DNA from: Clostridium sp. Marseille-P2415
Lineage (GTDB): Bacteria; Bacillota; Clostridia; Lachnospirales; Lachnospiraceae
Reading direction: 5' to 3'
DNA length: 64,000 nucleotides
NCBI RefSeq assembly: GCF_900155545.1
Contig: NZ_LT732526.1
Location: 3,682,286 to 3,746,285 of the forward strand
The stretch's first letter is position 1; each line of letters starts with the position of its first letter. Position numbers and translations under genes: made by a program. Positions 1 to 64,000 of this stretch are shown here, one piece after another. Under the pieces are notes generated by a model. The model was not told the origin of the DNA, did not search any database, and was given only the letters and a program-made list of their open reading frames with translations.

Positions 1-191
1 TCCTGCAAAGCAGATAACTGCTGCATGCAGGTATGACGTACAACGATGACAAGGAGGAAATCAAAGGAGTCACAGGCAGTCGGACACTCTCATAGTACCA
101 AAGAAGCCAGTAATGATGGCGGAGGGAAGGGGAGTGCATAATAACACTCTTTCTGAGGGCACATTTACCGCACTCAGGGGCGGGAGGATAA

Positions 192-1490
192 ATGCAAACG
201 AAATTAGAAAGAATAGCAGACAAATCGGCTCATGAAAGCCGACCGGTATTTACATCACTGTATCACTTGCTGAATGAGGAACTATTGCTTCAATGCCATA
301 AAGAATTAGACGGAAAGAAAGCAACAGGAGTCGATGGAATAACAAAAGAGGAATACAGCCAAAACTTAAGAGAAAACATCAGAAATCTGGTGAAAAGACT
401 TAGGAACAAGGCATATAAGCCGAAACCGACCCTGCGGGTGTATATACCGAAAGCAAATGGAAAGAAGCGTCCACTGGGTATTGCAGTCTATGAAGATAAA
501 ATTGTGCAATTAGGACTAAAGAAGATATTGGAAGCGGTATATGAACCAAAGTTTCAGGAGAACATGTACGGATTCCGGCCGAAACGCGACTGTCATATGG
601 CAATCAAAGAAATGTGTATCAGTATCGTGCGAAAGCGTATCAACTATGTTGTAGATGCAGATATCAAAGGTTTCTTCGACCATATGAGTCACGAATGGAC
701 AATGAAGTTCGTTGAATACTACATCAAAGACCCGAACATACTCTGGCTGATAAAGAAGTATCTGAAAGCAGGAGTGCTGGAAGAAGGGAGGTATCAGACG
801 AATGAATGGGGATCCGCCCAAGGAAATATCATCAGTCCGATATTGGCAAATATCTACATGCACCATGTGCTGGTGTTGTGGTACAAAGCATACTTTGAGA
901 AACGCGGAACGGGAATGAGTTTTCTGGTAGTGTATGCAGATGATTACCTGGCAGGCTTTGAACATAAGGGGGAAGCCAAACGATACTACGAAGAGATGCA
1001 GATACGGCTGTGTAAATATGGGTTGGAACTAGAGACGAGTAAAAGCAGACTTGTAGAATTCGGGAGATATGCGAAAGAAAGAAGAAAGCGAAAAGGGGAG
1101 GGAAAACCCGAGACCTTTGATTTCTTGGGATTTACATTCTATTGCGGAGAAAACCAGGAGGGAAAGTTCTGTGTGATACCGAAAACCAACGGGAAACGAA
1201 TGCGGACAAAACTGAAGGAGATGAAGCAGTGGCTGAAGAACAATCGAACAAAGCCATTAAAAGAGATAATGCTGATCCTTAATCGTAAGCTGGTTGGACA
1301 CTACAGATACTACGGTGTGACGTATAACATACCATCGCTGATGAAGTATCACTATTACACAACGCGCCTGTTATACCGCTGGATGAATCGAAGGAGTCAG
1401 AAGAAAAGCTACAATTGGGAGGAATTTAAGCAGATGCTGGATTATTATCCGCTGGCATATCCCAAGAGGTATTACAATCTCTATGCGTAG
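192..1490 (+). CDS. ltrA: Group II intron reverse transcriptase/maturase
   Basis: Multifunctional intron protein that assists splicing and copies the intron RNA during retromobility. RT domain covers about residues 30-290: the first catalytic Asp is in ADIKGFFD (155-162), the second pair is YADD (248-251), and the GSAQGNIISP block (207-216) corresponds to the usual GTPQGGxxSP motif with Ser-Ala replacing Thr-Pro. The C-terminal 100 residues (FDFLGFTF, then LNRKLVGHYRYYGV) form the maturase X domain. There is no HNH endonuclease domain, as in endonuclease-free introns such as class C. At 432 aa it is full length for that type and the frame is intact, so the element may be active. Class is not certain without the 5' ribozyme. 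Confidence 0.93.
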   Translation: MQTKLERIADKSAHESRPVFTSLYHLLNEELLLQCHKELDGKKATGVDGITKEEYSQNLRENIRNLVKRLRNKAYKPKPTLRVYIPKANGKKRPLGIAVYEDKIVQLGLKKILEAVYEPKFQENMYGFRPKRDCHMAIKEMCISIVRKRINYVVDADIKGFFDHMSHEWTMKFVEYYIKDPNILWLIKKYLKAGVLEEGRYQTNEWGSAQGNIISPILANIYMHHVLVLWYKAYFEKRGTGMSFLVVYADDYLAGFEHKGEAKRYYEEMQIRLCKYGLELETSKSRLVEFGRYAKERRKRKGEGKPETFDFLGFTFYCGENQEGKFCVIPKTNGKRMRTKLKEMKQWLKNNRTKPLKEIMLILNRKLVGHYRYYGVTYNIPSLMKYHYYTTRLLYRWMNRRSQKKSYNWEEFKQMLDYYPLAYPKRYYNLYA

Positions 1491-1516
1491 CGGGAATCTG
1501 TAAATGTTATTATGAA

Positions 1517-1549
1517 GAGCCGTATGCGGGAAAGCCGCACGTACGGTTC
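1517..1549 (+). other. Group II intron domain V hairpin
   Basis: The stem GAGCCGTATGCG / CGCACGTACGGTTC with a GAAA-type loop matches the conserved bacterial domain V, which carries the catalytic AGC triad and binds the active-site metals. It starts 27 bases after the RT stop codon, the usual arrangement when the ORF sits in domain IV. Its intact pairing argues that the ribozyme core is functional. Confidence 0.85.
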
Positions 1550-1660
1550 TGGAAAGGACTTCGCATTGTGAGGTGCGATTTTACTAAACGCGCGTCCGGA
1601 AAAGGGCGGATTGCTTAGCGGATGGAAAACTGAAAAGAATCAGGCAAAACAGGAGGAAAA

Positions 1661-3271
1661 ATGATGAAAATGAAAACAAGACTGGCAGTATCTCTGGCAT
1701 TGGCAAGCATGACTGCCTTTATGTTAACGGCTTGCGGGAGTACTGCCTCAAATGGGAATTCTGCGAATGTATCCGGCAGCACAAGCGGTTTAGATGCTTT
1801 TACGATACCAAATGACAGTCCATATTCGGGAAAAGGATATGATTTATCTCAACGGAAAACGGTTGTTATGTATGCACTGGGAGATGAACCTACAGATATG
1901 CAAAAGGTAGTTGATAAGGCAAATGCAGATTATTTTGAACCCAATTTAAATACAAATGTTGAAATTAAATTTTTGAACTGGAGTGACTATGCCACGAAAT
2001 ATTCGCTTTTGCTTTCGGGCGGGGAACAGGTAGATTTAATCTATACAGCCGCTTGGTGTTATTACAATGAAGAGGCGGCTAAAGGAGCGTTTTTAGAGCT
2101 GACAGAAGATTTTTTGAGAGAAAATATGCCTTATACCTATGAGGAGCAGCCGCAGGAAAGCTGGGATCAAATTTCTATTAACGGTAAAATTTATGCAGTA
2201 CCGAAAGCCAAGGCTGCATTTACTGCGTATAACATTGCAATTGTACGTCAGGATCTGATTGATCAGTACAATCTTACAGTGCCGGACAGCTGGGAAAATT
2301 ATCAGAAATATGTTGAAGAATTGGCAGCGTTGAAATCCGGGACAGGTGTTACACCTTTGAATACGAATGCAAACCGCGAGCAGCTGCTTACCGCTTTTCT
2401 CCAGACCAAAGGCATTCAGAATGTGACGGAAGGATATGACTGGATGTATTACCATAACGGCAAAGAGCAGGCACCTGATGCGGACGATATCTTTTACTTT
2501 TATGGATCTGATCTGAATCTGGAATATGCAGAGAAAATGGCAGAGCTTGCCTCGGAAGGAATATGGCCGGCTGATGCAATCAATGATACGACAGATGCAC
2601 AGGCTTATTTTGAAAACGGGACCTCTGGCTCTTTCCTGTGGAACACCAGTGTATTTCAGGCAGGAAAAAATCTTGAGTCAGCGGGGATTGGAACTTATGC
2701 AGTATATGATTTGACACCGAAAGCTCCCAGAAGCCGGGCAAGCTATGCAACAGATGCGATTGCCATAACAACAAAATCAGGGGATCAGAAAAGAGCCGCG
2801 CTGGTATTGGATTATATGAAGAGTGACGTTTCCTTAAACAGGCTTTTGCTTGGAGGAATAGAGGGAACTCATTATAAGCTGACAGATAAAGAAACACGTG
2901 AGACATTGGACCAGGCAAAAAATTATGGCTGGAATAACTGGGCATGGGCGCTCAACCGTCAGGACGAACCGGATGAAGACGGGCTGGACGAAAGGCAGAT
3001 TGCAATTTCTGAAAATATGGATGCAAATGAATATCATCCACAGATTGCAGGATTTACTTTTGACCCGAAAAATGTAGAAACAGAATATACGGTAGTTAAA
3101 TCCATTATAGATGAATATAAGCAGAGCTTTGCGCTTGGGATATATGGAGATAATACCGGAGCAGAATTTGCAGACTTTCAAAGGAAATTAAATAGTGCAG
3201 GAATTGATAAAGTTACGGAGGAATTAAAATCTCAGTATAATGCCTATTTGCAGCGAAATGGGCTTCAATAA
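1661..3271 (+). CDS. ABC sugar transporter solute-binding lipoprotein (DUF3502-type)
   Basis: Extracellular binding protein of a carbohydrate ABC importer (family 1). The N-terminus has a lipoprotein signal with lipobox LTAC (Cys25), followed by a Ser/Asn-rich linker. The last ~60 residues (GFTFDPKNVETEY, then LNSAGIDKV) match the DUF3502 tail seen in LplA-like binding proteins. An AGGAGG at 1651-1656 serves ATG 1661 or, with better spacing, ATG 1664. No permease genes follow; the next gene is a LacI regulator. Partners may lie upstream of the intron or elsewhere. The substrate cannot be read from sequence. Confidence 0.88.
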   Translation: MMKMKTRLAVSLALASMTAFMLTACGSTASNGNSANVSGSTSGLDAFTIPNDSPYSGKGYDLSQRKTVVMYALGDEPTDMQKVVDKANADYFEPNLNTNVEIKFLNWSDYATKYSLLLSGGEQVDLIYTAAWCYYNEEAAKGAFLELTEDFLRENMPYTYEEQPQESWDQISINGKIYAVPKAKAAFTAYNIAIVRQDLIDQYNLTVPDSWENYQKYVEELAALKSGTGVTPLNTNANREQLLTAFLQTKGIQNVTEGYDWMYYHNGKEQAPDADDIFYFYGSDLNLEYAEKMAELASEGIWPADAINDTTDAQAYFENGTSGSFLWNTSVFQAGKNLESAGIGTYAVYDLTPKAPRSRASYATDAIAITTKSGDQKRAALVLDYMKSDVSLNRLLLGGIEGTHYKLTDKETRETLDQAKNYGWNNWAWALNRQDEPDEDGLDERQIAISENMDANEYHPQIAGFTFDPKNVETEYTVVKSIIDEYKQSFALGIYGDNTGAEFADFQRKLNSAGIDKVTEELKSQYNAYLQRNGLQ

Positions 3272-3317
3272 ACGGAAGCAGGTTCGGAATTTTCTTTCTT
3301 CTACAGAGAAAATCAGG

Positions 3318-3323
3318 TATAAT
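3318..3323 (+). promoter_or_regulatory. Possible -10 box for the LacI-family gene
   Basis: A perfect TATAAT lies 33 bases before the chosen start at 3356. No good -35 hexamer is seen at the right distance. A short inverted repeat, ATTTTCT / AGAAAAT, just upstream (about 3289-3312) could be an operator or a weak terminator of the binding-protein gene. Confidence 0.4.
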
Positions 3324-3355
3324 AATAGGAATTCATGGATTTATCAGGAGGTATT

Positions 3356-4372
3356 ATGAAATTCCAGTATGGACAAGAGAATGGACGTGAGCGAATTACA
3401 ATACAGGAAATAGCAGAGAAACTGAAGTTGTCCTCTACTACTGTGTCAAGAGCGATTTCGGGTAAGGGCCGGGTCAGCCGGGAGACACAGGATAAGATAT
3501 TTGCTTTTTTGGAGGAGAATCATTGTATTCCAAATATTAATGAAAAAGCAGAGAAAAGGTCTAAGAATATCTGTGTACTTTTGCCGGGGGAAGAGGGACA
3601 TGCACAACTGCCTTATTTTCAAGAGATTTTATTAAGTATTTACGACTGTTTTTCATCATGGAATTACGGTGTATTGCTGGTAAAGACAACCTCCTCGGAT
3701 ATACAGGCCTTAAAAACACTGGTGGAACAGCATAAAGTGGATGGAGTGGTATTTACCAGAACAATGGCAGGAGATTTGGCTGTAAGCTATTTAAAAAAAC
3801 AAGAGATTCCTTTTGTGGTAATTGGAAGCTGGCCGGAGACAGAGGTTATTCAGGTTGATTTTGACCAGGAAGGGGGCTGCAGGGATTTAGCCTCCGTACT
3901 GCTTCGAATGAATATTAAGAGAATTGCATGTCTTTGCGGTGATAAAGGGCATATTGTAACCCAGAACCGTCTGAAAGGAATCCGGGCTGCGTATCGTGAA
4001 GCGGGAGTTTTTATGGATGAGGATCTGCTTTATACCGGAGCAGTTCATCCATCAATTGTGGAAAAAGATGTGATGGAGCTTTTGGGTAAAAAAGTGGATT
4101 GTATTCTTTGCCTTGATGATAACATCTGTATGGGAGTATTGAATGCACTTTATAAAAACCAGATAAAAATTCCGCAGGAGGTAAAAGTTGCTTCCTGCTA
4201 CGGCAGCAGGCTGTTGGCAAGCTGCTACCCTTCAGTTACCTGTCTGGAATTTGATGTAAAAGAAATAGGTGGTGTTGCTTCCAGAAAACTGTTGGATGCC
4301 ATAAATAAAAATGCAGACTATAATAAACTGATCCTTGGCTATAATGTTTTAATCAAAGATTCTACCATGTAG
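3356..4372 (+). CDS. LacI-family transcriptional regulator
   Basis: Sugar-responsive repressor. The N-terminal helix-turn-helix (ITIQEIAEKLKLSSTTVSRAI, about residues 15-35) and hinge are typical, followed by a periplasmic-binding-protein-like effector domain to the end. ATG 3356 was chosen because AGGAGG at 3346-3351 precedes it; the longer frame from 3335 would add seven residues with no ribosome binding site. At 338 aa it has normal family length. It follows the binding-protein gene on the same strand and probably controls that uptake system, but no partner transporter or catabolic enzyme is in view to name the inducer. Confidence 0.9.
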   Translation: MKFQYGQENGRERITIQEIAEKLKLSSTTVSRAISGKGRVSRETQDKIFAFLEENHCIPNINEKAEKRSKNICVLLPGEEGHAQLPYFQEILLSIYDCFSSWNYGVLLVKTTSSDIQALKTLVEQHKVDGVVFTRTMAGDLAVSYLKKQEIPFVVIGSWPETEVIQVDFDQEGGCRDLASVLLRMNIKRIACLCGDKGHIVTQNRLKGIRAAYREAGVFMDEDLLYTGAVHPSIVEKDVMELLGKKVDCILCLDDNICMGVLNALYKNQIKIPQEVKVASCYGSRLLASCYPSVTCLEFDVKEIGGVASRKLLDAINKNADYNKLILGYNVLIKDSTM

Positions 4373-4424
4373 CCAGGGAATAGTTTTGGGAAATACGGAG
4401 AAATAAGATGGAGAGAAATTTCTC

Positions 4425-4453
4425 TTGACAATTGACAGTTCTTTTTATAAAAT
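4425..4453 (+). promoter_or_regulatory. fab operon promoter
   Basis: TTGACA (4425-4430), 17 bases, then TAAAAT (4448-4453); an alternative -10 TATAAA starts at 4446. It is the only strong sigma-A-like promoter between the LacI gene and fabH, and it directly abuts the palindrome at 4455-4471. Confidence 0.65.
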
Positions 4454-4454
4454 T

Positions 4455-4471
4455 ATTTTGAGTTTCAAAAT
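4455..4471 (+). promoter_or_regulatory. FabT-like operator before fabH
   Basis: ATTTTGA-GTT-TCAAAAT is a perfect 7-bp inverted repeat with a 3-base centre. It matches the FabT (MarR family) consensus of Gram-positive fatty acid genes, whose core is TTTGA-N3-TCAAA. It covers the predicted transcription start, an expected repressor position. FabT uses acyl-ACP as co-repressor. No fabT gene is in the window, so the regulator must be encoded elsewhere. Confidence 0.65.
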
Positions 4472-4557
4472 ATTTAATAATAAAACAATCCAACGCGGCA
4501 TGCAGACCGCCGGCTCCAGGAAGAAAAGGAGAGGCGGCGGCATGAATGGGGGAATTT

Positions 4558-5523
4558 ATGACAACAAAAATTATTGGAACAGGTTCTGCTGTCCCGGACC
4601 AGGTGGTGACCAATGATGATCTGGCAAAGTTTGTGGACACCAGCGACGAATGGATACGAACCAGGACCGGAATCAGGGAAAGGCGGATCGCATCGTCCGA
4701 GTCCGGGACCTCGGATCTGGCAGCAGAGGCAGCGAAAGAGGCTCTTAAGAATGCCGGTGTATCGGCAGAAGAGCTGGATATTATTATTTTGGCGACATCT
4801 TCTGCAGACTGCTGTTTTCCCAGCGGTGCCTGTGAGGTGCAGGCGGCAATCGGAGCTTATAATGCGGTAGCCTTTGATCTAAGCGCAGCGTGCACCGGGT
4901 TTATTTATGCCCTTCATACGGTTCAAAGTTTTTTTAAAGCAGGGATCTATAAGACAGGGCTGGTGATCGGAGCGGATACATTGAGTAAGCTTATTGACTG
5001 GAGTGACAGAAGCACCTGTGTCCTGTTCGGTGACGGAGCCGGAGCGGCTGTGGTACGGGCGGAAGAAAATGGTGTCCTTACCATGACCATGGGAGCGGAT
5101 GGCAGCAGGGGAAGCGCTCTGGAATGCGGAGGGCGGACCACGGGAAATTTCCTGACGGGAAAGAAGCCGGAGCTCGGCTATATGACCATGGATGGCCAGG
5201 AAGTGTTCAAGTTCGCGGTCAAGACGGTGCCGGAATCCATTAAAAAGGTGCTTTCAGAGAGCGGAACCGATATAGATGAAATTAAATATTTTATTCTGCA
5301 TCAGGCAAATTACCGGATTTTTGAATCCATAGCGAAACGGTTAAAGATACCCATGGAGAAAATTCCAACCAACTTAGAACGGTTTGGAAACACATCGGCA
5401 GCGACCATACCGATTTTGTTGGATGAGATGAACCGGGAAGGAAAATTACAGCGGGGAGATAAGATCATACTTGCTGGCTTTGGCGCAGGGTTAACCTGGG
5501 GAGCCACTCTTATGGAGTGGTAA
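4558..5523 (+). CDS. fabH: 3-oxoacyl-ACP synthase III (FabH)
   Basis: Starts fatty acid synthesis by condensing acetyl-CoA (or another short acyl-CoA primer) with malonyl-ACP in the cytosol. The catalytic triad is visible: Cys112 in DLSAACTGF, His in FILHQANYRI and Asn in RFGNTSAATIP. Cys112 has the same number as in E. coli FabH when ATG 4558 is used, which also has GGGGGA upstream; the frame could open at 4546 (four extra residues). Length of 321 aa is normal. First gene of the fab operon, behind a promoter and FabT-like operator. Confidence 0.96.
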   Translation: MTTKIIGTGSAVPDQVVTNDDLAKFVDTSDEWIRTRTGIRERRIASSESGTSDLAAEAAKEALKNAGVSAEELDIIILATSSADCCFPSGACEVQAAIGAYNAVAFDLSAACTGFIYALHTVQSFFKAGIYKTGLVIGADTLSKLIDWSDRSTCVLFGDGAGAAVVRAEENGVLTMTMGADGSRGSALECGGRTTGNFLTGKKPELGYMTMDGQEVFKFAVKTVPESIKKVLSESGTDIDEIKYFILHQANYRIFESIAKRLKIPMEKIPTNLERFGNTSAATIPILLDEMNREGKLQRGDKIILAGFGAGLTWGATLMEW

Positions 5524-5537
5524 TGATTTCAACTAAT

Positions 5538-5554
5538 ACTTTGAAAATCAAAGT
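5538..5554 (+). promoter_or_regulatory. FabT-like operator before acpP
   Basis: ACTTTGA-AAA-TCAAAGT is a perfect 7-bp inverted repeat with the same TTTGA-N3-TCAAA core as the site before fabH. It lies in the 79-base gap between fabH and acpP. The following AT-rich sequence (TAGTATAAAAAT) could supply an internal -10 box. This suggests separate control of acpP and downstream genes. Confidence 0.62.
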
Positions 5555-5602
5555 AATAGTATAAAAATTAAAATGATGAAAATGAAAGAGGAGATTGGAA
5601 TT

Positions 5603-5836
5603 ATGTTAGAGAAAATGCAGGAAATTATCGCGGAGCAGTTAAATGTGGAGGCTGAAAAAGTTACCGCTGCGTCTTCCTTTAAAGAGGACTTGGGAGCAGA
5701 TTCTCTGGATCTGTTTGAGCTTGTTATGGCTCTTGAGGATGAGTATTCCGTTGAAATCCCGTCTGAGGATCTGGAAAAGCTGACTACGGTTCAGCAGGTT
5801 ATGGACTATTTAAAAGCAAAGGGCGTGGAAGCGTAA
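5603..5836 (+). CDS. acpP: Acyl carrier protein
   Basis: Small acidic carrier that holds growing acyl chains on a phosphopantetheine arm. The attachment Ser is in [13 protein letters not shown] 5603 gives the normal 77-residue ACP and has GAGGAG at 5588-5593, nine bases upstream; the frame is open from 5573 but that would add ten unusual residues. The stop codon overlaps the fabK start by one base (TAATG), showing tight coupling. Confidence 0.96.
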
Positions 5837-6759
5837 TGAAAACCAGAGTTACCGAATTATTGGGAGTGGAACAGCCGATCATCCAGGGCGGCATGGCCTG
5901 GGTGGCTGAGCACCACCTGGCCGCGGCCGTATCGGAAGCAGGCGGTCTTGGGCTGATCGGCGGTGCAAATGCCCCCGGCGAGGCGGTCCGTGCGGAAATC
6001 CGCAAGGCAAAGGAGCTGACCAATAAGCCGATTGGCGTAAATGTCATGCTGTTAAGCCCTCATGCAGAGGATGTGGCTAAGGTTGTTGTGGAGGAAGGCA
6101 TCAAGGTGGTGACCACCGGAGCCGGAAACCCGGAAAAGTATATGGAAATGTGGAAGGCTGCCGGTATCAAGGTGATCCCGGTAGTGGCTTCTGTGGCGCT
6201 GGCAAAGAGAATGGAGCGCTATGGAGCGGATGCAGTGGTGGCGGAAGGCTGTGAATCAGGCGGACATATCGGAGAACAGACGACTATAACTCTGGTTCCC
6301 CAGGTAGTGGATGCGGTATCCATTCCGGTGATCGCTGCAGGCGGAATCGGGGATGGACGCGGAATTGCAGCAGCATTTATGCTGGGCGCGGAGGCAGTTC
6401 AGATCGGTACCAGATTTGTGGTGGCGAAGGAATCCATTGTACATGATAACTACAAACAGCGGATCATTAAGGCAAAGGATATTGATTCCGCAGTAACCGG
6501 CCGTACTCATGGACATCCGGTCAGATGCTTAAGAAACCAGATGACGAGAGAGTATGTGAGACTGGAACAGGAAGGCAAGTCCTTTGAAGAGCTGGAGTAT
6601 ATGACTCTTGGAACCCTTAGAAAGGCAGTTCAGGAGGGGGACATCACAAACGGCACGGTTATGGCCGGCCAGATTGCAGGTATGATTTACAAAGAGCAGT
6701 CCTGCAAAGAAATGATTGATGAGATGATGGAGCAGGCAGAGAGATTGCTTGGCCGTTAA
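5836..6759 (+). CDS. fabK: Enoyl-ACP reductase II (FabK, FMN-dependent)
   Basis: Reduces trans-2-enoyl-ACP in the last step of each elongation round, using NAD(P)H and FMN. TIM-barrel flavoprotein of the nitronate monooxygenase superfamily: GGMAWV near the N-terminus, ESGGHIGEQTT with the conserved His, then AAGGIGDGRG and GAEAVQIGTRF in the phosphate-binding half. Length 307 aa is typical. No FabI or FabL is seen in the operon, so this is the likely main reductase, which implies intrinsic triclosan tolerance as known for FabK enzymes. Confidence 0.94.
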   Translation: MKTRVTELLGVEQPIIQGGMAWVAEHHLAAAVSEAGGLGLIGGANAPGEAVRAEIRKAKELTNKPIGVNVMLLSPHAEDVAKVVVEEGIKVVTTGAGNPEKYMEMWKAAGIKVIPVVASVALAKRMERYGADAVVAEGCESGGHIGEQTTITLVPQVVDAVSIPVIAAGGIGDGRGIAAAFMLGAEAVQIGTRFVVAKESIVHDNYKQRIIKAKDIDSAVTGRTHGHPVRCLRNQMTREYVRLEQEGKSFEELEYMTLGTLRKAVQEGDITNGTVMAGQIAGMIYKEQSCKEMIDEMMEQAERLLGR

Positions 6760-6775
6760 AGAGGAGTTTATGATT

Positions 6776-7690
6776 ATGAGCAAGATTGCATTTATTTTCC
6801 CAGGCCAGGGCGCGCAGTACTGCGGAATGGGCCAGGATTTTTATGAGCAGACAGCGATTGGAAAAGAAATATACGACATGGCCTCCGGGCTGCTTGGATT
6901 TTCTGTACCGGAATTGTGCTTTGAGAAGAATGACCGGCTGGATATTACGGAATATACCCAGGCTGCCATGGTAACCACCGGCATCGCCATGATGCGGGTA
7001 ATGGAAGCGGAAAAGGGTGTGAGACCGGATGTGGCTGCGGGTTTAAGCCTGGGAGAATATTGTGCACTTGCGGCCGCAGGCGTGATGAGCGATGCGGATG
7101 CTATTTTGACAGTAAGGCAGAGGGGAATCCTCATGCAGGAAGCAGTCCCGGCGGGAATCGGAGCCATGGCTGCCATTCTGGCGCTGGATGCATCTAAAAT
7201 TGAAGAGGTATTAGGCGGTATGGAGGGAGTCCAGATCGCCAACTACAACTGCCCGGGGCAGATTGTGATATCGGGTAAAAAAGAGGCGGTGGAAGAGGCC
7301 AATGAAAAACTCCTGGCAGCAGGTGCAAAGCGTGCCCTGATGTTAAATGTAAGCGGACCGTTCCATTCTTCCATGCTCGCCGGTGCAGGTGAAAAGCTGG
7401 GAGAGGTATTAAAGGGCGTGGAGATTTTAACTCCCCGGATCCCTTATGTGGCCAATGTGACCGCCGGGTATGTGACCGAAGGTGATATGGTAAGGCCTTT
7501 ACTGGAAAAGCAGGTGTCTTCCTCCGTGCGCTGGCAGCAGAGCGTGGAAACCATGCTGGCAGATGGAGTGGATACCTTTATTGAAATCGGGCCGGGTAAG
7601 ACCCTGGCAGGATTTATAAAGAAGATTACCAGAGATGCAAAAGTCTTTAATATAGAGAAACTGGAAGATATGGAGGCATATTTTTCTTAA
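6776..7690 (+). CDS. fabD: Malonyl-CoA:ACP transacylase (FabD)
   Basis: Transfers malonyl from CoA to ACP. Signature GQGAQ at the N-terminus, nucleophile Ser in GLSLGEY and catalytic His in SGPFHSSML are all present. ATG 6776 lies nine bases after GAGGAG (6761-6766); ATG 6770 is too close. The 304-residue product is of normal length. It follows fabK by 16 bases. Confidence 0.95.
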   Translation: MSKIAFIFPGQGAQYCGMGQDFYEQTAIGKEIYDMASGLLGFSVPELCFEKNDRLDITEYTQAAMVTTGIAMMRVMEAEKGVRPDVAAGLSLGEYCALAAAGVMSDADAILTVRQRGILMQEAVPAGIGAMAAILALDASKIEEVLGGMEGVQIANYNCPGQIVISGKKEAVEEANEKLLAAGAKRALMLNVSGPFHSSMLAGAGEKLGEVLKGVEILTPRIPYVANVTAGYVTEGDMVRPLLEKQVSSSVRWQQSVETMLADGVDTFIEIGPGKTLAGFIKKITRDAKVFNIEKLEDMEAYFS

Positions 7691-7732
7691 TGAAAGAAAG
7701 CGTAAGCACAGCTTGAATTTAGAAAAATAGCC

Positions 7733-7759
7733 GTTCGATGAACCTTAGGTGAATCGAAC
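7733..7759 (+). repeat. Nested inverted repeat between fabD and fabG
   Basis: GTTCGAT-GA-ACCT-T-AGGT-GA-ATCGAAC: 11 of 13 positions on each side are complementary. It lies in the widest gap between fabH/acpP and fabZ, 15 bases before the fabG ribosome binding site. There is no U-tract, so a terminator is unlikely. It could be a protein-binding site or an RNA stem that sets processing or fabG translation. Confidence 0.5.
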
Positions 7760-7787
7760 TTCATTATGGATGCAGGAGGAAATGAGC

Positions 7788-8528
7788 ATGTTAGACGGCA
7801 GGGTAGCAGTCGTGACCGGAGCCGGCAGAGGAATCGGGCGTGCGATCGCCGTAAAGCTGGCAGGACAGGGTGCAACGGTGATTGTAAATTACAATGGTTC
7901 TGAGTCAAAGGCCCTGGAAGTGGTTAAGGAGATTGAAGAGAAGGGCGGCAAGGCGGAGGCCATTCAGTGTAATGTAACGGATTATGAGAGTGCCGGAGCT
8001 TTTTTGGAAGGTGTGATCAGGAAATACGGAAAACTGGATATTCTTGTTAACAATGCAGGTATCACAAGGGATAATCTGCTGATGAAGATGTCCGAGGAAG
8101 AGTTCGATGCAGTCATAAACACCAACTTAAAAGGGGTATTCAACTGCATGAAGCATGTATCGCGCCAGATGATCAAACAGAAGAGCGGAAGGATCATTAA
8201 TATTTCCTCTGTGGCCGGCGTATTGGGCAATGCAGGCCAGGCCAATTACTGTGCGGCCAAGGCGGGCGTGATCGGAATTACCAAATCATTTGCCAGAGAG
8301 GCCGCCAGCAGGGGGATCACGGTAAATGCAGTGGCTCCGGGATTTATCCGGACCGATATGACTGATGTGCTGCCGGAATCCGTGAAGGCGGGCACCTTAG
8401 AGCAGATCCCCATGAAGCGTTTTGGAACAACGGAAGATATTGCCGATGCGGTAGCATTTCTGGCATCAGAAGGAGCCGGATACATCACAGGTCAGGTGAT
8501 CAGTGTGGATGGCGGCATGGCTATGTAA
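7788..8528 (+). CDS. fabG: 3-oxoacyl-ACP reductase (FabG)
   Basis: NADPH-dependent reduction of 3-ketoacyl-ACP. Short-chain dehydrogenase fold: TGAGRGIG cofactor loop, NNAG, catalytic Ser in INISSVAG and YCAAK (Tyr-x3-Lys). ATG 7788 ([11 protein letters not shown]) has AGGAGG 7774-7779 eight bases upstream and gives the usual 246 residues; ATG 7782 and the in-frame GTG at 7749 are less likely. Confidence 0.95.
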
Positions 8529-8539
8529 GGAGAGATTGT

Positions 8540-9778
8540 ATGAAGAGAAGAGTGGTAGTAACCGGTATGGGAGCCATTACCCCGATAGGAAATGATGTGG
8601 AAAGCTTCTGGAATGGCTTAAAGGAAAAAAAGGTCGGAATAGGGCCGATCACCCAGTTTGATACAACGGATTACAAGGCAAAGCTGGCGGCGGAAGTGAA
8701 GGATTTTGATCCAAAGGATTACATGGATCCAAAGGCAGCCAAACGAATGGAGCGGTTTGTCCAGCTCGCGGTGGCAGCGACCAAAGAAGCGCTGTCCATG
8801 TCGGGCATTGATATGGAAAAAGAAGATCCTTACCGGGTGGGCGTAAGCGTAGGTTCCGGAATCGGAAGCCTGCAGGCTCTGGAGCGTGAACATAAAAAGC
8901 TGTTGGAGAAAGGTCCGGGAAGAGTCAATCCCCTTCTGGTTCCGCTGATGATCTCCAATATGGCAGCAGGTAACGTGAGCATCCAGTTTGGGTTAAAGGG
9001 TAAATGCATCAATGTGGTAACGGCCTGTGCAACAGGAACCAATTCCATTGGTGAGGCTTTCCGGTCCATCCAGTATGGGGAAGCGGATGTGATGGTGGCG
9101 GGAGGTACGGAAGCCAGTATAACGCCGATCGGTGTAGCTGGGTTCACGGCTCTTACGGCACTTTCTACCGCAGATGATCCGCTTCGTGCCTCCATTCCGT
9201 TTGATAAGGACAGAAGCGGTTTTGTAATGGGCGAGGGTGCCGGTGTGGTTGTTTTGGAAGAACTTGAACATGCGATTAACAGAGGTGCAGTTATTTACGG
9301 CGAAGTAGCGGGATATGGGGCTACCTGTGATGCATACCATATCACTTCTCCGGCAGAAGACGGAAGCGGTGCTGCAAGAGCCATGACGGAAGCCATAAAG
9401 GATGCCGGAATTGCTCCGGAAGATCTGGATTATGTCAATGCTCATGGCACCAGCACCCACCATAATGATCTGTTTGAAACCCTGGCAATTAAAACAGCTT
9501 TAGGCGATCATGCAAAAAAGGTGAAAATAAGTTCTACCAAATCCATGGTTGGTCATCTGCTTGGCGGGGCCGGCGGTGTGGAATTTATTGTGTGTGTAAA
9601 ATCCATTGAAGACGGATTTGTACATGCCACTGCGGGTCTTACGGAAGAAGGCGAAGGCTGTGATTTAAATTATACGAAGGGCGAGGGGATCGCCTGTGAC
9701 GTAAAATATGCTATCAGCAATTCTTTTGGATTTGGCGGACACAATGCAAGCATCCTTGTGAAGAAGTTTGAACAGTAG
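8540..9778 (+). CDS. fabF: 3-oxoacyl-ACP synthase II (FabF)
   Basis: Elongating condensing enzyme: acyl-ACP plus malonyl-ACP gives 3-ketoacyl-ACP. The Cys-His-His triad is in VTACATGTN, NAHGTSTHHND and KSMVGHLLGGAG. Length 412 aa is typical. It is the only elongation synthase in the operon (no FabB), so it should act on both saturated and unsaturated intermediates. The stop codon overlaps the accB ribosome binding site. Confidence 0.96.
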   Translation: MKRRVVVTGMGAITPIGNDVESFWNGLKEKKVGIGPITQFDTTDYKAKLAAEVKDFDPKDYMDPKAAKRMERFVQLAVAATKEALSMSGIDMEKEDPYRVGVSVGSGIGSLQALEREHKKLLEKGPGRVNPLLVPLMISNMAAGNVSIQFGLKGKCINVVTACATGTNSIGEAFRSIQYGEADVMVAGGTEASITPIGVAGFTALTALSTADDPLRASIPFDKDRSGFVMGEGAGVVVLEELEHAINRGAVIYGEVAGYGATCDAYHITSPAEDGSGAARAMTEAIKDAGIAPEDLDYVNAHGTSTHHNDLFETLAIKTALGDHAKKVKISSTKSMVGHLLGGAGGVEFIVCVKSIEDGFVHATAGLTEEGEGCDLNYTKGEGIACDVKYAISNSFGFGGHNASILVKKFEQ

Positions 9779-9788
9779 GAGGCAGTCA

Positions 9789-10265
9789 ATGGAAATAAAT
9801 GATATTATCAGGCTGATGCAGGCTGTTACGGAAAATGGCCTGACCGGCTTTAAGATGGAAGAGGGAGATTTAAAGCTTTCCATTAAGAAGGAAAAGGAGA
9901 TTGTGACCGTATCCGGGAATGCTGTTATGCCGGCAGAGATGGCAGCAGGTATTTTCGCACAGCCGAAGCTCCAGGTTCATACCATTTCAGATGGGACGGA
10001 TGAGGAAACGGCTGGGGATGGAATCTGCTCGGAAAGAATCGTATCTTCTCCTCTGGTCGGAACATTTTACAATGCTTCTTCCCCTGACAGTGAACCGTTT
10101 GTTAAGGCTGGAGATACGGTGAAAAAGGGACAGATCCTTGGAATCATCGAGGCCATGAAGTTAATGAATGAGATTGAATGTGAATACGATGGTGTGGTGG
10201 AAGCTATTCTGGTAGGCAATGAAGACGTGGTGGAGTACGGTCAGCCTCTGTTCCGTATCCGGTAA
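9789..10265 (+). CDS. accB: Biotin carboxyl carrier protein of acetyl-CoA carboxylase
   Basis: Carries carboxybiotin between AccC and the carboxyltransferase. The C-terminal biotinyl domain has EAMKLMNE with the biotinylated Lys; a Thr/Ala/Pro-poor linker precedes it. ATG 9789 follows AGGAGG at 9777-9782, which overlaps the fabF stop. Product 158 aa. Confidence 0.95.
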   Translation: MEINDIIRLMQAVTENGLTGFKMEEGDLKLSIKKEKEIVTVSGNAVMPAEMAAGIFAQPKLQVHTISDGTDEETAGDGICSERIVSSPLVGTFYNASSPDSEPFVKAGDTVKKGQILGIIEAMKLMNEIECEYDGVVEAILVGNEDVVEYGQPLFRIR

Positions 10266-10280
10266 GCCGTTTTAAAACCT

Positions 10281-10312
10281 AAGAGAGGCCCAGAGGCTGG
10301 GCCTCTCTTTTC
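10281..10312 (+). terminator. Strong intra-operon hairpin between accB and fabZ
   Basis: A perfect 13-bp stem (AAGAGAGGCCCAG / CTGGGCCTCTCTT) with a 3-base loop, followed by only a short T run. It is strong enough to be a rho-independent terminator but lies inside the operon, so it probably gives partial termination or RNA stability and sets the ratio of upstream fab genes to fabZ-accC-accDA. Confidence 0.7.
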
Positions 10313-10329
10313 AAACATAAGGAGAGAGC

Positions 10330-10755
10330 ATGATGTTAGGTATAAAGGAAATTCAGGAAATCATTCCTCACAGGCATCCGTTTTTACTGGTGGACTGCAT
10401 CGAGGAGTTTGAGCCGGGTGTAAAAGCGGCCGGATATAAATGTGTGACTTACGATGAGTCCTTCTTTCGGGGGCATTTTCCGGAAGAACCGGTGATGCCG
10501 GGGGTCCTGATTATAGAAGCGCTGGCTCAGGTAGGCGCTGTGGCCATCTTAAGCCTGGAAGAAAATAAGGGAAAAATCGCTTACTTCGGCGGTATTGACA
10601 AGGCGAAATTCAAGCATAAGGTCATTCCGGGCGAGAGGCTTAAGCTGGAATGTGAGATCATAAAACGCAAAGGCCCTGTAGGAGTGGGAAAAGCGGTAGC
10701 AACCGTGGACGGCAAGCTGGCAGCCAGCGCGGAACTGACATTTATGATTGGATAG
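10330..10755 (+). CDS. fabZ: 3-hydroxyacyl-ACP dehydratase (FabZ)
   Basis: Dehydrates 3-hydroxyacyl-ACP to trans-2-enoyl-ACP. Hot-dog fold with catalytic His in [10 protein letters not shown] and Glu in [24 protein letters not shown] is the family signature. Length 141 aa. ATG 10330 or 10333. FabZ does not normally isomerise to the cis-3 form, so another enzyme is needed for unsaturated fatty acids. Confidence 0.95.
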
Positions 10756-10765
10756 GTGCATGTCT

Positions 10766-12118
10766 ATGTTTGATAAGATTTTAATTGCCAACCGCGGTGA
10801 GATTGCGGTGCGTATCATAAGGGCCTGCAGGGAAATGGGAATTAAGACGGTTGCCGTTTATTCGGAAGCGGACCGGGAAAGCCTTCACACCCTGTTGGCG
10901 GATGAGGCCATCTGTATTGGTCCGGCGCCCTCGACCCAGAGCTATTTAAACATGGAGCGGATCCTCACGGCGACTGTGGCCATGAAGGCGGATGCCATCC
11001 ATCCGGGGTTTGGCTTTCTTTCTGAAAATGCGAGGTTTGCAGAACTTTGTGAAAAATGTAACATTACATTTATCGGCCCTTCGAAAGACATCATTCATAA
11101 GATGGGGAATAAATCCGAAGCCAGAAAGACCATGATGGAGGCAGGCGTTCCTGTGGTCCCGGGCGGAAAGGAAGCGGTACGTCATGTGGAAGAGGCAAAG
11201 GCCATGGCAGAAAGGATCGGTTTTCCTGTCATGATCAAGGCATCTTCCGGCGGCGGCGGAAAGGGTATGAGAATTTCAAGGGGCCTGGAGGATTTCGAGG
11301 CCAATTTTAAAAATGCCCAGATGGAGTCGGTAAAGGGATTTTCCGATGATACCATGTATATTGAAAAATATATTGAAAAACCAAGGCACATTGAGTTCCA
11401 GATCATGGCAGATAAATTTGGAAATGTGGTGCATCTGGGGGAACGGGACTGTTCCATTCAACGGCGCCATCAGAAGGTGTTGGAGGAATCGCCGTCAGCT
11501 GCCATCTCTGAGGAGCTGCGGTACCGGATGGGAGAGGTTGCTGTCCGCGCGGCAAAGGCCGTGGGATATGAAAATGCAGGAACCATTGAATTCCTTCTGG
11601 ATAAGCATAAGAATTTTTACTTTATGGAAATGAACACCCGGATCCAGGTGGAGCATCCGGTGACGGAAATGGTAACCGGCCTGGATTTGATCAAGGAACA
11701 GATCCGGATCGCGGCGGGAGAGCCCTTAAGTGTTAAGCAGGAGAACGTTTCCATTACGGGGCATGCCATCGAATGCAGGATCAACGCGGAAAATCCGGCG
11801 AAAAACTTTATGCCGTGTCCGGGCCTCATAAAAAATGTCCATGTACCCGGAGGCAACGGAGTCCGCATTGACACACACATTTACAACGATTATAAGGTTC
11901 CGGCCAACTATGATTCTATGCTGATGAAGATGATCGTCCATGGAAAGAACCGGGAAGAAGCCATTGCAAAGATGAGAAGCGCCCTCGGGGAGCTGATCAT
12001 TGAGGGAATCGAAACGAATGTAGATTTCCAGTTTGATATCTTGAGTCATGAGGCTTACCGTGACGGAGATGTGGATACGGATTTTATCCCGAAATATTTC
12101 CCGGATTATGTCCGGTAA
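10766..12118 (+). CDS. accC: Acetyl-CoA carboxylase biotin carboxylase subunit
   Basis: ATP-dependent carboxylation of biotin on AccB. Starts MFDKILIANRGEIAVR, with ATP-grasp glycine loop KASSGGGGKGMR, EKYIEKPRHIEFQ, and the active-site segment FMEMNTRIQVEHPVTE. ATG 10766 gives the family-typical 450 residues; ATG 10760 would add two. Begins 10 bases after fabZ. Confidence 0.95.
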   Translation: MFDKILIANRGEIAVRIIRACREMGIKTVAVYSEADRESLHTLLADEAICIGPAPSTQSYLNMERILTATVAMKADAIHPGFGFLSENARFAELCEKCNITFIGPSKDIIHKMGNKSEARKTMMEAGVPVVPGGKEAVRHVEEAKAMAERIGFPVMIKASSGGGGKGMRISRGLEDFEANFKNAQMESVKGFSDDTMYIEKYIEKPRHIEFQIMADKFGNVVHLGERDCSIQRRHQKVLEESPSAAISEELRYRMGEVAVRAAKAVGYENAGTIEFLLDKHKNFYFMEMNTRIQVEHPVTEMVTGLDLIKEQIRIAAGEPLSVKQENVSITGHAIECRINAENPAKNFMPCPGLIKNVHVPGGNGVRIDTHIYNDYKVPANYDSMLMKMIVHGKNREEAIAKMRSALGELIIEGIETNVDFQFDILSHEAYRDGDVDTDFIPKYFPDYVR

Positions 12119-12139
12119 GCAGGTAAAGGAGTGTATCTT

Positions 12140-13864
12140 ATGTTAAGAACCATGTTTAAGAAAACCTATACACTGATAGACAGCAAGTACAAGACTCCAG
12201 ATAAAACAGAGGAACCGAATATTCCGGCAGGGCTGTGGAAAAAATGCAACAAGTGCAGCCAGCCCATTTATGCAGAGGATGTAAGGAACAACCATTTCGT
12301 CTGCCCCAAATGCAAAGGATACTTTCGCATCCATGCTTACCAGAGAATCGAGATGACTGCGGATGAGGGAACCTTTGAAGAATGGGATAAGGAGATGGAA
12401 TTTGCCAATCCTCTGGATTTCCCGGGCTATGAAAAGAAGGTTGCGGCAGCCAGGGAGAAGACCGGGCTTTCCGAGGCCATTGTGACAGGATCCTGTGAAA
12501 TAAACGGTCAAAAGGCAGTTATCGGAGTCTGCGACGCCCGGTTTATCATGAGCAGTATGGGCCATGTGGTGGGAGAGAAAATCGCAAGGGCAGTGGAACG
12601 GGCTACGAAAGAAATGCTTCCGGTGATCCTTTTTGCCTGCTCCGGCGGAGCCAGGATGCAGGAGGGGATCGTATCCCTGATGCAGATGGCGAAGACTTCG
12701 GCGGCTTTAAAGCGCCATCACGAAGCAGGCCAGCTTTATATCAGTGTGCTTACCGACCCCACGACCGGAGGAGTGACAGCCAGCTTTGCCATGCTTGGTG
12801 ACGTTATTCTGGCGGAACCCGGAGCGCTCATTGGCTTTGCGGGACCCCGCGTCATTGAGCAGACCATCGGACAGAAGCTTCCCGAAGGATTCCAGAGGGC
12901 GGAATTTTTGCTTGAACATGGCTTCCTGGATAAGATTGTACCCAGAGAAGAGATGAAAGGAACCTTATCCGCCATCTTAAAGCTCCACAATCCACAAACC
13001 AGGAAGGCCTTCCGTGTGGATAACCTTGCGAAAGCAGAACCGGATGGTGGAAAAAAGAAACCGTTCCGCTTAAGAAAGAATAAAAGAAGCGCCTGGGATA
13101 CGGTTTTATTGTCCAGAAGTGTAAACCGTCCTGTGGCAACGGATTATATTCATGCGATTTTTGATGACTTTATGGAGTTAGCCGGAGACCGTTATTTCAA
13201 AGACGACGGAGCCATCGTAGGCGGCATCGCTTCCTTCCATGGAATGCCTGTAACCGTTATCGGACAGGAAAAAGGAAAGAACATAAAGGATAACATCAAA
13301 CGTAATTTTGGAATGCCGTCACCGGATGGATACCGGAAGGCCCTGCGTTTGATGAAACAGGCGGAAACCTTTGGACGCCCTGTGATCTGCTTTGTAGATA
13401 CACCGGGAGCCTTTTGCGGCCTGGAGGCAGAGGAAAGGGGCCAGGGGGAAGCCATAGCCAGGAACTTATTTGAAATGTCGGATCTGACCGTGCCGGTCCT
13501 TTCCATTGTGATCGGAGAGGGAGGAAGCGGCGGAGCCCTTGCCATGGCGGTGGGAAATGAAGTCTGGATGATGGAAAACGCCATCTATTCCATTCTTTCT
13601 CCCGAGGGCTTTGCTTCCATTCTTTATAAGGACAGCAAAAAGGCAAATGACGCAGCCCGGGTCATGAGGATCACGGCAAGGGATTTAATGGAGTTAGGTC
13701 TCATAGAGCGGATAATTCCGGAAGAAGAGCCGGCCTGTGCAGAAAATCTTTCCGCTATCGCGGACGAAATGGATCGGGCTATGGCAGAATTTTTTGCCAC
13801 ATACCTTGCCATGACAAAGGAAGAACTTGCAAATCAAAGATATGAAAGATTTAGGAGAATGTAA
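12140..13864 (+). CDS. accDA: Acetyl-CoA carboxylase carboxyltransferase, fused beta-alpha (AccD-AccA)
   Basis: Transfers the carboxyl group from biotin to acetyl-CoA, giving malonyl-CoA. Residues ~1-285 are AccD-like with a zinc ribbon C-x2-C-x15-C-x2-C (CNKC, CPKC) and SGGARMQEG; residues ~310-574 are AccA-like ([19 protein letters not shown], then [10 protein letters not shown]). In E. coli and many Firmicutes these are two polypeptides; here one reading frame encodes both, joined by a Lys/Arg-rich linker near residues 295-325. ATG 12140 follows AAAGGAG; an in-frame GTG at 12131 is less likely. Stop overlaps the next start (TAATG). Confidence 0.94.
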
Positions 13865-14985
13865 TGGGAACATTAAAACCATTGGTAATAGGAGACCTGG
13901 TGGCAAAAAATCCGGTGATCCAGGGAGGCATGGGGGTTGGAATCAGCCTTTCATCCTTAGCCGGAGCGGTGGCAAAGGCAGGAGGGATCGGGATCATTTC
14001 CACTGCCCAGATCGGCTTTCGGGAACCTGATTTTATGAAAAATCCTCTGGAAGCGAATTTGCGCGCCATTGGCCAGGAAATGAAAAAGGCAAGGGAAATC
14101 GCACCGGAAGGAATTATTGGCTTTAACATCATGGTTGCGACAAAAAATTATGCCAGTTATGTAAAAAAGGCGGTGAAAGCCGGAGCGGACTTAATCATAT
14201 CCGGAGCCGGCCTGCCTGTAAGCCTGCCGGAATATGTGGCAGAGGCAGCGGAAGAAGCCGGAATCATGCTGAAAACCAAGATAGCTCCCATTGTTTCAAC
14301 GGTGAAATCTGCTATGGTCATCTGTAAGATGTGGGACCGCAAGTACCACCGCGCGCCGGACCTGGTTGTGATTGAAGGGCCTCTGGCCGGAGGCCATCTG
14401 GGTTTTTCCAGAGATCATCTTGCGGAGCTTGGCGTGGATACGGAAGATGTGGACCGCACCTATAAACAGGCCGATTATGATGAAGAGGTAAGAGGTATCA
14501 TACGCCTGGTAAAGGAATATGCGGATAAATACAATAAGGAGATCCCGGTGGTAACCGCAGGCGGTATTTATTCCCATGAAGATGTCATGCGTCAGCTTTC
14601 CCTGGGAGCCGACGGCGTTCAGGTGGCGACCCGCTTTGTGACCACGGTGGAATGCGATGCGCCGGAAGCGTTTAAGCAGGCCTATATTCATGCGAAAAAA
14701 GAGGATATCGTCATTACCAAAAGCCCGGTGGGAATGCCTGGCAGGGCGATCAAAAATCCGTTCTTAAAAGGCGTTGGTAAGAATCCGTTCCGGCTGGAGC
14801 ATTGTTATCAGTGCCTGGATAAATGCGACAGGGAGACGATTCCTTACTGCATAACTAAGGCTCTGGTTAACTCAGCAGAGGGGCGGACCGATGAGGGCCT
14901 GGTATTCTGCGGGAGCAACGCATACCGGGCGGAACGGCTGGAAACCGTGGAAGCGGTTATGAAGGATCTGGTTGGAGAGAACTGA
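13864..14985 (+). CDS. FabX/FabK-like flavoprotein of the nitronate monooxygenase superfamily with Cys cluster
   Basis: FMN TIM-barrel related to FabK and nitronate monooxygenases: GGMGVGISL at the N-terminus, GGHLG with His178, TAGGIYSHED and GADGVQVATRF. Unlike the fabK product it has a ~60-residue C-terminal extension with Cys314-x2-Cys317-x3-Cys321-x7-Cys329, which looks like a [4Fe-4S] site. Helicobacter FabX, a bifunctional dehydrogenase/isomerase that makes unsaturated fatty acids, belongs to this superfamily and has an Fe-S cluster and a His at a similar position. Last gene of the fab operon, overlapping accDA by one base. The role in double-bond formation is inferred; generic annotation would be nitronate monooxygenase. 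Confidence 0.75.
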   Translation: MGTLKPLVIGDLVAKNPVIQGGMGVGISLSSLAGAVAKAGGIGIISTAQIGFREPDFMKNPLEANLRAIGQEMKKAREIAPEGIIGFNIMVATKNYASYVKKAVKAGADLIISGAGLPVSLPEYVAEAAEEAGIMLKTKIAPIVSTVKSAMVICKMWDRKYHRAPDLVVIEGPLAGGHLGFSRDHLAELGVDTEDVDRTYKQADYDEEVRGIIRLVKEYADKYNKEIPVVTAGGIYSHEDVMRQLSLGADGVQVATRFVTTVECDAPEAFKQAYIHAKKEDIVITKSPVGMPGRAIKNPFLKGVGKNPFRLEHCYQCLDKCDRETIPYCITKALVNSAEGRTDEGLVFCGSNAYRAERLETVEAVMKDLVGEN

Positions 14986-15078
14986 TTGTCAGAGAGGGTG
15001 TCTTGAATACCAGTGTCTCTTATCGAAGAAAAACATCAGTTTACGAAAATTGTTATGAAACTGCCGGTTTAAAAATTG

Positions 15079-15124
15079 AAACAGGGGTAAGGCTCTTTAA
15101 TAAAAGAACCTTACCCCTGTTTAT
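15079..15124 (+). terminator. fab operon terminator
   Basis: Long stem AACAGGGGTAAGG...CTTT / AAAG...CCTTACCCCTGTT with one bulge and a short AT loop, ending in a TTT. It lies about 95 bases after the last fab gene and closes the operon. Confidence 0.8.
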
Positions 15125-15440
15125 GTTCACTTGGCGACTGCCGCGATAACTGGAGAAACTCGCAGAGCGTGTTTCTTCCGGTTATGAATCGTACAATAAA
15201 GTTATGTGGGTTCAGACATGGAAGATGTACAGATTTTAAGCCTTGTGGCAGTATTTATATTGCTTTTACACGGTTACTATGTTAAATTCAATATAAAGGT
15301 TGTTAATATATTTAAAAAATGCGGTAAAACAAAACATATGTTCTCGCTGCGAGGGAAATTAGGTGTAAGAAAGCCACGAAGAATTAATAGAAGGAATTAG
15401 TTATATTAATAAATTATGGCAAGGATACGATGACGAATCA
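15125..15440. other. AT-rich stretch before the HipA-like gene
   Basis: No convincing gene. A 64-codon frame at 15206-15400 has a poor composition and no ribosome binding site. The HipA-like frame can be read upstream of 15441 back to a stop at 15366 (the residues just before the ATG, LIEGISYINKLWQGYDDES, look coding), which suggests that the 5' part of that gene has been lost here. Confidence 0.5.
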
Positions 15441-16010
15441 ATGTTTGATAATCAGACTCAAGAGTATTATAGCTTACATCATATTTTAGATTCAACTCGA
15501 GATTATGTACCGAGCAGTGTGTGGATTGAAATGCTTTTTTTCGATTTTTTAATAGGTAATACGGACCGACATCAAAATAATTGGGCGTTGCTTACAACAT
15601 CAAATGGTTCCCGGGTAAGACGTTCTCCATTATATGATAATGGTTCTTCCTTGTGTTGTTATGTTCTGGAAGAAGATATATCCCTTCTTTTAGGAAAGGA
15701 TACGAATAGGTTTAAAACATTGATAGATACAAAATCGAGATCACTTGTCAGATTGAATCCAAAAGTAAAAAAACATCCATCACATAAAGAAGTGATTGAA
15801 TATCTACTAAAAGAGTGTCCTGGAATTTCTTTTCATATAGCAAATAAAATGGTAGACGTATTAACTGATGGATGTATAGAAAATATTCTGATAGATGTTC
15901 AGGATTATATAACTTTGGAAAGGAAAACTCTGATTTTTAAATTTTTGCAGGGAAAAGTAAATATATTGCATAATTTACTTGGACATAAGGAGCAAGAAAA
16001 TGAAAAATAA
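15441..16010 (+). CDS. HipA-like kinase C-terminal domain, probably 5'-truncated
   Basis: Related to the HipA/HipT serine/threonine kinase toxins. The catalytic loop IGNTDRHQNNWALL matches the HipA pattern (D-x-H-x2-N) and SPLYDNGSS matches the metal-binding PLYD segment. The 189 residues cover only the C-lobe; the N-lobe with the ATP-binding lysine is missing, and in-frame coding-like sequence continues upstream to a stop at 15366 without a start. This looks like a decayed or truncated gene. It overlaps the next gene by 11 bases. Its composition is much more AT-rich than the fab operon, a sign of transfer. Confidence 0.72.
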   Translation: MFDNQTQEYYSLHHILDSTRDYVPSSVWIEMLFFDFLIGNTDRHQNNWALLTTSNGSRVRRSPLYDNGSSLCCYVLEEDISLLLGKDTNRFKTLIDTKSRSLVRLNPKVKKHPSHKEVIEYLLKECPGISFHIANKMVDVLTDGCIENILIDVQDYITLERKTLIFKFLQGKVNILHNLLGHKEQENEK

Positions 16011-16398
16011 TTCGATGGATTTTATTAAATTGGTTTGGAAATCTCCTCAAACCAGAACAAACTATATTGTAAGTGAATTGATTCGCGAGAAAGATTCATA
16101 TTGTTTTAAATATTGCGATGAAGTAAAAGAAGCATTAAAAAATGGATTTTCTCCGTTAGTTCCATTTCCCAGTATAGATGAAGTTTATCATAGTAAAAAC
16201 ATGTTTCCGGTATTTTCTGGAAGACTTCCAGATAAGAAAAGAAGAGGAATTAACGAGATTTTAAATAAATATGGTATGCAGGAATATGATGAATTTGAAT
16301 TACTTAAGAGAAGTGGAGTAAAGTTACCCATTGATACATTTTCTTTTGTAAATCCGATAATATCAGAGGATGAGGTAATAGAGCCCGGTATTATATAG
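16000..16398 (+). CDS. HipS-like protein (HipA N-subdomain)
   Basis: 132-residue protein whose pattern follows the N-terminal subdomain 1 of HipA: SELIREKDSYCFKY aligns with the GELxxxxxGxxxFxY strand region, FSPLVPFP with RPLSLSLPL, VFSGRLPDKKRRG with FFDNLLPDxxxR, and FELLKRSG with FDLLSEIG. In HipBST systems this subdomain is a separate protein, HipS, that neutralises the HipT kinase. Here it follows the kinase gene rather than preceding it. ATG 16000 has AAGGAG at 15986-15991. The homology is by eye and moderate. Confidence 0.62.
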   Translation: MKNNSMDFIKLVWKSPQTRTNYIVSELIREKDSYCFKYCDEVKEALKNGFSPLVPFPSIDEVYHSKNMFPVFSGRLPDKKRRGINEILNKYGMQEYDEFELLKRSGVKLPIDTFSFVNPIISEDEVIEPGII

Positions 16399-16429
16399 AT
16401 TGTAAAGGAAGAGAGTGTAAATTTTTTTT

Positions 16430-16555
16430 GAGCTGGATATTATTAAAATATTGAATAAAAAGTTAGGCTATGACTGTTATATAATTGAGTTCAATAAGGA
16501 TAAAGAATGTCAGGATTGCCTTAAGATATATTTAAAAATTCCGGTGTATTATTGA
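16430..16555 (+). pseudogene. Short coding-like remnant without a start codon
   Basis: A 41-codon frame (ELDIIKILNKKLGYD..., ending IPVYY-stop) follows a T8 run and has no plausible start or ribosome binding site. Its composition looks coding. It may be what is left of a third gene of the HipA-like islet, such as a regulator. No family recognised. Confidence 0.3.
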
Positions 16556-16638
16556 TTATTATTGTGATTATATATTTTATGGTTGTCGAGAGAGTTTCTG
16601 CTTCTGAGTAAACTCTTTAAAATATTTTGATAGTATAC

Positions 16639-16680
16639 AAGGGCAGATACGATTTATTACGGTATCTGCCCTTATTTATT
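16639..16680 (+). terminator. Terminator after the HipA-like islet
   Basis: AAGGGCAGATAC / GTATCTGCCCTT forms a perfect 12-bp stem with an 11-base loop, followed by ATTTATTT. It separates the AT-rich islet from spmA. Confidence 0.75.
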
Positions 16681-16752
16681 TAGCTCGAAGATACATAACT
16701 ATCTCTGCCAGGGAATAAGATAAATCAAAGAAAAGAGAAGATGGATTGATCG

Positions 16753-17370
16753 ATGTTAAATTATCTTTGGGCATTTATGATGCTGGCAGGAGTCCTGTGG
16801 GGGGCCTTTCATGGGAATTTGAATGCGGTGACAGATGGGGCTTTAACCTCGGCGAAGGAAGCGGTTATGCTGTGCATTACCATGCTGGGAATCATGTCGT
16901 TCTGGACCGGGATCATGGAAATCGGCCAGAAATCGGGCCTGATCGAACGGATGTCCCGGAGAATGGGCCCGGTACTCCGTTTCCTTTTTCCCAGGATTCC
17001 GAAAGAACATAAAGCGCTGGAGTATATTTCTACCAATATCATTGCAAATATACTGGGGCTTGGCTGGGCGGCAACGCCGGCAGGGCTTAAGGCGATGGAG
17101 GCTTTAAAAGAGCTGGAAGAAAAACGCAGAAGTGAGGCTCCCACGGGAAAATGTCCGGTAAAACCGGTTTCTGAAGGGACTGCAAACAATGAGATGTGCA
17201 CATTTCTTATCATTAATATTTCCTCTCTGCAAATACTGCCGGTCAATATGATCGCCTATAGAAGCCAGTACGGAAGTCCGAATCCTACGGCCGTGGTAGG
17301 GCCGGCTCTTGTTGCGACCCTGATATCAACTCTCGTAGGCGTGGCTGCGTGTAAATTGCTGGATCGCTAG
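16753..17370 (+). CDS. spmA: Spore maturation protein A
   Basis: Polytopic membrane protein of the nucleoside-recognition (Gate) family needed in Bacillus for spore-core dehydration and heat resistance. Recognised by GLGWAATPAGLKAMEAL, STNIIANILG and the C-terminal NPTAVVGPALVATLISTL segment; about four to five membrane segments. Length 205 aa is typical. SpmA normally works with SpmB, whose gene is usually the next one; here a terminator follows at 17391 and no spmB is in the window. Start ATG 16753 has no strong Shine-Dalgarno sequence. Confidence 0.88.
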   Translation: MLNYLWAFMMLAGVLWGAFHGNLNAVTDGALTSAKEAVMLCITMLGIMSFWTGIMEIGQKSGLIERMSRRMGPVLRFLFPRIPKEHKALEYISTNIIANILGLGWAATPAGLKAMEALKELEEKRRSEAPTGKCPVKPVSEGTANNEMCTFLIINISSLQILPVNMIAYRSQYGSPNPTAVVGPALVATLISTLVGVAACKLLDR

Positions 17371-17390
17371 GCTTTCAATACCGGGCAGTA

Positions 17391-17424
17391 AAGACGGGCG
17401 TGTTTTCAGCACGCCCGTCTTCTT
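17391..17424. terminator. Bidirectional terminator between spmA and pectate lyase
   Basis: AAGACGGGCGTG / CACGCCCGTCTT, a perfect 12-bp stem with a 7-base loop and CTTT on the right. It lies between two convergent genes and can serve both. Confidence 0.85.
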
Positions 17425-17460
17425 TAGATACTTTTACTCATTTGAAATTATTGAAACGGA

Positions 17461-18480
17461 TTAATTATTAAAAGAACAATCCTTAACGTTTGCACCGACG
17501 ATCACATCTTTGCTTTTACCGCTTACGGAGATACAGCCTGTAAATTGATGCTTGCCGGAAGACGGTGCCTTGGGGAAATAGAAATTAACGCCGTTGCTTG
17601 TGCCGGTACAGTTTTTAAGAGTAATATAACCGGTATTATTATTCTGGTCATAACCTCTTTTTCTGTTGCCGGTTGCCACACATCCTTCCAGATAGTGGTT
17701 GTCCGCAGTATAATCGCCGCCTACTTTGAATCCCTGTCCGTTTCCGTCGCCCTTTCCATTGTAAGATGCTTCGCAATTATAAACTTTCACGGCATTTCCG
17801 GCTCTAAAAAAATCAAAACCGTCATCAGAATTGTTCAAAGCCGTACAGTTTTCAAATACGTTTCCGGGTCCAATGTCTAATTTGGCGGCAAAGCCGTCGG
17901 CGTTCTCCCCGTTGGTTTTGGAATCAAAATTATCGGTCGATGTAACTCTGGTGATCCGGTTGTTTGAGGCACCGTTGCTCATCTGGAGTCCGGTATCGCC
18001 GCAGCCCGAAATGTTACAGTCCTGAACCCGGTTATTATTTCCGCTGATATATATTCCGTTATCACCGGCATTTTTGATTGTAAGGCCGGCGATGATCCAG
18101 TAATTCCCGGAAATCTGGAAACCTCTGGAGCTGTCTGCGTAGGGCTGTCCGGAGAAATCGACCACTGGCTTATGTCCGCTGTAATTCATAATTTTAATTG
18201 GTTCACCGGAAGTCCCGTTTGCGCTCAGCTTGAAAGTCGATGAATAGCTATGCGTCCCGTTCATTAAAAATATGGTAGTTCCTGCATTTGCCTTTGATAA
18301 AGCCTTTGTTAATGTTTTAAAAGGCTTTTCCTTTGTCATTCCGTCGTTGGAATCACTTCCGCTTGGTGATACATAATAATAGGTGGTAGCCGCGCTTGCC
18401 GGAATTTGACTGAAGTAACATAAACTAGCAATCATTAAACAAGTCATGATGATACTGGTGATTCTTTTCCCTTTTCTCAT
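17461..18480 (-). CDS. Secreted pectate lyase, PL9-type parallel beta-helix
   Basis: Signal peptide (residues 1-30, ends PASA-A) followed by a right-handed beta-helix. Residues around NADGFAAKL (Asp195) and NNSDDGFDFF (Asp219, Asp220, Asp223) have the same spacing as the calcium-binding aspartates of Dickeya Pel9A; Lys252 in GQGFKVGG is the likely catalytic base. The enzyme should cleave polygalacturonate by beta-elimination outside the cell. Length 339 aa is close to a bare PL9 catalytic domain, with no carbohydrate-binding or anchor module. GAAAGGAG precedes the start. It is divergent from the GntR sugar operon. Confidence 0.85.
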   Translation of the reverse strand: MRKGKRITSIIMTCLMIASLCYFSQIPASAATTYYYVSPSGSDSNDGMTKEKPFKTLTKALSKANAGTTIFLMNGTHSYSSTFKLSANGTSGEPIKIMNYSGHKPVVDFSGQPYADSSRGFQISGNYWIIAGLTIKNAGDNGIYISGNNNRVQDCNISGCGDTGLQMSNGASNNRITRVTSTDNFDSKTNGENADGFAAKLDIGPGNVFENCTALNNSDDGFDFFRAGNAVKVYNCEASYNGKGDGNGQGFKVGGDYTADNHYLEGCVATGNRKRGYDQNNNTGYITLKNCTGTSNGVNFYFPKAPSSGKHQFTGCISVSGKSKDVIVGANVKDCSFNN

Positions 18481-18790
18481 AATTAAAACTCCTTTCTTAT
18501 TTATCTAGATCCCGTACCAGTTATTTGGTTCGGTTTTTCTAGCGAAAAGTAAATGAATGCAGCCTGTGTGAATATTCAGCATACCAACGCCTTATTTATG
18601 GAATATTTATCAAATTTTGTTAATATCAGTATATCATATTGTTTTGAAGGATGTAAAGTATTTTAAAATAATCTTAATCATTATCTATATTTTATTAAGA
18701 AAATTTCTTACAGTAAAATCCTGTTAATACTTAATAGGGCAGCGATTAAATCCTTTAAATTCTTCAAATAATATGTACAAAATCAAAAAC

Positions 18791-18810
18791 AACATACCAA
18801 TTGGTATGTT
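18791..18810. promoter_or_regulatory. Perfect 20-bp palindrome in the lyase/GntR divergent region
   Basis: AACATACCAATTGGTATGTT is identical on both strands. Palindromes of this length in a divergent promoter region usually bind a dimeric repressor. The candidate regulator is the GntR product next to it, though the sequence differs from the dyad at 19002-19015. Confidence 0.55.
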
Positions 18811-18922
18811 GATAATATAAAAGGTATGATGAATTATTTTGAATATTTGTATAATATGAATAAAATTACCGGGATGTAATTGTGATATTATAATAAAAAG
18901 TTAAATAAATATAAAAAATATA

Positions 18923-18951
18923 TTTACATACGTCATATGTTATGCTAGTAT
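18923..18951 (+). promoter_or_regulatory. Promoter of the GntR-sugar operon with overlapping dyad
   Basis: TTTACA (18923-18928), 17 bases, TAGTAT (18946-18951). The dyad ACATA-CGTCA-TATGT (18926-18940) fills the spacer, so a bound regulator would block polymerase. Confidence 0.6.
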
Positions 18952-19001
18952 TAGGACAGACGAAAAACAAAAATAACCAAATAGGAACATCAAAACAATT
19001 T

Positions 19002-19015
19002 ATTTGTATACAAAT
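19002..19015 (+). promoter_or_regulatory. GntR-type operator before gntR
   Basis: ATTTGTATACAAAT is a perfect 14-bp palindrome with the TnGTATACnA core typical of FadR-subfamily GntR regulators. It lies downstream of the promoter and 32 bases before the GntR start, which fits autoregulation. Confidence 0.6.
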
Positions 19016-19046
19016 TACACATGCGGATTTGCGAAAAGGAGGAGCT

Positions 19047-19754
19047 ATGAGAAGAAATATAGATAAGATGCAGAATATGGATGTTCTTCCCATGGCAACG
19101 GCTCAAAAGGTGAAGACCATGATCATCCAGAGGGAGATGAAGCCGGGAGACCGGCTGCCTACGGAGAAGGAACTGACAGAGTTTTTTGGGGTAAGCCGTT
19201 CTACATTAAGAGAAGCCATGAAGTTTTTAAGGGCAGAAAATGTAGTGGTCATCCGCCAGGGAAGCGGAACCTTTGTCAGTGCGGGAACAGGGATTGGAGA
19301 AGATCCGCTGGGACTGCATTTTACGGACCAGAAGTATCTGATCCAGAATCTGTTTGAAACCCGGATGTTAATTGAACCTCAGATTGCGGGGCTGGCGGTA
19401 CAAAGGGCTACGCCTCAGGATATGAAGAATCTGGAGCGGCTGGTAGCGGAGATGGACCAGATTCAGATCAACAGTACCTCCACGGCAGAGATGGACGTGC
19501 AGTTCCATACTGCGGTAGCGGAATGCACCCATAATGAAGTACTCATTCGGGTGGTCCCCATAATCAATGAATCCATCAGGCGCAGCCACGTAGAAACCCA
19601 TAATGACCTTGAGAGCTTCAAGCGGGCAAAGCGAAGCCACAGGGGTATTTATAAAGCAATTGCCGACGGCAGCTATATGGAAGCTAAATTTCTGGCCGAA
19701 CGGCATGTGTGGGAAACACTAAATGATGTAAGGGAAAGGGAGGAACAAAAATGA
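19047..19754 (+). CDS. GntR-family regulator, FadR/FCD subfamily
   Basis: Winged-helix DNA-binding domain (residues ~15-80: RLPTEKELTEFFGVSRSTLREAMKFL, then RQGSGTFV) plus an all-helical FCD ligand domain with candidate metal-binding residues (Asp and His in MDVQFHTAVAE, His in a later helix). ATG 19047 has AGGAGG at 19037-19042. The frame is open further upstream but unsupported. Stop overlaps the binding-protein start (ATGA). Probable local repressor of the transporter-transketolase operon, responding to a sugar acid or phosphate derivative. Confidence 0.92.
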   Translation: MRRNIDKMQNMDVLPMATAQKVKTMIIQREMKPGDRLPTEKELTEFFGVSRSTLREAMKFLRAENVVVIRQGSGTFVSAGTGIGEDPLGLHFTDQKYLIQNLFETRMLIEPQIAGLAVQRATPQDMKNLERLVAEMDQIQINSTSTAEMDVQFHTAVAECTHNEVLIRVVPIINESIRRSHVETHNDLESFKRAKRSHRGIYKAIADGSYMEAKFLAERHVWETLNDVREREEQK

Positions 19755-21109
19755 TGAAACGATTACTCGGAAAGAAAACAATGGCAGCTCTGATGGCAGC
19801 TCTAATGGCTGCAGGAGCAATGGCAGGCTGTTCTTCGGGCAGCAAAGAGACCACAGCAGCAGAGACCACAGCAGCAGGTACAAACACTACAACAGCAGGT
19901 ACGCAGACCACCTCGGCAAAGGAAGGACAGGCTCCTGCCGGGGATATAAAACCGTGTACCATAAAATTCCGTTATTGGGCTGATAATACGGAGTATTCCC
20001 AGCTCATGCAGGATATTATCAAAAAATTCAATGACGAAAACGGGAAGGGGATAACCGTAGTCGGAGAAGAGAGCCCCTGGGATGGAGGCGCATACTCGGA
20101 GAACCTCTTTAATGCCAAGATGGGCGGCGGGGATATCGACTGTGCCACATGGAAACTCACTTCCACGCCATTGTTTGTAAATAACGACCTTTTGGCTGAC
20201 TTAACGCCGATGATTGATGCCTGGGATAAAAAAGCGGATATTGATGATAATATTTACAGCATTATGAAAGAGGCCGGAGACATGGAACGGATCTACGTAA
20301 TGCCATGGAATGTCCAGGTTCTGTATGTATATTACAGACCATCCATCTTTGAAAAGGCAGGGATCGAGGTGCCGAAGACCTATGAGGAATTCCTGCAGGC
20401 AATTGAAAAGTGCACCATGGATACGAATGGTGACGGAAAGACCGACGTATACGGCTATGGTATGAGAGGCGCAAAGGGCGGCCAGGAGCCATGGGGCAGC
20501 TTTGTATATGGACGGGGTGGAAGTTTTGATGATCTGACAACGCCTGAGGCGGTACAGGGCATGCAGGATTTCATTGATATTTATAAAAAAGGCTATGTAC
20601 CTCCCACAGCGACCAGTGACGGATTCAGTGAGATCATTGCCAACTTCCAGTCAGGACTGACTGCAATGACCATTCACCATACAGGGTCCAGCAAGGATAT
20701 GGAAAAAATATTCGGGGATGATGTATCTGCATTTCCATTCCCGGCAGGCAAGGGTCAGTGGACATCAATGGGTGATACGGAAACAGTTATATTCGAATCC
20801 TGTGAGAACAAAGAGGCTGCCTTTGAGTGGGTATCCTATCTGGCAGCAGGAGAAGGTCAGAAAATGTGGTGTGAGGGAACCGGTAATGTTCCGGTAAGCA
20901 AGAGCGTCCAGGAGTCTGATTTCTTCCAGAATAACCGTTTTATGAAAGCCTCCATTGACGGACAGAAGTTTGCAGGTATCGTTCCGATCCTTGATACGAC
21001 AACCGAGTGGATCTCCAATCTTTGGCCGAATACTGTTTCTCAGGCGCTGACCGGAAGCATTTCTGCCGAACAGTGTATGAAGACCTTACAGGATGGGCTG
21101 TATCAATAG
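19751..21109 (+). CDS. ABC sugar transporter solute-binding lipoprotein
   Basis: Family 1 extracellular binding protein. Lipobox MAGC (Cys27), then a Thr-rich linker and the two-lobed binding domain; TDVYGYGMRGAKGG and the C-terminal NTVSQALTG region are typical. Start overlaps the GntR stop. A hairpin follows the gene, consistent with higher expression of the binding protein than of the permeases. The ligand is unknown; aromatic residues characteristic of oligosaccharide binding proteins (several Trp) are present. Confidence 0.92.
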   Translation: MMKRLLGKKTMAALMAALMAAGAMAGCSSGSKETTAAETTAAGTNTTTAGTQTTSAKEGQAPAGDIKPCTIKFRYWADNTEYSQLMQDIIKKFNDENGKGITVVGEESPWDGGAYSENLFNAKMGGGDIDCATWKLTSTPLFVNNDLLADLTPMIDAWDKKADIDDNIYSIMKEAGDMERIYVMPWNVQVLYVYYRPSIFEKAGIEVPKTYEEFLQAIEKCTMDTNGDGKTDVYGYGMRGAKGGQEPWGSFVYGRGGSFDDLTTPEAVQGMQDFIDIYKKGYVPPTATSDGFSEIIANFQSGLTAMTIHHTGSSKDMEKIFGDDVSAFPFPAGKGQWTSMGDTETVIFESCENKEAAFEWVSYLAAGEGQKMWCEGTGNVPVSKSVQESDFFQNNRFMKASIDGQKFAGIVPILDTTTEWISNLWPNTVSQALTGSISAEQCMKTLQDGLYQ

Positions 21110-21124
21110 GTAATATAAATGTCA

Positions 21125-21148
21125 GGGGCTGCTTAAATATGCAGCCCC
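21125..21148 (+). terminator. Intercistronic hairpin after the binding-protein gene
   Basis: GGGGCTGC / GCAGCCCC, a perfect 8-bp stem with an 8-base loop and no T-tract. Such hairpins after binding-protein genes usually stabilise the upstream message or attenuate readthrough to the permease genes. Confidence 0.6.
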
Positions 21149-21172
21149 AACCAGTTAGGAGGGAAAATACCA

Positions 21173-22045
21173 ATGGTTAAGAAACGGACAATATGGCCGT
21201 ATGTATTAGTTGCTCCGGCAGTGCTTATCATCCTGTGCGTGGTGTTCATACCGGTTATCAATGCAATCATTATGAGCTTTCAGAACTATGATCTCAGAAG
21301 ACCGAAGGAGATTGCATTTAACGGAATTTCCAACTATGCGGCAGCATGCAGGGATCCGCTCTTCTGGGGGGCTCTCTGGCGGACCGTTGTCTGGGTGGTA
21401 TGCGGTGTTGGCTTTCAGTTCCTGCTCGGTTTTATTCTGGCTCTTCTTTTAAACAAGGAGTTTGCAGGGCGGGGAGTGGTCAGGGCGGTCAGCATGATTC
21501 CCTGGGTTACGCCGGGTGTTTTGATCGGATTGATGTGGAGATGGATCTATGACGGGAACTTCGGCGTGCTGAACGATCTATTGTTAAAGTTTCATTTGAT
21601 TACGGATAAGATTCCGTTTTTGTCCCAGGTGACGACCGCGTTTCCAAGTGTCATTGTCACGATTATATGGCAGGGGATACCGTTTTTCGCACTCATGCTT
21701 CTGGCAGCCTTACAGGGAGTGCCGGCTGATATTTACGAGGCTTCTGACATTGACGGGGCATCGCCCTGGCAGAAGTTATTTTATATAACCATTCCGTCAA
21801 TTAAAAATACGATTTTTGTGACGGCGCTGCTCCGCGTCATCTGGGTTGCCAATTCCGTGGATGTGATCTTTAACATGACAGAAGGCGGACCGGCCTATTC
21901 TACCCAGACGCTCAGCGTTTATATTTTCAATAAGGGAAATGCGCTGAATCTGGGTTATGCATCGGCAATGGCATTATTGCTGGCAGTACTTCTGTTATTT
22001 GCGGCGGTTCCGTATCTGAGAATGAATTTTAAAGAGGAGGTGTAA
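21173..22045 (+). CDS. ABC sugar transporter permease (MalF-like)
   Basis: Inner-membrane permease with six predicted helices and the EAA loop EASDIDGASPWQKLFYITIP that contacts the ATPase. 290 aa, normal for this family. AGGAGGG precedes ATG 21173. No ATPase gene is in the operon; clostridial sugar importers commonly share one MsmX-like ATPase encoded elsewhere. Confidence 0.93.
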   Translation: MVKKRTIWPYVLVAPAVLIILCVVFIPVINAIIMSFQNYDLRRPKEIAFNGISNYAAACRDPLFWGALWRTVVWVVCGVGFQFLLGFILALLLNKEFAGRGVVRAVSMIPWVTPGVLIGLMWRWIYDGNFGVLNDLLLKFHLITDKIPFLSQVTTAFPSVIVTIIWQGIPFFALMLLAALQGVPADIYEASDIDGASPWQKLFYITIPSIKNTIFVTALLRVIWVANSVDVIFNMTEGGPAYSTQTLSVYIFNKGNALNLGYASAMALLLAVLLLFAAVPYLRMNFKEEV

Positions 22046-22047
22046 GG

Positions 22048-22884
22048 ATGAAAAAACAAGTTGACATAAAAAAGATTATGTGTGTTTACCTTCCTTTGAT
22101 TGTAATTCTTCTCTTTATCTTATTTCCGTTTTATTGGACGCTCATTACGTCTGTAAAGCCCGGGGATGAACTTTACGGCATGGTTGTTACATACTGGCCG
22201 AGATCTGTTACGTTTGAGTCCTACCGGAAGCTTTTTACAACAACGGTCAATTTCCTTGCTGCGATCAAGAACAGCTTCATCGTGGCCGCAATGACAACCC
22301 TGGTATCTTTAACGGCATCGACCCTTGCGGCATATGCTTTTTCCAGATACCAGTTTACCGGAAGAAAGATTCTGATGTGTACCTTCCTCTGCAACAATAT
22401 GTTCCCAACGGTATTGCTGCTGATCCCGCTGTATTCCATTATGCGTAAGATGGGGCTGCTGTACACACCGGCCTCTCTGGTTTTATCTTATACCACATTT
22501 ACCATTCCGTTTTCCGTATGGCTGCTGTTGGGGTTCTTAAATGACCTTCCCATGTCGTTAGAGGAAGCGGCTCTGGTAGACGGCTGCAACAGAGGTACTG
22601 CTTTTGTAAAGATCATTCTTCCGATTCTGGGGCCCTGCCTGGTTGCTACCGGTGTTTACATCTTTATGACATCATGGAATGAATATACATTTGCCGTGAT
22701 GTTTACCAATACAGAAACACGTACCATTCCGGTAGCATTAAAGAGCCTGATCGGACAGCTTGGGGTTCAATGGGATCTGCTTACTGCGGGTGGTATCATA
22801 ACCATTATACCGGTATGTATCATGTTCTTCTTCGCTCAGAAGCGATTAGTGGAAGGCTTGACAGCAGGAGCAGTCAAAGGTTAA
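22048..22884 (+). CDS. ABC sugar transporter permease (MalG-like)
   Basis: Second permease, six predicted helices, EAA loop EEAALVDGCNRGTAFVKIILP. 278 aa. It follows the first permease by two bases, so translation is coupled. Together with the lipoprotein at 19751 it completes the membrane part of one importer. Confidence 0.93.
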   Translation: MKKQVDIKKIMCVYLPLIVILLFILFPFYWTLITSVKPGDELYGMVVTYWPRSVTFESYRKLFTTTVNFLAAIKNSFIVAAMTTLVSLTASTLAAYAFSRYQFTGRKILMCTFLCNNMFPTVLLLIPLYSIMRKMGLLYTPASLVLSYTTFTIPFSVWLLLGFLNDLPMSLEEAALVDGCNRGTAFVKIILPILGPCLVATGVYIFMTSWNEYTFAVMFTNTETRTIPVALKSLIGQLGVQWDLLTAGGIITIIPVCIMFFFAQKRLVEGLTAGAVKG

Positions 22885-22909
22885 GCCGTTAATAAGGAGG
22901 AAAATAATT

Positions 22910-23710
22910 ATGCAGTACGATTTGAAGGCAAAAGAATTGCGGGCAGAGATCCTTAAGATGTTATTTGCCTGCCAGTCAGGACATCCAGGAGGATCCTTAT
23001 CCTGTGTGGAGATGCTTATGGCGCTCTATTATGAAGTAATGAACGTGGACCCTAAGAATCCGGATAAACCGGACAGGGACCGCCTGGTATTAAGCAAAGG
23101 ACATGCATGCCCTGCTTTATATGCGGTCCTTGCAGACCTGGGGTATTTCCCAAAGGAGGATCTGGCAGGGCTCAGGCAGATTGACAGCCACTTACAGGGC
23201 CATCCGGACTGTACAAAGACACCTGGAGTAGATATGAATACCGGTTCTTTAGGGCAGGGTGCATCCCTTGCAATGGGCCTGGCACTTGCCGCGAAGCACG
23301 CGGGAGCGTCCTATAAGGTTTATGCGGTCCTGGGTGATGGGGAATGCCAGGAAGGGCTTGTATGGGAAGCAGCTATGGCGGCCGCCCATTACAAGCTGGA
23401 TAATCTCACATTCATGCTGGATTATAACAGGCTTCAGATTGACGGAAGCAATGAGGAAGTAATGGGCCTTGGAGATATTATTAAGAAATTTGAGGCATTC
23501 GGGTTTGCGTGCATGGAAGCTGACGGACATGATATCAATGCCATAACAAAGGCTTTAAAGGCTCCGGTATCAGGCAAGCCGAAATTTATCTGCTGCAATA
23601 CCATAAAAGGAAAAGGGGTTTCCTATATGGAGAACCAGTACGGCTGGCATGGAAAGCCCATGAATGCAGAAGAATTTGACCAGGCAATGAAAGAGCAGGA
23701 GGTAGGATAA
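22910..23710 (+). CDS. Transketolase, N-terminal (thiamine diphosphate) subunit
   Basis: First half of a two-subunit transketolase that moves two-carbon ketol units between sugar phosphates. The ThDP motif GDGECQEG...N is present, as are KGHACPALYAVL and DIDSHLQGHP-like substrate-side histidines (LRQIDSHLQGHPD). 266 aa, the usual size for this half. The partner starts immediately after the stop. A separate single-chain transketolase is at 34443, so this pair probably has a specialised job tied to the imported sugar. Confidence 0.93.
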   Translation: MQYDLKAKELRAEILKMLFACQSGHPGGSLSCVEMLMALYYEVMNVDPKNPDKPDRDRLVLSKGHACPALYAVLADLGYFPKEDLAGLRQIDSHLQGHPDCTKTPGVDMNTGSLGQGASLAMGLALAAKHAGASYKVYAVLGDGECQEGLVWEAAMAAAHYKLDNLTFMLDYNRLQIDGSNEEVMGLGDIIKKFEAFGFACMEADGHDINAITKALKAPVSGKPKFICCNTIKGKGVSYMENQYGWHGKPMNAEEFDQAMKEQEVG

Positions 23711-24637
23711 ATGGGAAAGTCGCTGAGAGTTGCTTATGGAGAATCCCTTGTAAAATTAGGGGCAGAAAATGAGAAAGTAGTGGTGCTGGATGCGGATCTG
23801 GCACATGCCACCCAGACCTGTATGTTTAAAGAGGAGTATCCGGACCGTTTCTTTAATATGGGAATTGCGGAAGCAAACATGATGTGCGCGGCAGCAGGCT
23901 TTGCAAATACCGGATACATACCATTTGCCAGTACTTTCGCATTATTCGGGGCTGGGCGGGCCTATGAGCAGATCCGTAATTCCATCTGCTACACCAATGC
24001 AAATGTGAAGTTCGGCTTTTCCCATTCCGGCCTTTCCGTAGGAGAGGATGGAGGAAGCCACCAGTCCTTCGAAGACATTGCTCTTATGAGGGAAATGCCT
24101 CATATGACCATCTTTGTTCCCTGTGATCCGGCGGAAACGGAGAAAGCCGTGATGGCCGCAGCTGAAATAAACGGACCGGTGTACATTCGGGTGGCAAGAC
24201 CGGTTTGCGAGGATATAACAACCCGGGAAACACCATTTATACCAGGCAAAGCCAATGTGATGAGAGAAGGGAATGACGTCTGTATCATATCCTGCGGTCT
24301 GATGATCCCTGAGGCATTAAAGGCTGCTGAAGAACTTGAGAAGGAAGGCATCCATGCTTCTGTTGTGAATATGCATACCATCAAACCGATTGATAAAGAC
24401 ATCATTTTAAAAATGAATGAAACCTGTAAAGGCATTGTAACGCTGGAGGAGCATTCCGTGATCGGGGGTCTTGGCTCTGCGGTTGCAGAAGTCCTGGCCG
24501 GTCATGCAGGAGCAAGATTTGCAATCATGGGCATACAGGATAAATTTGGAAAGTCGGGAAAACCGGACCAGCTTTTTGAAGCTTACGGACTGACCGCCGG
24601 ACATGTAGTAAAAACCTGCAGAGAGCTGTTAAAATAA
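23711..24637 (+). CDS. Transketolase, C-terminal (pyrimidine-binding) subunit
   Basis: Second half of the split transketolase: ThDP pyrimidine-binding region with the activating Glu (FFNMGIAEANM), FSHSGLSVGEDGGSHQ and the C-terminal transketolase domain. 308 aa. ATG directly abuts the previous stop codon. Split transketolases with this order occur in housekeeping loci but also in pathways for unusual sugars such as apiose and sulfoquinovose. Confidence 0.92.
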   Translation: MGKSLRVAYGESLVKLGAENEKVVVLDADLAHATQTCMFKEEYPDRFFNMGIAEANMMCAAAGFANTGYIPFASTFALFGAGRAYEQIRNSICYTNANVKFGFSHSGLSVGEDGGSHQSFEDIALMREMPHMTIFVPCDPAETEKAVMAAAEINGPVYIRVARPVCEDITTRETPFIPGKANVMREGNDVCIISCGLMIPEALKAAEELEKEGIHASVVNMHTIKPIDKDIILKMNETCKGIVTLEEHSVIGGLGSAVAEVLAGHAGARFAIMGIQDKFGKSGKPDQLFEAYGLTAGHVVKTCRELLK

Positions 24638-24656
24638 AGGGAGGGTCAAAATAAAA

Positions 24657-25052
24657 ATGAATATTGCGGATTATGAATTTGCCGGTGAAGGCATGCAGAG
24701 AGTATACGAAAATGAGAAATGGACTGTTGGCATCAAAAACTGGAAACCGGCCAATGACGTCACTGGAATTGACTGTCTGGAAAGGCATAATAAAACGGAT
24801 GAACTCTTTGTGCTGACAGAAGGTGCATGCACCCTTATTTATGCCAATGAAACGGAGAAAGGCCTGGAATTCGGCGCTGTTAAAATGGTGCCAGGAAAGG
24901 TATTTAACATACCGGCATCCCTGTGGCATAATACCATCACCCAGAAAGATACAAAAATGATTTTAATAGAAGATTCCAATACTTCTATGGAAAACAGTGA
25001 TATATTACAGCTTGATCAAGAGCAGATTGCAAAGATAAGAAGTCTTGCATAA
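24657..25052 (+). CDS. Small cupin-like protein
   Basis: 131 aa with a cupin pattern: [19 protein letters not shown] (His, Glu on the first motif) and [11 protein letters not shown] (His on the second), which would form a metal site in a beta-barrel. Length fits a single-domain cupin. It lies between the transketolase and transaldolase genes, so it may be a sugar epimerase or isomerase, or a sensor, for the same pathway. GGGAGG precedes the start. Function not known. Confidence 0.7.
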
Positions 25053-25069
25053 AGGAAGAAGAGGAAAAC

Positions 25070-25726
25070 ATGAAATTTTTTGTTGATACAGCCAATGTAG
25101 AAGACATCAGAAAAGCCAATGATATGGGGATCATCTGCGGCGTTACCACCAATCCTTCCCTGATCGCTATGGAAGGAAGGGATTTTAAAGAGGTTATAAA
25201 GGAAATCACAGCCATCGTTGACGGACCTATAAACGGAGAGGTTAAGGCAACAACCGTTGATGCGGAAGGTATGATCCGGGAAGGAAGGGAGATCGCTGCC
25301 ATTCATCCCAATATGGTGGTTAAAATTCCAATGACAATAGAGGGTTTAAAGGCGGTCAAGGTACTGAACGGGGAAGGTATTAAGACCAATGTAACTCTGG
25401 TATTTTCCGCTGCGCAGGCTCTTTTGGCCGTACGCGCGGGAGCTTCCTATGTATCGCCGTTTCTGGGCCGCCTCGACGATATTTCCATGAAAGGCATTGT
25501 CCTGATCGGGGAAATAACCGAGATTTTTAAAATAAACCATATTAAAACGGAAATAATAGCTGCCAGCATCCGCAATCCCATTCATGTAACCGATTGTGCA
25601 AAAGCGGGTGCCGATATTGCCACTGTCCCATATAAGGTATTGGAACAAATGGTAAATCATCCGCTGACCGCTCAGGGAATTGCCAAGTTCCAGGCTGATT
25701 ATAAGGCGGTATTCGGGGAAGCGTAA
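25070..25726 (+). CDS. Transaldolase (TalC/FSA-like family)
   Basis: Schiff-base aldolase of the short transaldolase family. The lysine is Lys85 in NMVVKIPMT, the same number as in E. coli fructose-6-phosphate aldolase. Two diagnostic positions favour transaldolase over aldolase: GEVKATT has Glu where FSA has Gln59, and SPFLGRLDD has Phe where FSA has Tyr. So it likely transfers a dihydroxyacetone unit. 218 aa. Last gene of the GntR operon. Confidence 0.88.
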
Positions 25727-25736
25727 AATCATAAAA

Positions 25737-25790
25737 AGAGCGTTGCAGGATGGCTTGATGATTCCGTCATTCTGCAGCGCTCTGTTTACT
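25737..25790. terminator. Terminator of the transketolase-transaldolase operon
   Basis: AGAGCGTTGCAG / CTGCAGCGCTCT pairs over 12 positions with one G-T wobble, with a further partly paired inner region. Followed by GTTTACTG. It also overlaps the 3' end of the convergent gene on the minus strand. Confidence 0.7.
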
Positions 25791-26037
25791 GTAGTCCTTC
25801 TTTGTATTTCTTTAATGCTTCCGCAAGCTGGTCCGGACAGGAGGTAGGCCGGTAACCGCAACGGATCCCCTCCAGGCGCCGGATGGCTTCATCGACTTCC
25901 ATTCCTTCCACCAGGCGGGCTACGCCCTGGGTATTGCCGGAGCAGCCTCCTACGAACTGAACGTGGGACAGCCTGTTGTCTTCCACATCAAAATTGATTT
26001 CCTGCGAACAAACGCCATGTGTTTTAAATTTCATCAT
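25786..26037 (-). CDS. TSCPD-domain protein (TIGR03905-type)
   Basis: 83-residue protein with the signature RPTSCPDQLAEAL near the C-terminus and GGCSGN in the middle. This small family is common in clostridia, and the same domain occurs at the end of vitamin B12-dependent ribonucleotide reductases; its own function is unknown. GGAGG lies six bases before the first ATG. The conserved cysteines suggest metal binding. Confidence 0.85.
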   Translation of the reverse strand: MMKFKTHGVCSQEINFDVEDNRLSHVQFVGGCSGNTQGVARLVEGMEVDEAIRRLEGIRCGYRPTSCPDQLAEALKKYKEGLQ

Positions 26038-26118
26038 TGATTCCTCCGCTTCATAAAACCTTCATTTCAATGAACCTTAAAATTATAGCGAAATCCATAA
26101 GGGGATGTCAATAGTTCT

Positions 26119-26146
26119 TTGCAAACCGGCCGGGAACCGTTATAAT
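26119..26146 (+). promoter_or_regulatory. mtnN promoter
   Basis: TTGCAA (26119-26124), 16 bases, TATAAT (26141-26146), 33 bases before the mtnN start. Good match to sigma-A promoters. Confidence 0.65.
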
Positions 26147-26179
26147 AGAAAGCAAATACCATGAAAAAGGAGGAACACG

Positions 26180-26878
26180 ATGTTAGGAATTATCGGAGCT
26201 ATGGATGTGGAAGTGGCAGAAGTTAAAAAAGCCATGCAGGATGTAACGGTAGAAACCATAGCAGCAATGGATTTTTATAGAGGAATATTAAAAGGAAAGG
26301 AAGCGGTAGTGGTCCGTTCCGGCATCGGAAAGGTGAATGCTGCGGTCTGTACCCAGATACTGGCAGACCATTATCATGTAACCGCAGTCATCAATACCGG
26401 AATCGCCGGTTCCCTGAAAAATGAAATAAACATCGGCGATGTGGTTCTGTCTACGGATACGGTGCATCACGATATGGATGCAACCGGCTTTGGCTATCCG
26501 GCAGGACAGATCCCGCAGATGAAGGAATTCTCCTTCCCGGCCGATGAAACGCTTCGGGAACTGGCCTTCGAATGCTGCAGAGAGGTAAATCCTGAGATTG
26601 GAATTTTTACCGGAAGGGTAGTATCCGGGGACCAGTTTATTTCTGATAAGGTTAAAAAGAAGTGGATTTCGGAAACATTCGGGGGCTTTTGTACGGAGAT
26701 GGAGGGAGCGGCTATCGCACAGGCGGCATACTTAAACCATATCCCGTTTCTGATCATCCGAGCCATTTCAGATAAGGCGGATGACAGCGCAAATATGGAC
26801 TACAGCGAGTTTGAAGCTAAGGCGGTGAAGCACTCCGTGAACCTTATTTTAGCTATGGCCGAACGGTATTCATATTAA
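26180..26878 (+). CDS. mtnN: 5'-methylthioadenosine/S-adenosylhomocysteine nucleosidase
   Basis: Cleaves MTA and SAH to adenine and the thioribosyl product, part of methyl-cycle salvage and autoinducer-2 supply. Signature features: MDVEVAEVK with catalytic Glu, NTGIAGSL, SGDQFI, CTEMEGAAIAQ (ribose-binding Met-Glu) and IRAISDKADD with the catalytic Asp. 232 aa, normal. AGGAGG precedes ATG 26180. Confidence 0.95.
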   Translation: MLGIIGAMDVEVAEVKKAMQDVTVETIAAMDFYRGILKGKEAVVVRSGIGKVNAAVCTQILADHYHVTAVINTGIAGSLKNEINIGDVVLSTDTVHHDMDATGFGYPAGQIPQMKEFSFPADETLRELAFECCREVNPEIGIFTGRVVSGDQFISDKVKKKWISETFGGFCTEMEGAAIAQAAYLNHIPFLIIRAISDKADDSANMDYSEFEAKAVKHSVNLILAMAERYSY

Positions 26879-26882
26879 GTTG

Positions 26883-26985
26883 AGAATCGAATCCTGGCAG
26901 GATTTGACGAACGATTCTAGGCTCTCTCATCTTCCCAAAGGCAGTTCGGGTGATTATAATAAACCTATCACCCGGAGATGCCGGG
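26883..26985 (+). promoter_or_regulatory. Hairpin-rich leader and promoter before the 27006 gene
   Basis: Right after mtnN there is a nested stem: AGAATCG (26883 on) pairs with CGATTCT, enclosing AATCCT-GGC-AGGATT. Further on, GGGTGA (26948-26953) and TCACCC (26968-26973) flank a TATAAT (26955-26960), and CCCGG-AGATG-CCGGG (26971-26985) follows. The first structure may end the mtnN message; the second looks like an operator over a -10 box. Confidence 0.45.
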
Positions 26986-27005
26986 AAGAAAGGGGAGCTA
27001 TTATT

Positions 27006-27947
27006 ATGCTGGAATTTTTACAGACAGGCAAAGCGCTATACGTGCTGGCAGTCCTATGCGGTGTCGGCGTTATCACCAGATGGCTGACACGTAACCTCTA
27101 CAAAAGATTGATCAAAGAATCCGATAACATGTCACTGACCAAGAACAAGGGTCTTCGGGCTTTTAAGCAGAAGACGGAAACTACATATCAGATAAACCAG
27201 GGAATCCCAAAGGTCAGGCCGTACCTGGAACGGCAGATGTATGATTTTAAATATATGGGGATAACACTCCATGGCTGGAACATGTTTTCCAATCAAATGA
27301 CGCTCTGGTGCTTCCTGGCCGGGGGCGCGGCGGCATTTGCCTCTTACTGGTTCCGCACGGACCCTTATTACATCGTGTTGTATGGTTCGGTGGGAATCAT
27401 GGCTGGGCTGTTTACCATTCTGGTGGATCACGGAGCAGGAATTTCAGAGAAGCGGCAGCAGCTGTTTGCGGCGCTGGACAATTATCTGGAGAATACGCTC
27501 ATTTACCGGTTGGATCAGGATAGGGAGGAAATGCAGGCAATACCGGGGCCCCATTTGGAGACCCGTGAAAATATCAGGACGATTTATCCGTCATCAGCAA
27601 GAAACGGAGCTGAAAATGAGCCGGAGCCGGACAAGAAGGCGGACAGGAGAAGTGTAAGGCAGCGGTTAAGGGCCGAGCACATGGAAAAGCCGTTAAGGGC
27701 CCATTCTCAAAAGCAGCCGTTGGAAGAGTTTTCCGATGATATAGAAGAAGTATCCGGAAGAGGGGAAGGGCCCGGGGAGATGAAAGGTTCCAGGCGTGAT
27801 GTAGATTATTTAAAGCGCAGTCTGGAACAGATTGCGGCCAGCCGGGAAAAAGGAAGAGGAAGCAGAAAGGGAGAGGACTGGCTTAAAGACTTAAGCCCTG
27901 ATGAGTTAAAGCTTATTGGCGAAATACTCCAGGAGTATCTGACATGA
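27006..27947 (+). CDS. Uncharacterised membrane protein
   Basis: 313 residues from ATG 27006 (AGGGGAGC upstream). One N-terminal membrane helix (LYVLAVLCGVGVITRWL), a basic cytoplasmic stretch, two more helices near residues 100-150 (MTLWCFLAGGAAAFASYWF and IVLYGSVGIMAGLFTILV), then a long charged, Arg/Glu-rich C-terminal region without clear fold. The N-terminal third resembles the membrane part of clostridial proteins found near pgi and mtnN, but no named domain was recognised. The longer frame from 26880 runs through the leader hairpins and is rejected. Confidence 0.7.
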   Translation: MLEFLQTGKALYVLAVLCGVGVITRWLTRNLYKRLIKESDNMSLTKNKGLRAFKQKTETTYQINQGIPKVRPYLERQMYDFKYMGITLHGWNMFSNQMTLWCFLAGGAAAFASYWFRTDPYYIVLYGSVGIMAGLFTILVDHGAGISEKRQQLFAALDNYLENTLIYRLDQDREEMQAIPGPHLETRENIRTIYPSSARNGAENEPEPDKKADRRSVRQRLRAEHMEKPLRAHSQKQPLEEFSDDIEEVSGRGEGPGEMKGSRRDVDYLKRSLEQIAASREKGRGSRKGEDWLKDLSPDELKLIGEILQEYLT

Positions 27948-28058
27948 ACATTTGGAAGGCAGAAGAAAATCATGTCGCAATTAGAAGAATTCTATGATAT
28001 AATTTTCCTAAACAGGCAGTCAGGAACCTGAAACAAAAGGAAAAGGAGAATATTAGCA

Positions 28059-29405
28059 ATGGGAAATGTAATTTTTGATTATTCCAGGGCAGCAGGTTTT
28101 GTATCAGCAGAAGAAATGGAGAATATGAAGGCCACAGTGATGTGCGCAAGGGATGTGCTGATGAACAAATCCGGGGCAGGCAATGATTTCTTGGGTTGGA
28201 TCGACCTTCCGGTGGAATATGATAAGGAAGAATTCCAGGGAATAAAGGTGGCAGCAGAGAAGATTCAAAATGATTCTGACGTACTGCTTGTAGTAGGTAT
28301 CGGCGGCTCTTATCTTGGTGCCAGGGCAGCCATAGAATTTTTATCCCACAGCTTTTATAATGTATTGCCAAAAGGAAAACGTAAAACTCCGGAGATCTAT
28401 TTCGTTGGAAACAGCATCAGCAGCAAATACATCCAGGACTTAAAGGATGTGCTGGAAGGAAAAGATTTCTCCGTTAATATTATATCGAAATCCGGTACGA
28501 CCACAGAGCCGGCCATCGCTTTCCGGGTATTTAAGGATATGCTGATTGAGAAATATGGCCGTGAGGAGGCAAATAAGAGGATTTATGCCACTACGGACAA
28601 GGCAAGGGGCGCGCTGAAGAATCTGGCTGATGAGGAAGGATATCAATCCTTTGTGGTTCCGGATGATGTAGGAGGACGTTTCTCAGTGCTTACGGCGGTC
28701 GGCCTTCTTCCGATTGCGGTGTCCGGCGCTGATATTGATAAATTGATGGAAGGTGCCGAGGCAGCCAGAAAGGAAGCATTGGAAGCTCCTTACGAATCAA
28801 ACGGCGCCCTCCGGTATGCGGCTGTGCGCAGCATCCTGCTTCGAAAAGGAAAAACGGTTGAGATCGTGGCAAATTATGAGCCAAGCCTTCATTATGTTTC
28901 CGAATGGTGGAAGCAGTTATTCGGAGAGAGCGAAGGAAAGGACCGAAGGGGTATTTTTCCGGCAGCAGTGGATTTGACCACAGACTTGCACTCTATGGGA
29001 CAGTTTATTCAGGATGGGGCCCGGATTATGTTTGAAACCGTGCTGAATGTAGAGGAATCACCGGCAGAAATTCTTCTTAAGGAGGAAGAAATTGATACCG
29101 ACGGTATGAATTATCTGGCAGGAAAGAGTGTTGACTTTGTCAACAAGAGCGCCATGAACGGAACCATTCTGGCCCATACCGACGGAGATGTGCCGAATCT
29201 CATGGTAAAGATTCCGAAGCAGGATGAATACAGTCTGGGTCAGCTGTTCTACTTCTTTGAATACGCATGCGGCGTCAGCGGATATATCCTGGGCGTGAAT
29301 CCGTTTAACCAGCCAGGTGTGGAAAGTTATAAGAAGAACATGTTCGCATTGCTTGGAAAGCCGGGGTATGAAAAGGAAAGAGAGGAATTGTTAAAGAGAT
29401 TATAG
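28059..29405 (+). CDS. pgi: Glucose-6-phosphate isomerase
   Basis: Interconverts glucose 6-phosphate and fructose 6-phosphate. SIS-fold motifs: [48 protein letters not shown], and the C-terminal [22 protein letters not shown] signature with the catalytic Lys. 448 aa, typical of Gram-positive enzymes. TATAAT at 27998-28003 may be its -10 box. A terminator follows. Confidence 0.96.
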
Positions 29406-29472
29406 TGGTGCCGGTATGGTGCAGAATCAACAGGCAGACAAACATATGGTTGTTACATGCTGAAATATTAGC

Positions 29473-29520
29473 AGGAAGCGGTTGGAAACGTATTAGTTTC
29501 GGGCCGCTTCCTTTATTCTT
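29473..29520. terminator. Terminator after pgi
   Basis: AGGAAGCGG / CCGCTTCCT stem with an inner GGAAAC / GTTTC pairing, followed by TTATTCTT. It also overlaps the stop end of the convergent minus-strand gene. Confidence 0.75.
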
Positions 29521-29779
29521 CAATGACCTGAATTTCAAGAAAATCAAATTCAATGTGTTCAATAAAATTATCCTGCGTAAAACGTGCTTTGGAATGCCTT
29601 TGAAACTCATGGATGGTGGCATCCAGCCACATGGGCTTTCCCAGATCAAACTGGTAACACATATCATCCAGCGCCTGAAAGACCATGGAAGTTCTGGACA
29701 GGCTGTAGTCAGAGATGCAGATGACCGTATCTTTCTCGATTCTGGTGTCTTTGATTATTTTTCCCCACATGCGAAACAT
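29513..29779 (-). CDS. Conserved small protein of unknown function
   Basis: 88 residues from the Met of MFRMWGKIIKDTRI (position 29779), where AAGGGA lies about ten bases upstream; the frame is open to 29836. The sequence, including KPMWLDATIHEFQRHSKARFTQDNFIEHIEFDFLEI in part, is of a type I recall as conserved in Lachnospiraceae. Single soluble domain with many acidic and aromatic residues. Function unknown. Confidence 0.72.
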   Translation of the reverse strand: MFRMWGKIIKDTRIEKDTVICISDYSLSRTSMVFQALDDMCYQFDLGKPMWLDATIHEFQRHSKARFTQDNFIEHIEFDFLEIQVIEE

Positions 29780-29886
29780 AAATGGATTTTCCCTTCTTAA
29801 AATAAACGGATGTATAAAGCTGTTATAATAATGCAACGATTATAACATTAATGAATGGAAAAAGGCAAGCAGGAATATGGCGGACA

Positions 29887-29915
29887 TTGTAAAACTATGA
29901 AAAATATGATAGAAT
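29887..29915 (+). promoter_or_regulatory. Promoter of the coiled-coil membrane protein gene
   Basis: TTGTAA (29887-29892), 17 bases, TAGAAT (29910-29915), 35 bases before the start at 29950. Confidence 0.5.
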
Positions 29916-29949
29916 CGTTGTAGGAAAAACCGAAGGAGGAAGACTTTAG

Positions 29950-31041
29950 ATGGCGCAACCCATATCAGATCAGGTTGGTTTTCTTGGAGAGGCGTGCAGA
30001 GCCGTCCAGGAATTATCTGTAAGCAAGAGTTTGTTGGAAAGGTTCCGTCTTGAAGAAAAACGTCTGGAAAAGGAACTGGATGCAGAAAGAAGGGCTGTGA
30101 CAGATGCCATCAGCCTTACGGTAAAGAAGCGGATCGAAGAAATTAACAATACTTATGACAGGGAAATAGCCAGGGAACAGGACCGCTTAAAACGGATGAG
30201 AAATAAGCGGGAGAAGGCAAAAAGCCAGGGAATCAGGGAACGGATCGAAGAGGAGACGGAGGAGCTTAAGAGCAGTAACCGGGAGCTGAAGCTTAAGATG
30301 AAGGCAGCATTCCAACAGGACCGGGTACCGGGATTTTGTAAAAGCGGCTGGTATTATGCACTGTATTTTCCGAGCGGGATCAGTGAATTCTTCCTGCTGT
30401 TTGTGACCATACTCCTGTGTTTTCTTGCGATTCCCTGCGGAATCTATCTGCTGCTTCCGGTAAAGTCCTTATACCACCTCATTGGGATATATTTTGCAAC
30501 CATCCTTTTCTTTGGAAGTCTTTATATCCTCATTAATAACCGGACCAAGGTAAGGCATCAGAACGTATTGAAAAATGGGAGGTCCATCAGAGACCTTATG
30601 AAGTCCAATAAGAGGAAGATCCGGGTTATTACCCGGAATATTAAGCGGGACCGTGACGAAGCCGTTTATAACCTGGAAAAATATGATGATGAGATTGCCC
30701 GGACCGAACAGGACTTAGCGGACATCGCTGATCAGAAAAAGGAGGCCTTAAATACCTTTGACAAGGTGACAAAGACTATCATAGCCGATGAGATTGCCGG
30801 TAACAGCAGGGAAAGGCTTGACCGGCTGAAAGAAGATTATGAAGAAGCGGCGGCAAATGTAAGGGAGGCGGAAATCCGGGTAAAGGAACAGACCCTGTTT
30901 ATTAATGATAATTATGCGTCTTATGTGGGAAAGGAATTCATGATTCCGGAAAAGCTTGATGAACTTGCTGATATGATCCGAATGGGCAGAGCTTCTACCA
31001 TCAGTGAAGCAGAGATCCTTTATAAGAGTCTTAAGGAATAA
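29950..31041 (+). CDS. Coiled-coil protein with central membrane segments
   Basis: 363 residues in a symmetric layout: a long N-terminal coiled coil (residues ~30-125, Glu/Lys/Arg-rich), two adjacent membrane helices (FFLLFVTILLCFLAIPCGIYLLL and IGIYFATILFFGSLYILI, about 147-197), then a second long coiled coil (~215-330) and a short helical tail. Both coiled coils would lie on the same side of the membrane. No family recognised; a scaffold or membrane-organising role is possible. GAAGGAGG precedes the start and a strong terminator follows, so it is a single-gene unit. Confidence 0.75.
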   Translation: MAQPISDQVGFLGEACRAVQELSVSKSLLERFRLEEKRLEKELDAERRAVTDAISLTVKKRIEEINNTYDREIAREQDRLKRMRNKREKAKSQGIRERIEEETEELKSSNRELKLKMKAAFQQDRVPGFCKSGWYYALYFPSGISEFFLLFVTILLCFLAIPCGIYLLLPVKSLYHLIGIYFATILFFGSLYILINNRTKVRHQNVLKNGRSIRDLMKSNKRKIRVITRNIKRDRDEAVYNLEKYDDEIARTEQDLADIADQKKEALNTFDKVTKTIIADEIAGNSRERLDRLKEDYEEAAANVREAEIRVKEQTLFINDNYASYVGKEFMIPEKLDELADMIRMGRASTISEAEILYKSLKE

Positions 31042-31046
31042 AAATA

Positions 31047-31096
31047 AGGTGCAGGAAGAAGGCATGAAAGTGCGTTTATCCTGCACCTGTTTTTTT
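31047..31096 (+). terminator. Terminator after the coiled-coil gene
   Basis: AGGTGCAGGA / TCCTGCACCT, perfect 10-bp stem, followed by GTTTTTTT. Classic rho-independent terminator. Confidence 0.9.
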
Positions 31097-31119
31097 CGTA
31101 ATTTTCCCGGACTGTGTGG

Positions 31120-31150
31120 TGAATAATTCCATAAATCACGGCTTATAATA
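31120..31150 (+). promoter_or_regulatory. Possible forespore (sigma-F/G) promoter of yyaC
   Basis: TGAATA (31120-31125) matches the sigma-G/F -35 consensus, and TATAATA (31144-31150) lies 18 bases further, agreeing at five of seven positions with CATACTA. A sigma-A -10 reading (TATAAT) is equally possible. The product's spore family supports the forespore reading. Confidence 0.45.
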
Positions 31151-31185
31151 GAACAGAGAAAATAAGGACAGCAAGGCAGGATATT

Positions 31186-31785
31186 ATGAAATTATGGGAA
31201 AGAATTACGATCCGCGGAAACCGGGACGTTTTTTATTATGATACGAAACAGACCTTTGAAGCAGAGGACTTTGCTTCCAGACTTTATGATATGATATGTA
31301 CGGAGCAGGAGAACGGAAAAGCAGCGGGGGTATTGTTTTTGTGCATCGGGACCGACCGTTCTACAGGAGACAGCCTTGGGCCCTTGATCGGATACAAGCT
31401 AAAGGAGGAAAGCCTGGAACACATAGAAATCCTGGGAACCCTGGAACGGCCGGTCCACGCCATGAACTTAGAGACTTACCAGACGATTTTAAAGCTGCGC
31501 TACCCAAATCATGTGGTAGTGGCAGTGGATGCATCGGTTGGAAATATTGAACACATCGGCTATGTAACTCTGGGAAAGGGAGCGTTAAAGCCTGGCCTTG
31601 GCGTCAGCAAGGAGCTGCGGGCCGTGGGAGATATCTTTATAACAGGAATCGTAGGAAGCTGCGGAAATTACGATCCTCTGATGCTGCAGAGCATCCGGCT
31701 TTCCGTCGTCATGCGCATGGCAGACTGCATCAGCCGCAGTATTTATCTTGTCGAAAAGTTATGGGAAAACACTTCCCTGCTTTGA
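31186..31785 (+). CDS. yyaC: YyaC-family putative spore protease
   Basis: Related to the germination protease fold. Conserved segments: LCIGTDRSTGDSLGPLIGYKL near residue 50, GTLERPVHAMNL, VAVDASVG, GKGALKPGLGV and ITGIVGSCGNYD. Known in Bacillus as a sporulation-expressed protein of unclear activity. 199 aa, normal for the family. The promoter of the next gene overlaps its stop codon. Confidence 0.9.
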   Translation: MKLWERITIRGNRDVFYYDTKQTFEAEDFASRLYDMICTEQENGKAAGVLFLCIGTDRSTGDSLGPLIGYKLKEESLEHIEILGTLERPVHAMNLETYQTILKLRYPNHVVVAVDASVGNIEHIGYVTLGKGALKPGLGVSKELRAVGDIFITGIVGSCGNYDPLMLQSIRLSVVMRMADCISRSIYLVEKLWENTSLL

Positions 31786-31809
31786 CACGTTTTGCACCTG
31801 TTGTATGCT
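31782..31809 (+). promoter_or_regulatory. Promoter of the LysM protein gene
   Basis: TTGACA (31782-31787) overlaps the yyaC stop; 16 bases later TATGCT (31804-31809). Start of the next gene is 38 bases downstream. Confidence 0.5.
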
Positions 31810-31847
31810 ATGATTCATTGGATTAAAAAGAATAGCGGGGTGAGCCA

Positions 31848-33098
31848 ATGGATGAATTATACAATCCGCTCCCGAAGCTGCCCAAGAATATCAGGCAGAT
31901 CGGGGAGCGGGATCAGATCGTAAAATTATATGTGGAAGATTATGTAAATACTTATTTAAAACGTCTGTATCCTGCAGGTGGACAGGAACTGCGGGTCGGT
32001 CTTCTGTTAGGAAGTCTGGAACTGAATGACGGAACGCCATATATCTTCATTGACGGAGCTTTGGAAATGGAGAACGTGACGGAGGCCGGCCGGAAGATTA
32101 CATTTTCGGAGCTGGACTGGAAAAAAGCCTATCAGAATATGGAACAGCTTTTTCCGAAGCGGTCTGTCCAGGGCTGGTTTTTATGCGGCAGGCCGGGAGA
32201 TGACTTAAGTCCCCTTAATTACTGGAAACAACATATCCAGTATTTTGCAGGTCCCAACAAGCTGATGTATTTAACCAATGGGGCAGACGGAGATGAAACG
32301 ATTTACATAACGTCAGAGGATGGATTTTATAAGCTTCGGGGATATAGCATTTATTATGAGCGCAACCAGATGATGCAGGACTATATGGTTCTGCGAAAGG
32401 ATGTAAAACGTACCGAAATCGATACAAATGATAAGGTAATCGAAGAATTCCGCAAGCGGATGGACGAGAATAAGGAAGAAGCAACGGACAAGCATCAAAC
32501 GACCGGGCTTCTCCGGGGCCTGTGTATGGCCATGTCAGTCGTCATATTAGCTGGCGGAATTGTTATGTTCAGCAATTATGAAAAAATGCGGGATATGGAG
32601 AGCGTGATTGCGTCTGTAATCCCGGCTAAGGCGGAGCAGCTCCTGATCGGAAAGCAGAACCCGGAAAAAGAAGGCAAAGGCGAATCCAGGGTAGTTGTGG
32701 AAGAAGCGGAGGGAGGCGTTTATCCTACGACGGCAGTGAATAAGGAGACCATGTCTGAGACCATGCCGGAATCAACGGCTGTGGCGGCTTCTTCCCAGGC
32801 GGAAACAGAGCCGGCCCGGGAAACAGCAAAAAGCCAGGAGACTCAGGCCGCCGTTCAGACGGAACCGGCAGGCGAAAATGCTGCTGCAGCGCCCAAGGAA
32901 TCCCAATCAGCCGGTCAGGAGACTGCGGAAGCCGTAAGCGGGAGCCCCCGCATCCATGTGGTACAGGAGGGAGAGACTCTGTATGGTATCTGCATTGCGG
33001 AATACCAAAATGTGGATAAATTAAAGGAAATTTGTGAACTCAACGGGTTAGAGGATGAAAATAAGATCGTTTCGGGCCAAAAATTACGCCTTCCGTAG
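31848..33098 (+). CDS. Membrane protein with LysM domain and MPN-like N-terminal domain
   Basis: Three parts: a ~210-residue N-terminal globular domain, a membrane helix (LCMAMSVVILAGGIVMF, about 226-243), a Thr/Glu/Ala-rich linker, and a C-terminal LysM domain (VVQEGETLYGICIAEYQ ... GQKLRLP, about 368-416) that should bind peptidoglycan outside the membrane. The N-terminal domain has the look of an MPN/JAB fold (RVGLLLGSLELNDG, then VQGWFLCGRPG where JAMM enzymes have GWYHSHP), but the metal-binding His residues are absent, so it would be inactive. That assignment is by eye. It may link cytoplasmic and wall events, possibly in sporulation given yyaC next to it. Confidence 0.78.
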   Translation: MDELYNPLPKLPKNIRQIGERDQIVKLYVEDYVNTYLKRLYPAGGQELRVGLLLGSLELNDGTPYIFIDGALEMENVTEAGRKITFSELDWKKAYQNMEQLFPKRSVQGWFLCGRPGDDLSPLNYWKQHIQYFAGPNKLMYLTNGADGDETIYITSEDGFYKLRGYSIYYERNQMMQDYMVLRKDVKRTEIDTNDKVIEEFRKRMDENKEEATDKHQTTGLLRGLCMAMSVVILAGGIVMFSNYEKMRDMESVIASVIPAKAEQLLIGKQNPEKEGKGESRVVVEEAEGGVYPTTAVNKETMSETMPESTAVAASSQAETEPARETAKSQETQAAVQTEPAGENAAAAPKESQSAGQETAEAVSGSPRIHVVQEGETLYGICIAEYQNVDKLKEICELNGLEDENKIVSGQKLRLP

Positions 33099-33171
33099 AA
33101 AAAAGTAATGCGTTTCTTCCTAAAATGATGTATACTACAACTATATATGGGCATTTTTAGGAGAAAACTGC

Positions 33172-34446
33172 ATGAGTGATATGAACTCTATGAACAGAGA
33201 GATTAAAAAAAACCAGCTGCGGCGGCAGATCGTCCCAGCCTCTCCGCAAAAGGAAGAAAACAGCGAAGAAATCATAAAAAAGGCCCGCATCAAGGTGAGG
33301 AATAAACGGTTTAAAATATTTCTGGTGCTGTTTTTGGTACTTGTGGCAGGAGCCATTGGCGCATATGAGTATTTTCAGCTCTATCATTATACCGGATATG
33401 GTGTGGTATGGGAAAAGGAAATGAATGAGGGCAGCTATGTGGGCTATCAGGATTTTGGTTCCAATGTGTTAAAATACAGCAAAGACGGCGCCTCCTATCT
33501 GGATTCCAAGGGCGAAGAGGTATGGATACAAAGCTATGAGATGAACTCTCCTGTAGCAAGTGTCAACGGAGATTATGCAGCCATTGCGGACCAGCAGGGG
33601 AATTCCATCTATATCTTTGACAAGTCGGGGAATACAGGTGTTGCAACTACGGTGCTTCCGATCGTAAAGGCAACGGTATCCGCCCACGGTGTGGTTGCCG
33701 CGATTTTAGAGGACTCCACGTCGAATTATGTTTACTTCTTTAAACGGGATGGCAGCGCTCTGGATGTGAAGATCAAAGCACTTTTAGGCGGCGATTCCGG
33801 CTATCCTGTGGATATCAGCTTATCCCCGGATGGGACCCAGTTAATCGGGGCTTACGCGTATTTGAAAAACGGGGCTTTAAATGGCAGAGTAGCGTTCCAC
33901 AATTTTGCGGAAATCGGTAAGAGCATTCCGGACAGGCTGGTAGGAGGGTTTGATGAGCCTTATGAGTCTTCTCTCGTTGCGCAGGTTGCGTTTCTTGACG
34001 ATACCTATTCCTGTGCCTTTGCGGATAACAGTGTTTCGTTCTATTCCACGAAGAATGCGCTTTCTCCGGAGCTGGTCAAGCAGGTTGCCGTGGAGGAAGA
34101 AATAAAGAGTGTGTTTCATTCCGATAAATATGTCGGGTTAATTGTGGACAATCCGGAAGGGGAAAATCCGTACCGTCTTGATGTCTACAAGCCGGACGGC
34201 AGGCTTGCATTTTCCAGGGGTTTCCAATACCAGTATACCCATGCCGATATTGACGGAGACCGCGTTATTTTGTATAATGAAGATTCCTGCAGAGTCTATA
34301 ATATGTCCGGCAGACTTAAGTTTTCCGGGACATTTGATTTCCCGATATCCAAGATCCGGAACGGAAGATTTCCCAATACTCTGATCGTTACCGGCCCCCA
34401 GAACATGAAAGAAATAAGATTACAAATAGGAGGACAATACCAATGA
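33172..34446 (+). CDS. DUF5711-type membrane-anchored beta-propeller protein
   Basis: N-terminal cytoplasmic basic tail, one membrane helix (FLVLFLVLVAGAIGAYEYF, about residues 49-67), then ~350 extracellular residues of repeated strand patterns (YSKDGASYLDSKGEEVW, DKSGN, DISLSPDGTQL) that suggest a beta-propeller. It matches the clostridial DUF5711 family as I recall it. Function unknown. Its stop overlaps the tkt start (ATGA), so the two are translated together. Confidence 0.8.
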   Translation: MSDMNSMNREIKKNQLRRQIVPASPQKEENSEEIIKKARIKVRNKRFKIFLVLFLVLVAGAIGAYEYFQLYHYTGYGVVWEKEMNEGSYVGYQDFGSNVLKYSKDGASYLDSKGEEVWIQSYEMNSPVASVNGDYAAIADQQGNSIYIFDKSGNTGVATTVLPIVKATVSAHGVVAAILEDSTSNYVYFFKRDGSALDVKIKALLGGDSGYPVDISLSPDGTQLIGAYAYLKNGALNGRVAFHNFAEIGKSIPDRLVGGFDEPYESSLVAQVAFLDDTYSCAFADNSVSFYSTKNALSPELVKQVAVEEEIKSVFHSDKYVGLIVDNPEGENPYRLDVYKPDGRLAFSRGFQYQYTHADIDGDRVILYNEDSCRVYNMSGRLKFSGTFDFPISKIRNGRFPNTLIVTGPQNMKEIRLQIGGQYQ

Positions 34447-36422
34447 GCAATGTCGATACCATGTCAATTAACGCGATCCGCATCCTTTCTGCAGATGCCA
34501 TCCAGAAGGCAAATTCCGGACATCCGGGACTTCCGTTAGGCTGTGCGTCAGCCGCTTATGAATTATGGGCGAACCATATGAACCACAATCCGGCAGATCC
34601 AAACTGGGCAAACCGGGACCGTTTTATCCTATCCGGAGGCCATGGCTCCATGCTTTTGTATTCCCTGCTCCATTTATTTGGATATGGGGATTTATCAAAA
34701 GAGGATCTGATGAATTTCCGCCAGTTTGGTTCTAAAACTCCGGGACATCCGGAATATGGACATACCGTCGGCATAGAGGCAACCACAGGCCCTCTGGGAG
34801 CGGGTATGGGTATGGCAGTGGGTATGGCCGTTGCCGAGAGCCATCTGGCTTCCGTATTCAACAAGGAAAACTATCCGGTGGTCGACCATTACACCTATGT
34901 ACTGGGCGGAGATGGCTGCATGATGGAGGGGATTTCTTCTGAGGTATTTTCCCTGGCAGGGACTCTTGGTCTTGGCAAATTAATCGTTTTATATGATTCC
35001 AACCAGATTTCCATTGAAGGAAGTACGGATATCGCATTTACAGAGAATGTCCGGAAGCGTATGGAAGCGTTTGGTTTCCAGATTATTACCGTTGAGGACG
35101 GAAACGATCTGGAAGCCATTGGCAATGCCATTGAGGAAGCAAAAGCCGATACCGTGCATCCATCCTTTATTACCATCAGGACCCAGATCGGTTACGGCTG
35201 TCCTGCCAAGCAGGGAAAAGCCAGTGCCCATGGGGAGCCTCTGGGAGCCGACAATATCACGGCATTAAAGGAAAACCTTGGCTGGCCGTCTATGGAGCCG
35301 TTCTATGTACCGGAAGAGGTATACAGCCATTACAGAAAGATCGCAGAGGAGAAGGCAGAGACTGAGGCCGCATGGAATGTGATGTTTGCCGCATACTGCC
35401 AGGAGTATCCGGAGATGGAAGAGCTGTGGAATGCATACCATGATCCGGATGCAGGAGAAAAAGCCATTGAAAAATGCGCTGATTTCTGGAAAAAGCCCGA
35501 AAAGGCAGATGCGACCAGAAATTTATCCGGACAGGTGTTAAACCGCATAAAAAATCATATGCCGAATCTGATCGGCGGTTCTGCGGACCTGGCTCCTTCC
35601 AATAAGACCAATATGTCCGATATGGGTGACTTTTCAAAGGACAACAGGAAGGGCCGCAACATGCACTTCGGCGTCCGGGAGCTTGGAATGACCGCGATCG
35701 GCAACGGAATGATGCTTCACGGCGGCCTTCGCACCTATATAGCCACCTTCTTCGTATTCAGTGATTATACAAAGCCAATGGCACGTCTGTCCGCTCTGAT
35801 GGGAGTTCCGTTGACCTTTGTGTTCACGCATGACAGCATCGGTGTTGGAGAAGACGGGCCGACTCATGAGCCCATTGAACAGCTTGCCATGTTAAGAGCA
35901 ATGCCGAATTTCCATGTGTTCCGTCCCTGTGATGAGACAGAGACAGAAGCAGCCTGGTATTCTGCACTGACTTCCAGGAAGACTCCTACTGCCCTTGTTC
36001 TTACAAGACAGAATTTAACTCCTATGCCGGGCAGCAGCAAGGAGGCATTAAAGGGCGGCTATGTGATCGATGACTGTGAAGGCACACCGGATCTGATCCT
36101 CATTGCAAGCGGTTCGGAGGTTGAGCTGGCAGCAGAGGCGAAAAAGCTCCTTTCTGACAGGAAGGTACGGATCGTATCCATGCCCTGTATGGACTTGTTT
36201 GAAGAGCAGACAGAGGAATATAAGGAAACAGTACTTCCAAAGGAAGTCCGCAAGCGTGTGGCTGTGGAAGCGTTGAGTGATTTTGGCTGGGGTAAATATG
36301 TAGGCCTTGACGGGGCTTATGTCACCATGACCGGTTTTGGTGCCAGCGGTCCTGCTGATCAGTTATTCAAGCATTTTGGATTTACGGCGGAACATGTGGC
36401 AGAAGTTGCGAGATCCTTATAA
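34443..36422 (+). CDS. tkt: Transketolase (single chain)
   Basis: Full-length pentose phosphate pathway transketolase, 659 aa, with ThDP domain (GGDGCMMEGISSE, His in GGHGSM and PGHPEYGHT), pyrimidine domain (HFGVRELGMTAIGNG with catalytic Glu, FVFTHDSIGVGEDGPTHEP) and C-terminal domain. It is the housekeeping counterpart of the split transketolase at 22910-24637. AGGAGG lies ten bases before ATG 34443, inside the upstream gene. Confidence 0.96.
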   Translation: MSNVDTMSINAIRILSADAIQKANSGHPGLPLGCASAAYELWANHMNHNPADPNWANRDRFILSGGHGSMLLYSLLHLFGYGDLSKEDLMNFRQFGSKTPGHPEYGHTVGIEATTGPLGAGMGMAVGMAVAESHLASVFNKENYPVVDHYTYVLGGDGCMMEGISSEVFSLAGTLGLGKLIVLYDSNQISIEGSTDIAFTENVRKRMEAFGFQIITVEDGNDLEAIGNAIEEAKADTVHPSFITIRTQIGYGCPAKQGKASAHGEPLGADNITALKENLGWPSMEPFYVPEEVYSHYRKIAEEKAETEAAWNVMFAAYCQEYPEMEELWNAYHDPDAGEKAIEKCADFWKKPEKADATRNLSGQVLNRIKNHMPNLIGGSADLAPSNKTNMSDMGDFSKDNRKGRNMHFGVRELGMTAIGNGMMLHGGLRTYIATFFVFSDYTKPMARLSALMGVPLTFVFTHDSIGVGEDGPTHEPIEQLAMLRAMPNFHVFRPCDETETEAAWYSALTSRKTPTALVLTRQNLTPMPGSSKEALKGGYVIDDCEGTPDLILIASGSEVELAAEAKKLLSDRKVRIVSMPCMDLFEEQTEEYKETVLPKEVRKRVAVEALSDFGWGKYVGLDGAYVTMTGFGASGPADQLFKHFGFTAEHVAEVARSL

Positions 36423-36470
36423 TCTGTGCCTGACATCATGATACAAAAGTAAAAAGGAGCGTATTCAGAA

Positions 36471-37415
36471 ATGGGAATGAAATGTGTTGGCGTTGACGTC
36501 GGCGGAACATCCGTAAAGATCGGCCTGTTTGAAGTGACGGGGGAACTCCTTCATAAATGGGAGGTGCCCACCAGAAAGGAAGAGGGTGGGAAGTACATCA
36601 TAGACGATGTTTCCGCTTCCATAATAAAAACTATGGCGGAGCTTGACATTCCGCTGGGGGAGATACAGGGAGTCGGCATGGGAGTTCCAGGGCCGGTTAT
36701 GCCTAATGGGTATGTGGAGGTCTGTGTGAATTTAGGCTGGCGTGACGTGTATCCGGAAAGGGAGCTGAGTGAAAAGCTTCACGGGCTGCCGGTGACAAGC
36801 GGCAATGATGCCAACGTAGCGGCTCTTGGCGAAATGTGGCAGGGAGGCGGGAAAGGCTATGACGACATTGTCATGGTCACCCTGGGCACAGGCGTAGGCG
36901 GAGGCGTGATCATTGACCAGAAGATCGTTGCCGGAAAGCATGGACTGGCTGGGGAGATCGGACACATCCATATCCGGGATGACGAAACTGAGACCTGTAA
37001 TTGCGGCGGCGTTGGCTGTGTGGAGCAGATCTCCAGTGCCACCGGCATCGCAAGAGAAGCCAGAAGAAAGATGGCTGCCATGGATACGCCATCGGTTCTC
37101 AGAACATTTGGGGATAACGTGACCGCAAAGGATGTGCTGGATGCGGCCAAGGAAGGGGATGAACTGGCCGGCATGGTAATGGAGACCGTGGGCCATTATC
37201 TGGGCCTGGCACTTGCCCACATTTCCATGGTAACCGATCCGGAGGTTTTCATCATCGGCGGCGGCGTCTCAAAAGCCGGTGAGTTCCTTATTGATATAAT
37301 TTATAAACATTACGACAAATTTACTCCGATTTCCAAGAATAAGAGTAAAATTGTCTTAGCAACTTTAGGCAATGATGCGGGAATTTACGGAGCTGCGAGG
37401 TTGATCCTGGATTAG
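36471..37415 (+). CDS. glcK: ROK-family glucokinase
   Basis: ATP-dependent glucose phosphorylation. Phosphate loop VDVGGTSVKIGLF, NDANVAALGE with the catalytic Asp, GTGVGGGVI, HIHIRDDE and the ROK zinc motif CNCGGVGCVEQ. 314 aa, typical. Follows tkt by 48 bases, so probably co-transcribed; together with pgi it serves central sugar metabolism. Confidence 0.93.
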   Translation: MGMKCVGVDVGGTSVKIGLFEVTGELLHKWEVPTRKEEGGKYIIDDVSASIIKTMAELDIPLGEIQGVGMGVPGPVMPNGYVEVCVNLGWRDVYPERELSEKLHGLPVTSGNDANVAALGEMWQGGGKGYDDIVMVTLGTGVGGGVIIDQKIVAGKHGLAGEIGHIHIRDDETETCNCGGVGCVEQISSATGIAREARRKMAAMDTPSVLRTFGDNVTAKDVLDAAKEGDELAGMVMETVGHYLGLALAHISMVTDPEVFIIGGGVSKAGEFLIDIIYKHYDKFTPISKNKSKIVLATLGNDAGIYGAARLILD

Positions 37416-37428
37416 CTGTGAGCAGAAT

Positions 37429-37505
37429 AGTATTTACGGCATAAAAATGAGCTTTGAAATGGCCTTTAAGACCAATCAAGGCTCATTTTTTATGCCGTAA
37501 ATACT
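37429..37505. terminator. Large bidirectional terminator between glcK and the LysR gene
   Basis: A very long inverted repeat: AGTATTTACGGCATAAAAATGAGC pairs with its near-complement ending in GTAAATACT, over about 24 positions with one extra T. It carries T and A runs on both sides, so it can stop transcription from both convergent genes. Confidence 0.85.
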
Positions 37506-37518
37506 TATTTATCATTTA

Positions 37519-38421
37519 TTAGGTGCTCTGATTTCTTAAAAAGTCAAACAATACATTGGCCTTTTCGTATAATTGAGGATTTTCATTACCTGGAGAAAGT
37601 TTAACAAGGCCAATTTGTGTTTTTACGGCATTTCTTATGCGATAGTAAGTCAGTTGAGGAAACATCTGAAGATTTGCGAGCTGCTTGGGCAGGATGGCAC
37701 AGCCGCCTTTTTGCGTTAAAAGTGAGTATATCATCATATGTCTTGGGAAAGTTCCTGCCAGATCACCTTTAAAACCAATGTCATTTAATTGCTTTTTCGT
37801 TAACCTGAAAATATCGGATTCTTTTGCGATTGTGTAAATATCTTTCAATTGGAAGGCAGACAAGTCGATTTCACTGCCTTGTTCAAAGGGGAACATATCC
37901 TTGTTGCATATAAGAACCATCTCATCTGTTACAAGTGAGACTGTTTCATACTCTGCATCGGAAAGTAAATCCAGGCGGCAGATGGCAACATCAATTTCTT
38001 TTTGGGAAAGCTGTTTAAGCAGCTGACTTTGATCAGATTCAAGGATTTCTATGGAATAATTACTGCATTTTTCCTGAAAATGGATTAAAGATTTCATAAT
38101 TCCGCTTTCTGCCAGACATGGAATAGTACCTATAGATAAATGGAGTATGTAGGATGATATGCCGACTTTGTCCAATTTATAGCGTAATTCGTGGGTGAAT
38201 TTGCGAATGTTCAGTGCATATTCAAGGTATACATTTCCTGCATCAGTGAGTTCTGCTTTTGTATTGGTTCTGATAAACAATGGCACACCAAGCTCGCATT
38301 CAATAGCCTTTATATGTTTTGATAAAGCAGATTGTGATATATAGATGCTGTCGGCTGCAGTAGAGAAATTCTTATACTCTGCTAAAGCCAGAAAATCATC
38401 AATCCATTTGGTCATGATCAT
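37519..38421 (-). CDS. LysR-family transcriptional regulator
   Basis: N-terminal winged HTH (FLALAEYKNFSTAADSIYISQSALSKHIKAIECELG) and a periplasmic-binding-like effector domain; 300 aa. AGGGGG precedes the start (ATG 38421 or 38415). It is divergent from the UbiD-type decarboxylase operon, a classic LysR arrangement, so an aromatic acid is the likely co-inducer. Confidence 0.92.
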   Translation of the reverse strand: MIMTKWIDDFLALAEYKNFSTAADSIYISQSALSKHIKAIECELGVPLFIRTNTKAELTDAGNVYLEYALNIRKFTHELRYKLDKVGISSYILHLSIGTIPCLAESGIMKSLIHFQEKCSNYSIEILESDQSQLLKQLSQKEIDVAICRLDLLSDAEYETVSLVTDEMVLICNKDMFPFEQGSEIDLSAFQLKDIYTIAKESDIFRLTKKQLNDIGFKGDLAGTFPRHMMIYSLLTQKGGCAILPKQLANLQMFPQLTYYRIRNAVKTQIGLVKLSPGNENPQLYEKANVLFDFLRNQST

Positions 38422-38907
38422 TGTCCCCCTTTTTTGCTTATGTGTATTTATATTATGAAAAAAGTTCCTCTGATCTTTTTTTCTTAATTATTTTGTAATA
38501 AATCATTGATGGTATACGAAATATTTCATTTGAAATGGAGTTTTTATAATTAAAGCCATTATAATACAGAATGATTTGAAGTAGAATATATTTTTAACTA
38601 TTTACCATTGACGTTTTAGAATACATATAAAATATCAGATTCGACAAAATATGACAAATACTTACATTATAATATATTGAAAATATCCATTTATTAATGA
38701 TTTTGATTAAAATTTTGAAATAATTATAGGAAAATAACTTAATTAGGCACTTTTTTGAAATTCTGTTTTGGAATATGCATTCCGTTCTATTTAGAATTGC
38801 CACGAATTTTGTAATTGTTTATAATCTAAAATGTTTAAAATCTAGGCAGGTTGGAAAGAAAATAAGAACCAACCGCAAGTAAAATATTAAGATCAGGAGG
38901 AAAATTT
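38422..38907. other. Divergent control region of LysR gene and decarboxylase operon
   Basis: 486 bases, very AT-rich, with no convincing gene (a 69-codon minus frame at 38594-38803 lacks a ribosome binding site). Contains the candidate LysR dyads and the decarboxylase promoter listed separately. Nothing else recognised. Confidence 0.6.
38770..38825 (+). promoter_or_regulatory. Decarboxylase operon promoter with LysR-type dyads
   Basis: TTGCCA (38797-38802), 17 bases, TATAAT (38820-38825) is a good promoter. Directly upstream are two dyads: GGAAT-ATGC-ATTCC (38770-38783) and TTCTA-TT-TAGAA (38785-38796). Dyads touching the -35 box are where LysR activators bind. Confidence 0.55.
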
Positions 38908-40347
38908 ATGGCAAAAGTTTATCAGGATTTGCGCAGTTTCCTTACCACCCTGGAAGAAAACGGTCAGTTAGTTCGAATTAAGGATGAGGTTGATCCTGAA
39001 CCCGATATTGCGGCGGCAGGAAGAGCAGCGGCAAACCTGGAGAATGGACCTGCGGTATTATTTGAAAACATCAAGGGATATCCTTACAGCGTCGTAACAA
39101 ACGTACATGGGTCATGGGCGAATCATGCCCTGATGCTTGGCATGCCCAAAACAGCATCTACCAAAGAACAATTTCATGAAATTAACCGCCGTTGGGATAA
39201 ATATCCTGTTAAGCCTGAAATTTTATCAAGAGAACAGGCTCCCTGTAAGGAAAACACCATCGATAATCCGGATGAGATCAACCTTTTCGACATTCTTCCT
39301 CTTTACCGGATCAATGAGCAGGATGGCGGCTTCTTTCTCTCAAAGGCTTCCATTATTACGGCTGATCCAACCGAACCGGAGAATTTTGACAAGCTGAATG
39401 TAGGTACTTACCGTATTCAGGTCAAAGGCAGAAACCGTGTCGGCATTCAGGCGCTCGCGTTTCATGATATAGCGGTTCAGCTTGAAGCTGCTGAACGGAA
39501 AAATGAAAAAGTTCCGATCTGTATCACCGTCGGCAATAGTCCGCTGGTTACTTACATGGCATCTACGCCGGTCATGTACACACAGAACGAATATGAGTTT
39601 GTCGGCGCTTTGCAGGATGGAGTTCCAACCCGGATTGTAAAGTCCGATCTGTTTGATAATCTATATGTTCCTGCAGGTTCCGAAGTTGTTCTTGAAGGAT
39701 ACATTGAGCCTCGTGTCCGTGAAGTGGAAGGGCCGTTCGGTGAGTTTCCGGGTTCCTATTCCGGGTCCCGGCGTCAGTGTGTCATAACAATTACACATAT
39801 TACACACCGTACCAATCCAATTTTTGAAAATCTGTACCTCGGTATTCCATGGACGGAAATCGATTTTTTAATAGCACTGAATACTTCTGTTCCCCTTTAT
39901 CAGCAGATTAAGCGCGATCTGCCGGAAGTTCAGGCAGTCAATGCCATGTATACACATGGGATCGGTTGTATTATATCGACAAAGGTGCGTTTTGGCGGTT
40001 TCGGCAAGGAAGTTGCGTTCCGTTTGCTTTCTACCCCTCATGGCGGTTCCTACAGTAAAATTATTATTATTGTCGATGAATTTGTTGATCCGTTCAATCT
40101 GCCTCAGGTGATGTGGGCTCTGACAACCCGTGTGCGTCCTGACAAGGATGTTGTGGTCATTCCCAATTGCCCCGGAATGCCCCTTGATCCGTCTTCCTAT
40201 CCTGCCGGAATCCATTCGAAGCTTATAATCGATGCAACTACCCCGAAGGATCCGGAGCCGAATCCCCGTGAAGCCGAACTGCTTGAGCCGCCTGCAGGCT
40301 ATGAGAAATATGAGGCGCTGATTCGTAAGCTGATGGCCGAAATGTAA
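38908..40347 (+). CDS. ubiD: UbiD-family non-oxidative aromatic acid decarboxylase (subunit C)
   Basis: Prenylated-FMN-dependent reversible decarboxylase, the catalytic subunit of 4-hydroxybenzoate/vanillate/gallate-type decarboxylases. The family motif EGPFGEFPGSYSG is present, together with RIQVKGRNRVGIQ and VVVIPNCPGMPLDPS. 479 aa. It is followed by subunit D, UbiX and an LpdD-like gene, the layout of the Bacillus bsd and Lactobacillus lpd systems. Substrate cannot be fixed from sequence. AGGAGG precedes the start. Confidence 0.94.
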   Translation: MAKVYQDLRSFLTTLEENGQLVRIKDEVDPEPDIAAAGRAAANLENGPAVLFENIKGYPYSVVTNVHGSWANHALMLGMPKTASTKEQFHEINRRWDKYPVKPEILSREQAPCKENTIDNPDEINLFDILPLYRINEQDGGFFLSKASIITADPTEPENFDKLNVGTYRIQVKGRNRVGIQALAFHDIAVQLEAAERKNEKVPICITVGNSPLVTYMASTPVMYTQNEYEFVGALQDGVPTRIVKSDLFDNLYVPAGSEVVLEGYIEPRVREVEGPFGEFPGSYSGSRRQCVITITHITHRTNPIFENLYLGIPWTEIDFLIALNTSVPLYQQIKRDLPEVQAVNAMYTHGIGCIISTKVRFGGFGKEVAFRLLSTPHGGSYSKIIIIVDEFVDPFNLPQVMWALTTRVRPDKDVVVIPNCPGMPLDPSSYPAGIHSKLIIDATTPKDPEPNPREAELLEPPAGYEKYEALIRKLMAEM

Positions 40348-40374
40348 AATTTATTGCGAAAGGAGTTTTAAATT

Positions 40375-40581
40375 ATGAAATGTCCTCGCTGTGACAGTAA
40401 TAAAATTGAAGTTATTGCTACTTCACCGGTAGGCAATGTCTGGGAAGTTTATGAATGCATGGATTGTTTTTATTCCTGGCGTTCCACTGAAACACCTAAT
40501 ATTCATGAGAAATTTAAATTGACAAAAGAGCAGATTGACAATCTTCCGGTGATTCCGCCTGTTCCTCCGCTGGATAAATAA
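40375..40581 (+). CDS. bsdD: Hydroxyarylic acid decarboxylase subunit D
   Basis: 68-residue zinc-ribbon-like protein: MKCPRCDS and YECMDCFYSWRSTE give Cys-x2-Cys pairs. It matches the BsdD/VdcD small subunit that accompanies UbiD-type decarboxylases; its exact role is unsettled. 28 bases after the catalytic subunit, AAAGGAG upstream. Confidence 0.9.
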   Translation: MKCPRCDSNKIEVIATSPVGNVWEVYECMDCFYSWRSTETPNIHEKFKLTKEQIDNLPVIPPVPPLDK

Positions 40582-40628
40582 TTTTTGTCCGGAAAAGTAG
40601 TCACTATATCATAGGTGAGGTGCTGACG

Positions 40629-41192
40629 ATGCGAATAATTGTTGGAGTTTCCGGTGCTACCGGTGTAATCATGAGCTACTATTTGCTTAAAGCGTTAAAG
40701 GATATTGAGGATTGTGAAACACATCTGGTGGTGACAGACTGCGGGAAAAGGAACTGGGAGCTGGAAACGGATCTTCCTTACCAGCTGCTGCTTGACCAGG
40801 CAGACAGATATTATGATGTACATAACCTTGCAGCGGCAATTTCCAGCGGTTCCTATAAGACTGACGGTATGATAATCTTACCGTGCAGCATGAAGACTCT
40901 GGCTGGGATTGTGAGCGGATATACGGATAACCTGCTGGTACGTGCCGCAGATGTCTGCATCAAAGAAAACCGAAAGGTTGTTCTTTCTGCCAGGGAAATG
41001 CCGTTTAGCAAAGTACACCTTCACAATATGCTGGCAGCCGCTGATCTGGGCTGTACGATTATACCGCCTATGTTAACGTTTTACAATGGGCCTCGATCTC
41101 TCGATGACCAAATCAATCATGTTGTGGGGAAAATACTGATGCAGTTTGGTCTTGATCATAAAAGTTTTGTTCCGTGGAACGGTGTTAATTGA
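40629..41192 (+). CDS. ubiX: UbiX-family flavin prenyltransferase (subunit B)
   Basis: Makes prenylated FMN for the UbiD enzyme. Motifs: GVSGATGVIMSYYLLKAL at the N-terminus, ISSGSYKTDGMIILPCSMKTLAGI and LSAREMPFSKVHLHNML. ATG 40629 follows AGGTGAGG by eight bases and gives 187 aa; an in-frame GTG at 40620 is rejected. Confidence 0.94.
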   Translation: MRIIVGVSGATGVIMSYYLLKALKDIEDCETHLVVTDCGKRNWELETDLPYQLLLDQADRYYDVHNLAAAISSGSYKTDGMIILPCSMKTLAGIVSGYTDNLLVRAADVCIKENRKVVLSAREMPFSKVHLHNMLAAADLGCTIIPPMLTFYNGPRSLDDQINHVVGKILMQFGLDHKSFVPWNGVN

Positions 41193-41224
41193 CAGACCGG
41201 AGGTTTAAGAAAGGATATTTAATT

Positions 41225-41608
41225 ATGATATGCAAGACCTGTGGAACAGGAAGACACATTGTTAATGTCAGTGTGCACGATACAAATGGTGCCGGGCTCG
41301 CCGTATTTATAAAGGGAGGCGACAGGCCCCATGTCGGAGGCGTGGCATTGGCATCACCCGGCGTGAAGCTGCATGGACGGGTATTGTCGGGCTGTGATTT
41401 GTGGACAATGACAGTGCCCGGCCACAAAGATGTGGAATTAGCCCAAAAGATTGCAAAAAAGCTTTGTAAGGCCACAGGGGAGCCGGTAGCGGTGAGTCTT
41501 GGTATTCATATGGACAATGCAACGGCAGATGACATAAATATGTTATGTGATAACGTTGAAGCGGCGTCAGACATGTTTTTAGAGGAATATTTGAAAAAGA
41601 ATGAATAG
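41225..41608 (+). CDS. LpdD-like prenylated-flavin chaperone/accessory protein
   Basis: 127 residues, resembling the LpdD protein of the lactobacillar gallate decarboxylase operon: GRHIVNVSVHDTNGAGLAVFIKGGDRPHVGGVALASPG and SGCDLWTMTVPGHKD. LpdD has been proposed to help deliver prenyl-FMN. It is the last gene of the decarboxylase operon. ATG 41225 follows AGAAAGGA; the longer frame from 41189 runs into the preceding spacer. Confidence 0.78.
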   Translation: MICKTCGTGRHIVNVSVHDTNGAGLAVFIKGGDRPHVGGVALASPGVKLHGRVLSGCDLWTMTVPGHKDVELAQKIAKKLCKATGEPVAVSLGIHMDNATADDINMLCDNVEAASDMFLEEYLKKNE

Positions 41609-41703
41609 AGCAAAATTGGGTATCCAAGGCGAAAACCCCGGATTTTTCTTTGCTGTGACATAATGCTATGGTTTTATTATAAAAACATAAATGGGAGATA
41701 CAT

Positions 41704-43527
41704 ATGATGGAAAGAAAAAAAGGTTTAAGGGTTTTACTTAAAGGACTGCCGGTTCAATGGAAGCTGACGGCCGGTTTTGGAGTTGTGCTGATACTGCTGC
41801 TGATATCCATGGGAACATCAGCCTGGAGCATATCCAGCATTGAGAACCAGGTAGAATTGTATTCTAAATATACCTATCCTCTTACCACTTACAATTTAAC
41901 GGCACAGCGGGAAATGGTTTCTGTACAGCGCTATTTGCTGATGGTGATTCTTGAAAAAGAATCCGGGGAGGACTATCAATCTTCTCTCGATTTATCGGGG
42001 AAGAGTGCTGAGAATTTCATGACGAATTTAGAGGAGTTCGCCGCCCACCAGCGCAGTCAGGCAAATGACAATAATATTGCACAGGTCAGGCAGTATGTGA
42101 CAGAAGCGGAAAATGCACGCAATAAAATTCTTGAGCTGATTAAAGATCCATCGAATAAAGATACAAAAGCTGCTTTTGATGTATTTCAAAATGAGTTTTT
42201 GCCGCCATTTAGCCAGATCGCAACGCTTATGGAGGATATGAATGCCTTTGGCGGACAGAAAGAGGTGGAACAAAAGGAAACAGCCAGAAGTATTATTTCA
42301 CAGGCATGGATCATATTGCTTTTAGCCCTGGCTTTCTCTGTATTGTTTACCGTTGGTGTCGTTTTTGTACTCACAAGAGCTATTCTTATTCCGGTTAGAG
42401 AAATTGAAGCGGTATACAAAGAGATGGCAAAGGGGAACTTACATACACGCGTCCTCTATGAGAGCCAGGATGAACTGGGCAGTATGGCAGAGAGCATCCG
42501 GACTACAAATGCAGGGCTTATTTCTTATATTGAAGATATAAGCGCCAAGCTCACTTCGCTGTCACATGGAGATATGCGCATTATGGTCGATTTAGATTAT
42601 GCAGGGGATTTTGCTGCCATAAAGCAGGCATTAATCAATACTGCAGCTGCACTCAATAATACAATGCTGGTTATCCACACCGCCTCCGAGCAGGTCAATT
42701 CCGGTGCGGGACAGGTTTCCGACGCTTCACAGGCTCTTGCATCCGGTGCGACGGAGCAGGCTGCTACCATAGAGGAATTAACCTCTTCAGTCCAGAGCGT
42801 GACTCAGAAGGCGGAAAGGAATACTGCCGCCGTACGCCAGGCGACAGAGTATGTGGAAAAGGCTGGAGCCGGTGTAAATGAGAGTAACGGGCGAATGAGG
42901 AGTCTCAATCATGCAATGAAGGAAATCAGCCAGTCCTCAGAAGAAATCTCCAAGGTTACGAAGCTTGTGGAAGACATCGCCTTCCAGACAAATATCCTTG
43001 CATTAAACGCTGCCGTGGAGGCCGCCCGTGCCGGAGAAGCAGGGAAGGGGTTTGCTGTGGTTGCTGATGAAGTAAGAAATCTGGCGGCCAAATCTGCTGA
43101 GGCTGCAAAACAAACAGCGGACTTAATTGAAAAATCAACCGCAACTGTGACCGAAGGGGAAAAGTTTGCGAATGAAACCCTGCGGCTTTTAGAGGATGTT
43201 GCGGAAAAGGCGTCAATGGTTGGCCAGGCAATCAAAGAAATAGAGTCGGCTTCCCTAGAACAGACCGATGCAATCATGGAGATCAATCTGGGGTTGTCGC
43301 AGGTATCTGCAGTCGTACAGACGAATGCAGCCACAGCGGAAGAAAGCTCTGCTTCCAGTGAGGAGTTAGCGGCGCAGGCACAGACATTGCGGGAAGAGGT
43401 TTCAAGGTTTAAGCTTTCAGATAAAAACGCGGTTTCTTATATAAATGCTGCTTCCCGGAGTGATCAGGAGCAGGAACCGGTAAAAAAGTCTGCGCCGAAC
43501 GCAGGAGATGTGCCTGGGAAATACTAA
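41704..43527 (+). CDS. Methyl-accepting chemotaxis protein
   Basis: 607 residues: N-terminal membrane helix (~22-43), extracellular four-helix-bundle sensor (~44-198), second helix (~200-222, [21 protein letters not shown]), HAMP domain, then the long signalling coiled coil with the conserved hairpin tip [39 protein letters not shown]. Ligand unknown. Start ATG 41704 or 41707. It follows the aromatic decarboxylase operon but has no other link to it. Confidence 0.94.
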
Positions 43528-43610
43528 ATTAGAGAAAATTTTCCAGAATGCCCATACCGGATTTTTGGTTTAACTGAACGGTTCCTGGCCGTTCCTCCGA
43601 TTTTCACTTA

Positions 43611-43730
43611 TTTACAATTTACTAAATTATGATATAATGGGGATACTTCTCTAAGGAAAAAACTTATTAAATGAGGAGACCCCAGCTGACGGGCAACCGG
43701 GGCAATTATGAAAAATCTATGTGCAATTTG
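43611..43730 (+). promoter_or_regulatory. Promoter and structured leader of the pyrophosphatase gene
   Basis: TTTACA (43611-43616), 16 bases, TATAAT (43633-43638). The transcript would have a ~200-base leader. CTTCTC (43646-43651) can pair with GAGGAG (43673-43678), and next to it CCCC (43680-43683) pairs with GGGG (43699-43702) around a conserved-looking GCTGACGGGCAACC loop. It does not fit a riboswitch class I know. A second TTGACT/TAGTAT-like promoter lies near 43745-43775. Confidence 0.45.
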
Positions 43731-43839
43731 ACGATTTAATCAATTTGACTCATTGATTTTATATACATTTAGTATAAAAAACACATATGAACAGAATATG
43801 AACGACCTGTAAACATATTATGAAAAAAGGGAGGAAGGC

Positions 43840-45510
43840 ATGGGACAGAACAGTATAAATAGAAAAACCATAGTAATAGGCCACAAAAATCCGGATACGG
43901 ATTCCATCTGCTCAGCGGTCTGTTATGCGAACTTAAAGAGGATACTGACAGGAGACGATTATCAGCCGGGCCGGGCGGGCCACGTCAATGAGGAAACACA
44001 ATTTGTTCTCAACTATTTCGGAATAGAAGCACCGGAGTTTGTGGAGAACGTAAAAACCCAGGTTCGTGATATTGAGATCCGTGAGACAAAGGGCGTTAAG
44101 AAAAACCTGTCCTTGAAAAAGGCCTGGAACCTTATGCAGGAAGCAAATGTTGTAACCATACCGGCTGTTACCGAGGATGGGATGCTGGAAGGGCTGATCA
44201 CGGTAGGTGACATCGCAAAGTCCTATATGAATGTATATGACAGCAGCATTTTATCAAAGGCAAATACCCAGTATGCCAATATCGCGGAGACCCTGGAAGG
44301 GGGCATGGTGGTCGGTGACAAGAACGAATATTTTAATAACGGTAAGGTTCTCATAGCTGCGGCCAATCCGGATATGATGGAATATTACATTTCAAAGGGT
44401 GATCTGGTGATATTGGGAAACCGTTATGAATCCCAGCTTTGTGCCATTGAGATGGAAGCGGCCTGCATCATTGTCTGCGAGGGAGCAGCGGTATCCATGA
44501 CGATCAAAAAGCTGGCACAGGAGCGGGGCTGTACGGTTATGACGACCCCTTACGATACTTATACGGCAGCCCGTCTTGTAAACCAGAGCATGCCCATCAG
44601 TTATTTCATGAAGACCGAGGGACTGATCACCTTTGAAGTGGAAGATTACATCGATGACATAAAAGAAGTCATGGCGAGCAAGCGCCACCGGGATTTCCCG
44701 GTTCTTGATAAGAATGGAAAATACAAAGGAATGATTTCCCGCCGGAACTTATTAGGCGCAAAGGGAAAGCGCCTGATCCTGGTGGACCACAACGAAAGAT
44801 CCCAGGCGGTGGAAGGAATGGAAAGTGCGGAGATACTGGAAATCATTGACCATCACCGGCTTGGGACCGTGGAGACCATTGCGCCGGTGTTTTTCCGAAA
44901 CCAGCCGGTGGGCTGTACGGCAACCATCGTATACCAGATGTATCAGGAAAATAATATTAAGATAGAGCCGCAAATTGCCGGATTGTTATGCAGCGCCATT
45001 ATTTCCGATACCCTTTTATTCCGTTCGCCTACCTGTACGGCGTCGGATAAACAGGCGGCCCTTACCCTTGCCGACATCGCGGGAATCCAGGTGGAAAAAT
45101 ATGCCTCCTCCATGTTTGCGGCAGGAAGTAACTTAAAGGGAAAGACGGATGGAGAGATTTTTTATCAGGATTTCAAAAAGTTTACCGTTGGAAAGGCAGC
45201 CTTTGGTGTCGGACAGATCAGTTCCCTTAATTCCGATGAGCTGGATGAATTAAAAGACCGGATGCTTCCTTACATGAAAAAAGCCAGGGAAGAGCATGGC
45301 GTGGACATGATGTTCTTTATGCTTACCAACATTCTTACGGAATCCACAGAGCTGCTGTGTGAGGGCCAGGGAGCGAAACAGATGATCGCAGGAGCCTTTC
45401 GCGCGGAGGAAGATGATCCCAATGCGAAAGATCATATCGTAAGCCTGCCCGGCGTGGTGTCTAGAAAGAAGCAGCTGATCCCTGGTATCATGCTGGCGGT
45501 TCAGGAATAG
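43840..45510 (+). CDS. ppaC: Manganese-dependent inorganic pyrophosphatase with CBS/DRTGG regulatory insert
   Basis: Family II (DHH) pyrophosphatase. Catalytic motifs GHKNPDTDS (residues ~12-20) and IIDHHRLG (~342) plus a DHHA2 C-terminal domain. The middle ~200 residues hold two CBS motifs split by a DRTGG domain, which bind adenine nucleotides (AMP/ADP inhibit, ATP or Ap4A activate in known clostridial enzymes). 556 aa, typical of the regulated form. GGGAGG precedes the start. Confidence 0.95.
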   Translation: MGQNSINRKTIVIGHKNPDTDSICSAVCYANLKRILTGDDYQPGRAGHVNEETQFVLNYFGIEAPEFVENVKTQVRDIEIRETKGVKKNLSLKKAWNLMQEANVVTIPAVTEDGMLEGLITVGDIAKSYMNVYDSSILSKANTQYANIAETLEGGMVVGDKNEYFNNGKVLIAAANPDMMEYYISKGDLVILGNRYESQLCAIEMEAACIIVCEGAAVSMTIKKLAQERGCTVMTTPYDTYTAARLVNQSMPISYFMKTEGLITFEVEDYIDDIKEVMASKRHRDFPVLDKNGKYKGMISRRNLLGAKGKRLILVDHNERSQAVEGMESAEILEIIDHHRLGTVETIAPVFFRNQPVGCTATIVYQMYQENNIKIEPQIAGLLCSAIISDTLLFRSPTCTASDKQAALTLADIAGIQVEKYASSMFAAGSNLKGKTDGEIFYQDFKKFTVGKAAFGVGQISSLNSDELDELKDRMLPYMKKAREEHGVDMMFFMLTNILTESTELLCEGQGAKQMIAGAFRAEEDDPNAKDHIVSLPGVVSRKKQLIPGIMLAVQE

Positions 45511-45525
45511 GGGAGGCCGGATAAG

Positions 45526-46164
45526 ATGAAGAAGCAGGAGTCCAACGAGAATAAAAAGCCTGCGGCAGCACGCAAGGTCACATGGAAGCCGGGAAATATG
45601 CTCTATCCGGTTCCGGCAGTAATGGTGAGCTGCCGGAGAGAAGGGGAAACACCCAATATTATAACCGTTGCATGGGCCGGGACCATATGCTCATCCCCGG
45701 CCATGCTTTCCATATCCATTCGCCCGGAACGGTATTCCTACGATATCATAAAAGAAACAGAAGAATTCGCGGTGAATCTGGTTACAAAGGATCTGGTGCG
45801 CGCTGCAGATTATTGCGGGGTGAAGTCTGGCAGGGACGTGGATAAATTTACGGAAATGAATCTGACACCTTGTGCATTGAAGCATATCAAAGCGCCTGGT
45901 ATAGAAGAAAGTCCTGTGAATTTAGCCTGCAGAGTGTTGGAAATAAAGCACTTGGGAAGCCATGATCTGTTTTTAGCTGAGGTGATCGGGGTGACTGTGG
46001 ACAGCCGGTATATGGATGAGAAAGAAAAATTCCATTTAAATCAGGCAGGCCTGGTAGCCTATTCCCATGGAGAATATTTTGAACTGGGGAAAAAGCTTGG
46101 CAGCTTTGGCTATTCTGTAAGAAAAACAGAGAAGAAGCCGGCGGGCAGGAGGAAAAACAAATGA
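45526..46164 (+). CDS. Flavin reductase-like (split-barrel FMN-binding) protein
   Basis: 212 residues. The core TVAWAGTICSSPAMLSISIRPERYSYDIIKETEEFAVNL pattern is typical of the flavin reductase/FMN-binding split barrel, such as flavoredoxin. C-terminal tail is Lys/Arg-rich. It could reduce or hold FMN for an unknown partner. The start follows the pyrophosphatase by 15 bases and its stop overlaps the aroK-like start, so the three genes form a unit. Confidence 0.86.
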   Translation: MKKQESNENKKPAAARKVTWKPGNMLYPVPAVMVSCRREGETPNIITVAWAGTICSSPAMLSISIRPERYSYDIIKETEEFAVNLVTKDLVRAADYCGVKSGRDVDKFTEMNLTPCALKHIKAPGIEESPVNLACRVLEIKHLGSHDLFLAEVIGVTVDSRYMDEKEKFHLNQAGLVAYSHGEYFELGKKLGSFGYSVRKTEKKPAGRRKNK

Positions 46165-46688
46165 TGAATAAACTTGACAACATTACACTGATCGGAATGC
46201 CGGCTTCCGGTAAGAGTACGGTGGGGGTCCTGTTAGCAAAACGCCTGGGATACTCTTTTGTAGACGTGGACATCATTATCCAGGAACAGGAAGGGCGCCT
46301 TTTAAAGGAAATCATAGCAGAGGAGGGCCAGGAGGGATTTCTTAAGGTGGAGAACCGGATCAATGCCGGTCTGGATGTCCATCACAGCGTCATTGCTCCC
46401 GGTGGAAGTGTGATATATGGAAAAGAGGCCATGGAGCATTTAAAAGAAATCAGCATTGTGGTTTATTTAAAGCTCAGTTATGAAGATGTGAAGGAGCGGC
46501 TGGGAAACCTGGTGGACCGCGGTGTGGTATTAAAAGATGGTATGACATTAAAGGACTTGTATGACGAACGGATCCCTTATTATAAGAAATATGCGGACAT
46601 AACCATGGATGAAACCGGGCTTGATGCAGGGGAGACCGTAGATCAGCTCAGAGCGTTTATGGAGGAGAAGTTCGGTTTAACTACATAA
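46161..46688 (+). CDS. Shikimate kinase-like protein, atypical
   Basis: P-loop kinase of the AroK family: Walker A GMPASGKST, then FVDVD in the position of the shikimate-binding Asp, and ERIPYYKKYADITMD matching the RxPLYxxxAD segment. Two usual features differ: the shikimate-binding FRxxE is FLKVE, so Lys replaces Arg, and the GGG Walker B-like motif is PGGS. It stands outside any aromatic amino acid cluster. It may still be a shikimate kinase or may use another small alcohol. 175 aa. Confidence 0.78.
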   Translation: MMNKLDNITLIGMPASGKSTVGVLLAKRLGYSFVDVDIIIQEQEGRLLKEIIAEEGQEGFLKVENRINAGLDVHHSVIAPGGSVIYGKEAMEHLKEISIVVYLKLSYEDVKERLGNLVDRGVVLKDGMTLKDLYDERIPYYKKYADITMDETGLDAGETVDQLRAFMEEKFGLTT

Positions 46689-46778
46689 GATACGGAAATA
46701 TCTGCATATTTACTCAAAAGTCCGGGTAACGTGTATTATACCCATTGCTGCTGTGAAGTAATTGAATAAACCATATTG

Positions 46779-46815
46779 AAAAAGCCGATTCAGGCAAAAC
46801 CCGGATCGGCTCTTT
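46779..46815. terminator. Terminator between the AroK-like and mmsA genes
   Basis: GAAAAAGCCGAT / ATCGGCTCTTTC forms a stem with one mismatch around a 13-base loop, followed by ATTTTTAT. Lies between convergent genes. Confidence 0.7.
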
Positions 46816-46866
46816 CATTTTTATCGTTCTTGGCAAGGGGTACCGTTTACCCTTTCTTTTATTTAC

Positions 46867-48378
46867 TTAAATCGTACCATCCCAAGTGGAAACCTTCTCT
46901 TTTTGGGATTCCTCCTCATCAAACCACCGTGTGGTAACGACCTTGGATTCGGTGTAGAACCGCATGCCATCCTTGCCCAGGCAATGAAGATCGCCAAAGA
47001 AGGAGTTTTTGTGTCCCGCAAATGGGAAAAAGCCGATAGGTACCGGAATCCCCACATTGACTCCCACCATACCGCCGTCGGTCCGCCGGGCGAACTCTCT
47101 GGCATAATAGCCGGATCCTGTAAAGATAACAGATCCGTTAGCAAATTTGTTTTTATTCATCAAGGTAATGCCTTCTTCGAAATTCTTGACACGCTTGATG
47201 CACAGCACCGGCCCGAATATTTCAAAATCTCCAATGGACATGTCCGGCGTTACATGATCAAATATGGTAGGGCCTACATAGAAGCCATTTTCATAGCCGG
47301 GGACTTTGCAGCCGCGGCCATCAAGTACCAGCTTCGCACCTTCATCGATTCCTTTTTGGATGCAATCCTCCACCCACTTTTGATGGTCAGCATTTATGAC
47401 AGGTCCCAGGGCTGTGGACTTGTCATAAGCGGGGCCTACCTGCAGGTTCTTTGCCTGGGATACAATCTCGGCCACAAGATTGTCAGCTATGGATTCCTGA
47501 ACAACAACCACGGGCAGTGCCATGCAGCGTTCACCGGCACAGCCAAAGGCAGCATTGATAATGCCTGCTGCAGTACGCTTAATGGGCGCGTCCTCCAGAA
47601 CCAATGCATGATTCTTAGCCTCGCACAGTGCCTGGACCCGCTTGCCGTTCTTGGCTGCTGTTGAGTAGATGTGCAGTCCCACCTTTGTGGAGCCAACAAA
47701 GCTGACGCCTTTGATATCCGGATGGTTAAGGAATATCTCGGCCTCCTTGCGGGAGCAGGTGACAATGTTCAGTACGCCGTCAGGGAGGCCGGCCTCTTTG
47801 TAGAGCTCGGCGATACGCAGCGCGCTCTGGGGCGTGAACGTTGCAGCCTTCATGACGATTGTATTTCCGGTGGCAATGCACATAGGAGCCATCCAGCCCA
47901 TCGGGATCATTGCAGGGAAGTTAAATGGAATGATGCCGGCAAATACCCCTAATGACTCCCGGTACAGCACGGTATCAAAGCCTTTGGAGGTATCCTTAAG
48001 GCTCTCACCCATCATAATTGCAGGGGCTGTTATGGCGTTTTCGGTTCCTTCAATGGCTTTCAGCACGTCACCCTGGGCCTCAGACCATGCTTTTCCGTTT
48101 TCCTGGGCCACCAGGTAGGTGAGCTCGTCGAGGTGTTCGTGCAGAAGATCGCGCAGTTTGTATAGAACTTGAACTCTTTTTACAACTGGAGTTGCAGACC
48201 ATAACGGGTAAGCGGACTTTGCCGCTGCAATGGTACTCTCTACCTCGGCCTCGGTGCAGCACGGTACCTTGGCGATGACCGCGCCCGTGCTGGGATCATA
48301 TGCATCCAAATAATTCTGGGTTTTCGATTCTATAAAGGAACCGCCAGAAAAGAACTTTAGTTTCTTTACTTCAGACAT
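46867..48378 (-). CDS. mmsA: CoA-acylating methylmalonate-semialdehyde dehydrogenase-like protein
   Basis: Aldehyde dehydrogenase superfamily, MmsA/IolA branch, which oxidises (methyl)malonate semialdehyde to propionyl- or acetyl-CoA. Catalytic Cys in FGCAGERCMALPV, PFNFPAMIPMGWM, and VGVNVGIPVPIGFFPFAG are all typical. 503 aa. There are no inositol or valine catabolic genes around, so its substrate is open. GGAGG precedes the start. The LuxR-type gene upstream on the same strand may control it. Confidence 0.92.
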   Translation of the reverse strand: MSEVKKLKFFSGGSFIESKTQNYLDAYDPSTGAVIAKVPCCTEAEVESTIAAAKSAYPLWSATPVVKRVQVLYKLRDLLHEHLDELTYLVAQENGKAWSEAQGDVLKAIEGTENAITAPAIMMGESLKDTSKGFDTVLYRESLGVFAGIIPFNFPAMIPMGWMAPMCIATGNTIVMKAATFTPQSALRIAELYKEAGLPDGVLNIVTCSRKEAEIFLNHPDIKGVSFVGSTKVGLHIYSTAAKNGKRVQALCEAKNHALVLEDAPIKRTAAGIINAAFGCAGERCMALPVVVVQESIADNLVAEIVSQAKNLQVGPAYDKSTALGPVINADHQKWVEDCIQKGIDEGAKLVLDGRGCKVPGYENGFYVGPTIFDHVTPDMSIGDFEIFGPVLCIKRVKNFEEGITLMNKNKFANGSVIFTGSGYYAREFARRTDGGMVGVNVGIPVPIGFFPFAGHKNSFFGDLHCLGKDGMRFYTESKVVTTRWFDEEESQKEKVSTWDGTI

Positions 48379-48543
48379 TGTGAATTCCTCCTATCTATAG
48401 ACTATCATGTAAATATAGAATACAGCATGGGGGAATAATAAGTAAATTGTACTTAGGGTCTATTTATGTTCCACTTTTTGTTGAAAGCTGTAGAACATAC
48501 CTGTATATGTTCCTGGGAATTACCGGAATTACCATATAATGAT

Positions 48544-48582
48544 AAGAACCTGCATCGTATCAATATACTGCTGCAGGTTCTT
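48544..48582. terminator. Terminator hairpin after the LuxR-type gene
   Basis: AAGAACCTGCA / TGCAGGTTCTT, perfect 11-bp stem with a 17-base loop. It ends at the stop codon of the minus-strand gene and carries T-rich sequence on its right side, with AT-rich sequence on the left. Confidence 0.6.
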
Positions 48583-49352
48583 TATTTATCTGATTTTTTT
48601 TCGTGTTCTACCAGCTTAATCAGCCTGATTCTGTTGTTTACCTTCATTTTTTCGTATATATGATTGAGATGCTTTTTAAAAGTGGAGGTTGAAACAAAAA
48701 GTGTTTCGCAAATTTGTGTATCACTGTATCCCTCACAGATATAGTACAGTACCTCAAGCTCTCGTTTGGATAATTCATACTTTAACAAAGCCCTCTCCAA
48801 CTCAAACTTTCCGTCCAAGGTTTTTGAGCTTTTTTGCAGCAGCTTGTACAGCTGCAATGATATATGGTTTCTGAGGGTCCCCAGGACGCACATATCTCTG
48901 GTGTTAAAATTCTCAATGTCAGATTTACGCCACAATATAATGTATCCCAATAAATATTCTTTATGGTATAACACGATGCTAAGAGCCCGCTGTAAATCAT
49001 CAATTACTATATTGCGCATTTGCTCCTGATTTTTGAAATGAGACAGCACCGGACCCCGGGAAACCGGACCGGATAAATCCAGACAAAGCCCTGTTATGAA
49101 TGGACAGGTTTCCAACTGTTCTTTTAGGATTTGAATGTCTTCGTCCGGTACGTTTTCAGTGTGTATTTCTTTAACCGTGAGCGCACTTTCGTTTGGATAG
49201 GTAATGCAGAGTATGCCAATGGAATAATCCAATACCAAATTCAGAAATCCCAATACCTGCTTTGGAAAGTCATCATAATCTTCGACACAGTTTATGCGGT
49301 ATATGAGTTGTACTATAGTTAACCAATCGGCTACAGACAAAGACATACTCAT
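48582..49352 (-). CDS. LuxR-family transcriptional regulator
   Basis: C-terminal LuxR HTH (LSKRELEVLYYICEGYSDTQICETLFVSTSTFKKHLNHIYEKMKV in part, about residues 190-245) behind a ~180-residue N-terminal domain that looks GAF-like but has no clear ligand motif. ATG 49352 follows AAGGGAG by eight bases; the frame is open to 49430 without support. 256 aa. It precedes mmsA on the same strand and is a candidate activator of it. Closely related regulators were not recognised. Confidence 0.83.
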   Translation of the reverse strand: MSMSLSVADWLTIVQLIYRINCVEDYDDFPKQVLGFLNLVLDYSIGILCITYPNESALTVKEIHTENVPDEDIQILKEQLETCPFITGLCLDLSGPVSRGPVLSHFKNQEQMRNIVIDDLQRALSIVLYHKEYLLGYIILWRKSDIENFNTRDMCVLGTLRNHISLQLYKLLQKSSKTLDGKFELERALLKYELSKRELEVLYYICEGYSDTQICETLFVSTSTFKKHLNHIYEKMKVNNRIRLIKLVEHEKKSDK

Positions 49353-49461
49353 AGTATCAACTCCCTTGAAAAATTGTTTAATATTTATATTATTATAACT
49401 GGAAGTAAACATAATGTCAATGATATGCACAACATTCCATAGAACTGGAATTCTTTTATTT

Positions 49462-51144
49462 TTATATTTTTAATTTGAATTGATCCATCAGGTGTTTCAG
49501 CATCTGAGCCTGTCCGGCCATTTCCTGGCTTGCGGCAGCACTTTCCTCTGAAGTGGCGGAATTGGTCTGAACAACGCTTGAGATCTGGTCTATTCCCTGT
49601 GTTACCTGGGCCACGGCATAAGCCTGGTCCTCTGATGCCGCTGATATTTGATGTACCAGACCGGCGACCATCCGGGAGGACTGGACGATGCGGTCCATGG
49701 TTTCCGCCGTTTCTTTGGCAATGTGGTTTCCAGCTTCAATGGAATCCAAAGCCCGTTCGATTAATACTGCGGTGTTCTTGGAGGCTTCCTGACTCTTATT
49801 GGCAAGATTTCTGACTTCATCCGCAACAACGGCAAAGCCCTTGCCTGCTTCTCCTGCCCTTGCGGCCTCAACAGCTGCATTCAGGGCCAGAATGTTGGTC
49901 TGAAAAGCGATGTCTTCAATGGTCTTTATTACTTTTCCTATTTCAGCGGATGCATCGCTGATGGTATCCATAGCCTCCGTCAGATTCTGCATCCGTGTTT
50001 TCCCGAATTCAAGCTCCGCGGAGGTATCGTTCACCTGATTGTTTGTCTCTTTGGCATTTTCTGCATTCTGGTTTATATTGTTGGAAATATCATTGATGGT
50101 GGCAGCCAGTTCTTCTATGGAGGAGGCCTGTTCGGTTGCACCCTGGCTTAAGGCCTGCGCACTGCTTGCTACCTGCTCTGCACCGGAGGCTACCTGATCC
50201 GATGACTGGGTGATTCTGGTCATGACATCATTTAAGGATTGGGTCAGGTCCTGGATGGAAATCTGTACGGAGCGGAATTCCCCTTTAAATTCCTGGGAAT
50301 CATGGGGGATATCAAAATCCCCGTGAGCCATCCTGCTTGTGGTGGCGGAGATGTAATCCATATAATAGGAGATCCGTGTCATCATAGTTCTCATGCTGTC
50401 GGCAAGATGTCCCAGCTCATCCTCTGCGCGGAAATCCAGCCGGCATTTTAAATCACCCTGTGCCATTCGGTCGGCAACTTCTTTTAGTTCGTCGATCGGG
50501 CGGGTGATCCCTCTTGTTATGAACGCCGCAATGATAACGGAAACTGCGATGGAAACAAGTATGATCGCCCCCATTACAGCCACGAATATAGAAGTCTGGG
50601 TGGATAATTCTGCTGATTTTATATTGCCGGTATTTGATTTATCAGCAAGCAGGGTATTGATGGTATCAGCTATTTCAGCTGCCAGCGGGGCTGCCTTGCT
50701 GCGGAAAAAAGCCATTGATTCCTCTGGAGATTTCGTATCCGCCAGTTCGATTGACTGATCGCGTATTTCATCGTATGCTTTCATCTTCTCTGTCAGCTGG
50801 TTGTAAAGCTCCTTCTCGGAGGCTGTTTTCATCCGGGTCTGTACCTGCTGCATTTTTTGATTTATCGTATCGATCTGATTATTTAAATTTTCTTTCTGTT
50901 TCTCGGTTTCTTCCTTGCTGTCGGAAAAAATTATGTATAAAACTGTGGCCCTGTGGGCCTGAAAGGCCTGTCCCAGGCTTCCGATGTCTCCCTGGGCAAA
51001 TCCGTAATCCTGTAACTCGGTTTTATATTCATGATTAACGGTGCGAATCAGCATAATGCCTATCATCCCTGCCAAACCTGAAAATAATACAACGATAAGG
51101 AATGTTAAAATCAATCTCTTTCCGACGCTTAACTTTTTCAGCAT
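49462..51144 (-). CDS. Methyl-accepting chemotaxis protein
   Basis: 560 residues: first membrane helix (~11-33), four-helix-bundle sensor with many charged residues (~35-185), second helix (~186-208, IFVAVMGAIILVSIAVSVIIA), HAMP, and the MCP signalling domain with the tip [28 protein letters not shown]. It shares domain order with the receptor at 41704 but the sensors differ. Ligand unknown. Confidence 0.93.
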   Translation of the reverse strand: MLKKLSVGKRLILTFLIVVLFSGLAGMIGIMLIRTVNHEYKTELQDYGFAQGDIGSLGQAFQAHRATVLYIIFSDSKEETEKQKENLNNQIDTINQKMQQVQTRMKTASEKELYNQLTEKMKAYDEIRDQSIELADTKSPEESMAFFRSKAAPLAAEIADTINTLLADKSNTGNIKSAELSTQTSIFVAVMGAIILVSIAVSVIIAAFITRGITRPIDELKEVADRMAQGDLKCRLDFRAEDELGHLADSMRTMMTRISYYMDYISATTSRMAHGDFDIPHDSQEFKGEFRSVQISIQDLTQSLNDVMTRITQSSDQVASGAEQVASSAQALSQGATEQASSIEELAATINDISNNINQNAENAKETNNQVNDTSAELEFGKTRMQNLTEAMDTISDASAEIGKVIKTIEDIAFQTNILALNAAVEAARAGEAGKGFAVVADEVRNLANKSQEASKNTAVLIERALDSIEAGNHIAKETAETMDRIVQSSRMVAGLVHQISAASEDQAYAVAQVTQGIDQISSVVQTNSATSEESAAASQEMAGQAQMLKHLMDQFKLKI

Positions 51145-51345
51145 ATAGTTTTCCTCTCTGGTCTTTTATTTGGTATTTGTTATATCCATTCTTAGCAAAT
51201 AGCTGTTCTTTAAAATTCCTCCTTTTGATAGGTTGCTGTTTCTATCATGCTTTTGGACAGGCTTCAAAACTGGTATTAATTACATATTATTATATAATAT
51301 GGCAGCCTCTTGTGTTGTTCCAAAATATGGTATTATTGGTACATT

Positions 51346-51407
51346 ATAGTTATTTTTCTGACTATAGTCAAGAATAAGACTATACTCTATTCTATTTATA
51401 GAACTAT
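51346..51407 (+). promoter_or_regulatory. Cluster of ACTATA repeats before the small HTH gene
   Basis: The hexamer ACTATA or its complement TATAGT occurs four times in about 60 bases: TATAGT (51346 on), the palindrome GACTATAGTC (51360-51369), GACTATAC, and AACTATAG just before the ribosome binding site. This arrangement suggests multiple binding sites for the HTH protein encoded next, and may also affect the divergent chemoreceptor. Confidence 0.5.
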
Positions 51408-51422
51408 AGGAGGTCCGGCATT

Positions 51423-51641
51423 TTGATTAATTACAGCCCATTTTGGAAAACACTGGAGAAATCCAGAGAATCGACCTATACACTGATCTATAAATACCAT
51501 ATATCCAGCGCGACGATTGATAAGCTTCGCAAAAACAGGCCTATGAATACTACGACGCTCAATGATCTGTGCCGCATCTTAAACTGCAGGTTAGAGGATA
51601 TAGCAAGATATGTTCCGTCGGAAGAGGATTCCAGGCTGTAA
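51423..51641 (+). CDS. Small Cro/C1-type HTH regulator (YozG-like)
   Basis: 72 residues, almost all HTH: SPFWKTLEKSRESTYTLIYKYHISSATIDKLRKNRPMNTTTLNDLCRILNC in part. This type is widespread in Firmicutes. Start codon is TTG at 51423, nine bases after AGGAGG (51408-51413); no ATG fits. It is flanked by repeats upstream and a terminator downstream, so it is a single-gene unit. Confidence 0.85.
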   Translation: MINYSPFWKTLEKSRESTYTLIYKYHISSATIDKLRKNRPMNTTTLNDLCRILNCRLEDIARYVPSEEDSRL

Positions 51642-51657
51642 GAGGAAGGGAATAAAG

Positions 51658-51698
51658 AGCTGTTTCCTGCGTTTTTCGGGCAGGGGCCGGCTTTTTTT
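51658..51698 (+). terminator. Terminator after the small HTH gene
   Basis: AGCTGTTTCCTGC pairs with GCAGGGGCCGGCT with one mismatch and some G-T pairs, followed by seven T. Rho-independent type. Confidence 0.8.
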
Positions 51699-51804
51699 GA
51701 TGAAATCCGGTATTTGTATGCTTAAATCAATGAAAATGTTAAATGTAATACTTTACCAGAATTAGTATATTGCTTCCAACCGCGGTTCACTTAAGCGGCA
51801 AGTG

Positions 51805-51834
51805 TTGACATAATTCGCGCTGTGTGTATATTAT
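51805..51834 (+). promoter_or_regulatory. Promoter of the exopolysaccharide operon
   Basis: TTGACA (51805-51810), 18 bases, TATTAT (51829-51834), or 16 bases to TATATT. A dyad CACTT-AAGCGGC-AAGTG (51788-51804) touches the -35 box and may bind a regulator. Confidence 0.6.
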
Positions 51835-51877
51835 AAAATGAATCTTTAGTTTTATAAGTTAAAATGAATATGGCGGA

Positions 51878-52966
51878 ATGAGAATTGAAATGAAGCAAGC
51901 GGAAAAACACAGCATTATCCTTATCCCCTCTCTTGAGCCTGATGCAAAGCTTCCGGTTTACATAAAAGAGCTAAATAAATATGGACTATCCCGTATCGTG
52001 ATCGTGGATGACGGTTCCGGAGGAAATTACCAAAATATTTTTAATGCATTGGAAAACGGCGGATGCACCGTGCTTCGGCATAGGGAGAATCTTGGCAAAG
52101 GTACTGCACTTAAAACCGGCTTTCAATTTATTAAGGAAAACTTAAACGGTTATTCGTGCATTGTAACGGTGGATTCAGACGGTCAGCATGCCGCGAAGGA
52201 TGTATATAAGCTGATAAAAGAAGCCGTATGCCGGCCGGATGCCCTTTTGTTAGGGGTAAGAGATTTTAAAGAGGCCGGAGTTCCTGCTAAATCTCTTATT
52301 GGTAACCGTATTACATCGGCAGCATTTGCTGCGCTGTATGGGAGATACCTTTCTGATACCCAGACGGGACTCAGGGCTTTTGGTCCGATGCTCATGGATC
52401 AGATGCTTGCCATAAAGGGCAGCCGGTTTGAGTATGAAACTCAGGTTTTGATTACCTGTATCCGGTCTAAGATCCCCATCCTTACAATTCCGATTCAGAC
52501 AATTTATGAAAATGAAAATAGAAGCACCCATTTTAATGCCGTCGGAGACAGCTTGAAGATTATACGTATTATCACGTCTGATTTTATCAAGTTTTTTTCA
52601 TCTTCCATCATTTGCTCTGCAATTGATCTGGGTATAGCCTGGGCGCTGCTCGATTTACTGAAGTCCGTATTGCAGGGAAAGGACTTCCTTAGAATTATTT
52701 TTGCCACTGTGGCCGCACGATGGGTTTCGATTGCTGCAAATTATCTGTTGAATAAGAATTTTGTATTTCAGGACAAGCAGGCCAAAGGCCGTGGCCTTAT
52801 TCGTTATTTAATCCTGTGCGTGATCAATATACTCCTTTCTGCGGCCGGCGTGTATATTTTGCATACTGCATTGGGATCAAACGAAAAAATGGCAAAAATG
52901 ATCTGCGATACAGGTTTGTTTATTTTTAGTTATCAAATACAACAGCGCTGGGTATTCCGTGCGTAG
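51878..52966 (+). CDS. Glycosyltransferase family 2 with C-terminal GtrA domain
   Basis: Residues ~10-230 are a GT2 domain like dolichyl/polyprenyl-phosphate mannosyltransferases: IVIVDDGSGG, RENLGKGTALKTGF, VTVDSDGQH (the metal-binding Asp-x-Asp) and TQTGLRAFG. Residues ~232-362 form a GtrA-like four-helix membrane domain. Such fusions load a sugar on polyprenyl phosphate and help flip it. First gene of a three-gene unit with a synthase and a GT-C-like protein. Start ATG 51878 or 51890; Shine-Dalgarno is weak. Confidence 0.88.
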   Translation: MRIEMKQAEKHSIILIPSLEPDAKLPVYIKELNKYGLSRIVIVDDGSGGNYQNIFNALENGGCTVLRHRENLGKGTALKTGFQFIKENLNGYSCIVTVDSDGQHAAKDVYKLIKEAVCRPDALLLGVRDFKEAGVPAKSLIGNRITSAAFAALYGRYLSDTQTGLRAFGPMLMDQMLAIKGSRFEYETQVLITCIRSKIPILTIPIQTIYENENRSTHFNAVGDSLKIIRIITSDFIKFFSSSIICSAIDLGIAWALLDLLKSVLQGKDFLRIIFATVAARWVSIAANYLLNKNFVFQDKQAKGRGLIRYLILCVINILLSAAGVYILHTALGSNEKMAKMICDTGLFIFSYQIQQRWVFRA

Positions 52967-52978
52967 AGGGCTGGTTTC

Positions 52979-55246
52979 ATGAATAACGAAGAGAAAAAAC
53001 GAAATGTGGTTTTTATCATTGCCATGGCACTGATGACAATGTATCTGGGCTGGCGTGTGGTATTTACCCTGCCTTTTCATCAAGGTGTACTGAATCTTGT
53101 ATTTGGCATATTGCTGATCGTTGCCGAAACAGTTACGGTATTTACTACCTTTGAGCTTTTCTATCAAAAGATGCGGATGAATAAATTTCATCTTGAATGC
53201 CCGGAAATACCGGATGAATGCTATCCTGATGTGGATGTTTTCATAGCGACCCATAACGAACCGGCAGACATCCTGTATAAAACAGTAAATGCATGTACGT
53301 TCATGACCTATCCGGACAAAAGAAAGGTACATATCTATATCTGCGATGACGGCAACCGGGAAGAGATCGCAGGATTGGCCAGGCAGTTCGGAGTCGGGTA
53401 TCTTGGGCTTGCAGACAATAAGAATGCAAAATCAGGTAATTTAAATAATGCTTTAAGCAGGACATCTTCACCGCTCATTGCGACCTTTGATGCGGACATG
53501 ATCCCCCAGCATACGTTTCTCATGAAAACGGTTCCTTATTTTCTGCTTCCAAGGTTCGTGAAAGAAAACGGGGAATGGAGGTTAAGAAAGGAAGAAGAGC
53601 TTGATAAGAAGTTAAAGATCGGATTGATTCAGACGCCTCAAAGCTTTTATAATCCGGATCTGTTCCAGTTCAATCTGTATGCAGAGGGAAACATCCCGAA
53701 TGAACAGGATTTCTTTTCCAAAGAAGTCAATACCATGAGAAATGCCTCCAATGCAGTTGCATATACCGGCAGCAATACGGTTATTGCAAGGGAAGCCATG
53801 GAGAAAATAGGTGGTTTTCCGTTAAAAACCATTACAGAGGATTTTGAGACAAGCATCCGGATACAAAAAGCCGGATACATCACCTATGCAACGGATGAGA
53901 TACAGGCGGCCGGGCTTGCCACAACTACCATAAAGAGCATGCTTAAACAGAGAGTGCGCTGGGCACGGGGCGTAATACAGAGTCTTCAGAATACCCATGC
54001 GGTTTATACTCCAAAGCTTCCTCTGCTTGCAAGGATTACATACTTAAACAGTTTTTTGTACTGGTGGTCCTTTTTTAACAGGCTGATCTTCATTCTTTCT
54101 CCGATCCTGTTTGCGCTGTTTGATTTTCAGATCGTTAACAGCCATTTCTGGGATGTGGTGGTGTTCTGGCTTCCGGCATACTTTTTTTACAGCATATCCA
54201 TGCGTTTTTTATCCGGCAATATCCGGAACCAGAGATGGAGTCAGATCATCGACACCATATTTATGCCATATTTGATCATCCCGGTGCTCCTTGAGACTTT
54301 TCATATACACCAGAGAACATTTAAGGTCACGGATAAAAAGAAAGAAACGGGCGGTATTGGTTTCGGTTTTGCCATCCCTCATGCCGTGTTACTGGCACTG
54401 TCCATTGCGGCTATGGTACGTTTTGTGAACGGGAAATACGGATGGGCATTGTTTTACAGCAGCATTATCATATTCTGGATCACTTATAATATGGTTGCAT
54501 TGTTCTATGCCATATTCTTCATGCTGGGAAGGCGTACATACAGAAGCAACGAGCGGATCAGGGCGGAGGAAGACATCAGGATCCGGTATAAGAAATTAAG
54601 TTATGAAGCAAAGACCTTAGATGTTTCCGAGAATGGATTAGCCTTTTGGTCCGGGAAACCGGTCTATCTTCCGGACAGCAATAACATACAGTTTGAGATC
54701 ACTACACCCTGTTATAAAGCCAGTCTTTTCGGCAGGATCGTCTATGTGAAAGAGCAGAGCGGGGGCTGGCGTTATTCCGCAGCCGTTCAGGCGGCAGATG
54801 ATGAAAACAGACGCCAGTATATGCAGGTCATATACGACAGGACGCATTCCCTGCCGAAGAAGATGGATCTCTGGATCACCGCTTATGACGATATGCTCAG
54901 AAATATAGTAAAACGCTTAAGGCGGCCATTTCCAGACAGGAGAAAAATGCCGAGAATCCGGCTGGGCAAACAGGTTGTATTTGCAAACGGAGCTGCCTGC
55001 AGGCTGATTGATTTTAATTACCGTTTTTTTTCCGTTTCTGATTTTGATACAAACGGAAGCCAGGATGACAAGTTCATTTATACGACGGAAAGCGGCATTC
55101 CGTTAATCCTGAAACGCACGGGAACGTACATACGGCATTCATCGGAAGAGCTTCTGTCAATTGTGAATTTAAATGACCTTATTAAAAGGAATCAAATCAA
55201 TCAGATTTTGGTTGATATAACAAATGCAAATGAAGATGAGGGTTAA
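52979..55246 (+). CDS. Cellulose synthase-like glycosyltransferase with PilZ domain
   Basis: Processive membrane GT2 of the BcsA type, 755 aa. Two N-terminal helices, then catalytic motifs DD (123-124), DAD (171-173), TED (286-288) and QRVRW (324-328), several membrane helices (~355-515), and a PilZ domain with RSNER (522-526) and DVSENG (548-553), i.e. RxxxR and DxSxxG, which bind c-di-GMP. A further ~130 residues after PilZ are unassigned. Polymer made is unknown; cellulose is only one option. No bcsB, bcsZ or diguanylate cyclase lies nearby. Confidence 0.92.
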   Translation: MNNEEKKRNVVFIIAMALMTMYLGWRVVFTLPFHQGVLNLVFGILLIVAETVTVFTTFELFYQKMRMNKFHLECPEIPDECYPDVDVFIATHNEPADILYKTVNACTFMTYPDKRKVHIYICDDGNREEIAGLARQFGVGYLGLADNKNAKSGNLNNALSRTSSPLIATFDADMIPQHTFLMKTVPYFLLPRFVKENGEWRLRKEEELDKKLKIGLIQTPQSFYNPDLFQFNLYAEGNIPNEQDFFSKEVNTMRNASNAVAYTGSNTVIAREAMEKIGGFPLKTITEDFETSIRIQKAGYITYATDEIQAAGLATTTIKSMLKQRVRWARGVIQSLQNTHAVYTPKLPLLARITYLNSFLYWWSFFNRLIFILSPILFALFDFQIVNSHFWDVVVFWLPAYFFYSISMRFLSGNIRNQRWSQIIDTIFMPYLIIPVLLETFHIHQRTFKVTDKKKETGGIGFGFAIPHAVLLALSIAAMVRFVNGKYGWALFYSSIIIFWITYNMVALFYAIFFMLGRRTYRSNERIRAEEDIRIRYKKLSYEAKTLDVSENGLAFWSGKPVYLPDSNNIQFEITTPCYKASLFGRIVYVKEQSGGWRYSAAVQAADDENRRQYMQVIYDRTHSLPKKMDLWITAYDDMLRNIVKRLRRPFPDRRKMPRIRLGKQVVFANGAACRLIDFNYRFFSVSDFDTNGSQDDKFIYTTESGIPLILKRTGTYIRHSSEELLSIVNLNDLIKRNQINQILVDITNANEDEG

Positions 55247-57124
55247 ATGATGAGCGTTATAATCCAGGTTATCACGGCGGTGCTGCTTCTGTGCTCCATA
55301 TCCGGCTATATGATGTTTACAAAGGCAAGGCTAAAGCTTCAGACAGAATTCATTCCTGTTTTTGTCTGTTCCTCCATTGGATGCGCAATGTACTTTTGCG
55401 GACTGGCGGGGTATCTGTTACCGGGGGCAGTGGCCGTGTTTGCTGCGGGTATCGTACTGTTCGTGTTATATCTGGCTGCTTTGATCAGGCGGAGAGCGTA
55501 TTTAAATTTCCGTATTTCCCTGTTTTTAGCAGCATTCGGGACCGGAAGCCTGTTCTTTTTTCACCAGCTCCTGGTCAGCAGGCTGATACATTATGATAAT
55601 TTTTCCCATTGGGCCATTGTTGTCAAGTACATGCTCAGTACCAATGCGTTTCCGGATGCGGCTTCTGCTCTGATTGATTTTAAAAATTATCCCCTGGGTT
55701 CTTCCTCGTTTATCTATTTTATCTGCCGTTTTGCCGGAAATTCCCAGGCAGTCATGCTGGCAGCCCAGGGATTTCTTATCTTTGCCTGTTTTTATGCCAT
55801 GTTCGGCGTAATTACGGAAAAGAAACGGTTTCTGCTGTATGCTTTTTTGGCTGCGGGCTGTTCCGTTCTGTCCATATTTAACATTACCATAAGGATCAGC
55901 AACCTGCTGGTTGACTTTCTGCTCCCCATATATACCCTTGTATTATTTGTGATGATATACAAATATCAAAGGGAGATAAAAAAGGCCTGTATCAGTATCA
56001 TACCGGTAGCGGGATTTTTAATGATAATAAAAAATACCGGAACAATATTTGCGGGAATCGGGCTGATTTATCTGGTTTATGTCTGGTTAAGGAACAGAGA
56101 TAAGCCCTTATGGAAAAACGGACTGGGAATCCTCCTCTCGATCGGTGCTGCTTTTATTCCCTGCCTGTTATGGGGGCTGCATGTGGCGGCCGAATTTAAG
56201 GGAGTAGAAAATAAGTTTGAAATTTCAGCGGATAGCATCCGGAACATTTACGGCGGGAAAAGCCCGGAAGAGATAGGACAGATCATCTCGTTGTTTGTCA
56301 AAACGGTATTCGATATCACCAGCCGTCCTGCCATGGGAGTGGCAGGCTTTCATATTGCTGCAATAACAGCCGGCATTCTTGCGGCCGTCCTGCTTAAGAA
56401 AAACTGGAATTTATGGAAAGCTCTGGCCGCTTTGGACACCGTCCTGATCGGTTACTATGTTGGGATACTTGGGCTTTATATTTTCTCCATGCCGCTTGAT
56501 GAGGCTACACGGTTAGCGGGATTTGAACGTTATGCGTCCAGCATTGTCGTCTTGTTTGCCGGAGGGCTCATCCTGTGTGCAACGGTGGATATTGAAAACT
56601 CGTTTTATTATAAGACCGGTGAGGTTCCTTCTTATCGGGCTTTTAAGACCGCAGAGAGTAAAGGCAGATATCAAAAAGGTATCATTCTTTTTACTGCTCT
56701 GGCCGTAACTCTGCTGATGTCAGAATACAACGGTATGAAAACCATTCAGCGTTCCTATAAAACGACCCTGCCTTACAAGGTATTCAAGGTTACAGGGGAC
56801 CGGTGGTATTCCGGAGGCAGGGTGGATGAAGCAAGGTACTTATTTTACGCATCGGATGCTGACGGCCAGGTAACGGATTATTATCTGCAGTACATTGGAA
56901 AATATATGCTTTATGCGCCGAACGTAGACGGCATTTGTGCTTTTTATGAGGATAACCTGATTCATCTGTTAATCAGTTATGATTACCTTGTTATAGTTGA
57001 AAGCGATGCAGAGGCAAAATATCTGATGAAAAAGTATTTTGGCGTTTCCGGGCAGGAAGGGATTTATAAAATCATTCATTCCGGCGGGGAGCTGGCCGTT
57101 GAGCCGGATGCACCCGTGGGTTAA
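55247..57124 (+). CDS. Polytopic membrane protein, probable GT-C-type glycosyltransferase
   Basis: 625 residues with about 12 membrane helices in the first 470 residues and a soluble C-terminal part. IHYDNFSHWAIVVKYML near residue 115 resembles the acidic first-loop motif (Asp followed by His-Trp) of lipid-phosphate-dependent GT-C transferases. It would fit using the lipid-linked sugar made by the first gene to decorate the polymer from the second. Starts right at the stop of the synthase gene. Family not firmly recognised. Confidence 0.72.
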   Translation: MMSVIIQVITAVLLLCSISGYMMFTKARLKLQTEFIPVFVCSSIGCAMYFCGLAGYLLPGAVAVFAAGIVLFVLYLAALIRRRAYLNFRISLFLAAFGTGSLFFFHQLLVSRLIHYDNFSHWAIVVKYMLSTNAFPDAASALIDFKNYPLGSSSFIYFICRFAGNSQAVMLAAQGFLIFACFYAMFGVITEKKRFLLYAFLAAGCSVLSIFNITIRISNLLVDFLLPIYTLVLFVMIYKYQREIKKACISIIPVAGFLMIIKNTGTIFAGIGLIYLVYVWLRNRDKPLWKNGLGILLSIGAAFIPCLLWGLHVAAEFKGVENKFEISADSIRNIYGGKSPEEIGQIISLFVKTVFDITSRPAMGVAGFHIAAITAGILAAVLLKKNWNLWKALAALDTVLIGYYVGILGLYIFSMPLDEATRLAGFERYASSIVVLFAGGLILCATVDIENSFYYKTGEVPSYRAFKTAESKGRYQKGIILFTALAVTLLMSEYNGMKTIQRSYKTTLPYKVFKVTGDRWYSGGRVDEARYLFYASDADGQVTDYYLQYIGKYMLYAPNVDGICAFYEDNLIHLLISYDYLVIVESDAEAKYLMKKYFGVSGQEGIYKIIHSGGELAVEPDAPVG

Positions 57125-57252
57125 GGTCGCAAAAAGTAAATTTCTATGTTATACTGCCTGTATGAGTACATGGAAATCAAAGACCATATCCATTATATGG
57201 CAGAAACAAAACAGTATGCCTTTTTTAAATTACTACGGGAGGTGCGGCTGGA

Positions 57253-58104
57253 ATGGAACGATTAACAAAAGTACAGATGCAGTATCTGATGTCATGGATA
57301 CAGGAGGAAGGGAAGAAACGGTCTTTTTATCATCTTGCCCTGATGCACGGTGTTGCCAAGTCTACGGTCCAGAGGACCATGAACGTTTTGGTTGGCAGGG
57401 GATACTTAACAGAGGAATATAAGCTGACAGAAGAGGGAAGGCGTTATATGGCCTGGTATGTACCTCGGCATCAGTCACTGGTCAACTGGCTCTGCCTGCA
57501 TGAGATCGAGCCCTCCATGGCAAAGTCTACGGCTCATGCATGGCTTGCAGATACAGAAGATCCGGTTATCGATATGCTGCTAAAGAATTGCCTGATCTGC
57601 AGCATCTGCAAAAAGGCGGCTTCTGAAGCCAGGGAAAGGATACTAAAGAATATTGATTTGTCTGAGCACATTCCAACCGGCGTATATGAGGTGGGAGTAA
57701 GCTTTTTTAAGGATGGAGCGGATACTCCGGGCAGGGAGCATTCCATGGCGGATGAAGCCTTTGAGAAGCCGGCCCGTCTGATTATTTCAGAGGAAGACAG
57801 CTATGTGGAGCTAAAGCGGATCAGGGTCGTCCGCCTATCCTATAAAGGAACCGATCTGGTAAGCGGAAAGCTGAAATCCATGGATTATGTGGTGAATGGG
57901 GAGAAGGAAAAGGCACAGATCGACGGCGAGACAGTTCGGATTCCCAGCCGCCATATTCAGTGGTATTGCTCAGACAATGAACTGGATTTGTGGGGACAGC
58001 TGCAGGTCTTAGTAACCTGTACCGCCGGAATCTGCCATATGCCAAAGCGTACGGCTCTTCTTCGGGTTCAGTTTAACCAGATTGCCGGGGGCTCAAACCG
58101 ATAA
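57253..58104 (+). CDS. DtxR/MntR-like metalloregulator with extended C-terminal domain
   Basis: Residues ~5-60 form a winged HTH (GVAKSTVQRTMNVLVGRGYL), followed by a DtxR-like dimerisation pattern: LTEEGRRYMAWYVPRHQSLVNWL ... AWLADTEDPVIDMLL, with a conserved-looking His and several acidic residues and Cys (CLICSICKK). The remaining ~150 residues do not resemble the SH3-like domain of DtxR and are unassigned. 283 aa. GGGAGG at 57237-57242 supports ATG 57253. It stands directly before the heme operon, whose leader has DtxR-like palindromes. Confidence 0.7.
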   Translation: MERLTKVQMQYLMSWIQEEGKKRSFYHLALMHGVAKSTVQRTMNVLVGRGYLTEEYKLTEEGRRYMAWYVPRHQSLVNWLCLHEIEPSMAKSTAHAWLADTEDPVIDMLLKNCLICSICKKAASEARERILKNIDLSEHIPTGVYEVGVSFFKDGADTPGREHSMADEAFEKPARLIISEEDSYVELKRIRVVRLSYKGTDLVSGKLKSMDYVVNGEKEKAQIDGETVRIPSRHIQWYCSDNELDLWGQLQVLVTCTAGICHMPKRTALLRVQFNQIAGGSNR

Positions 58105-58125
58105 GATTTCCCGATAATGACAAAG

Positions 58126-58149
58126 TCGTATGACAGTATGCACACAATG
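58126..58149 (+). repeat. Direct repeat copy 1 upstream of heme operon
   Basis: A 24-base element (TCGTATGACAGTATG followed by CACACAATG). It matches copy 2 at 58237-58260 in 22 of 24 positions; the spacing from start to start is 111 bases. Both lie between the DtxR-like gene and the heme operon promoter. Confidence 0.7.
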
Positions 58150-58236
58150 CTTTTGGGAAGGAAAATGTTGGAATTAAAAGGCATTTGCCCAAAATATGGA
58201 AAAACAAATGAGAGTTATTGATCAATTAATCGGAAA

Positions 58237-58260
58237 TCGTACGATAGTATGCACACAATG
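58237..58260 (+). repeat. Direct repeat copy 2 upstream of heme operon
   Basis: TCGTACGATAGTATG followed by CACACAATG, 22 of 24 positions identical with copy 1. It begins with the 8-bp palindrome TCGTACGA and ends 17 bases before the -35 box at 58278, a position suited to an activator or a second repressor site. Confidence 0.7.
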
Positions 58261-58277
58261 TTAAAAAAACAGAGCGC

Positions 58278-58307
58278 TTGACAATTGATTTTAAGTATGA
58301 TTATAAT
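58278..58307 (+). promoter_or_regulatory. Heme operon promoter
   Basis: TTGACA (58278-58283), 18 bases, TATAAT (58302-58307), both perfect hexamers. It implies strong transcription when not repressed, and a leader of about 150 bases before the sortase gene. Confidence 0.75.
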
Positions 58308-58315
58308 GCAGATAA

Positions 58316-58327
58316 GTTAAGTCTAAC
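58316..58327 (+). promoter_or_regulatory. DtxR-like half-palindrome at the transcription start
   Basis: GTTA-AGTC-TAAC, just downstream of the -10 box. With flanking bases it resembles one DtxR/IdeR-type site (TTAGGTTAG-CTAACCTAA family). A bound regulator here would block transcription. Confidence 0.45.
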
Positions 58328-58408
58328 CAATTTACATAGAATGTTAATAGATTTTAACGATAAAAGACCACCATGAAAGTTGATCCGGTGGTTATATATA
58401 AAGAAATG

Positions 58409-58426
58409 GGTTAGTTATAACTAACC
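58409..58426 (+). promoter_or_regulatory. DtxR-like 18-bp palindrome in the heme operon leader
   Basis: GGTTAGTTATAACTAACC is a perfect palindrome whose arms GGTTAG / CTAACC are the same as those of the DtxR/IdeR consensus, with a wider AT centre. It lies 40 bases before the sortase start. Together with the DtxR-like gene upstream it points to iron- or heme-dependent repression. Confidence 0.6.
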
Positions 58427-58465
58427 ATTATATCTGGAGCTTTAAAGGAGGGAAATGGAAAGGAT

Positions 58466-59272
58466 ATGATGCTGGATCAGCAAAAGCTTCGAAAACTTAT
58501 AAAAGATTGGAACAGGGGGAAATACAAGCGTACCGTTAAACGGATCTGCATCGGAGTGGCCGCTGTATGCACCGTATTGCTTGGTTCCTATTACATGCAG
58601 GGCAAAAAGGCGGAGGAAGACATAAGCCGTCTGAGGGATATGAAAATCAGTGCAATGAATATGGCGGGGGATGACAGCGAAGCCATTATCATGTCAGACA
58701 GGAAGGTCCTTGGCGGCTATAAGGATCTGTTTCTTCAGAATCCGGATCTGGTCGGCTGGCTGACCATTGACGGCACAAAGATAGATTATCCGGTGATGTG
58801 GACTCCTGAGAATCCGGAATATTACAGCCAGAGAGGGTTTGACAAAGAAGAAAGCAGGAATGGGCTGCTTTTCCTTGACGGAGCTTCTAACATCAATGAA
58901 AGCGGAGGGAACTTAATCATTTATGGACATAACATGAAAAACGGTTCCATGTTTGCCGATCTTCTTAAATATCAAAAGGAATCTTATTGGGAAAAGCACA
59001 GGACAATTCAGCTTGATACGCTTTATGAGACCCGCATTTATGAAGTAGCGGCAGTGGTAAGGACCAATGATTTTGAACAGCTTCCTTACGAATTTACCCG
59101 GCCTTCCGAAACAGAGGCATATAAGGCGATAGAACGGATGAAGGCCAATGCGCTTTATGAAACAGAGGTGGATATGGAATATGGCGATGACTTCCTGACT
59201 CTTTCCACCTGTGATTATAGCGAAGAAAACGGGAGAATGGTAGTGATGGCGCGGAGGGTTCAGGAAAGGTGA
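58466..59272 (+). CDS. srtB: Class B sortase
   Basis: Membrane-anchored transpeptidase (N-terminal helix ~25-42) that attaches surface proteins to peptidoglycan. Catalytic His155 in IIYGHNMKNG, Cys249 in LTLSTCDY and Arg257 in NGRMVVMARR; YPVMWTPENPEYYSQRGF is typical of class B. 268 aa. SrtB genes commonly sit in heme-iron loci. A strong AGGAGG before it at 58447 is followed by a four-codon frame (M-E-R-I-stop) that ends in the sortase start, possibly a tiny coupling cistron. Stop overlaps the next start. Confidence 0.93.
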   Translation: MMLDQQKLRKLIKDWNRGKYKRTVKRICIGVAAVCTVLLGSYYMQGKKAEEDISRLRDMKISAMNMAGDDSEAIIMSDRKVLGGYKDLFLQNPDLVGWLTIDGTKIDYPVMWTPENPEYYSQRGFDKEESRNGLLFLDGASNINESGGNLIIYGHNMKNGSMFADLLKYQKESYWEKHRTIQLDTLYETRIYEVAAVVRTNDFEQLPYEFTRPSETEAYKAIERMKANALYETEVDMEYGDDFLTLSTCDYSEENGRMVVMARRVQER

Positions 59273-60429
59273 GGAGATTGTTTGGTTTGAAGAAAAAAGC
59301 CGGGAAGGCGGGAAACAGGCTGCCTGCGGCAGTTATGGCAGTTGCGCTGGGGATTGTGATGGCAGCCGGACAGGCCATGACTGCCATGGCATTGGAGACA
59401 GGAACTTATCTGGTTACAGTAAAGCCCAGTTATAGAAATCCGGCAACCGGAGCCATAGATGATCCTGGAAACAATGAGGCCATTGGCCAGGGGATGACGG
59501 AGCGGATGTGCGGTTCCACCGGTCTGCTGGAGGTGGATGATTCCGGGCGGATGCACTTAACGGTCCGTTATTACCTGTCCCAGTTTATTAAAAACGTCAG
59601 CTTTGAGGAAGATATGCAGGGCTCGTTTACAGCTCTGCCCCATGAAGAAATGCAGACCAGGGCAGCAGTGGAAGGAGCATCGGATTTAGAGGAAAAATAC
59701 GGCTATACAGATTACCGTATTCCCATAAACAGCATGGACTCCGTATTCCGGGGAAAGGCGTACATTGACGCAATGGGACGTGATGTGGTTTATTTCTTTA
59801 CCTTTTCCGATCCTGTACAGGGGAGTGGGGATTTTAAAGTAAGCGCATCCCGGACATGGGATCCTGCGGCTCCTGAAACACAAGGGGCAGAGACACAGGG
59901 AGGAACGGCAGAACCGGATGAAGCTTCGTATGCAGAGGCGGCAGCTGAAGAAGGAGGGGAAAGCCGGGAGGCAGAGGCTTCCGGCGGCAACGGAAGCGGA
60001 CGTAGAGATGACCCGGTAACAGGTATCCCCGAGAAACCGTCCGGCCAAACTTCGTCCGGCGTATCATCCTTGCCGGCAGAACAGGAGCCGGACGGTCAGG
60101 GGGAGGATTTCAGCCTGGATACCAGATATGACTTATCGGCGGTTCCGGTAAAGGAGGCCAGGAAACTGGTTGACCCCATGCTTGAGAAAGCAACCGGTAT
60201 TACAGGAAGTACCTATAAGCGTGATATCGGGACATCCGCATCTTCTATGGGAACAAAGGATGAAGGAAGCAATGGAAACAGGACGGTTATGATCGCATTG
60301 CTTGCTGCAGCGTTTCTCCTGCTTCTGCAGTATGCAGTCTCTGCTCTTAGAAGAGATGGAGGAAAAAAGGCTTCTCTGGGGCGGTATCCGGAAAATGTGG
60401 GAAAAAGTGAGCGCGGAGGCAGAGCATGA
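59269..60429 (+). CDS. Surface heme-binding protein, Shp/HBD-type domain, C-terminal membrane anchor
   Basis: Signal peptide (ends near AMTAMA), then one ~140-residue domain (about 42-185) resembling the streptococcal Shp heme-binding domain: GTYLVTVKPSYRNPATGAIDD, IGQGMTERM, then GLLEVDDSGRMHLTVRYYL. A long low-complexity Glu/Ala/Ser/Pro region follows, and a C-terminal helix (~340-358) with a basic tail. No clear NPxTN- or LPxTG-type sorting signal precedes the helix, so it seems membrane-anchored rather than a sortase substrate. Start is GTG 59269, overlapping the sortase stop. Confidence 0.78.
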   Translation: MRRLFGLKKKAGKAGNRLPAAVMAVALGIVMAAGQAMTAMALETGTYLVTVKPSYRNPATGAIDDPGNNEAIGQGMTERMCGSTGLLEVDDSGRMHLTVRYYLSQFIKNVSFEEDMQGSFTALPHEEMQTRAAVEGASDLEEKYGYTDYRIPINSMDSVFRGKAYIDAMGRDVVYFFTFSDPVQGSGDFKVSASRTWDPAAPETQGAETQGGTAEPDEASYAEAAAEEGGESREAEASGGNGSGRRDDPVTGIPEKPSGQTSSGVSSLPAEQEPDGQGEDFSLDTRYDLSAVPVKEARKLVDPMLEKATGITGSTYKRDIGTSASSMGTKDEGSNGNRTVMIALLAAAFLLLLQYAVSALRRDGGKKASLGRYPENVGKSERGGRA

Positions 60430-61334
60430 GAAAACATTTGAAACGAGTCACATGGGGAATATTGTCCGCTTTTCTCATCCTGGCAGTTACCGGATGCGGG
60501 GTCCGGAGTAAAGCGGGCATAACTGGTATGAAGGCGGCGGATGGCGGACCGGTTCGGGTCGTAGCAACCTCTCCTGCAGTGGTGGATATCATGGCGAGAC
60601 TGGATATGGATCTGGTGGGAGTGCCAACATCCACGCTGTCCGTGATCCCGGCCAGATATGAAGATGCAGTCAGAGTGGGGACAGCCATGGGACCTGATAT
60701 GGAGATCATCAAAACCTTAAATCCCGATTATGTCATAGGCCCGGCTTCCCTCCAGACGGATATGGAACCAAAGCTGGAAGCGGCCGGACTTTCCGGGATA
60801 TTTTTAAATCTGGAAAGCGTGGAAGGGCTGTATAAAAGCGTGGAACAGCTGGGAGAGCTGTTTGGAAAGCAAAAGGAAGCAGATGCGCTGACCGATGAGT
60901 TCGCGGCATTTTATTATGAATACAGCAAGGGAACGGAAGACAGGGAAGGGCCCACTGTACTGGTTCTTATGGGACTGCCCGGTTCCTACGTGGTGGCAAC
61001 CGGACAGAGCTATGTAGGAAGCCTGGTGAGGCTGGCAGGCGGGGTCAATGTGTACGAGGATGAGGAGAAAGACTTTATCACTGCCAATACGGAGGATATG
61101 CAGGACAGGGATCCGGATATTATCTTAAGGGCTGCCCATGCATTGCCGGAGGATGTGGTTTCCATGTTCCGTGAGGAGTTTGAAACCAACGATATATGGA
61201 AGCATTTCAGAGCGGTGGAGAATGAGAGGGTATATGACCTGCCCTATGATCAATTCGGCATGAGTGCCAGGTTCAATTTTCCTTCTGCCCTTGATACACT
61301 GCAGCCGATGCTTTACGGGGAGGATGAGGAATGA
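60426..61334 (+). CDS. isdE: IsdE-like heme ABC transporter lipoprotein
   Basis: Heme-binding lipoprotein with lipobox VTGC (Cys24). Met88 in VGTAMGPDMEIIK and His238 in RAAHALPED are spaced like the heme ligands of Staphylococcus IsdE (Met78 and His229, 151 apart; here 150). GLPGSYVVATGQSYVGSLVRLAGG is close to the IsdE family signature. 302 aa. It overlaps the genes on both sides by four bases. Confidence 0.9.
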   Translation: MRKHLKRVTWGILSAFLILAVTGCGVRSKAGITGMKAADGGPVRVVATSPAVVDIMARLDMDLVGVPTSTLSVIPARYEDAVRVGTAMGPDMEIIKTLNPDYVIGPASLQTDMEPKLEAAGLSGIFLNLESVEGLYKSVEQLGELFGKQKEADALTDEFAAFYYEYSKGTEDREGPTVLVLMGLPGSYVVATGQSYVGSLVRLAGGVNVYEDEEKDFITANTEDMQDRDPDIILRAAHALPEDVVSMFREEFETNDIWKHFRAVENERVYDLPYDQFGMSARFNFPSALDTLQPMLYGEDEE

Positions 61335-62389
61335 CAGAGATGAATGTGCAGGCAAATCCGGCAGAGCCGGCAGGAAAAGAAGGAAACGGAAGCAGGGAGA
61401 TCTGGAAAAAACATGCCGGGATGTCATTTCTTGCGGTGATCCTGCTTTTTCTGATCACGTTTTACATATCCGTCAACACTGGAAGCATTGAACTATCCGT
61501 AAGCCAGCTGCTGCGGGGCTTGTTTGTGGAATATGACGCGCAGGTGGCCACCGTGTGGGATTTGAGATTTCCCCGCATTTTGATTGCCTCTCTGGGCGGA
61601 GCGGCATTATCCGTATCCGGAGTGCTGTTCCAGGCCTGTATGAAGAATCCGATCGCAGACCCCGGGATCATCGGTGTCAGTTCCGGAGCCGGTTTTGTAT
61701 CGGTACTGATCGCGGGAATGTTTCCGGAGCTGTATTTTCTTACCCCCTTTCTGGCGTTTGCAGGCGGAATCCTGGCGTGTGTCATGGTATACCTGCTGGC
61801 CTTTCAGAACGGGCTGAATCCTTTGAGGGTGGTTCTGGTGGGGGTGGCGGTAAACGCGGTGTTTACGGGACTTACCCAGGCGTTCAACTCCATGACCGGA
61901 GGGAATTTAAGCGGAGTGGCTTCCATTGCCAATGCCAATATCGCACAGAAGACCTGGGATGATGTGTTTATCATTACCGGCTATGCGGTGCTGGGGCTTG
62001 TGCTGGCCTGGCTGGTATTTTATCAATGCGATCTGCTCTCCCTAAGTGACCGGACCGCAAGGGGACTGGGAGTAAATGTGACTGCGGTCAGGATCGGGGT
62101 ATCCCTAATTGCAGTGGTCCTTGCCTCCATATCAACTGCAGAGGTGGGGGTAGTATCCTTTATCGGCCTGATCGTACCTCATATTGCCCGGATACTGATC
62201 GGTTCCGGCCATAAGGCGCTGATCCCATTTTCCATGATCGGAGGAGCTTTTTTGATGCTCTTAGCGGATACCCTGGGGCGGACCATAGCGGCCCCTTATG
62301 AAATTTCAGCTTCCATCCTGCTGTCCATTGTAGGCGGACCGATGCTGATCATCCTGCTTCGAAGGAGTGAAAAGACTTATGGCGTATGA
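61331..62389 (+). CDS. Heme ABC transporter permease (FecCD/IsdF-like)
   Basis: FecCD-family permease with about ten helices; RFPRILIASLGGAALSVSGVLFQACMKNPIADPGIIGVSSGAGF is the N-terminal family signature (quoted in part), and GLIVPHIARIL the cytoplasmic coupling region. 352 aa. A ~25-residue hydrophilic tail precedes the first helix. Start overlaps isdE by four bases. Confidence 0.92.
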   Translation: MTEMNVQANPAEPAGKEGNGSREIWKKHAGMSFLAVILLFLITFYISVNTGSIELSVSQLLRGLFVEYDAQVATVWDLRFPRILIASLGGAALSVSGVLFQACMKNPIADPGIIGVSSGAGFVSVLIAGMFPELYFLTPFLAFAGGILACVMVYLLAFQNGLNPLRVVLVGVAVNAVFTGLTQAFNSMTGGNLSGVASIANANIAQKTWDDVFIITGYAVLGLVLAWLVFYQCDLLSLSDRTARGLGVNVTAVRIGVSLIAVVLASISTAEVGVVSFIGLIVPHIARILIGSGHKALIPFSMIGGAFLMLLADTLGRTIAAPYEISASILLSIVGGPMLIILLRRSEKTYGV

Positions 62390-63269
62390 GAATAACCGCC
62401 GTACTCCCCGCATGAAGAATGTAAGGGGCCTTGAGCTGGTACGGACAGTGAGGCAAGAAAGGCATGAGGATGCCGGGAATGGAAACAGAATGCCGGAGGC
62501 GGTCATGAAGACGGAAGGACTTACCTTTTCTTATGACGGAACCGCCAATGTGCTGGAAAATTTCAATCTGGGAATACAAAAGGGAAAGATAACGGTGCTC
62601 ATGGGAGCAAACGGCTGCGGAAAAAGCACCCTGTTCAATCTGATGACAAGGAACCTGTATCCGGATGAAGGAACCGTCCTCTTAAGGGGCAGGAATGCCG
62701 ATGATATGAATCGGAAGGAATTTGCCCGGAATGTGGCGATCGTCCATCAGAACAATACTGCTCCGCCGGACCTCACGGTAGAAACACTGATCGGCTATGG
62801 CAGGACCCCCTATCTGGCACCCTTTCAGACGGCAGGGGATATGGAAGATAAGAAAGCGGTGGAATGGGCCATGGAAGTGACTCACGTTGATCCGATCCGG
62901 AATAAATACGTGTCGGAGCTGTCCGGGGGACAGCGGCAGAGGGTATGGATCGCCATGAGCCTTGCACAGATGACGGATGTGCTGTTTTTGGATGAGCCGA
63001 CCACCTATCTGGATATCCGGTATCAGATCGAGATACTGAAGCTGGTGAGGCGTTTGAACCGGGAATACGGGATCACCATTGTCATGGTACTCCATGATAT
63101 CAACCAGGCCATGGAATACGGAGATGTGTTCATCGGTATGAAGGATGGCGAAATTGTAACGGAAGGCGATCCGAAAGAGGTGGTGGATGCGGAGGTGCTT
63201 TATAAGCTTTACGGCATCCGGCTTCCAGTGGCGGAGACAGAGGGGAGAAGGTACGTGCTGACCGTTTAG
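62379..63269 (+). CDS. Heme ABC transporter ATP-binding protein (FecE-like)
   Basis: ABC ATPase: Walker A GANGCGKST, Q-loop AIVHQNN, signature LSGGQRQRVWIAM, Walker B DVLFLDEPTTYLD and H-loop VMVLHDINQA. The first ~45 residues are an unusual hydrophilic extension before the core domain begins at TEGLTFSYDG. ATG 62379 follows GAAGGAG; a GTG at 62367 is possible. It overlaps the permease end by 11 bases. Confidence 0.92.
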   Translation: MAYENNRRTPRMKNVRGLELVRTVRQERHEDAGNGNRMPEAVMKTEGLTFSYDGTANVLENFNLGIQKGKITVLMGANGCGKSTLFNLMTRNLYPDEGTVLLRGRNADDMNRKEFARNVAIVHQNNTAPPDLTVETLIGYGRTPYLAPFQTAGDMEDKKAVEWAMEVTHVDPIRNKYVSELSGGQRQRVWIAMSLAQMTDVLFLDEPTTYLDIRYQIEILKLVRRLNREYGITIVMVLHDINQAMEYGDVFIGMKDGEIVTEGDPKEVVDAEVLYKLYGIRLPVAETEGRRYVLTV

Positions 63270-63270
63270 T

Positions 63271-63301
63271 CATGCCCCTTTCTTGAGGGGAAAGGGGCAT
63301 G
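63271..63301 (+). terminator. Hairpin after the heme operon
   Basis: CATGCCCCTTTC / GAAAGGGGCATG, a perfect 12-bp stem two bases after the ATPase stop codon. There is no T-tract on the right, so termination may be partial, or the hairpin protects the mRNA end. Confidence 0.65.
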
Positions 63302-63418
63302 CTGCAAAAAAGCAAGACTCTTAATTCTGTTGTATCGCACACAATATGCGGATTAAGGTAGATGGGATTTAAAAGTCCTGAAACAACAAAATACCTCATT
63401 TTGAAAGGAGAATCTTTT

Positions 63419-63835
63419 ATGAAAAAAATTGCAACAATGGCTGCTGCTATGGCAATGTCCGCAATGATGGCGATGTCCGCATTTGCGTCAAATTATTCGG
63501 GAACTTATTTCTATTTTGATGCCGGACAGACACAGAAGGCCCCGGCCCATGCACAGACTACGGTAACGGGAATAGAAACAGCGGATGGCGACGAAGCAGG
63601 AACTACAGATATCGTCATTTATGTGCAGGAAATTGAGCACAGCGGAGTGGTCGGAGAGATCCAGTCCATTACGATTGATGGACAAACCGTGTATTCCGAT
63701 GGCAGTTCGATTGCATTTTATGGTGTAGATAACGATTTGATCAACGCCAAAGGCTTAATAAATGCATCAGTTACAATAACCAATGACGGTCATCCGGTGG
63801 ATCTTTCAGATATCTATCTGGATGTAGAACAGTAA
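63419..63835 (+). CDS. Small secreted protein of unknown function
   Basis: 138 residues. Signal peptide with a Met/Ala-rich core (KKIATMAAAMAMSAMMAMSAFA, about 1-23), then ~115 residues predicted as beta-strand-rich, ending DIYLDVEQ. No Cys, no Shp- or NEAT-like pattern, no sorting signal. ATG 63419 follows AAAGGAG by eight bases. It lies after the heme operon hairpin and before another exported protein, so it may belong to the same surface system. Not recognised. Confidence 0.78.
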   Translation: MKKIATMAAAMAMSAMMAMSAFASNYSGTYFYFDAGQTQKAPAHAQTTVTGIETADGDEAGTTDIVIYVQEIEHSGVVGEIQSITIDGQTVYSDGSSIAFYGVDNDLINAKGLINASVTITNDGHPVDLSDIYLDVEQ

Positions 63836-63861
63836 TGCTGTGACAAAAGTCAGGTGATTTT

Positions 63862-63912
63862 AAGATACAGCCTTCCGATATATGTGTGCTGAGGATGGCT
63901 GTATCTTATTAT
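63862..63912 (+). terminator. Terminator after the small secreted protein gene
   Basis: AAGATACAGCC / GGCTGTATCTT, perfect 11-bp stem with a 25-base loop, followed by ATTAT. Confidence 0.65.
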
Positions 63913-63928
63913 AGCAGAGGAGGAGAAA

Positions 63929-64000
63929 ATGAAAAGCAAGTGCCTGATGAAGGGGAAAATAAAATCGGTCATATTTCTGTTTTTTTGTCTGTCTTTGGCG
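63929..64000 (+). CDS. Partial gene, N-terminus of an exported protein
   Basis: AGGAGG at 63918-63923 precedes ATG 63929. The 24 codons present give a basic start (MKSKCLMKGKIKS) and a hydrophobic run (VIFLFFCLSLA), the beginning of a signal peptide. The rest is outside the window. Given its place it could be the missing sortase B substrate or another heme-binding protein. Confidence 0.6.
   Translation, partial: MKSKCLMKGKIKSVIFLFFCLSLA

Follow-up and report, generated by a model that had tools for sequence, protein, structure and literature searches.

FabX of Helicobacter pylori is a dehydrogenase/isomerase with deposited structures (PDB 7e1q and 9lt5; PMC8626469). According to that report, its catalytic residue is His182, FMN is contacted by N99, E175, Q240 and T243, and the cluster cysteines are Cys300, 304, 308 and 320. 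The ACP contacts are K152, I156, K159, R160, R164 and T130, and R164 is required for ACP binding (PMC8626469). Dehydrogenation requires O2; isomerisation was held by the authors not to need O2 and to follow from the shape of the tunnel (PMC8626469). FabX homologues were counted there in 1650 species, 31 genera and seven phyla, mostly anaerobes (PMC8626469).

The tie of the FabX family to anaerobic unsaturated fatty acids is already published for Neisseria, and homologues have been noted in Fusobacterium and other anaerobes. NGO1024 of Neisseria gonorrhoeae, a FabX homologue, is described as essential for unsaturated fatty acids under anaerobic conditions, with an identity of about 36% given in the same source (PMC11300592); it comes from a different phylum and is likened to our protein by description. 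The title of Isabella and Clark (2011), known to us via PMC11300592, points to obligate anaerobes without FabA. C4N14_08920 of Fusobacterium nucleatum, a host with FabK, is described as 50.8% identical to H. pylori FabX, with the cluster cysteines conserved and a proposed role in unsaturated fatty acids (PMC11091888). It was also compared by description, and its operon, shared with one hypothetical protein (PMC11091888), is unlike the fab operon presented here.

For clostridia, FabZ of C. acetobutylicum was reported in 2009 to be without isomerase activity, and the clostridial enzyme was called 'novel and unknown' (PMC2700279). Clostridia were still said in 2019 to be without the known enzymes (PMC6362236). 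The literature within our coverage, which left out most subscription journals and is therefore weak evidence, held no experimental assignment of the clostridial step to a FabX-like gene and no description of such a gene recurring in clostridial fab operons. Searches on UfaA (which we take to be the name of the NGO1024 protein), NGO1024 and 2-nitropropane dioxygenase found no clostridial paper, and one on the early labelling work was unproductive. The FabX-like family is a concrete, testable candidate for this old clostridial question.

The window, that is, the whole 64,000-nt stretch of DNA analysed, contains a FabX-like gene that, unlike the H. pylori FabX gene, lies in a fab operon. The features are as follows.

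4425..4453, + strand: promoter-like site TTGACA-17-TAAAAT, 5' of fabH (consensus match only)
4546..5523, + strand: fabH
5573..5836, + strand: acpP
5836..6759, + strand: fabK, enoyl-ACP reductase (curated FabK model: 493 bits, cut-off 453)
6749..7690, + strand: fabD
7749..8528, + strand: fabG
8540..9778, + strand: fabF
9768..10265, + strand: accB
10330..10755, + strand: fabZ, the sole FabA/FabZ-family match of the genome
10748..12118, + strand: accC
12131..13864, + strand: accDA fusion, overlapping the FabX-like ATG by one base
13864..14985, + strand: FabX-like flavoprotein gene, 373 aa, with His178 and Cys314, 317, 321 and 329 (CX2CX3CX7C)
15079..15122, no strand assigned (listed on the - strand): 20-pair hairpin, terminator-like by consensus match, 3' of the FabX-like gene

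The reading frame at 13864-14985 (+) was uninterrupted over its 373 aa. Its translation contained Cys314, Cys317, Cys321 and Cys329 and a GGHLG motif with His178, and the gene was the last of the operon, sharing the single base 13864 with accDA, all as in the original prediction. The accDA stop codon ends on the base that opens the ATG, and an AGGAG lies directly 5' of this start; translation of accDA and of the FabX-like gene is therefore probably coupled. The predicted hairpin likely marks the end of the operon. The region held 16 promoter-like sites, close to the 14.4 that shuffled sequence would give.

The operon had been predicted to encode FabZ, FabK and FabF, which curated-model matches bore out, and to lack FabA. 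A search of the whole genome (5.25 Mb in nine contigs) with PF07977 gave one FabA/FabZ-family protein, the operon FabZ, which scored 181 bits with the FabZ model (cut-off 113) and 31 with that of FabA (cut-off 238). No desaturase was found in the whole genome with PF00487. PF00378 gave three crotonase-superfamily proteins, one inside a thl-crt-hbd cluster and two adjoining FadX-like CoA transferases; they look like acyl-CoA enzymes and are probably not FabM. The Pfam NMO family had two full-length matches in this genome, FabK and the FabX-like protein, and a third at 29.7 bits, just above the cut-off, in which a 491-aa frame aligned with a portion of the model. The FabX-like protein scored 172 bits with the NMO family and 105.9 bits with the curated FabK model (cut-off 453.1). 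This agreed with its prediction as a second FabK-superfamily protein in the operon, and the model did not call it FabK.

The protein is a member of the FabX family: in sequence, profile, predicted fold and tree, H. pylori FabX is a closer match to it than FabK or the nitronate monooxygenases are. In a phmmer search of the PDB, the H. pylori FabX chains came first (230 bits, E near 5e-67), followed by FabK at no more than 73 bits and then by nitronate monooxygenases. A family profile built from 72 members matched FabX over its full length with 362 bits, FabK with up to 143 and the Thermotoga protein TM0800 with 134; FabX excepted, the other nitronate monooxygenase or 2-nitropropane dioxygenase entries reached at most 80.

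The structure was predicted with a mean pLDDT of 95.8 and a pTM of 0.94. H. pylori FabX took the top five places among the Foldseek matches in the PDB (best E 3.9e-34, TM 0.84; rmsd 2.7 A and 36% identity to 7e1q), and FabK was next (best E 1.5e-21, TM 0.68), with nitronate monooxygenase-type proteins lower still (E 1.7e-18 or weaker). The model thus matched the fold of H. pylori FabX over the whole length, and an NMO-type barrel with the C-terminal subdomain of FabX, rather than the NAD(P)H part of FabK, was found by Foldseek and by the full-length profile match. The pair aligned with 137 identities in 344 columns.

In a tree of 106 rows made by a quick method, the FabX-like proteins and H. 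pylori FabX were split from the four FabK rows with a support of 100. H. pylori FabX was nested in the clostridial set (support 91) on a long branch, which makes its exact position unsure. At the level of fold, the structural comparison proposed with the original prediction therefore favoured FabX over FabK, as did the phylogeny, and a grouping with true nitronate monooxygenases, named there among the grounds for refutation, was not seen by sequence, profile or fold. FabK shares the NMO-type flavin barrel with its GGH motif, and fabK stands in the same operon; on the other hand, FabK differs in function and clade (support 100), and the operon FabK has none of the cluster cysteines in the alignment, in accord with the claim that the C-terminal cysteine cluster is absent from FabK.

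The conservation of residues was followed in 180 relatives (178 distinct), made up of 100 from genomes of the class and genus and the best 80 of 578 named matches; two identical proteins were common to the two sets (L104 = L203 and L107 = L177). Cys314, 317, 321 and 329 of the window protein aligned with C300, C304, C308 and C320 of H. pylori FabX, which hold its [4Fe-4S] cluster. All four were present in 180/180 of these relatives, and also in all eight of the further copies examined, which were divergent or partial, a pattern far beyond chance. The spacing CX2CX3CX7C of the window was found in 153 of the 180, CX3CX3CX7C in 24 and two further spacings in three, as compared with CX3CX3CX11C in H. 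pylori FabX.

The equivalent of His182 (His178 in the window) was His in 180/180, and those of N99, E175 and Q240 were likewise retained in all. From these residues, the window protein would be expected to bind FMN and a [4Fe-4S] cluster, as we infer. On the predicted ACP side, the K152 equivalent was K or R in 180/180 and that of K159 in 168/180. The R164 equivalent was K in 115/180 (K160 in the window), H in 31 and R in 26.

In the set of 100 rows, S149 was retained in all and the tunnel residues I321, L325 and F339 in 99, 100 and 100; the T130 and R160 equivalents were variable. The S179 equivalent was A in all 100 (A175 in the window), and F74/Y75 of FabX aligned to gaps in all. Taken together, the likeness to H. 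pylori FabX extended to the catalytic His, the FMN-contact residues, the four cluster Cys, several residues of the acyl tunnel and, in part, the basic ACP helix.

Every one of the 25 own-genus genomes examined had a match, which in G023 was split into two pieces; the own-genus search overall matched 39 of 61 genomes. In the class sample at least 92 of 393 genomes were matched at E 1e-20, a lower bound because divergent copies may escape this threshold; the 92 included one match at a contig edge (G230) and one in two pieces (G233). Six genomes (G108, G130, G154, G175, G176 and G264) carried such divergent members of the FabX family, about 320 aa long, which matched the FabX-like query over its full length with 170-184 bits versus 136-157 to FabK and held all four cysteines with the spacing CX2CX3CX4C. 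In one Clostridium genus, 55 of 58 sampled genomes were matched, one of the matches being short. C. acetobutylicum, C. beijerinckii and C. butyricum did not appear by name among the best 80 of the 578 named matches.

FabZ-family genes were present in 295 of the 393 genomes: in 90 of the 92 with the FabX-like gene versus 205 of the 301 without it (Fisher p about 1e-10, with genomes counted singly and kinship ignored). The presence of FabZ in those 205 indicated that the FabX-like gene is not universal. More than one FabA/FabZ copy, looked for as a mark of genomes without the gene, gave no clear signal in a hand count (4/92 with the gene versus 5/301 without).

The linkage to fatty acid genes was scored in the same two sets, a locus being called linked if at least two fab or acc genes lay within the fetched stretch. 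The 100 loci were chosen from the own-genus search and the class sample, without the six divergent genomes, most own-genus members and matches that were split, partial or at an edge; 40 were linked, 45 were unlinked and 15 were too short. The best 80 of the 578 named loci gave 40 linked, 22 unlinked and 18 too short. The 80 linked loci among these 180 showed ten arrangements, with the closest fab or acc match a median of 47 bases away. The gene lay most often after accA (32), before fabH (15) or between fabK and fabD (11), and was also found divergent from fabH (9) or between fabZ and fabH (7). Named examples are C. tyrobutyricum (L203), C. acidisoli (L178), C. sartagoforme (L183), Faecalicatena faecalis (L231) and a Dorea sp. 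(L245). Mapped on the tree of these 100, linkage must have changed at least 13 times and arrangement at least 16 times. This shows a repeated association with fab genes, in which the directions of gain and loss are indistinguishable.

On these grounds we put the probability that the FabX-like gene serves unsaturated fatty acid synthesis, as a candidate maker of cis-3-enoyl-ACP, at roughly 0.8. The oxygen-free double-bond step of clostridia has long lacked an enzyme, and for this step the gene is a strong candidate. Oxidation of acyl-ACP is unfavourable in a fermenter without a high-potential acceptor, and the anaerobic pathway was reportedly first proposed from labelling in Clostridium in 1961. 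The thermodynamics and the clostridial labelling pattern point in the same direction, to a redox-neutral isomerisation.

H. pylori FabX requires O2 (PMC8626469), and the host of the window is an anaerobe. The description 'oxidises and isomerises' in the original prediction could therefore not be carried over unchanged, and a redox-neutral isomerase was favoured. The conserved His and tunnel residues, with no widespread redox partner nearby (see below), also suggested that, in clostridia, the double bond of the trans-2 FabZ product moves to cis-3 with no net redox change. Given a role in unsaturated fatty acids, we hold this trans-2 to cis-3 mode to be slightly better than an even bet.

We infer substrate and product as follows. 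FabZ would produce trans-2-enoyl-ACP at about the C8-C12 stage, and FabK would reduce it toward saturated chains. The FabX-like enzyme would bind the acyl-ACP by its basic helix, hold the acyl chain between FMN and His178 and move the double bond to cis-3, and FabF would then elongate the cis-3 product. A wider proposal, which we make tentatively and at somewhat under even odds, is that clostridial FabX-like proteins, as flavin/[4Fe-4S] enzymes, isomerise trans-2 to cis-3 enoyl-ACP with neither O2 nor net redox change and are the enzyme that the anaerobic pathway has lacked; H. pylori FabX would then descend from an older isomerase and have become coupled to O2. If the gene family does fill the clostridial step, this would raise the question of how chemistry that requires O2 in H. 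pylori is achieved without it. We consider this oxygen-free chemistry the interesting part of the finding.

The protein might instead be a dehydrogenase/isomerase of the FabX type, which oxidises saturated acyl-ACP and passes the electrons via [4Fe-4S] to an anaerobic acceptor in place of O2. Its residues and fold, like those of FabX, would allow this; the cluster of H. pylori FabX is described as lying near the surface and storing an electron (PMC8626469), and the Neisseria homologue is reported to work anaerobically with an unknown acceptor (PMC11300592). However, the 14 largest clusters of neighbouring genes around 63 of the 67 unlinked loci, inspected by eye, included no widespread redox partner. 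The sole redox protein among them was rubrerythrin-like, at five loci of one group. With the unfavourable thermodynamics noted above, the lack of a widespread electron carrier beside the unlinked copies made this alternative the less likely one, though a live one.

A second enoyl-ACP reductase, perhaps ferredoxin-dependent and backing up FabK, was considered in view of the superfamily common to both and of the partial relief of FabK inhibition reported for the overexpressed F. nucleatum homologue (PMC11091888). Those authors, however, judged FabX unable to replace FabK (PMC11091888). Ten loci with fab operons had no fabK at the locus, which allowed a survey of reductases in 12 genomes, chosen rather than sampled: nine of these ten (L071, whose locus begins within fabD, was left out), two with fabK (L231 and L213) and the own genome.

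Seven of them (G499-G505, three being Blautia or Candidatus Blautia) had no FabK-family match other than the FabX-like protein, and FabV (PF12241) was present in 7/7. G506 had a FabI with 43% identity to that of E. coli and one TAA within the match. FabK was found elsewhere in the genome of G507 (355 bits, under the curated 453), in two pieces in G509 (375 and 112 bits) and above the cut-off in G000 and G508; FabV was not found in these four. Each of the 12 genomes thus had another candidate reductase: FabK in four, FabV in seven and FabI in one.

Across these 12 chosen genomes, the type of reductase changed while the FabX-like gene persisted. This suggested that the FabX-like protein is probably not the enoyl-ACP reductase. 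The reductase swap, the tree split and the curated FabK score (106 bits, cut-off 453) ruled against FabK or a redundant reductase, and we regard a back-up reductase as improbable.

An ordinary nitronate monooxygenase or nitroalkane detoxification enzyme, present in the operon by chance, would account for the Pfam NMO match of 172 bits, and even FabX has PDB chains that bear the label 2-nitropropane dioxygenase. Characterised enzymes of that type, however, fell far under FabX in phmmer, profile and fold scores, on which they were rejected, and their sequence matches did not span the whole protein. With the repeated fab linkage, this reading is very improbable.

Among the best 80 of the 578 named matches, relatives were found in Blautia, Dorea and other gut anaerobes. 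FabX has been put forward as a species-specific drug target in H. pylori (PMC12079444), a claim that these relatives would affect if the role proposed here is true.

In the search of the class sample (393 genomes), the genomes that gave no FabX-like match included four of one genus, g71 (G232, G266, G370 and G439). Two or three FabA/FabZ-family genes were present in each of them, and we interpreted the extra members as a possible FabN-like solution.

Some Clostridium genomes (G315, G454, G479 and G480) contained two FabX-like copies. In G315, one of the two loci (L073 and L107) was divergent from fabH and the other was unlinked. A divergent FabX-family group, L298–L303 (in genomes G154, G130, G175, G108, G264 and G176), consisted of shorter proteins of about 320 aa, in which the spacing of the Cys residues was CX2CX3CX4C.

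At L175, L179, L181, L188 and L189, the FabX-like gene was preceded on its own strand by an upstream gene assigned by eye as rubrerythrin-like; these loci belonged to a group of MAGs from Herbinix, with a single one from Clostridiales. The Lachnospiraceae-type fab operons at seven other loci (L191, L194, L197, L199, L206, L210 and L221) lacked fabK, and FabV was encoded elsewhere in these genomes.

The following elements were also identified in the window:

192–1584, + strand: group II intron, with a reverse transcriptase/maturase ORF (192–1490) followed by a match to the group II catalytic RNA (1515–1584)
3335–4372, + strand: LacI-type regulator by domain match, adjoining the fab operon on its upstream side
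15441–16398, + strand: split HipA-like module of two overlapping ORFs by domain matches, the HipA C-terminal domain ORF preceding the N-terminal domain ORF
17461–18480, − strand: Pel9A-like right-handed beta-helix protein by domain match, close to the fab operon
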